Shown here piece after piece: positions 1 to 21,330 of a stretch of DNA of 21,330 nt (position 1 is the first letter of the stretch; each line of letters starts with the position of its first letter). This DNA comes from a virus. Where the stretch lies: the IMG/VR virus record IMGVR_UViG_3300020205_003184, positions 1-21,330 of that record; one strand, written 5' to 3'. Below the pieces are notes generated by a model. That model was not told where the DNA came from and ran no database searches. It saw only the letters and a list, made by a program, of their open reading frames with translations. A program made the translations under genes and the position numbers.

Positions 1-282
1 CCTGAGGCTGATGATGTTGATGCACTTGCTCAGTGGGAGTCCGACCTAGAAGCCGCCCGTCAACTGGTTGATCGAATTGCCTTCGCTGGTCAAGTGCCGG
101 TCAACGTCACAGGCGCAACTCCCGGCCAATACATTGTCCCTATTGCGACCGAAGACGGCGGCATCACAGGCGTAGCTAAAAACGAGGCCGACCTAACTCT
201 GGCTGAATACATGCGAGCCGTTGGCAAGGTCATCGCCATTGAGGATGACGAGCGCGCTCGCATCATCGTCAAGGTCGCCTAA
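1..282 (+). CDS. C-terminal end of a phage virion (tail fibre-like) protein, 5' truncated
   Basis: The reading frame is open from base 1 and stops with TAA at 280-282, so this is the last 93 residues of a protein that starts upstream of the window. The visible part has the pattern 'GQVPVNVTGATPGQYIVP' followed by 'EDGGITGVAKNEADLTLAEYMRAVG'. This resembles the small beta-rich C-terminal segment found at the end of phage tail-fibre and peptidase_G2/endosialidase-type virion proteins, where a 'G.VPV.V.G....GDYIVPS' stretch is followed by a region ending in 'A(V)GKV'. It lies just upstream of other tail genes on the same strand, which fits a virion role. An ATG at 94 is internal and is not a likely start because the preceding codons look equally coding. 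The exact family is uncertain because most of the protein is missing. Confidence 0.7.
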   Translation, partial: PEADDVDALAQWESDLEAARQLVDRIAFAGQVPVNVTGATPGQYIVPIATEDGGITGVAKNEADLTLAEYMRAVGKVIAIEDDERARIIVKVA

Positions 283-339
283 GCCCAGCAGTCCCCTTCC
301 CTAAGCTCATTAATCAACGCCACTACCCACCACACCACT

Positions 340-651
340 ATGACCACTACCTACACCTGGGCCATTGCCTCCTGCGACCGCACCACCACTGACGGCATCG
401 TCTTCACCGTTCACTGGACCCTCTCTGCCAACGACGGCACCTATGCCAGCTCCGCCTACGGCAGCATCGGCCTGGAGCAGCCTGAAGACAACATCATCCC
501 CTACGCCGACTTGACGCCTGAAATCGTGATTGGCTGGACGCAGGACAGGCTAGACGTAGCAGCGATCGAGGCAGCCCTCCAATCACAACTGAACGAACAG
601 GCTGCACCGACGAAGGCGACTGGCGTTCCTTGGAGCAATGCTGTAAGCTGA
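340..651 (+). CDS. Conserved cyanophage protein, DUF7936-like
   Basis: A 103-residue protein of unknown function. The segments 'DGIVFTVHWTLSANDGTYASS', 'AYGSIGLEQPEDNIIPYADL' and 'KATGVPWSNAVS' match what I recall of the DUF7936 family, which is common in cyanophages near tail-fibre genes. It has no signal peptide, membrane segment or cysteine motif. Predicted strands surround a conserved 'YGSIGLE.P....IPY.DL' core. The ATG at 340 follows a C/A-rich leader with no Shine-Dalgarno motif, which is typical of this window. It sits 57 nt after the preceding virion gene and on the same strand, so co-transcription is likely. The family call is from memory of the motif; the coding call itself is firm. 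Confidence 0.8.
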   Translation: MTTTYTWAIASCDRTTTDGIVFTVHWTLSANDGTYASSAYGSIGLEQPEDNIIPYADLTPEIVIGWTQDRLDVAAIEAALQSQLNEQAAPTKATGVPWSNAVS

Positions 652-672
652 TAGCGTTCTTCTTCAAACACA

Positions 673-816
673 ATGACGGTCAAGAGCAAGGGCGGCAGTG
701 GAGCGCTTAAGCGCGAGCATCAAGCCGGTCCACCAAAACTATCTAGGCAAGGCAATGGAAAACATTCCAAGCCGAGCCACGGTCGTAAACTTTCGCGAGG
801 CCAAGGCAAGGGCTGA
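673..816 (+). CDS. Small very basic phage protein (KSKGGSG type)
   Basis: A 47-residue ORF starting 'MTVKSKGGSGALKREHQAGP' and ending 'GRKLSRGQGKG'. It is rich in Lys, Arg, Gly, Ser, Gln and His and has almost no acidic residues. I recall a family of about 50-residue cyanophage proteins with the same plan: an N-terminal 'KSKGGSG..K', then 'GPPK.(T/S)RQG.G', and a C-terminal 'GRKK(Y/L)(S/R)RGQGK'. They usually lie beside tail genes, as here. The function is unknown; the charge suggests binding to nucleic acid or to an acidic virion partner. The ATG is 21 nt after the stop of the upstream gene. The gene is short, so the main support is this family resemblance and the conserved position. Confidence 0.72.
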   Translation: MTVKSKGGSGALKREHQAGPPKLSRQGNGKHSKPSHGRKLSRGQGKG

Positions 817-868
817 TTGACAAGCGCATGATCAAGGGGTAGCCTACGGACTGCCCTTTTTCTTTGCC

Positions 869-1120
869 ATGGCTTCCGTCAATTCCTATTCCTTTTCCCA
901 TCGCTTCAGTGACGAACCAGGGTCAATGGTTGACTGCTGTTCATACCAGCAAATTGACCACACATACAGCGGAGAAAGCCCCAGCGCATTGTGCCGTGCC
1001 TTCTATCAATTTATGATGGCCTGCGGCTTTGCTCCTCAGAATGTAAGCGAGGCAATGCTTTCCATTGGCGCTGAATACGATGAAGCGTATTCACCAAAAT
1101 CAAGCGACGGGACAGTGTAG
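869..1120 (+). CDS. Hypothetical phage protein, 83 aa
   Basis: I do not recognise this protein. It is soluble-looking, with a serine/tyrosine/cysteine-rich N-terminus ('VNSYSFSHRFSDEPG') and a central helix containing 'ALCRAFYQFMMACGFAPQNVSEAMLSIGAEYDE'-like text, read here as two shorter segments ('ALCRAFYQFMMACGF' and 'QNVSEAMLSIGAEYDE'). The central part looks like a packed helical pair. Four cysteines are present but not in a CxxC arrangement. The ATG at 869 follows a run of pyrimidines (CCCTTTTTCTTTGCC) with no Shine-Dalgarno motif. It is on the same strand as the tail genes and 52 nt from the previous small gene. The coding call rests on an uninterrupted frame with ordinary composition in a tightly packed region. 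Confidence 0.6.
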   Translation: MASVNSYSFSHRFSDEPGSMVDCCSYQQIDHTYSGESPSALCRAFYQFMMACGFAPQNVSEAMLSIGAEYDEAYSPKSSDGTV

Positions 1121-1136
1121 GCACCAATTGTCTTTT

Positions 1137-1152
1137 CCATTGCTAAACTAAG
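1137..1152 (+). promoter_or_regulatory. Weak candidate extended -10 promoter upstream of the tail-protein group
   Basis: The bases CCATTGCTAAACTAAG contain TG-C-TAAACT, an extended -10-like element, 24 nt upstream of the GTG at 1176. I see no convincing -35 box at the right spacing. A related TTAAACTAA occurs at 7728-7736, upstream of the HNH gene. This is only a pattern match. Confidence 0.2.
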
Positions 1153-1175
1153 GCATAAGCTTTAGGGGCGGATTA

Positions 1176-1526
1176 GTGAGTGGTGTCAGTCCTGCTACTT
1201 TCACGCCCCAATACCCCATCAAGCGTGGGCAGGATTGGTCATTTGTAGCGGAGTTTAAGCAGCCCAATGGCACAGCACTTTCCCTTAGTGGGTGGACTGT
1301 AGAAGCACAAGTGTGGGATGTGAATAGGACAAGCAAGGTGGCAGATTTTGGCATTAGCTTTCCCTCTGGCATTACCAGTGGCGTGGTGAAATTTGCGCTT
1401 ACGAAGCTTCAAACGCCATCATTGCTTAATGACAATTACTACGACGTGGCTCTCACTGATACTGCATTGATCAAGGAATACTATTTGGAAGGCATCTTAA
1501 ATGCAGAAGAAGGATACACACGATGA
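1176..1526 (+). CDS. Tail/baseplate-associated beta-sandwich protein (BppU N-domain-like)
   Basis: A 116-residue protein beginning with GTG at 1176. The order 'PIKRGQDWSFVAEF', 'ALSLSGWTVEAQVWD', 'GVVKFALTKLQT' and 'NDNYYDVALTD' followed by 'YYLEGILNAEEGYTR' matches a common phage domain plan. In that plan a 'rGdtf' strand is followed by a 'dltG.t..aqvr' strand, then 'v.lsLt..qt' and 'YyyDv.l......y.l.G.i.v..g.TR'. It is often annotated as a baseplate upper protein N-terminal domain or virion-attachment domain. It overlaps the next gene by 4 nt (ATGA at 1523-1526) and precedes the giant tail protein, so it probably helps mount or connect the receptor-binding apparatus. Domain identity is by pattern only; the virion role is inferred from order. 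Confidence 0.75.
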   Translation: MSGVSPATFTPQYPIKRGQDWSFVAEFKQPNGTALSLSGWTVEAQVWDVNRTSKVADFGISFPSGITSGVVKFALTKLQTPSLLNDNYYDVALTDTALIKEYYLEGILNAEEGYTR

Positions 1527-1993
1527 ATTGTTCCATCATTGAAGCGGCAACGGCTAGCGTTGATATTTACGAGAATGCTGGCAATTCCCTTTCCATTGCA
1601 GAAGCGCAACCCTGTGCCATAACAGTGGTCGAGTCTGATCAGCCCTTGATCACGCTCCAGCAGCCCACAGCGGCCTTGATGAGCGTCGTTTCACCCACTG
1701 CTGCAAGCCTGACCATTACGCAGCCCACAGCGGTGCCTACCATCGTCTTGAACGACACTGGCGTGGTCGTCACGGCATTTGCCCAACGTGAATATCTTGG
1801 GGCAGTGCCAGTCTATTCTGGGGGCACTTTAGTGAGAGTGAATTACAGCGATGGCACGGCAAAAACTTTTGAACTCAATACTGGCTATCTTGCCCATGTC
1901 AACTATCTAGCACCAAATCAACCCACCTTGCGGAAGACTATCACTTGGAGTGGTGGCGTCTGGCAGGGTACTAGCGTCCCGGTGGTCATCTGA
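1523..1993 (+). CDS. Tail-associated structural protein, 156 aa
   Basis: A 156-residue protein starting at the ATG that overlaps the upstream stop by 4 nt, so it is probably translationally coupled. The N-terminal half is Ala/Thr/Val-rich with short repeats of the type '(Q/S)PTA(A/V)' at about residues 48-73. At DNA level CAGCCCACAGCGG occurs twice, near 1662 and 1722. The C-terminal half, from about residue 95 ('GAVPVYSGGTLVRVNYSDGT'), has alternating beta-strand character and ends 'ITWSGGVWQGTSVPVVI'. No enzyme motif is visible. Its position between the BppU-like gene and the giant tail protein suggests a small fibre, linker or baseplate component. I cannot name a family. Confidence 0.72.
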   Translation: MNCSIIEAATASVDIYENAGNSLSIAEAQPCAITVVESDQPLITLQQPTAALMSVVSPTAASLTITQPTAVPTIVLNDTGVVVTAFAQREYLGAVPVYSGGTLVRVNYSDGTAKTFELNTGYLAHVNYLAPNQPTLRKTITWSGGVWQGTSVPVVI

Positions 1994-1994
1994 C

Positions 1995-4900
1995 ATGGCA
2001 ACAATCAACGTAGCAACGTCTCAAAACCTCTCAGCAGTCACCTACGCCACAGGCGACATTATCAACGTGCAAGATGGCGTGACGCTGACGATCAACTCGC
2101 AGTGGTCAACCAAGCCCTATCTTATCCAGGCGCTTGGCACGGGGCGCATTGCGGTGAGCAATAGCAGCACCAGCGTTGCCCATCTGCAAGAGTTTTACCT
2201 TCAGAACGGTTTGAACAGTGGTGGTTTTAGCACCACCCAGAATGGCGAATTGCAAGTTAGTGGCAATTGGATTGTAGTCGGCACCAGCACAGGCACAAAC
2301 AACGAAACTCTGTTCTCTGCAAACTCTGTCGGCGGTGTAGCAATTGACTACCCGACTCACATTGAAGTTGAAACGGGTAGCGGCACAAACGTCTGGGAAG
2401 TATGGCAAGCAGTTCCGCTTGATGTACCTGGTGGCTTGGTCAATACGTTGGGATTCAACGCCGCAAACACCACAGCGGGTACGGTAGCAGTCTCGGCGGC
2501 AGGTGTAGTCACAGGCACAGGCACGGCCTTTGCATCTGCGATGACGGGGATTCAATTTAAGCTTCCAAGCATTGCCCGTGAATTTGTTATCTCCGTCTTC
2601 ACTTCTACCACCCAAATCACCATCCAAGAACTTGACGGTTCAACATATGCGGGGGGTGTGATTGCGGCTGGGTCTAGCTATATCGTCCGTTCTGGCTCCT
2701 TGATAAGCGCATCCGTCGTTGGTAGTGGTGACATTGGGAATGTTCTGTTCTTCAACCCCGTGACCACTGCGGTAACGCATGGCGATGGCACAAACGGCAC
2801 CAAAGTACCTACAGGCGCACGGGTCAGAGTCCCCAACATCCATTTCAATGCTGCAATACAGCAGACCACACTGGCTGCGGCAATCACTAGCACGGCAGCA
2901 CAGGCCATTACACTTACGGCAGCGATTGGAGCAACTACAAACGATGCCTCTGCAACAGCGGCTGTCGGAACATTGTTGTTAGTCAACGGCTCAACAATCG
3001 AACGCATTTCATACGGCACACGATCAGGCACGACAGTCAGCGCAACAAATATGTTTAGGGGTGTAGGAGGCACAACAGCGCAAGCTAGTTTCCCCATCGG
3101 AACAACGGTTTATTGGATTCCAGCAACGGGGGCTAACGCAACTCGTAACGGTTCGGTCTTTAACACCAACGTCAGCGGCACGGTTGATATACAGATTTGT
3201 AGTGCAGGGCTGCGTATGCAAGCCTTTTTTACAAACTTTGCTTCTGCCACCATTAAAAACTTTGGGTGTGCGCTTTTCTCAATAACCAACAGTTCCGGTG
3301 CTTACGACTTAGACACAATCAGCTCATTTGGTCAGTATCAAGTCTCTGGCGGCGGTGTTGGCGTAACCTGTCAATCGTTGATTGGTACTGGCTCTATTGC
3401 AAGTATCCATACGCACGGCAACTTTGCGCTGGCCCAATCTGGCACTGCAATGTTTTTTGTAAACATTCAAGATGCCCAAGCAATCAGCAATCTTAGAACA
3501 CGATTGTTTAATCGGATTTCAAGCGTATCGGTAAACTTTCGCGCCATCCTATTGCAAACAGTTACTTGTGCGACACCGATTGATGGTCTGTATTTCAATA
3601 TGTCATTTCAGGCTACAACGCTTACCAACCAAGACATTAAGAACATTTATTTTTCTTCCACGACAAGTTCTGCAAGCGCAGGTACGGCAGATAGCGCATT
3701 TCCGTTGTATGTGCAGTCGTGCGTAAACAACACTTTTAGAGGCGTCCAGATTTGGAGTGGTGGTCTTGCAACACGCAACTTCATCAACATTGACTCAAAT
3801 TCGGCAGATTGTGTTTTTCACAACAAGGGCTACCCCGCAATTGACGGAGGATTACAGCTTAACGCTATTACTTCTGACACAGGGTTAAACACCATCACAG
3901 CGTTCTTTCCAATAACAAACCCAAGAATATCCACAGCAAACGCAAGCTATCTGCGTGCAGATACGACCACCAACAGCGGTGGCTTGTTGCGGATGCTGTT
4001 GATTGATTCCATCACAGCAACAACAACAGGCACGGGTGGCGCATCAAAAGGCGGCGTTGAAATTGATATGATCGCTGGCCCGCATCGCCTGTTTGCTACT
4101 GGAACAGCAACATCTATCGTTCCAAACCTTGTCGATGTGCAACCAATTGTCGTCCTATCCAACACTGCCAAAACAGTTGGCTCTGTCTACGTCGGCCCGT
4201 TCTCAGCGCAGAACGCCTTTGACATGTACACCTTCACGGGTGGCACCTACCTCGACAACCTCGGGCGCATCTACTACCAGACCACAGGCGATTCAATCAT
4301 TGTCAAGTCTGCCTTTGCGCTAAAGGGCTTCTCAGCCTTTACTGGCACCGCCTTCGATTTCAACTACAACCTCGGTGCAGGCACCAACCCGATCCCTGCT
4401 GGCACGACTGTTGAGTTCCGCCTGACCAACTGGGGCACTGCCAACACTGGCGCCTGGACGGCTTTCACCAACAACAGCAGTCTTGAAACTGCTCGCGCTG
4501 CCCTCAGCGGCTTCAGCTCCAGCGTGGGCGTTGATCTCCAGCTCCGTATCACTGGAACCACAACTGTGGCAGGGCGCTATTTGATGAGCATGAAACTGCC
4601 CGTCACGATTGATGCAGCGTACAACCCGCCCGTATTCAACACTCAGATTGGTTTTAACGGCGCACAAGCTGGCACGTTGATTGCTGGCTATCTAAACGCA
4701 GATCCAAACAACCCTGCACTACAAGCCAGCTTGACGCTCGCAGGGACCAGCGGCTCTGTGCCCATGCCCTACGACTACGATGCCGTTCCCGTGGCCTATC
4801 GGCTAGTAGCTCGACTGCAAGGCTGGACCTTCTCTAGTCTCACTGGCACCTATTTGAAAGAAGACATCTCCATTCCAATCACGCAAACAAGAGTTAATGA

Positions 4901-6185
4901 CCTAAATGGCAATGCCCTGTATGCGTCAGGCGTGACTGGCGTGGCGGTTAATTATGGTGCGTCCACGATTACCTTATCGGCCAGTCGTTCAGCGGTGCAG
5001 GTGTGGTCAGCAGTGCAGGATAACCTCAGCCTGCTTGCAAACCTAACCCGCCCTGATCCCTTTACAACTACCAACGGATTGTCGTTTGTCAGCACTTACG
5101 CCCTAGTCGTCAGTGGAACCTTAACGGCTGGCAACATTGTTGGCAACGTCACCTTGTCGGGATCCTTGTCCAGTGGTGTGGTTGTCACTGGCAACATTTC
5201 ACAAGCCACGCCGACCAACCTCACTGGCGTGACCATCAATGGCAATCTGACGTTCAATACGAACACACCTATCACAGTGACGTTCACTGATTGCGAAGTA
5301 TCAGGCACGATCAGCAATAGTGGCAGTGGATTAGTAAAAGTGGCCAAGGCTGGCACCACGCCTTGGCTCACCGCAGGCGCCAACGTCAACGTGATCGCCA
5401 ACGTGGTTGTTGAAACCCCCGGCGGCTTAGCCCTTTCCACTTACATCGTCAAAAACGGCGTCACGGACTTGGGTTGGGTGCCTCTTAATGCAGCACGTTC
5501 CTTGGAAATCAACGAGACAGACACTTTCCAAATCTATGCTATTGCCTACGGTTACAAAGCAAAGCTAGTTAGCGCAATTGCCACAGATTTGACCAGCTTT
5601 GAGTTTGAGCTGCTGCCAGAACCATTCATTGACACCTCACTATCAACGGTAACCAGAGATTTCATTGCTTCAAAATTCTCTACCTCCTTGGATGCGTACA
5701 GTCGCATTGCACTTGCACTTAATTACGACCTGCGCTATTACACGCCCGATGAAGTGATGAATGCTGTGCAATGGTACATCACAAGTGAAGGCTACTTAAT
5801 TGCGGGGGCAGTTCTTTATGGTGGCACAATTGACGGCGTGGAGATCATTCAAGGCGGCATTCTCATTGGCACTCCAGGGTTCTATGGGAAAGTGGCTGAT
5901 TCCGTAACAACAACTACTGACCTTGGCATTTTGGTGCCCATCTTCATTGACGTGGCACCTGCTGTATATGTGGCAGATCCAACTTACACGCCAGTGCGTA
6001 AAAATAGTTCTGGCATTGTTTTGCAATCAGCGCCATGGACAAAGATGACGGCTGACATTTCAGCAGTGGACAAAACAGACATTAGGGAAGGCTTAGCTCT
6101 TGAGGCAAGTGTTGCGCTAAAGGCAGATCAATCCACTGCAGATCTTATCAAGAGCAACACCAGTCTCATTCCAGCCTTGCTATAA
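1995..6185 (+). CDS. Giant tail fibre / receptor-binding protein, 1396 aa
   Basis: The start is the ATG at 1995, directly after the upstream stop at 1991-1993; a longer in-frame ORF from 1950 would overlap that gene. The protein is Thr/Ser/Gly/Ala/Asn-rich and poor in Cys and charged residues, like an extended beta-structured virion protein. The N-terminus ('VTYATGDIINVQDGVTLTIN') and the segment near residues 1040-1110 ('SGTLTAGNIVGNVTLSGSLS', then 'TGNISQATPTNLTGVTINGN') have short strand-turn repeats typical of a right-handed beta-helix. The last about 130 residues are less repetitive and include 'VDKTDIREGLALEASVALKA', a possible trimerising end. No signal peptide or membrane segment is seen. 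As the last and largest plus-strand tail gene, next to a lysis cassette, it is the best candidate for host recognition. The C-terminal half has a different base composition from the middle, which suggests modular exchange. Confidence 0.85.
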   Translation: MATINVATSQNLSAVTYATGDIINVQDGVTLTINSQWSTKPYLIQALGTGRIAVSNSSTSVAHLQEFYLQNGLNSGGFSTTQNGELQVSGNWIVVGTSTGTNNETLFSANSVGGVAIDYPTHIEVETGSGTNVWEVWQAVPLDVPGGLVNTLGFNAANTTAGTVAVSAAGVVTGTGTAFASAMTGIQFKLPSIAREFVISVFTSTTQITIQELDGSTYAGGVIAAGSSYIVRSGSLISASVVGSGDIGNVLFFNPVTTAVTHGDGTNGTKVPTGARVRVPNIHFNAAIQQTTLAAAITSTAAQAITLTAAIGATTNDASATAAVGTLLLVNGSTIERISYGTRSGTTVSATNMFRGVGGTTAQASFPIGTTVYWIPATGANATRNGSVFNTNVSGTVDIQICSAGLRMQAFFTNFASATIKNFGCALFSITNSSGAYDLDTISSFGQYQVSGGGVGVTCQSLIGTGSIASIHTHGNFALAQSGTAMFFVNIQDAQAISNLRTRLFNRISSVSVNFRAILLQTVTCATPIDGLYFNMSFQATTLTNQDIKNIYFSSTTSSASAGTADSAFPLYVQSCVNNTFRGVQIWSGGLATRNFINIDSNSADCVFHNKGYPAIDGGLQLNAITSDTGLNTITAFFPITNPRISTANASYLRADTTTNSGGLLRMLLIDSITATTTGTGGASKGGVEIDMIAGPHRLFATGTATSIVPNLVDVQPIVVLSNTAKTVGSVYVGPFSAQNAFDMYTFTGGTYLDNLGRIYYQTTGDSIIVKSAFALKGFSAFTGTAFDFNYNLGAGTNPIPAGTTVEFRLTNWGTANTGAWTAFTNNSSLETARAALSGFSSSVGVDLQLRITGTTTVAGRYLMSMKLPVTIDAAYNPPVFNTQIGFNGAQAGTLIAGYLNADPNNPALQASLTLAGTSGSVPMPYDYDAVPVAYRLVARLQGWTFSSLTGTYLKEDISIPITQTRVNDLNGNALYASGVTGVAVNYGASTITLSASRSAVQVWSAVQDNLSLLANLTRPDPFTTTNGLSFVSTYALVVSGTLTAGNIVGNVTLSGSLSSGVVVTGNISQATPTNLTGVTINGNLTFNTNTPITVTFTDCEVSGTISNSGSGLVKVAKAGTTPWLTAGANVNVIANVVVETPGGLALSTYIVKNGVTDLGWVPLNAARSLEINETDTFQIYAIAYGYKAKLVSAIATDLTSFEFELLPEPFIDTSLSTVTRDFIASKFSTSLDAYSRIALALNYDLRYYTPDEVMNAVQWYITSEGYLIAGAVLYGGTIDGVEIIQGGILIGTPGFYGKVADSVTTTTDLGILVPIFIDVAPAVYVADPTYTPVRKNSSGIVLQSAPWTKMTADISAVDKTDIREGLALEASVALKADQSTADLIKSNTSLIPALL

Positions 6186-6188
6186 GGC

Positions 6189-6584
6189 TTAGTCCTCTAA
6201 GGACCAATGGGAAGTGATTCGCAGTTCTCCTCCTAATGCCTTTACGCCTTCGCTTGCATCAGCAGGAGCTTCTTTGATGATCATCACAGAGGGCACTGGC
6301 GCTTCAATGGATGTAACAGTGGCATCAGGAAACAAGGCCTTTGCCTTCTCCACGAGAGCATTGTCTTCCTTTTGCCTCTCCTCCTTTTCCCATTGCTCCA
6401 CCAACTGAACGGCTTGCCTGTCTACATCGGCCATTGTCTTGCTGGTTTTCCATTGCTCCCAATCTGGCTTGCACCATGCAAGCAGGCGAATGATCAATGG
6501 ATGGAAGGCAAGGGCTGGCCTGCTTTCAACCAAGCCTTTGACAAGCTCATAAAGCAAGGCATTGACTAGCGCTGCAAGAGTCAT
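6189..6584 (-). CDS. Hypothetical protein in the lysis cassette, 131 aa
   Basis: I do not recognise this protein. It starts at an ATG that overlaps the stop of the C39-like peptidase gene (TCAT at 6581-6584), so the two are probably translated together. The N-terminal 40 residues are leucine-rich and amphipathic ('MTLAALVNALLYELVKGLVE'). A charged helical stretch follows, 'DVDRQAVQLVEQWEKEERQK', likely coiled coil, and then a Pro/Ala-rich C-terminal part. The N-terminal segment is not hydrophobic enough to be a clear membrane span. It converges on the giant tail gene with only 3 nt between the stop codons. The context suggests an accessory to lysis or a late protein, but that is inference. 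Confidence 0.68.
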   Translation of the reverse strand: MTLAALVNALLYELVKGLVESRPALAFHPLIIRLLAWCKPDWEQWKTSKTMADVDRQAVQLVEQWEKEERQKEDNALVEKAKALFPDATVTSIEAPVPSVMIIKEAPADASEGVKALGGELRITSHWSLED

Positions 6585-7282
6585 TCGCTAATCAGCACTC
6601 CCCAGCCAGAACTTGGGCCTTCCACTAGCCAACGAGGCAGCCAATACTGTTTGCTGTAGTGAATGTACTTGCCACCTTGGGCGCTTTTGTAGCCACCATT
6701 CACAATGTCGGCCATGCCGTAGGGATCGTTATGAATGATGGAGGTGTCGTCAACGCCCACTGCAACGCTCCAGTGACCGCCTCCAGTGGGTGCCTTGTAG
6801 CTGCCATGGTGCAACCATCCAACCAGCACTGGACGGCCTTCACTGGTCTCCTTCTCTAGACTGCCAACGTTTAATGCTTGCTTGAATTCAGCATGAAGTC
6901 CAAGGAAACGAAGGGCTTGAATCTGGGCGGCAGAATTAGTGCTATCACCAAAACGGGCGCGAATAAAATTGTATTCATCATCACCGCCCACTTTTCCATA
7001 GAACTTAGCAACCATAGCAGCACTGCTGCTGAAACATTCACGGAAACCAGCCCCGCTCTTGTTGTCTCGTTGCGATTCGTATGGCACATTAAGGACAAGC
7101 TTTTCATTGACGGTTTGCTTGCCCGCCTGACTCCACACCTTGAACCATTCCTGATCCTTGTGCATCAGATCAGGATAGGCCGCCATGAGCTTTTCCTCAA
7201 GCATTTTCACTGCTGCATCTTGATGCGGCAAGCCATGCTTGTAAAATTTGAAGAGGTCGGAAAGACGAACGGAAATGCTCAC
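6581..7282 (-). CDS. C39-like (papain-fold) cysteine peptidase, putative endolysin
   Basis: Taking the GTG at 7282 as start gives 233 residues. An AAGG motif lies 5 nt before it and it just overlaps the upstream gene's end; an ATG at 7324 would sit deep inside that gene. The peptidase C39_2-like signature is clear: 'VPYESQRDN' with Gln71 (oxyanion hole), 'GFRECFSSSAAMVAKFYG' with nucleophile Cys83, 'GGGHWSVAVG' with His170, and 'HNDPYG' with Asp186. The 70-residue N-terminal region has a heptad-like helical pattern and may bind the cell wall. Proteins of this type are found in phages as putative lysis or processing enzymes cutting peptide bonds. No muramidase or amidase is visible in the window, so this is the best endolysin candidate. 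Two small membrane proteins lie just upstream on the same strand. Confidence 0.8.
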   Translation of the reverse strand: MSISVRLSDLFKFYKHGLPHQDAAVKMLEEKLMAAYPDLMHKDQEWFKVWSQAGKQTVNEKLVLNVPYESQRDNKSGAGFRECFSSSAAMVAKFYGKVGGDDEYNFIRARFGDSTNSAAQIQALRFLGLHAEFKQALNVGSLEKETSEGRPVLVGWLHHGSYKAPTGGGHWSVAVGVDDTSIIHNDPYGMADIVNGGYKSAQGGKYIHYSKQYWLPRWLVEGPSSGWGVLISE

Positions 7283-7292
7283 GGCGCCTTTT

Positions 7293-7436
7293 CTATTTCT
7301 TAGGGCCAAACACAGCCTTCGCAATGGCGATGACTAGCTCAACAGTGCTGTTGGGCTTGATGTCAAGAGCAGCGATGATGGTTTCAATGGCGCCGACGAT
7401 GATGGCACCGACAAGCATGAGTTCAGCGGGAGTCAT
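7293..7436 (-). CDS. Small hydrophobic protein, holin-like, 47 aa
   Basis: A 47-residue ORF beginning 'MTPAELMLVGAIIVGAIETI' and ending 'AIAKAVFGPKK'. It has one long hydrophobic stretch at about residues 6-24 (LMLVGAIIVGAIETIIAAL), a short polar turn with 'DIKPNST', and a second moderately hydrophobic helix ending in Lys-Lys. Size, hydrophobic helices and basic tail fit a small class II holin or pinholin. It directly precedes the C39-like peptidase; the peptidase start lies 11 nt downstream of this stop (7293-7295), that is at 7282. The usual holin-endolysin order on one strand supports a lysis role. There is no sequence-family match I can name, so 'holin' is inference. Confidence 0.6.
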   Translation of the reverse strand: MTPAELMLVGAIIVGAIETIIAALDIKPNSTVELVIAIAKAVFGPKK

Positions 7437-7461
7437 GGCAACAAATGCGTTTGCCTCCAGT

Positions 7462-7683
7462 TTAGCGCTTTATCTCCAAACTTCTCACCCTTCCTTCTAG
7501 GCCTTTCATGCTTTCCGTGAGGTCACCGAGCTTTTCTGTGATGCTTTCAATCTGTGCTGATACCCTCATTTGCTGGCTGCTAACGGCAACAAGCGAGGCA
7601 CCACTAGCGAGTAACATTCCGGCGGTCAAGGTGGCCGCAAAATTCGCAAAACCCTCTTGCCAGGCCTTCATGATCTCAAGCAA
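7462..7683 (-). CDS. Membrane-anchored coiled-coil protein, 73 aa, lysis-cassette candidate
   Basis: A 73-residue protein with a single transmembrane segment at about residues 14-34 ('FAATLTAGMLLASGASLVAV'), followed by a strongly heptad-patterned helix at about 38-72 ('AQIESITEKLGDLTESMKGL' then 'EGRVRSLEIKR'). One membrane helix plus a coiled-coil tail is seen in small phage holin/antiholin or spanin-like proteins, and in many unassigned cyanophage proteins. The start is uncertain. The TTG at 7683 has AAGGA 6 nt upstream; the ATG at 7671 lacks a good ribosome site but would still give an intact membrane segment. It is the first gene of the minus-strand lysis cassette. A TAGAAT -10-like box lies at 7695-7700 upstream. 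Function is inferred from topology and neighbours. Confidence 0.65.
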   Translation of the reverse strand: MLEIMKAWQEGFANFAATLTAGMLLASGASLVAVSSQQMRVSAQIESITEKLGDLTESMKGLEGRVRSLEIKR

Positions 7684-7694
7684 TTCTTTTCCTT

Positions 7695-7700
7695 ATTCTA
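7695..7700 (-). promoter_or_regulatory. Candidate -10 box for the lysis cassette
   Basis: On the minus strand TAGAAT lies directly after TG, 11 nt upstream of the TTG start at 7683. No good -35 element is visible, so transcription from here would need an extended -10 or an activator. Confidence 0.25.
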
Positions 7701-7758
7701 CACCGCCATGGTCGGGAGTTTTGTGGGTTAAACTAAATGGAGACAGCCTGGTGCTTCC

Positions 7759-8241
7759 ATGGGAATGAGGAACGGCCCGAACGAGCTTCTTCATTCATTG
7801 TCAGAACTACGCCCTGGAGACGCCAAAAGGCGTTTTCGCAAGAGCATCTTTGAAGACTTTCCTGTGCGTGGCCCCTTGGGTCAAGCGGCTTGCGCTTATT
7901 GCGGCAAGTGGCACGAAAAGCTAACGCTGGATCATATTGTTCCCAAAAGCAAGGGAGGCGCTCATTTTGCCAAGCATAACCTTGTGCCATCTTGTTTAGC
8001 CTGCAACGCTGATAAGGGAAGCCTGCCAGTATTTGAATGGTGGAGACCTTTGGAATGCTGGACGGAAGAACGAGAGGAAGTTCTACTGTCGTGGATTCAT
8101 GCCAATAGCTTCGTGAGCGCTCACACTGATTTGTCTGATTGGGAGGCATGGTGCGAGGCAACGCAGCGAGCATTGCCCATCCATGAAACAAAAAAAGAAG
8201 GGGCTTGTGGCCCCTTTCTCTCTATGTGGCAAGCAGCTTAA
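7759..8241 (+). CDS. HNH endonuclease
   Basis: A 160-residue protein with a complete HNH/zinc-finger nuclease core. The sequence reads 'CAYCGKWHEKLTLDHIVPKS' (Cys45, Cys48, Asp58-His59), then 'KHNLVPSCLACNADKGS' (Asn74, Cys79, Cys82, Asn83). The two CxxC pairs bind a structural zinc, and the His-Asn pair forms the beta-beta-alpha-metal active site that nicks or cuts DNA. The start may be the ATG at 7759 or the one two codons later at 7765. The gene stands alone on the plus strand between two minus-strand blocks. That is typical of a free-standing, possibly homing, HNH gene, although phage HNH proteins can also act in packaging. Its last about 17 codons run through a hairpin that serves as terminator for the opposite strand, and the stop overlaps the convergent gene by 4 nt. 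Confidence 0.85.
   Translation: MGMRNGPNELLHSLSELRPGDAKRRFRKSIFEDFPVRGPLGQAACAYCGKWHEKLTLDHIVPKSKGGAHFAKHNLVPSCLACNADKGSLPVFEWWRPLECWTEEREEVLLSWIHANSFVSAHTDLSDWEAWCEATQRALPIHETKKEGACGPFLSMWQAA
8190..8217 (-). terminator. Rho-independent terminator of the ThyX operon
   Basis: On the minus strand a 7-bp stem AAGGGGC/GCCCCTT (8198-8204 with 8210-8216) with a 5-nt loop is followed by a U-run encoded by A8190-A8196. It lies just past the stop of the gene ending at 8238. It is embedded in the 3' coding end of the convergent HNH gene. Confidence 0.75.
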
Positions 8242-8873
8242 TCGGCTGGATCAAACATCACTGCAGGCCCTTGGCGAACATTGGGCATGGGGCAGAAGCC
8301 ATCAGGACAGTCCTTTTCTTCTTCGTCTTCCAAAGAAAGAATCTCTACAACATCCCAGTCATCGTCTTCGTCGTCACCATAGTATTTTCCTTTGTTTGTA
8401 TAAAGATAAGAACCGACTTTATGAGGATACCCACATTTTCCACTAGCTCCTTCATAATTCACAATCTTTCCATTGCGAAGTTTGAGCTTCTGACCTATCT
8501 CGCAAGTGTCAAGGTTAATCTTAGATTCTTTTGTAGTTTCATCCTTGATTGCATCCGCGTCTTCTTCGTCTTCATCTTCATCATCGCCATCGCCTCCGTA
8601 CATCAATTCTGACCATGTACGCATGAAGGCAGTAGCATAGCCAGCAATGTCTTCCCAATGCTGGAAGTCATGAGGATCGCTGCCGGAAAGAACCCTGGCA
8701 ATCTTGTGAGCAATCATGTCGAGGGCCTCTTTCCCTGCTGGATGCAGCGCAAGTGACGCCCAGTTGACAGATTCACGCATGGAGGATTTGATTTGCTGAG
8801 AGACAATGCCAACAGCCTCAAGGCCTCCGTGTTGACGATCTCGATTCGGAACGGCAGAGTTTGTCATGATCAA
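8238..8873 (-). CDS. Two-domain acidic phage protein with DUF6378-like N-terminus
   Basis: A 211-residue protein starting at the ATG that overlaps the thyX stop by 4 nt. Residues about 48-88 ('GKEALDMIAHKIARVLSGSD' then 'HWEDIAGYATAFMRTW') match the helical plan 'mia.KiaR...g..h.D.w.DiaGYa' of DUF6378-like phage proteins, a MazG-like all-helical group. A very acidic linker follows (GDGDDEDEDEEDADAI). The C-terminal domain, residues about 118-185, contains 'CEIGQKLKLRNGKIVNYEGA' and a 'Y.(H)KVGSYLYTNKGKYYGDDED...DVVEI' pattern. I recall this small beta domain from many phage proteins of unknown role. Pairing with ThyX hints at nucleotide metabolism, since MazG-like folds often act on nucleotides, but I see no MazG EExxE metal motif. 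A terminator follows the gene. Confidence 0.75.
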   Translation of the reverse strand: MIMTNSAVPNRDRQHGGLEAVGIVSQQIKSSMRESVNWASLALHPAGKEALDMIAHKIARVLSGSDPHDFQHWEDIAGYATAFMRTWSELMYGGDGDDEDEDEEDADAIKDETTKESKINLDTCEIGQKLKLRNGKIVNYEGASGKCGYPHKVGSYLYTNKGKYYGDDEDDDWDVVEILSLEDEEEKDCPDGFCPMPNVRQGPAVMFDPAD

Positions 8874-9598
8874 AGGGAGAAGTTGTTTTCTTTGAAGGCA
8901 GTGAACACTTCTGGAGCAATGGGAAAAGCAAGCCTATTTAGCTCATGGCCATAGGCGCAAATTTCATTTTGCGCTCCTTCCCCAATTCTCAAATCTATGA
9001 AATGAAGCAGGGTTTGCAAGGAGCACGTCCAAACGAAGGAGGTGTAAAGGCAGGCAGGCATAACGCCACGAGCCTGCTCCTTGCTCACTCCCATCGCCAT
9101 CAGGGCTTCATAGGCCTGTTTAGCCTCCTCCAAGCCCTTTGTGTAGACAACGGTGGCCAAGCGCTGCTCCCGCGAAAAGAGGCGCTCTCCAGAGGCTTGA
9201 CGGTTGCTCTTGGCTTGGCGGCGAAAATCAATTGGAGTGTAGAACTCAGCTTTTTCGTCCACTTTGCAGTATCGAAAGCTCTTCTCGTTCCAGCCAAGTT
9301 GATCATCAACGTAAGTGGAGGCAATGGTGTGTTTATACCACTGTCTAGCAATGAAAATAGGAGCCTTCACCTTCCACTTAAAAGTGACACCACGCAATGG
9401 ACTTGTGTGGCGATGCTTCATCAGATAGGCAAGAAGTTTGTCTTCCTTCTCTGTCCATTCTGTTGTTTCATCATCAAACGATTGCCTTGCATCGTTAATC
9501 ACTGATAAGCTATCTCCCATTGAATCAATGAGACGCAAATAGCTTTTACCATCAGCCAATGGATCGACTGGCGGATGCTCAAGCACTGAATAGGTCAT
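8870..9598 (-). CDS. thyX: FAD-dependent thymidylate synthase ThyX (variant signature)
   Basis: A 242-residue protein with the ThyX plan: 'MKHRHTSPLRGVTFKWKVKA' (residues 60-79), 'PIFIARQWYKHT' (80-91), 'LGWNEKSFRY' (101-110), 'EFYTP' (118-122), and a C-terminal 'FIDLRIGEGAQNEICAYGHE' that matches the usual 'Fl.lR....AQ.EIr.ya'. ThyX makes dTMP from dUMP using methylene-tetrahydrofolate, FAD and NADPH; phages use it to feed DNA synthesis. The canonical RHR-x7-S motif is altered. RHR reads Lys89-His90-Thr91, and about seven extra residues separate it from the Asn-Glu-x-Ser-x-Arg part, where Ser107 and Arg109 are kept. The gene is coupled to a downstream acidic protein and shares the window with a dCTP-deaminase homologue. 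Confidence 0.88.
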   Translation of the reverse strand: MTYSVLEHPPVDPLADGKSYLRLIDSMGDSLSVINDARQSFDDETTEWTEKEDKLLAYLMKHRHTSPLRGVTFKWKVKAPIFIARQWYKHTIASTYVDDQLGWNEKSFRYCKVDEKAEFYTPIDFRRQAKSNRQASGERLFSREQRLATVVYTKGLEEAKQAYEALMAMGVSKEQARGVMPACLYTSFVWTCSLQTLLHFIDLRIGEGAQNEICAYGHELNRLAFPIAPEVFTAFKENNFSL

Positions 9599-9761
9599 CT
9601 AGCCGTGAGGAAGAGGGCTGGTTGAATTGCCAGTGTACCAAAGCCGGGAGTAGTTGGCCAGCCCCTTTGGGCCATTGCTGCGGCTCAGGCTTCGGCGGGC
9701 CGTCAATCCAACACAGGCCATGCTCTGGAGACCAGCGCCATGATGCTTTAGGGGAAGCCAT
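9579..9761 (-). CDS. Doubtful small ORF upstream of thyX, 60 aa
   Basis: The minus-strand frame reads 'MASPKASWRWSPEHGLCWID', then a Pro/Gln/Trp-rich middle ('GPPKPEPQQWPKGAGQLLPA') and 'VHWQFNQPSSSRLDDLFSA', overlapping the thyX start by 20 nt. Its tryptophan and proline pattern looks protein-like. A competing frame at 9599-9799 (66 aa, beginning 'MPSWYTEAHFLMAW') stops directly before the thyX ATG. Only one of the two can be real. I favour the 60-residue frame weakly. It matches no family I know. Confidence 0.33.
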   Translation of the reverse strand: MASPKASWRWSPEHGLCWIDGPPKPEPQQWPKGAGQLLPALVHWQFNQPSSSRLDDLFSA

Positions 9762-9894
9762 GCCATTAGGAAATGCGCTTCAGTGTACCATGACGGCATT
9801 TTCGACCGGCGCTTTTCGGCTCTCTCCCATTGCGTCTCATTTTTCTTCTGTCAAGATTGGCTATGGTTTATGGAGCTGCCTCCTAACCATCACA

Positions 9895-10260
9895 ATGAAA
9901 TTCGGCATACCAGTGGAAATGGTTTACAATGGCAAGACGCGCATCACTGTCATGGGACCATTTGAGCATAGCCCACAGCGTGAGTTTGCCCTCACTGTAA
10001 ACAAAAGGGCAATTGCAGACTGCACCGACATGAAGCAATTAAAAGAAGTGGCCAATAATCTATTAATAGGATGGTCTTCCATGCAAACAGCAGTGCAAAG
10101 CTCGATGCTAGAAAACCTGCAACTGCGTCAAGCTCTTGACAAGCGGGATGTTGACCTAGAAGCAGCCAATGCCCTGCTGCAAGAAGCTTCTACTTTGATG
10201 GATCAATATGACGCGCAATTAAGGAAAGCCAAAAAGGGTCTTTGGTCATGGTGGAAGTAA
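9895..10260 (+). CDS. Hypothetical coiled-coil phage protein, 121 aa
   Basis: The ATG at 9895 begins a 121-residue protein; the frame is open further upstream to 9559, but that part is antisense to thyX and not protein-like. The N-terminus is beta-rich ('MKFGIPVEMVYNGKTRITVM'), followed by a helix with 'CTDMKQLKEVANNLLIGW'. A long heptad-patterned helix then runs from about residue 68 ('SSMLENLQLRQALDKRDVDL' then 'ANALLQEASTLMDQYDAQL'), ending in basic/Trp residues 'KKGLWSWWK'. No enzyme motif is present. The last 71 nt overlap, tail to tail, the nuclease-like gene on the minus strand. Both frames look coding there, so this may be a true antisense overlap. The leader lacks a Shine-Dalgarno motif. 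Confidence 0.68.
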   Translation: MKFGIPVEMVYNGKTRITVMGPFEHSPQREFALTVNKRAIADCTDMKQLKEVANNLLIGWSSMQTAVQSSMLENLQLRQALDKRDVDLEAANALLQEASTLMDQYDAQLRKAKKGLWSWWK

Positions 10261-10555
10261 GCAGGAAGATGGTCCAATCACTGGTGTAGGCAAGATTGTA
10301 CTTCCGGCAGTCTCGTTCATAGCCAGAGCCAGTGACATGCCTTCCGCGCATGTACACACCACCTTGTATTTCAATGCCAGTGCGAGAAGCAGGATGGGCG
10401 AAATCTAGGCGATAGCGTTTGCTGCGTTTCGACTTGGCATAGCGCTGCTGGTAGTCTTGCTCCCAGGCTTCAATGTCACTGTATTCTCTTTCAAGAATTA
10501 AAAAAGGGCTGTGTTTTTGCCACAGCCCAAGGAAATCGTCTTCAAGAGCGCTCAT
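10190..10555 (-). CDS. PD-(D/E)XK / Vsr-like endonuclease domain protein
   Basis: A 121-residue protein. The segment 'KRYRLDFAHPASRTGIEIQG' followed by 'GVYMRGRHVTGSGYERDCRK' has the arrangement R.DF...(x)...EI.GG....RH.....(Y/F).RD..K. This is typical of small restriction-like nucleases of the Vsr/DUF559 and phage resolvase-like groups: the Asp of 'LDF' and the Glu-x-Gln of 'IEIQG' would bind metal, and 'R.....ERD..K' packs on the core. It may resolve or nick recombination intermediates, which fits its place at the end of the recombination operon, 3 nt after the dCTP-deaminase homologue. Its last 71 nt overlap the convergent coiled-coil gene. The fold call is motif-based; the substrate is unknown. 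Confidence 0.72.
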   Translation of the reverse strand: MSALEDDFLGLWQKHSPFLILEREYSDIEAWEQDYQQRYAKSKRSKRYRLDFAHPASRTGIEIQGGVYMRGRHVTGSGYERDCRKYNLAYTSDWTIFLLTSTMTKDPFWLSLIARHIDPSK

Positions 10556-10558
10556 TTA

Positions 10559-11140
10559 CTAGACGGCTGCTAGTTGCACTCTAGCCGAGTTTTGGTAGAG
10601 ACCAGTGTAAGCTTGGCCCACTTCCTCAATGGGGCAGAGCATCACTTGCACAATGCCTTCATTGGCATAGATGCACACTGGCAGTGGCGTGGGATTGGAG
10701 ATGGCAATGGTGAGGTGGCCAGCCCAACCAGGTTCAATTGGCGTCACGTTGATGATGATGCCACAGCGAGCATAAGTGCTTTTGCCATCGCATTGGCCAA
10801 TCACATTGGGCGGCATGGAGATCAGCTCATGGCTGCGCCCTAGTCCATAGCTGAAAGGAGGAAGCATGAAAAAGCTACCACCATTCTTGTGGAAGAGAGG
10901 GGCATTGTAAAAAATCGCCTCATTGGGATGTTTTGGATCAAGATACCTTCCAGGCTTCTTTGCTGTTTTATCAACAACCAAAAATTCTGCGTCGGACAAA
11001 CGCAAGTCATAACCTGCTTGCGAAAGACCATAAGAAATGGCTTTAGTGCCATTGTCAAGGGTGCGGCGCTTTTCGCCTACAAAAGGCATGAACAGGTCGT
11101 TTTCAGCAAGCTTGCTGATCTGACGGTCGTTGAGGAGCAT
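10559..11140 (-). CDS. dcd: dCTP deaminase homologue with catalytic Glu replaced by Ala
   Basis: The ATG at 11140 gives 193 residues, the same length as E. coli Dcd; an in-frame extension to 11284 would run through the neighbouring gene. Family motifs are clear: 'YGLSQAGYDLRL' (37-48), 'QCDGKSTYARCGIIINVTPI' (116-135) with the conserved Arg125, 'EPGWAGHLTIAISN' (136-149), and 'LPVCIYANEGIVQVMLCP' (153-170). Dcd deaminates dCTP to dUTP for thymidylate synthesis. In E. coli the general base is Glu138, in 'WSGCIVLEFYN', and related enzymes read 'TLE(I/F)SN'. Here that position is Ala146 (GCC codon). The C-terminal nucleotide-binding segment is also divergent ('GLYQNSARVQ'). The protein may be inactive, regulatory or changed in reaction. 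A GAGA-looped hairpin lies just upstream. Confidence 0.85.
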   Translation of the reverse strand: MLLNDRQISKLAENDLFMPFVGEKRRTLDNGTKAISYGLSQAGYDLRLSDAEFLVVDKTAKKPGRYLDPKHPNEAIFYNAPLFHKNGGSFFMLPPFSYGLGRSHELISMPPNVIGQCDGKSTYARCGIIINVTPIEPGWAGHLTIAISNPTPLPVCIYANEGIVQVMLCPIEEVGQAYTGLYQNSARVQLAAV

Positions 11141-11146
11141 GGTGAT

Positions 11147-11176
11147 GAAGGGAAAGGAAAGGCCCCTCTCGGGGCC
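11147..11176 (-). terminator. Intergenic GC hairpin with GAGA tetraloop, terminator or attenuator
   Basis: On the minus strand GGCCCC-GAGA-GGGGCC (11161-11176), a 6-bp stem closed by a GNRA-type loop, is followed by TTTCCTTTCCCTT. It lies between the SSB-tail protein stop and the dcd start (11140). It could terminate part of the transcription, process the mRNA or set expression of dcd. Confidence 0.55.
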
Positions 11177-11186
11177 AGTGCTAGGT

Positions 11187-11474
11187 TTAGAAAGGAACTT
11201 CGTTGGAAGACACTGAAAGGTTGGTCCGAACGCTGGCAAAGCCTTTAAGGTTGGTCCAAACGCTGGCAAAGCCCTTGGGACCATCGCCTTTGTCGCCCTT
11301 CAACTTGACGCTGCCAGTAAAACCAGGAGCGCGGTCGGAAGTGGACTTGGTGTTTTCCCAAACTGCCATGTCAAGGCTGTACTTTCCCCGTTCGTTGGGG
11401 CCAGCCTGCTTGAGGGCGTTCAGCACCTCAGGGGTGAGATCAATTGCTGCGGTGATAGGAGGGCGATTTGCCAC
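11187..11474 (-). CDS. Small DNA-metabolism protein with SSB-like C-terminal tip, 95 aa
   Basis: The GTG at 11474 is preceded by AAGGA at 7-nt spacing. Residues 1-60 read 'MANRPPITAAIDLTPEVLNA', 'ERGKYSLDMAVWEN' and 'KSTSDRAPGFTGSVKLKGDK'. I recall a similar family of short cyanophage proteins with 'DLTPE.L......N.RGYK.LDLALWEN......APD.(T/Y)G'. The C-terminus 'SVSSNEVPF' resembles the acidic-Pro-Phe tip (DDIPF) by which SSB proteins recruit partners. Just before it a 10-residue unit is duplicated in tandem (KGFASVWTNL, KGFASVRTNL), from a 30-bp DNA repeat. It lies between the RecB-like nuclease and the Dcd homologue. An SSB-like or SSB-mimic role is plausible, but no OB-fold signature is proven. 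Confidence 0.72.
   Translation of the reverse strand: MANRPPITAAIDLTPEVLNALKQAGPNERGKYSLDMAVWENTKSTSDRAPGFTGSVKLKGDKGDGPKGFASVWTNLKGFASVRTNLSVSSNEVPF
11217..11276. repeat. 30-bp tandem duplication inside a coding sequence
   Basis: Two adjacent 30-bp units, 11217-11246 and 11247-11276, differ at only two positions. Each contains AAGGTTGGTCC and AACGCTGGCAAAG. The unit length is a multiple of three, so the minus-strand gene keeps its frame and gains ten residues. The few differences suggest a recent duplication. Confidence 0.92.
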
Positions 11475-11536
11475 GGTGTTTTCCTTGAAGGATGTTGGAT
11501 GGTGCCCCTGTTCAGGGCTTGCCCAATGTAGCGGCT

Positions 11537-12304
11537 TTACTGGCCCTTGTCAATGGAAATGACGAAGGGAACGCCGCCTGGGTAGAACTGCTCAAAATAC
11601 CGGCCAGTTTTGTCGTTCATGATGGAGGCTTGACAGGCAAGCTCTGCGCTTGAAAGCGCAACCACTTGAGCCTCTTCTCCCTCGCCAGTGTCAGGATCGT
11701 AAATAGCGATAGCACAATAAGCTCCATCAATTTCAATGCCATACATTTGTTCAATTGCTTGGACATAAGCTCCAAGCTGCATCTTGTAATCAGCAAGTTG
11801 ATATTCAGCTTTTGCCTTGTATGAGGTTTTCCAGTCCAAAAGTACAGTCCTTCCATCTTTAAGAACCGCCAGCATATCAAACGTACCGGCATAACCAATA
11901 AGCTTAATTGGGCAGTACCAAACAATTGCACTTTCCACTAATAGTGGACGATCAATTGTTTCTAGGAAGCCTTCAATGGAATGGAAGTAAGGGCGAAAGG
12001 CCTGGTTTGATTCTAGGTGCTGTTCAATGTCCTCGCCGTTCCATAGATCCTCCATCACGGCATGAAGCCAATTGCCTCTCTCCACTGCATTGCGAGTGCG
12101 ACGATTTGCCTCCTGATCTCCCACACGCTTGCGCCAATTGATCAGAGCCATGATCTTGCCTACGGGCGAGCAGGAACTGGCTATGGTCGTAACGGAAGGC
12201 AAGACGAGTCCGGCTGGCACCATAGAGAGACCCTCTGGTGCGATGTAATGCCGCCGCTTGTCAATTTGAATGCGGTTAGGGGAGAACTTAGTTAAATTCA
12301 ACAC
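11537..12304 (-). CDS. RecB-like PD-(D/E)XK exonuclease
   Basis: A 255-residue protein starting at GTG 12304. The RecB/Cas4-type motifs are in order: 'ERGNWLHAVMEDL' (75-87, His81), 'LLVESAIVW' (121-129, Glu124), 'GYAGTFDMLAVLKDG' (137-151, Asp143), 'VLLDWKTSYKAKAEY' (154-168, Asp157 and Lys159) and 'QLADYKMQLGAYVQAIEQ' (169-186, the Q-x(n)-Y motif). These enzymes degrade duplex DNA ends or process single strands, and in phages they pair with an annealing protein. No four-cysteine Fe-S cluster of the Cas4 type is visible. The DUF1071 annealing protein lies in the same operon, which makes a two-component recombination system likely. The start overlaps the upstream gene by 17 nt. Confidence 0.87.
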   Translation of the reverse strand: MLNLTKFSPNRIQIDKRRHYIAPEGLSMVPAGLVLPSVTTIASSCSPVGKIMALINWRKRVGDQEANRRTRNAVERGNWLHAVMEDLWNGEDIEQHLESNQAFRPYFHSIEGFLETIDRPLLVESAIVWYCPIKLIGYAGTFDMLAVLKDGRTVLLDWKTSYKAKAEYQLADYKMQLGAYVQAIEQMYGIEIDGAYCAIAIYDPDTGEGEEAQVVALSSAELACQASIMNDKTGRYFEQFYPGGVPFVISIDKGQ

Positions 12305-12776
12305 GACGAGTCCCCCGAACTCTCCTGACGGTTTGTATGATCATAGAGCAGTGGTAATTGGAAAGCCAAGCGTGTTCCTTGCTCGCGTCAAAAATAATAA
12401 TTTCCCCTATGCGCAGTTCTAGCCATTGCCTAGATGAGTAAAGCGATGGCCTGAGACCTATTCCTCGCTGACTTTTGTGCAATGGCTTAACATTTACAAG
12501 CCATAAAGCAACAAGTCCAAATCTCTCGTCACAATGAGGCTCAATACTGCCTTTGCAGTAGGTAAGAGATAGCGAAGAGTAGTGAGTGCTGTTTCTTGTT
12601 GCGTAACCGTTTTTGATTAGTAATTGGAAAAAATCAAAACATGGTTCTTTACTTATCCCCGTATCGTAAATCTCGCCAACACTCATCCCTTTATCTTGCA
12701 CAAGAAATCTATCATTGCTAATCGAACCTTTGACAAGTGCTAATGGTGGAGGCTCAAGAATGCCAATACTTTTCAT
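12288..12776 (-). CDS. Putative cupin / 2OG-Fe(II) oxygenase-like protein, 162 aa
   Basis: I do not recognise a named family. The C-terminal two-thirds fits a double-stranded beta-helix metal protein. 'YCKGSIEPHCDERFGLVALW' contains His-x-Asp as in 2-oxoglutarate oxygenases. It is followed by 'LELRIGEIIIFDASKEHAWL', with the Gly-Asp/Glu turn and a second His, and then a distal 'QTVRRVRG' arginine strand. In such enzymes HxD...H binds iron and the Arg binds 2-oxoglutarate. Possible substrates are a nucleic-acid base or a protein, but none can be read from the sequence. The gene is more A+T-rich than its neighbours and may be newly acquired. It is coupled by a 4-nt overlap to the zinc-ribbon gene and overlaps the RecB-like gene by 17 nt. 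Confidence 0.62.
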   Translation of the reverse strand: MKSIGILEPPPLALVKGSISNDRFLVQDKGMSVGEIYDTGISKEPCFDFFQLLIKNGYATRNSTHYSSLSLTYCKGSIEPHCDERFGLVALWLVNVKPLHKSQRGIGLRPSLYSSRQWLELRIGEIIIFDASKEHAWLSNYHCSMIIQTVRRVRGTRRVEFN

Positions 12777-13057
12777 GATACTTTTTCCTCTTGACGGCTA
12801 CGGCGAAGTGGAGATGGAATGCGCTGGTTTGTATCACGGTCCCAAGTGATGTTACAGAAGGGACAACAATAGGCAAATACTCTATCTTCCTGGCGGGAAG
12901 ACAAAGCAATCACCTTAGAGAAAAACTTGCTGGAAGCATCGTAGAAGCCGTTGTCAATTGACTCCTGGGGAATAGGTTTTCCTTGCCAGCTTTTCTTGCA
13001 CACTGGACAAGCTTCCATCTTGGTAAAATCAATTGGTGCTTGCTTTTTCTTGGCCAT
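12773..13057 (-). CDS. Zinc-ribbon protein, 94 aa
   Basis: The start is taken as the ATG at 13057 ('MAKKKQAPIDFTKMEACPVC'); an in-frame ATG at 13105 would add 16 atypical residues. Two CxxC pairs are separated by about 48 residues: 'ACPVCKKSW' and 'YCCPFCNITWDRD'. This is the layout of a zinc ribbon with a long insert. The N-terminus is lysine-rich and the C-terminus is Arg-rich ('RIPSPLRRSRQEEK'), so nucleic-acid binding is plausible. It overlaps the next gene by 4 nt. Upstream, the -1 frame extension of the DUF1071 gene runs 29 nt into this gene, so its translation may be coupled to frameshifting. No closer family can be named. Confidence 0.7.
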   Translation of the reverse strand: MAKKKQAPIDFTKMEACPVCKKSWQGKPIPQESIDNGFYDASSKFFSKVIALSSRQEDRVFAYCCPFCNITWDRDTNQRIPSPLRRSRQEEKVS

Positions 13058-13160
13058 CAGGAAGGAACAGTTCAATGGGACTGGACAGTGGATCGTGAAA
13101 TTCATCGACGACTATTTGGCCCCCAAATGCTTTCGCAAAGGAGGCCGTCGCCGTGTCTAC
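13029..13160 (-). CDS. -1 frame extension of the DUF1071 protein, 43 codons
   Basis: The frame entered by a -1 slip at A-AAA-AAG reads 'VDTATASFAKAFGGQIVVDE', then 'FHDPLSSPIELFLPDGQEKA' and 'STN', with a TGA at 13029-13031. Its composition looks like a real protein: a short helix, a beta strand and an acidic/Pro turn region. Upstream in this frame a TGA occurs 13 codons before the slip site. There is no ATG, GTG or TTG between that stop and the slip site, and none between the slip site and the first 20 extension codons. The segment therefore cannot be an ordinary separate gene. Translated together with the zero frame it gives a 363-residue protein. It fills the 99-nt gap between the DUF1071 stop and the zinc-ribbon start. 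Confidence 0.62.
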   Translation of the reverse strand, partial: VDTATASFAKAFGGQIVVDEFHDPLSSPIELFLPDGQEKASTN

Positions 13161-13166
13161 TTTTTT
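13109..13166 (-). promoter_or_regulatory. Candidate programmed -1 ribosomal frameshift signal
   Basis: On the minus strand the heptamer A AAA AAG (13166-13160) is in the correct register: zero-frame codons are GGA AAA AAG TAG. After a 9-nt spacer a stem forms from CGAC + GGCCTCC (13150-13141 plus C13140) pairing with GGGGGCC (13124-13118) + GTCG (13112-13109), with an AAATA bulge. Inside it is a small TGC-GAAA-GCA hairpin. A purine-rich GGAGGG lies directly 5' of the heptamer. This is the standard layout of a bacterial -1 frameshift site (slippery heptamer plus stem). Confidence 0.7.
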
Positions 13167-14119
13167 CCCTCCACAAACAGTTTCGCTGCTTGAACGGCTT
13201 GATCAACAGTGCCTTCAGTGCAAATGGCACGAAGCGTGTCCACTTCTTTCACCATTGCAGCCTTGGCCACGGTGATGTTGTTTTTCGCCATCCAAGACGA
13301 AAGCATGGTCACTACTGCATTAGCAAACATGCCGCTGTCCTTAAGGTCTTCGCCTCGTTTGAGGCCAAGATTTTCAAGGGCATCCTTGGCGGCCATCATA
13401 CTGGAGCGCTCGTCCCCATAGTCAAAGGGATTGGCCTTAGCAAAGGCTAGAAGGCTTGCTTTCCCGTCGAATTCGACGGCATTGGCGGCAGGAGCTGCTT
13501 CGTCTCCAGCAGGAGCAGCAGTTGCTGAAGCCTCCGCCGGTTTCGTGCTTGCCCTCGGAGCAGGCTTCTTTGCTTCCTGTTGCAGCGCGAGTTTGGGCTG
13601 TTCCTTTTCATCGCTCTTGGGGATGTCCTCGCCAGAGTACAGTTTGAGACCAAGGCCAGTGAACGTAGCAATGCACTTCACGCTAGCCCGCTGGATGTTG
13701 TCACTTACTGCCCGCGCATCAAGCTCTTTGAGAGCATTGTGCTTGTTGTCCATAAGAGGGAATACAAGCGCAGGAGTGCGGCTGCAACCATCCGTAAGGT
13801 AGGGACGCAGAAGCCAGCAACCATTTTGACCAAACACTGGCCAGCCCAATGTGCTTTCTTCAAACGCAACGTAGAGGCTAGGAAATTCCTGCTTGAGATA
13901 GCGGAAAGCAAAAGGCCAAGATAGATAAGAAAGGCCCTTGTAGTTCTTCTCGACGTGCTCTCCGATGGGGAGGTCGTAGGCCTGGAGAAACTGCTCAGCA
14001 GTGATAGAGAGGGGAGAAAATAGGCCATTCATGCGATCAGCAAGAGCAAGAGAAGAGGGGGTGTCCATTTGGAAGGCGGGCAGGGCAATCATGGTATCAT
14101 GGAAAGAGCTTTGGGTCAT
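13157..14119 (-). CDS. DUF1071 single-strand annealing protein (Rad52-like), zero-frame product
   Basis: A 320-residue protein starting at an ATG that overlaps the upstream stop by 4 nt. The N-terminal domain carries the DUF1071 pattern: 'LSYLSWPFAFRYLKQEFPSL' (63-82), 'VFPLMDNKHNAL' (119-130) and 'SDNIQRASVKCIATFTGLGL' (139-158), then 'KLYSGEDIP'. This family groups with Rad52/Erf-type phage annealing proteins that pair complementary strands during recombination. A low-complexity Ala/Pro/Lys/Glu linker (about 175-215) leads to a helical C-terminal domain. The stop TAG at 13157-13159 directly follows A-AAA-AAG, and an open -1 frame continues for 43 codons, so a 363-residue form is likely as well. 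The gene is in one operon with the RecB-like nuclease. Confidence 0.88.
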   Translation of the reverse strand: MTQSSFHDTMIALPAFQMDTPSSLALADRMNGLFSPLSITAEQFLQAYDLPIGEHVEKNYKGLSYLSWPFAFRYLKQEFPSLYVAFEESTLGWPVFGQNGCWLLRPYLTDGCSRTPALVFPLMDNKHNALKELDARAVSDNIQRASVKCIATFTGLGLKLYSGEDIPKSDEKEQPKLALQQEAKKPAPRASTKPAEASATAAPAGDEAAPAANAVEFDGKASLLAFAKANPFDYGDERSSMMAAKDALENLGLKRGEDLKDSGMFANAVVTMLSSWMAKNNITVAKAAMVKEVDTLRAICTEGTVDQAVQAAKLFVEGKK

Positions 14120-14385
14120 GCCTCCTCAGTGGAGGAGTCAAGCTTGAAGTGGTTGTCGTAGAAGATGACAAGCCTTTGAGGGAGCGGTCCTTCGTCGGTC
14201 ATAATACTTTTACCAGGAAGAGCCCAGTCATCAATCAAACGAACATCACTAATGCCTTCAGAACTGGCCCTGGAGAAGCCATCTTCCATGGCACTTTGTT
14301 CGTAATGCAACAACACTTCTGCATCTTGTGCGGCATGAGAGAGCATTGCAATGGTGAGAATGTGGTAAAGCTCAGACAGTTTCAT
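14116..14385 (-). CDS. Hypothetical protein, 89 aa
   Basis: The start is the ATG at 14385, preceded by a pyrimidine run (CTCTTTCTTTTCCCCTG) and no Shine-Dalgarno motif; an in-frame extension to 14496 would run through the upstream gene. The protein begins with a helix 'MKLSELYHILTIAMLSHAAQ'. The segment 'DAEVLLHYEQSAMEDGFS' follows, then 'DVRLIDDWALPGKSIMTDEG', and an acidic end 'DNHFKLDSSTEEA'. The 'A..AEV.....ED.......DVR..DD' pattern is common in small phage proteins of unknown role. It overlaps the RHH gene by 14 nt and the DUF1071 gene by 4 nt, so it is within the operon. Function unknown. Confidence 0.66.
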   Translation of the reverse strand: MKLSELYHILTIAMLSHAAQDAEVLLHYEQSAMEDGFSRASSEGISDVRLIDDWALPGKSIMTDEGPLPQRLVIFYDNHFKLDSSTEEA

Positions 14386-14614
14386 CAGGGGAAAAGAAAG
14401 AGGAGTCGTTGGTGTGGTCAATGCAGGATTGCCAGGCTTCGTCAGAAAGAACAAAGCCTGCTTCCCACACGGGAGTGGAGCGAATGAGGCGTTCAAGGGC
14501 CTCGCTGCGAGAAAGAGAGGTTTCTTTGGCTATTGCATCAAGGTGGTCCGAAGCGGTTTGCGTGAGTGTGACATGGCGCTTGGTCTTGGGCTCGTCGTGG
14601 TAACTTTTCTTCAT
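14372..14614 (-). CDS. Ribbon-helix-helix type DNA-binding protein, 80 aa
   Basis: The ATG at 14614 overlaps the stop of the upstream gene by 4 nt. The N-terminal region 'KRHVTLTQTASDHLDAIAKE' followed by 'TSLSRSEALERLIRST' is a ribbon-helix-helix pattern: a basic beta strand (RHVTLT), a first helix (DHLDAIAKE) and, after 'T.LSRSE', a second helix (ALERLIRS). Such small proteins form dimers that bind operator DNA with the strand. The C-terminal part ('VWEAGFVLSDEAWQSCIDHT') is specific to this group; I recall close relatives in picocyanobacteria and their phages. It probably regulates phage genes, perhaps its own operon, but no operator was identified. Coding confidence is high and the DNA-binding call is good. 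Confidence 0.8.
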   Translation of the reverse strand: MKKSYHDEPKTKRHVTLTQTASDHLDAIAKETSLSRSEALERLIRSTPVWEAGFVLSDEAWQSCIDHTNDSSFFSPDETV

Positions 14615-15123
14615 GAAGCCATCTCTTGAGCGCCGCAGCCGACGTAGGCACCGTTTGCCCATGCAATCTTCGCAATCCGCTCGGCATAAACAGAGGTTTC
14701 TTCGTCATGCCTGGGGGGCATCCCGGACCCTTCGTTGTCCCACCAGAATTGGAAGGCGTCTTCGGCAGGCCATATCTTATCAGCTTGAGATCGCAATTGG
14801 TCAATAAAAGCATACAATTCCAAACGATTGCGAAACACTTGCGTGTAATAATCGTCTCCATCATTAGCAAGCACCATGGTAGGAGGAATTTCTCTTTCTA
14901 CGCCATTCCAGCAAACTTTGCGCAGAGTGGATGCTTTGTGTTCGCTGTTGTGCAAGTAACCAACAAGTTCTTCTGGGGTGGGATCCTCTTTCTTTGACCA
15001 TTGAGACGTGAAATTTGTGTCCACAGGTGAAAAGTGGTAGGCTTTGCCAGAATACAGGAATGGTGCCTCAAGGCAACGGTTTGGCTCATTAGGATTGCTT
15101 ATGGCCGCAGAGCATTGCAGCAT
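14611..15123 (-). CDS. Conserved hypothetical phage protein, 170 aa, first gene of the recombination operon
   Basis: The start is taken as the ATG at 15123; in-frame ATGs further upstream (to 15273) would overlap the divergent primase gene. I do not recognise the family. Readable parts are 'NRCLEAPFLYSGKAYHFSPV', 'EELVGYLHNSEHKASTLRKV', 'MVLANDGDDYYTQVFRNRLE' and 'LYAFIDQLRSQADKIWPAED'. The C-terminal 'WDNEGSGMPPRHDEETSVYA' is followed by 'ERIAKIAWANGAYVGCG', a helical segment. It looks like a soluble mixed alpha/beta protein with many aromatic residues. Its stop overlaps the RHH gene by 4 nt. It heads the minus-strand operon, so its promoter must lie within the 46-nt divergent gap or inside the primase start region. 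Confidence 0.7.
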   Translation of the reverse strand: MLQCSAAISNPNEPNRCLEAPFLYSGKAYHFSPVDTNFTSQWSKKEDPTPEELVGYLHNSEHKASTLRKVCWNGVEREIPPTMVLANDGDDYYTQVFRNRLELYAFIDQLRSQADKIWPAEDAFQFWWDNEGSGMPPRHDEETSVYAERIAKIAWANGAYVGCGAQEMAS

Positions 15124-15169
15124 GGCCCATGGCCTGCCATAGTGGGAGGTGCTCCCCGATCCCTGCTTC

Positions 15170-16054
15170 ATGACCTTCTCAATCCTGGACTTCCTGGACC
15201 AACTGGAACCCAGCAAGGAAGGCGGGAAATTCATCTGTCCTGCTTGTGGCGGAAACGATTTCAGCGTCAACAAAAAGAATGGTGCCTACTCCTGCTGGCA
15301 CGATACGTCTCCTGCTCACCGTGCCGAAATCAGGGATGCCTTGGCTCCAATGGTGCGATGGGAAAAGCCAAAGCGTGATCCTGGATACTATACATTCCCT
15401 TATAGGAATACTATTGGCGAGGAAGTTGTCATTGTCCACCGTGATGACAAGTCTGGCAGCAAGCACATTTGGCAAGACTTCCCTTCCATTGACAAGAATT
15501 CCACCAACCACAAAGGCCAGCTTCAGGAAGTAAAAGCAAACGTATTGCCTTATCGCTATAACGAAGCAATCGCTGAAAGTGACAAGACTGGCTTGCCAAT
15601 CATTGTCGTAGAAGGAGAACTCACTTGCGAAGCAGTGTGGGCAATTGGCCTTCCTTCTATCACCTTTCTTGGTGGCAGCAAGCAGTATCGCACCAATGGC
15701 GACTACTCTGCGCTCTTTAAGAACAAGAAGTTAGTTCTTGCTCCTGATAGAGACGAGCATGGCGTGGCATTCATGAAAGAAGTGGAGGTGGACAATCCAG
15801 GCGCCTCTTGGCTTTACGCTGATCCACGATCCTGGGAATGCGGAATCTTCCAAGTGGTGATGGCCTTGATCTTGCTGACTACATTGAAGAAGGAGCCACG
15901 AAAGAAGACCTGCTTGCTTCCATTGTTTCCAAGAGCCAGCACAGTGGTGTTGATGGCAAGCCTGCGTATGAAGAGATCATTTCAGCCGTGGAGAACTTTG
16001 TCGGCCTCTATGCAAACGATGCTCGTATTGCCTACGAAACTGGCAACTGGCTAG
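15170..16054 (+). CDS. Phage primase (zinc ribbon + TOPRIM), C-terminus frameshifted
   Basis: The ATG at 15170 gives 294 residues; a GTG at 15149 is an alternative. A CHC2-like zinc ribbon opens the protein: 'FICPACGGNDFSVNKKNGAY' then 'SCWHD' (Cys23, Cys26, Cys42, His44). TOPRIM motifs follow: 'LPIIVVEGELTCEAVWAIGL' (about 142-161, catalytic Glu) and 'KKLVLAPDRDEHG' (Asp-x-Asp). Primases make RNA primers for lagging-strand synthesis. The conserved part ends near 'LYADPRSWE' (about 15837). After that the frame yields low-quality text, while the frame one base earlier resumes the expected 'NLPSGDGLDLADYIEEGATK'. The last about 72 residues are therefore probably a frameshift artefact or a mutation. 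The helicase overlaps from 15838. Confidence 0.8.
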   Translation: MTFSILDFLDQLEPSKEGGKFICPACGGNDFSVNKKNGAYSCWHDTSPAHRAEIRDALAPMVRWEKPKRDPGYYTFPYRNTIGEEVVIVHRDDKSGSKHIWQDFPSIDKNSTNHKGQLQEVKANVLPYRYNEAIAESDKTGLPIIVVEGELTCEAVWAIGLPSITFLGGSKQYRTNGDYSALFKNKKLVLAPDRDEHGVAFMKEVEVDNPGASWLYADPRSWECGIFQVVMALILLTTLKKEPRKKTCLLPLFPRASTVVLMASLRMKRSFQPWRTLSASMQTMLVLPTKLATG

Positions 16055-17151
16055 AGCAACGTGGCGTGAAGATGAATCAAAGCAACGTCGAGAAGATCAT
16101 TGAAGAAGCTAAAACGCGCATCTATGGTAGGGAAGAAATTGAAACCATTGATGCTCTTACCATTGCCAATGCAGACCAATGCAGGGAATGGCTGATTGCT
16201 GGCATTATGCCTTTGGGAAGTGTGATGCTTTTAGCTGCATCGGGCGGTACTGGAAAATCGACTATTGTTTACAACTGGGCATTGAACATTGCTTTAGGCC
16301 AATCATGGAGCGGAAGACGTTGCATGCAAGGCAAGAGCCTCATCATCCAAAGCGACGAACCTTTAGTTGACACCAGCGAGAAACTTGGCGTGATTGGTTA
16401 TCAAGATGCCAATCTTGAGCCTGGCACTGTTGCATTCTGGGAGAATTGGCGCTTTGGTCACATGAAACAGCTAGAAGATTACGTTAGGAAGAATCGGCCA
16501 GTCTTTATTGCTATTGACTCTCTCACTGCTTGTCTTGCTGGCATGGACGTGGACTTAGTAAAAAGTAATGCTGGTGACGTTATCTATGGTCTGCGCGATA
16601 TCGCCAATCAATATAAATGTAGCATCATCATTCTTCACCACTTGAATAAGAGTGGAGGCCTGCGAGATAGCACTAGCTTTGTTGACAACGTGAGCGAAGT
16701 GGTGAAGCTCACCAAGGCAGAGAACAATCCCGACCCAAATCAGTTCACCATGGAATGGCTCAAGAGTCGCTCTGGTCTCACTGGCAAGCACTATCTGCAG
16801 CGCGACACGCTTTCCTATGGCTGGCGCTATGCAGGGCCTGCTAGTGGCTCCCTTGATGCTCTCGATCGGGTGGTTAATGCCGTGAACATGCGGAAGAACG
16901 AACGTCTCTCCCGTCAGCAGGTGGCAGCCATCACGGGCAGCTTTGAAATTAGCACCACTGGTAAGATGCTGGAAGTGGCACGTCGTCAAGGCCTGATCAC
17001 CAGTTCGTTCTTAAGTGGACCAAACGGTGAACATCCGCGAGTGTACCACTCTTGGGAATACACTGGCACGATGGAAGAAACTACGGAGGAGCCATTCATT
17101 CCACCCATTGAACAAGCGGATTCTGAAGAAAAAGAGGAATGGTTCTTCTAG
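15838..17151 (+). CDS. Phage replicative helicase / RepA-DnaB-like ATPase
   Basis: A 437-residue ATPase from the ATG at 15838. The N-terminal 110 residues ('LPSGDGLDLADYIEEGATKE' onward) look like the linker that normally joins primase to helicase. Walker A is 'AASGGTGKST' (133-142, Lys140), followed by 'VYNWALNIALG'. Walker B is 'PVFIAIDSLTACL'. A sensor-like 'CSIIILHHLNKSGGLRDST' precedes 'NVSEVVKLT', as in RepA/AAA_25 helicases. The C-terminus has a helix-turn-helix-like region ('LSRQQVAAITGSFEISTTGK') and an acidic end. It unwinds the replication fork with the primase. Whether it starts independently at 15838 or was once fused to the primase is unclear; no good ribosome site precedes the ATG. 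Confidence 0.85.
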   Translation: MRNLPSGDGLDLADYIEEGATKEDLLASIVSKSQHSGVDGKPAYEEIISAVENFVGLYANDARIAYETGNWLEQRGVKMNQSNVEKIIEEAKTRIYGREEIETIDALTIANADQCREWLIAGIMPLGSVMLLAASGGTGKSTIVYNWALNIALGQSWSGRRCMQGKSLIIQSDEPLVDTSEKLGVIGYQDANLEPGTVAFWENWRFGHMKQLEDYVRKNRPVFIAIDSLTACLAGMDVDLVKSNAGDVIYGLRDIANQYKCSIIILHHLNKSGGLRDSTSFVDNVSEVVKLTKAENNPDPNQFTMEWLKSRSGLTGKHYLQRDTLSYGWRYAGPASGSLDALDRVVNAVNMRKNERLSRQQVAAITGSFEISTTGKMLEVARRQGLITSSFLSGPNGEHPRVYHSWEYTGTMEETTEEPFIPPIEQADSEEKEEWFF

Positions 17152-17176
17152 ACTGACAGAAGCTGCATTTGCTTCC

Positions 17177-17344
17177 GTGATCATTTGGGACAAAGGATTT
17201 ACAAGGCCCGTTGAAACAGAACTTCCAAAGGAGGAGGAGACAGTAGTTTCTTCCTCTTTTTCTGTGCCTGAGGCCTTGGAGGGCGCTGATGCGCCCATTG
17301 ACGACAGCCAGAAAAGCACCAAAAAAGGAACAGGCAAGCAGTGA
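17177..17344 (+). CDS. Doubtful small acidic ORF, 55 aa
   Basis: A GTG at 17177 opens a 55-residue frame: 'MIIWDKGFTRPVETELPKEE' then a Ser/Val/Glu-rich middle and a basic end 'DDSQKSTKKGTGKQ'. The frame is open further upstream inside the helicase gene, but no other plausible start exists. Its stop overlaps the next GTG (GTGA at 17341-17344), which supports it mildly. It is low-complexity and matches nothing I know. It could be translated by coupling to the helicase, or it may be non-coding. Confidence 0.35.
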   Translation: MIIWDKGFTRPVETELPKEEETVVSSSFSVPEALEGADAPIDDSQKSTKKGTGKQ

Positions 17345-17526
17345 TCGTCCCAGAGGATCCTTGTCTGGTGGTGGCTGAAATGGAGGATGGCTGGTGCCTG
17401 GCTTGGCGATCAACTAACAACACCCTCCAGCAAGCATCCAATACTTGGCCCACGAGGGAAGAGGCTGAAGCCTTCCAGACCGTTGCTCGCCCCTACCTAG
17501 GAGCCACTGCCTTCTGCACGGCTTGA
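17341..17526 (+). CDS. Hypothetical small protein, 61 aa
   Basis: A GTG at 17341 overlaps the previous stop and has CAGG 6 nt upstream. The protein reads 'MIVPEDPCLVVAEMEDGWCL', 'AWRSTNNTLQQASNTWPTRE' and 'EAEAFQTVARPYLGATAFCT'. The 'GWCLAWRST...W.TREEAEAF' pattern is like the small WW/AP2-like or DUF1651-like short proteins of picocyanobacteria, with a strand pair followed by a helix. No function can be given. Its last 30 nt overlap, tail to tail, the 52-residue gene on the other strand. Confidence 0.52.
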   Translation: MIVPEDPCLVVAEMEDGWCLAWRSTNNTLQQASNTWPTREEAEAFQTVARPYLGATAFCTA

Positions 17527-17655
17527 TTGCTTGCGCCATTGCTCAGCGTCCCTCTCGCGCTGGCAGTTCTTGTCCTTGCCATAGAGCCATGCGTCCATTG
17601 ATTGGCCAGGCTTAGGGCCATTACGAGGAAGCTTGATCAAACGAGGTTCGGGCAT
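17497..17655 (-). CDS. Small basic hypothetical protein, 52 aa
   Basis: A minus-strand ORF reading 'MPEPRLIKLPRNGPKPGQSM', 'DAWLYGKDKNCQRERDAEQW' and 'RKQSSRAEGSGS'. It is basic and polar, with a strongly charged helix in the middle. It has no membrane segment and only one Cys. No ribosome site is visible before the ATG. It is the only minus-strand gene in this part of the window and converges on the 61-residue gene. Support comes from protein-like composition and the absence of an alternative frame; it could still be spurious. Confidence 0.48.
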   Translation of the reverse strand: MPEPRLIKLPRNGPKPGQSMDAWLYGKDKNCQRERDAEQWRKQSSRAEGSGS

Positions 17656-18010
17656 AACGGGCTGAGAGGCTCGCTCATGCTATCACGCATGCCATGGTTG
17701 TGCCAGTTGACAAAGCGGCATACGACCCCCTTGACTTTTGAGAATCCCCCTTTACCCTTTTTCTGAAGGTTTTCCACGCGCACTTACGCGCCTAGGGAAA
17801 CCTGGAACCATCTACCCTGCGGCGCTGATGCCGGGAAGGTTCGATGGAGGGCGAAAGGAGGTTAGACTCCCTTCGCTAAGCGCCACGAGAGGGTAGGCCC
17901 CCAAGGCCGTCGATCTGCTGGCGCTTTTCTCCTTCCTCTTGACCATTGGCTTTATTTCTTCTATAGTCAGCAGGCGGCACCAGCCGCCGCTTGTTCTTTG
18001 TTGAAGGCCA
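17656..18010. other. Gene-free stretch rich in inverted repeats
   Basis: I see no convincing gene in these 355 bases. The stretch holds a perfect TTGACA at 17707-17712 without a good -10 box. It also holds three or more hairpins between 17767 and 17926 and a pyrimidine-rich run to 17940. It lies between a minus-strand gene and a plus-strand gene, so it can hold promoters, a leader RNA or a replication origin. Confidence 0.6.
17767..17932 (+). ncRNA. Candidate structured leader RNA with alternative stems
   Basis: Hairpin I pairs AGGTTTTCC (17767-17775) with GGGAAACCT (17795-17803), with an inner GCGC/GCGC stem. Hairpin II pairs GCGAAAGGAG (17851-17860) with CTCCCTTCGC (17867-17876), one mismatch, and is enclosed by GGCGCT (17821-17826)/AGCGCC (17879-17884). 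Alternatively AAGCGCCA (17878-17885) pairs with TGGCGCTT (17919-17926), enclosing GGCC/GGCC (17896-17908), followed by TTTCTCCTTCCTCTT. The last two pairings exclude each other, as in an attenuator or riboswitch. It matches no riboswitch or tRNA I know. The strand is assumed from the downstream plus-strand gene. Confidence 0.4.
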
Positions 18011-18253
18011 ATGCATCTTCCCCCTCAAGCGCCTGATAAGCTTCCGTCGTTGGAGCATCATGGCACTCTAATTGAAGTGATTAGCCACTACGGCTATTCC
18101 ATTCCTGATAAAGGCCCTGCACCTGCATCAAGGATGCTTTATGGCGCTCGTGATCAAAATGGCGAACGTCATTGGAGGGGAAGCAAAAGCGAGATTGTTT
18201 CCTTGATTGATCGTAACTTCTCCACACCTTCACTGTTTCCCTCTGGCATTTGA
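18011..18253 (+). CDS. Hypothetical phage protein, 80 aa
   Basis: The protein begins 'MHLPPQAPDKLPSLEHHGTL', then 'IEVISHYGYSIPDKGPAPAS' and 'RMLYGARDQNGERHWRGSKS', ending 'EIVSLIDRNFSTPSLFPSGI'. It has a probable helix at about residues 20-28 and a charged 'GARDQNGERHWRGSKSEIVS' segment that resembles small phage DNA-contact or modification-associated proteins, but no family is recognisable. It is the first plus-strand gene after the gene-free stretch, so it may be the first gene read from a promoter there. It is followed at once by the coiled-coil gene starting at 18256. The start is not certain, since no Shine-Dalgarno motif is present. Confidence 0.58.
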   Translation: MHLPPQAPDKLPSLEHHGTLIEVISHYGYSIPDKGPAPASRMLYGARDQNGERHWRGSKSEIVSLIDRNFSTPSLFPSGI

Positions 18254-18255
18254 TC

Positions 18256-18606
18256 ATGGACACGACTGACAGTGGGTTCTCCTTCTACGACCTTGAAAGC
18301 TTGATGCAAAGGCTTCAGGAGATTAAGGAGGAGCAGAAGAGCCTCAATGAGCAAGAAGGCATCGTCAAGGAATCTATTCGAGCATTGCTTGAAGAAGATG
18401 GCCTTGATAAATACGAAAGTGAACATTGCACTGTTCGTCTTCAAGCTCGCAGCAAGAAAAAGTACAATGCTGCCTATGAACAACAAGAAGCTGATTTGAA
18501 AGCAGCGAAAGAGTTGCTTGATAGTCTTGGCGACTATGAAGTTGTTCCGCTGGAAACAAGCCTTGTCTATGCTGCTCCTAAAACACTTGCCGTTCCATCG
18601 TTCTGA
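18256..18606 (+). CDS. Coiled-coil phage protein, Gp157-like, 116 aa
   Basis: The ATG at 18256 is preferred over an in-frame TTG at 18250. After a short N-terminus ('MDTTDSGFSFYDLESLMQRL') the protein is a long charged helix ('QEIKEEQKSLNEQEGIVKES'), then 'IRALLEEDGLDKYESEHCTV', 'RLQARSKKKYNA', and a second helix with 'ADLKAAKELLDSLGDYE'. The plan of a coiled coil, then 'EG(L/I)DK(Y/F)E...(T/C)(V/F)RL...KK.Y', is common in small phage early proteins, including the siphovirus Gp157 group. These are sometimes linked to recombination or nucleic-acid processing, but the biochemical role is unknown. It lies between two other small genes of the same strand. Confidence 0.74.
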   Translation: MDTTDSGFSFYDLESLMQRLQEIKEEQKSLNEQEGIVKESIRALLEEDGLDKYESEHCTVRLQARSKKKYNAAYEQQEADLKAAKELLDSLGDYEVVPLETSLVYAAPKTLAVPSF

Positions 18607-18610
18607 AACC

Positions 18611-18808
18611 ATGCAACTTACTGCGTACACACCTCAAGGCGTTTTCAAAACCATAGAGGAACCATACGATGAGTTAGTCTACGAGGAATACGATCGACTG
18701 ATTACGGACATTGACAAGATGCACGTTCTCAGCCTTGAGACCATTGATGGTCAACTTTACATGACCAAAGGAATGATTGACCAGTCTGTTTTCATTGTTG
18801 CAAAGTAA
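18611..18808 (+). CDS. Hypothetical small acidic protein, 65 aa
   Basis: The start is the ATG at 18611, 4 nt after the upstream stop; an in-frame start at 18518 would lie inside the coiled-coil gene. The protein reads 'MQLTAYTPQGVFKTIEEPYD', 'ELVYEEYDRLITDIDKMHVL' and 'SLETIDGQLYMTKGMIDQSV', ending 'FIVAK'. It is acidic and beta-rich, with a 'LSLETIDGQLYMTKGMIDQSVF' style strand-turn-strand end common to small phage proteins. No function can be named. The close spacing suggests it is in one transcription unit with its neighbours. Confidence 0.68.
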   Translation: MQLTAYTPQGVFKTIEEPYDELVYEEYDRLITDIDKMHVLSLETIDGQLYMTKGMIDQSVFIVAK

Positions 18809-18831
18809 CCCTTCCCCCATCGTCTTCAATC

Positions 18832-19029
18832 ATGAGCGCTTCTTCTTCCTCTTCTTCCGGTGGCATTGGCTTCACCGGATTGCTAACTGTTCTTTTCGTT
18901 GGCCTTAAACTCACCAATGTGATTGCATGGTCATGGTGGTGGGTGTTATCTCCACTTTGGATTTCCCTCTTGCTATCGACAATCACGATCATTATTGCTG
19001 TTATCTTTATTGCCCTTACGAAAAAATAG
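18832..19029 (+). CDS. Small membrane protein, Fragile-X-F-like, 65 aa
   Basis: The protein starts with a serine-rich stretch (MSASSSSSSGG) and then two hydrophobic segments, 'GIGFTGLLTVLFVGLKLTNV' and 'LWISLLLSTITIIIAVIFIA', with the aromatic loop 'IAWSWWWVLSPLWI' between them. The motif 'GLLT..F..LKL...I.WSWWWVL.P.W' is what annotation pipelines call 'transmembrane Fragile-X-F protein', a phage and bacterial family of unknown role named after a distant human similarity. It has two membrane helices. The leader is pyrimidine-rich (CCCTTCCCCCATCGTCTTC) with no Shine-Dalgarno motif. A strong terminator follows 24 nt after the stop, so it ends a transcription unit. Confidence 0.8.
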   Translation: MSASSSSSSGGIGFTGLLTVLFVGLKLTNVIAWSWWWVLSPLWISLLLSTITIIIAVIFIALTKK

Positions 19030-19051
19030 TATTTTCAAAACACTGTTTCAA

Positions 19052-19074
19052 GGGCCGCTGTCGCGGCCTTTTTT
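19052..19074 (+). terminator. Rho-independent terminator
   Basis: GGCCGC (19053-19058), TGTC loop, GCGGCC (19063-19068), then six T (19069-19074). It is a 6-bp all-GC stem and T-run after the small membrane protein gene. It ends the plus-strand early unit that begins near 18011. Confidence 0.9.
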
Positions 19075-19119
19075 ATTGGGAATCTCGATAACAGCCATTT
19101 ATTCGTAATCCCGATAGCG

Positions 19120-19128
19120 TGATACAAT
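19120..19128 (+). promoter_or_regulatory. Candidate extended -10 promoter after the terminator
   Basis: TG-A-TACAAT (19120-19128) is an extended -10 element with a near-consensus -10 box, 27 nt upstream of the ATG at 19155 and just after the terminator. No -35 box is convincing. The 11-base string TGATACAATGG recurs at 19452-19462. Confidence 0.45.
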
Positions 19129-19154
19129 GGCTAGGTTCTCCACTCAAGTCACCA

Positions 19155-19454
19155 ATGCAACCTTCTCCCTACGGAGGCATTGAAATTCAAGCCGAAGAGC
19201 TTCGTGCGCTAATTAAGGGCGACATTGGGGCTCGTAAATGTCCAGACTGCGGAGGGAAGGGTCAGGAGTGGCGCCTTCATTATGTACTAGCAGATGATCC
19301 CGACGAGATTGAAGAGGATAAAACTGTAAGTGATCAATTCGCCGCCGATTTCTTGGTTGACGACTATCCGCAATACTCCTGGGGACAATGTTTTCTTTGG
19401 GATTGCGAAACTTGCTATACAGTCGGCTATGTTTGGAATTGGGAGGAAGACTGA
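19155..19454 (+). CDS. Zinc-binding hypothetical protein, 99 aa
   Basis: The ATG at 19155 is preferred; an in-frame GTG at 19119 overlaps the promoter. The protein has 'ARKCPDCGGKGQEWRLHYVL', a CxxCGGKG zinc-finger half like those in DnaJ-type domains, and later 'CFLWDCETCYTVGYVWNWEE' with a second CxxC. An acidic middle ('DDPDEIEEDKTVSDQF') separates them. The two CxxC halves probably bind one zinc. It could be a small nucleic-acid- or protein-binding regulator. I do not recognise a family. The stop lies 21 nt before the next gene, so they may be co-transcribed. Confidence 0.68.
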   Translation: MQPSPYGGIEIQAEELRALIKGDIGARKCPDCGGKGQEWRLHYVLADDPDEIEEDKTVSDQFAADFLVDDYPQYSWGQCFLWDCETCYTVGYVWNWEED

Positions 19455-19475
19455 TACAATGGAAGTCAGCTAGTG

Positions 19476-20168
19476 ATGACCATGGCCAAACCAGACATTG
19501 AATTTGCCACGCCTGATGAAGAACTCAATTATGGCGTGAGGACATTGATGGAAGCAGGCTTCACTGCCAAGCAGATTGATCAAGTGCGCAATGAACTAGG
19601 CATTGGCCCTGGGAAAGTTCCCTATGGGAAAGAAAGCGTTGGTCGTCGTCGCCACATGACAGCAGAACTGCTTGCTGCAAGCCTTAGCAACAGGCAAATT
19701 GCCAACGTGCTCAACTTAAGCAAGGAAACAGTCAATGCCGACCGTAATGAAATTCGTAAGCTATACACTGAAGAAATTCTCAAAAGTGCTGACGTGCATC
19801 GTGCCAGGCTCCTGAAGGAGCAAATGGAACTGAAGAACCTAGCAATGGAAAGCTTTCAATCAAGCAAGACTAGGCGAGTGGTCACTACTTCTGAAGGTGC
19901 AGGCGAGGGCGATGGGAGCGGCGAGCCTTCTATCGTGCGTGTGGAGACCATTGCTGGCGATCCATCGTTCCTAAACGTGGCCAAGAACTGCCTGGTGGAG
20001 CAGGCCAAGCTTCTAGGGCTCAATGCACTACAGCCCAAGCAGGAAGATAAGAAAGATTACAAGAGCTTCCTGGATGACCTTGCCAAGACCGTTGGTGACA
20101 TAAAGGACCGTGAGGCTAATGCCGGCGCCATTGAAGCATCTTCCATGCCATCGGCCAATGATGCTTGA
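19476..20168 (+). CDS. Probable terminase small subunit (HTH protein), 230 aa
   Basis: The ATG at 19476 has GGAAG 10 nt upstream; GTG 19473 and ATG 19482 are alternatives. The N-terminal 60 residues are helical. A helix-turn-helix follows: 'MTAELLAASLSNRQIANVLN' then 'LSKETVNADRNEIRKLY' (about 60-97), with recognition helix 'SKETVNADRNEIR'. The C-terminal half has charged helices, and 'GDPSFLNVAKNCLVEQAKLL' then 'GLN' is like the 'P.FL......L.....KLLGL' segment seen in many phage terminase small subunits. These bind the packaging site and recruit the large subunit. No large subunit is inside the window; it would be expected downstream. An alternative is a phage transcription regulator. Confidence 0.65.
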   Translation: MTMAKPDIEFATPDEELNYGVRTLMEAGFTAKQIDQVRNELGIGPGKVPYGKESVGRRRHMTAELLAASLSNRQIANVLNLSKETVNADRNEIRKLYTEEILKSADVHRARLLKEQMELKNLAMESFQSSKTRRVVTTSEGAGEGDGSGEPSIVRVETIAGDPSFLNVAKNCLVEQAKLLGLNALQPKQEDKKDYKSFLDDLAKTVGDIKDREANAGAIEASSMPSANDA

Positions 20169-20219
20169 CAATGGGCGCAAGGAAGGGCAGACTACTGCTT
20201 GATCGTTTGCCCTTCTCCC

Positions 20220-20672
20220 ATGTTCCAATCCGTTGGAGACTTCCTCCGCAAGGCAACCAGCGCCAAGAATGACGATCGGCAGCGCATCAGCGAGGAGATT
20301 GCCCCCGTGCTTGAGGATCCTGATACAGTTGGCCTTCCGCCAGAACTACTACAAAGCATTGACCGATTGATGGTTGCCCATGGTGATGAAGCCATCCGTC
20401 AAACGGCATTGTGCTGTTTAGCGAGATGGATGGAAATTCATAGTGAATTCTTGGAGCAGCATCAACTTACTGAATCCATGGAAGAGGCATTGCTTACAGT
20501 TGCTGATGCAACAAGGCTTTGCGTGGCAATGGAAATGATTAGCAACATTGGTAGCTTTGGGGGAGATGATAGTTGGCGGGCAATGTTGAACAAAACGCTC
20601 ACTCAAGAAATCCTTGAAGCAAGCGAAGAAGATGGCATTGATCTTGATGCCATGTTTGGAGAAAAGGCATGA
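20220..20672 (+). CDS. Hypothetical helical phage protein, 150 aa
   Basis: The ATG at 20220 follows a pyrimidine-rich leader (TTTGCCCTTCTCCC); the longer in-frame TTG at 20199 is less likely. The protein is helical: 'MFQSVGDFLRKATSAKNDDR', 'LPPELLQSIDRLMVAHGDEA', 'RQTALCCLARWMEIHSEFLE' and 'EALLTVADATRLCVAMEMIS'. It ends acidic ('EASEEDGIDLDAMFGEKA'). The repeated helix pairs look like a HEAT/ARM-like or packed helical bundle. No enzyme motif is present. It overlaps the next gene by 4 nt, and its position after the terminase-like gene suggests a packaging or early accessory role, but this is inference. Confidence 0.7.
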   Translation: MFQSVGDFLRKATSAKNDDRQRISEEIAPVLEDPDTVGLPPELLQSIDRLMVAHGDEAIRQTALCCLARWMEIHSEFLEQHQLTESMEEALLTVADATRLCVAMEMISNIGSFGGDDSWRAMLNKTLTQEILEASEEDGIDLDAMFGEKA

Positions 20673-20887
20673 CTGACATAGCCCGTTACAAACTTGATGC
20701 AGCATTTGTAAACTTGCGAAAGTTTGACCACCTTGCAAAGCCAGATGATTTCATGGAAGTGTCTTTGTGGCATAACGATGATGGCTTTGATGTTCACTTG
20801 AGCAGTCACGGTGATCAAAAGTTTCATTTGTCATGGGGACAGTTCAAAGCACTAAAAAAACTCGTCAAGGAGCTGGACAATGACTAA
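20669..20887 (+). CDS. Hypothetical protein, 72 aa
   Basis: The ATG overlaps the previous stop by 4 nt. The sequence is 'MTDIARYKLDAAFVNLRKFD', then 'DDFMEVSLWHNDDGFDVHLS', 'SHGDQKFHLSWGQFKALKKL' and 'VKELDND'. It has a helix, a central 'VSLWHNDDGFDVHL' beta hairpin, 'KFHLSWGQF' and a last basic helix. The plan resembles small phage proteins with an 'EVS.W.N.EGFDV' strand pair. No function is known. Translation is probably coupled to the upstream gene. Confidence 0.72.
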   Translation: MTDIARYKLDAAFVNLRKFDHLAKPDDFMEVSLWHNDDGFDVHLSSHGDQKFHLSWGQFKALKKLVKELDND

Positions 20888-21221
20888 CCCATTGGAACCC
20901 AACGATTTAAGCCATTTGTCCGACGAAGAGTTCATGGCGCTTTGTCCTCAAGGCTTTCATGGCACTGGTGACTTTGCGCCACTAAGTCCTGCTGCCAAAG
21001 TAATCCTGGATGCTTACTTCACTCATGCTGATTTACTTAACCGTGAGGTGAGTCACGAAGAGATGCTAGCCGCTGCCATTCGTGAGTTAGCGAATCAAGC
21101 AGCTCCAAGAAACCACGTCAAAGACATTGCATATATTCATCAAAATTATGTTGATGGATGGATAGAAGCTCTTAATGTGATTCTTGCTATTGCCACCGAA
21201 CTCTCCCCAGGCAATGATTAA
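20880..21221 (+). CDS. Hypothetical helical protein, 113 aa
   Basis: The ATG overlaps the previous gene by 8 nt. The protein reads 'MTNPLEPNDLSHLSDEEFMA' at the start. Helical segments follow: 'LSPAAKVILDAYFTHADLLN', 'HEEMLAAAIRELANQAAPRN' and 'YVDGWIEALNVILAIATELS'. It is mildly acidic, has only one Cys and no enzyme motif. The 'LS.AA..VLDA......(E).LAAALRA(L/A)A' pattern with several short helices is common in phage and cyanobacterial small proteins of unknown role. It is probably in the same operon as the two genes before it. Confidence 0.72.
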   Translation: MTNPLEPNDLSHLSDEEFMALCPQGFHGTGDFAPLSPAAKVILDAYFTHADLLNREVSHEEMLAAAIRELANQAAPRNHVKDIAYIHQNYVDGWIEALNVILAIATELSPGND

Positions 21222-21261
21222 CCACACCTTCTTCAACCAGCCTTCTTTCTTTGGTCACACC

Positions 21262-21330
21262 ATGCCAGTGCGTCCTCTAGTAAGCATTTGCATTCCTCCT
21301 GCATTGAAGGACCATGCTGATGCCATTGCC
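21262..21330 (+). CDS. Start of a gene truncated by the window end
   Basis: An ATG at 21262, after a pyrimidine-rich leader (CTTCTTTCTTTGGTCACACC), opens a frame that continues past the window end: 'MPVRPLVSICIPPALKDHAD' then 'AIA'. Only 23 residues are visible, so no function can be read. By position it may be a further early or packaging gene. Confidence 0.5.
   Translation, partial: MPVRPLVSICIPPALKDHADAIA

Follow-up and report, generated by a model that had tools for sequence, protein, structure and literature searches.

Whether ribosomes reading the gene of a phage annealing protein slip into the -1 frame just before its stop codon, and so make a second, longer protein, is the question raised by this locus. 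The window (the whole stretch of DNA analyzed, 21,330 bases) is an IMG/VR virus record, and its nearest isolate in the phage collection is the Synechococcus siphovirus S-CBS4. Positions 13157–14119 on the minus strand encode a Sak-type single-strand annealing protein (PF06378, DUF1071) with a normal 0-frame product of 320 aa, which matched the Pfam SSAP_Sak profile at 61.9 bits, above the curated cut-off of 22.3, and PHROG 8492, Sak-like annealing protein, with an E value of 1e-40. The gene ends with ...GTG GAG GGA AAA AAG TAG, placing the slippery heptamer A_AAA_AAG (13160–13166, minus strand) in the X_XXY_YYZ register directly before the 0-frame stop codon TAG (13157–13159, minus strand), as read from the sequence. 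The -1 frame extension (13029–13160, minus strand) comprises 43 codons, VDTATASFAKAFGGQIVVDEFHDPLSSPIELFLPDGQEKASTN, and a TGA at 13031–13029, and it lacks a start codon upstream, as there was no ATG, GTG, or TTG over the 12 codons from the previous stop to the slip site. A presumed stimulatory stem-loop (13103–13155, minus strand) follows the heptamer and consists of a 7-bp lower stem and a 7-bp upper stem with a 5-nt bulge and an inner TGC-GAAA-GCA hairpin. The next gene in the list of open reading frames (12773–13105, minus strand) encodes a small protein with two CxxC motifs, for which Pfam and PHROG profile searches gave no confident family. The gap between sak and this gene is 99 nt when the start at 13057 is taken and 51 nt with the first ATG (13105), and the extension overlaps the gene whichever of the two starts is used.

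An earlier note, made from the sequence alone, had claimed the in-register heptamer directly before the stop and a -1 frame open for 43 codons to the TGA at 13029–13031 without ATG, GTG, or TTG, and both claims held. The gap of 99 nt that it gave holds only if the next gene starts at 13057. Its stem also held, but the fold adds 3 bp below the CGAC at which the note had begun the stem, which puts the lower stem 6 nt from the heptamer instead of 9.

To compare this arrangement among relatives, one protein-seeded IMG/VR scan provided 72 full-length relatives, and more were obtained from scans seeded with S-CBS4 and others. The queries were short peptides spread over Sak, and since none of them came from the extension, the scans do not select for the frameshift site. 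The merged set contained 173 readable loci, or 120 non-redundant genes after removal of near-copies at 95% identity. Nearly all of these homologues are metagenomic contigs, and the phages carrying the signal are aquatic and mainly cyanobacterial. Three further contigs could not be read likewise, two having upstream frame breaks (L143 and L309) and one running off the contig (L182); despite its upstream break, AAAAAAG and the tail are still visible in L309. The only prophage or genome relative was one contig (L265, NYTN01000042.1) binned in a Rhodobiaceae metagenome-assembled genome. It was identical to an IMG/VR phage contig (L191), which both its 20,518 bases and its Sak gene end match, and it is likely to be a mis-binned phage.

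A canonical heptamer was present before the stop in all 173 loci, that is, in 120/120 non-redundant genes, as A_AAA_AAG in 88 and G_GGA_AAG in 32, both of which have been described as shift-prone in E. coli (PMC5009743). Because every one of the 120 relatives keeps a heptamer while neither motif occurred at any of the 36,495 other in-register positions of the same genes, the conservation is far beyond chance. The distance from the heptamer to the stop was 0, 3, or 21 nt (21 nt in two genes) and thus varies across homologues, whereas the -1 peptide remains constant. In the two genes with the longest distance (L193 and L196), the 0-frame stop is shifted into the stem region, and the -1 peptide is unchanged. 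When the motif type was placed on a Sak tree from which the last residues had been left out, at least nine parsimony changes were required, two of them forced by strongly supported branches. The motif has therefore switched repeatedly, changing the encoded residues (KK vs GK) and keeping the slipperiness. No conserved upstream stimulatory element stood out among the relatives. A Shine-Dalgarno-like GGAGGG adjoins the heptamer in the window; it is not conserved in the relatives and was not counted as a stimulator.

The -1 frame was open in 120/120 genes, for 23–43 codons, with the consensus (A)(V/I)DLAAARLARAFAG-x-(I/V)-(V/C)-x-D-x-D-G-S-P (n = 120), in which the glycine was invariant (120/120) and the F was found in 97%. 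Over 20 codons in 115 aligned genes, pN/pS was 0.47 in the -1 frame, 1.01 in the 0 frame, and 1.54 in the +1 frame, and the first sequence set had given 0.48 for the -1 frame. These values count all pairs and are uncorrected for relatedness or saturation; the evidence lies in the contrast between frames. Stops within the same 20 codons occurred in 0/115 genes in the -1 frame and in 97/115 in the +1 frame. The comparison thus shows that the -1 peptide is under purifying selection, and that this holds in the -1 frame only. The extension peptide had no Pfam, PHROG, or meaningful PDB match elsewhere, its consensus gave no tblastn hit in 50,697 phage records, and no credible second copy was found in the loci of the homologue set. 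For S-CBS4 the tail peptide is VDLAAALLARAFAGTVCADADDNPLTESPWTT; it lies in the gap after sak and is unannotated in the record. A 31-aa ORF, gp078 (NC_016766.1, 56615–56710), is annotated in that gap on the opposite strand and is probably spurious.

The stem-loop in the window has 14 bp with a bulge, and its spacer from the heptamer is 4 nt to weak outermost pairs and 6 nt to the lower stem. Its minimum free energy was -27.4 kcal/mol (z -4.7), with none of 200 dinucleotide shuffles as stable, and none of 200 sequences with resampled synonymous codons was as stable either (z -3.6). Upon resampling synonymous codons from each gene, z was below -2 in 38/46 sequences, with a median of -3.1. In the main stem class (83 distinct sequences), the upper 7-bp stem was paired at 96.9%, compared to a shuffle maximum of 85.7%, with 57 double-change cells (e.g., CG to GC and CG to TA), and the lower stem at 92.8%, compared to a maximum of 90.7%. 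A second class of 14 sequences, folding in a different register, also covaries; a third arrangement is seen in the clade of the window itself, and a fourth in the FKGQ group. In most members, the stem starts about 4–9 nt after the heptamer. These comparisons show that the stem-loop is under selection, being more stable than the codons require and having many compensatory changes. There was no convincing hairpin in the LALCFNG group (L035, L040, L051, and L058; z 0.2 to -0.9) or in L039 (z -0.4), and the folds of L189, L191, and L192 were weak. Searches at the window gave no credible Rfam family and no terminator-like site on the minus strand. A sub-threshold Rfam match to the cyanobacterial thermometer Avashort (26.6 bits vs a cut-off of 88) lies inside the small CxxC coding sequence (12952–13021, minus strand) and is likely due to chance.

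The usual features of a -1 frameshift signal are thus met: an in-register X_XXY_YYZ heptamer, a stable structure about 5–9 nt downstream (except in a few members), and a selected open -1 frame. As the three occur together, it is very likely that programmed -1 ribosomal frameshifting produces a C-terminally extended Sak. The evidence is comparative and the product is inferred, without peptide, ribosome-profiling, or reporter data. This supports the main claim of the earlier note, for which it had proposed a comparison of homologues; heptamer, stem, and -1 frame proved conserved, with selection in the -1 frame, and none of the cases that would have refuted it (a stop without the heptamer, a degenerate -1 frame, or a fused A-run) occurred in the 173 loci. 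In the proposed mechanism, most ribosomes on sak would stop at TAG and release the 320-aa annealing protein, while some, made to pause by the stem-loop that lies a few nucleotides further on, would slip back one base at A_AAA_AAG (G_GGA_AAG in others), miss the stop, and add 23–43 residues. The predicted long form in the window has 363 aa, Sak-VDTATASFAKAFGG....

We considered four other explanations. The first is that the -1 frame is a separate small overlapping gene, with its own start or translated by termination-reinitiation. In its favor, an ATG, GTG, or TTG lies in the -1 frame of 25/120 genes, after the preceding stop and ahead of the slip site. However, this explanation is very unlikely, because 95/120 genes, including that in the window, have no start codon there, and where a start is present, its position is not conserved. 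Directly after the heptamer comes the conserved DLAAA core, without any conserved start, and a separate gene leaves the conserved heptamer and stem unexplained.

The second is that RNA polymerase slips on the A-run and yields mixed mRNAs, of which those with one additional nucleotide would be translated normally into the long form. The window has six consecutive A, and polymerase slippage is a known alternative at such runs, as is generally recognized and also discussed in PMC5009743. Nevertheless, we regard it as very improbable, because the site lacks any run longer than three in about a quarter of the genes (32/120 use G_GGA_AAG, whose runs do not exceed three bases). Moreover, it is slippage of the ribosome, not of the polymerase, that is marked by an X_XXY_YYZ register, a short spacing, and a covarying stem downstream.

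According to the third, the stem-loop has a different role, as a terminator, as a processing site, or in regulating the gene that follows, and the long protein arises only by accident. The stem adjoins the beginning of the following gene, and an overlap of the extension with the next ORF is seen in 34/115 loci, so that effects on that gene are possible. Even so, this reading has very little support: the absence of a terminator-like site and of a credible Rfam family speaks against it, and it explains neither the amino acid-level selection in the -1 frame nor the conserved heptamer. The fourth, a base-calling or assembly error in the A-run of a gene that is truly one fused frame, is all but excluded: single-base breaks do occur (in the primase/ATPase gene of the window near 15838 and upstream in L143 and L309), but the same frame relation is found in 120 non-redundant genes, many of which have no homopolymer above three bases there, as well as in the genome of the isolate S-CBS4, and no permanently fused form was found among the 173 loci.

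Programmed frameshifting therefore remains the preferred reading, and we examined how far it extends among Sak proteins. Neither the heptamer nor the tail was found in the Sak genes read outside the clade (staphylococcal, Weissella, Vibrio, the Mastigocladus phage CHP58, and two uncultured), and in the staphylococcal, Weissella, Vibrio, and CHP58 genes the C-terminal domain is absent as well. Because these other phage genes are without the heptamer and the C-terminal domain, we consider the frameshift signal to be a lineage trait, not one general to Sak. A distant viral scan seeded with CHP58 returned more of the clade that carries the signal. At the Sak end of Lactococcus phage P008, which belongs to another clade (L348, about 1485–1500), an in-register G_GGA_AAA stands directly before TAA with a -1 frame open for 35 codons; this is likely a coincidence, as it overlaps the presumed ribosome-binding site of the next (SSB) gene, though conservation in 936-type phages was not checked.

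A close phage parallel is the tail assembly chaperone G/GT of lambda, in which, as proposed for Sak, a -1 slip toward the end of its upstream gene gives short and long forms with a common N-terminal part (PMC5009743). Lambda G/GT slips at G_GGA_AAG. A review lists the same motif as the G-T site of HCTV-5 and describes it as highly shift-prone (PMC5009743). Unlike G/GT, Sak is a DNA-annealing protein with an extension of only 23–43 residues, and its signal includes a strong covarying stem-loop, whereas some tailed-phage shifts seem to lack stimulators (PMC5009743). From the motif and the stem, the slip efficiency may be expected to exceed the lambda G/GT level, which is possible but an inference only. 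The Sak gene also does not meet the criterion for a tail chaperone, a G/GT pair beside the tape measure gene, and lies instead in a recombination and nucleotide cluster with an exonuclease. E. coli dnaX (tau/gamma) resembles Sak in combining A_AAA_AAG with a downstream stem-loop; the dnaX stem-loop and an efficiency of 50% are described in PMC4066793. It yields two isoforms of an oligomeric DNA-metabolism protein, of which the shorter is the frameshift product, and the slip is assisted by a Shine-Dalgarno-like element upstream. In Sak, by contrast, the frameshift product would be the longer form, and no such element is conserved. The frameshifts of T7/T3 gene 10 and of the phage A2 capsid gene likewise provide, as a minor product, a C-terminally extended version of a protein that forms oligomers (PMC5009743), but these are structural proteins with extensions unrelated to that of Sak.

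An AlphaFold2 model of the 0-frame protein has a Rad52-like annealing domain (80alpha Sak, Z 10.1; Mgm101, Z 7.9; RAD52, Z 7.6), a low-confidence linker (residues 165–214), and a confident five-helix C-terminal domain. The Sak of staphylococcal phage 80alpha (PDB 8pq8 and 8qe9) thus shares the DUF1071 annealing domain by profile and fold (Z about 10), but the Sak genes read from staphylococcal and other records outside the clade are without the C-terminal helical domain, heptamer, and extension. No structural relative of the helical domain stood out, the structure search being dominated by the annealing domain. Since the last helix (305–319) ends at the 0-frame stop, the tail could prolong this helix and contribute a short hydrophobic stretch; this is a possibility only, inferred without modeling the frameshifted form.

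What the long form might do is more uncertain. A PD-(D/E)XK exonuclease, the presumed partner of Sak, is encoded at 11537–12304 on the minus strand (PF12705, E 2e-8; PHROG 298 exonuclease, E 8e-45), and its gene adjoins Sak in 101/102 loci. The C-terminal part of lambda Red-beta, which like Sak has an annealing domain and a C-terminal part, is needed for contact with the Red-alpha exonuclease and for recombination beyond annealing (PMC5052646). No relation between the two C-terminal parts has been shown, and to our knowledge no frameshift is reported for Red-beta. Because the neighboring exonuclease gene matches the two-component annealase/exonuclease arrangement and Red-beta offers this precedent, we propose that the tail extends the last helix and allows a small number of subunits in a Rad52-like oligomer to contact a partner (the exonuclease, SSB, or the replisome), with the slip rate setting the ratio. 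Extended subunits would be a minority in the oligomer, the tail would be a docking element absent from most of them, and the exonuclease would be the first candidate partner. We hold this proposal with some doubt, the balance tipping slightly against it, since it is inferred, with neither the partner nor the ratio shown. In a bolder version, which we would also not quite back at present, the slip rate fixes the proportion of tailed to untailed subunits so that the exonuclease or the replication machinery finds just one docking tail, or a few, on each Sak oligomer. If true, this ratio would be a built-in stoichiometry control for phage recombination, bringing the principle of gpG/gpGT and DnaX to a Rad52-like annealase. 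The suggestion in the earlier note that the longer form alters binding to the RecB-like nuclease remains a guess, as the nuclease is a near-constant neighbor and there are no contact data.

The open-access literature searched contained no account of frameshifting for phage annealing proteins, Sak, or DUF1071, in agreement with the earlier note, although a report in a subscription journal is not excluded; frameshifting goes unmentioned in two papers about annealing proteins of the Sak type. Phage frameshifting is listed for tail chaperones, capsid and tail proteins, Mu, and others (PMC5009743; PMC10885494). The mechanism is hence of a known type, in a gene class, that of a recombination protein, for which we found no earlier report. 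Frameshifting has been documented mainly for phage tail, capsid, and transposition genes, with DNA-polymerase genes also well known, and a signal kept in 120/120 divergent recombination genes suggests that phages use it in DNA metabolism too. Further gains are a set of naturally occurring -1 signals, in which two heptamers are interchangeable and the stems take several different shapes, and a conserved peptide missed by gene callers; the locus also gives a handle on why annealing proteins carry C-terminal parts and on how many partner contacts an annealase oligomer needs.

Two neighboring genes gave further observations. The gene directly upstream of sak (14116–14496 in the window, 126 aa, no family) is present in 83/102 loci and possibly belongs to the same functional unit. 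The RecA-family ATPase/primase gene (15149–17151) is split into two frames in the window, with a break near 15838 and no slippery site, while it is a single 662-aa ORF in S-CBS4 and the relatives L003, L005, and L009 align in one frame; the break probably reflects an error of one base in sequencing or assembly, or else it is real. In L004 (minus strand, about 220–1270), the Walker A motif of this gene (GGTGK / STIVYN) is interrupted by an insertion of ~340 aa that keeps the reading frame. The region had no Rfam family at threshold, and the insertion, which starts with AQPLW and ends with IVTHN, resembles an intein.
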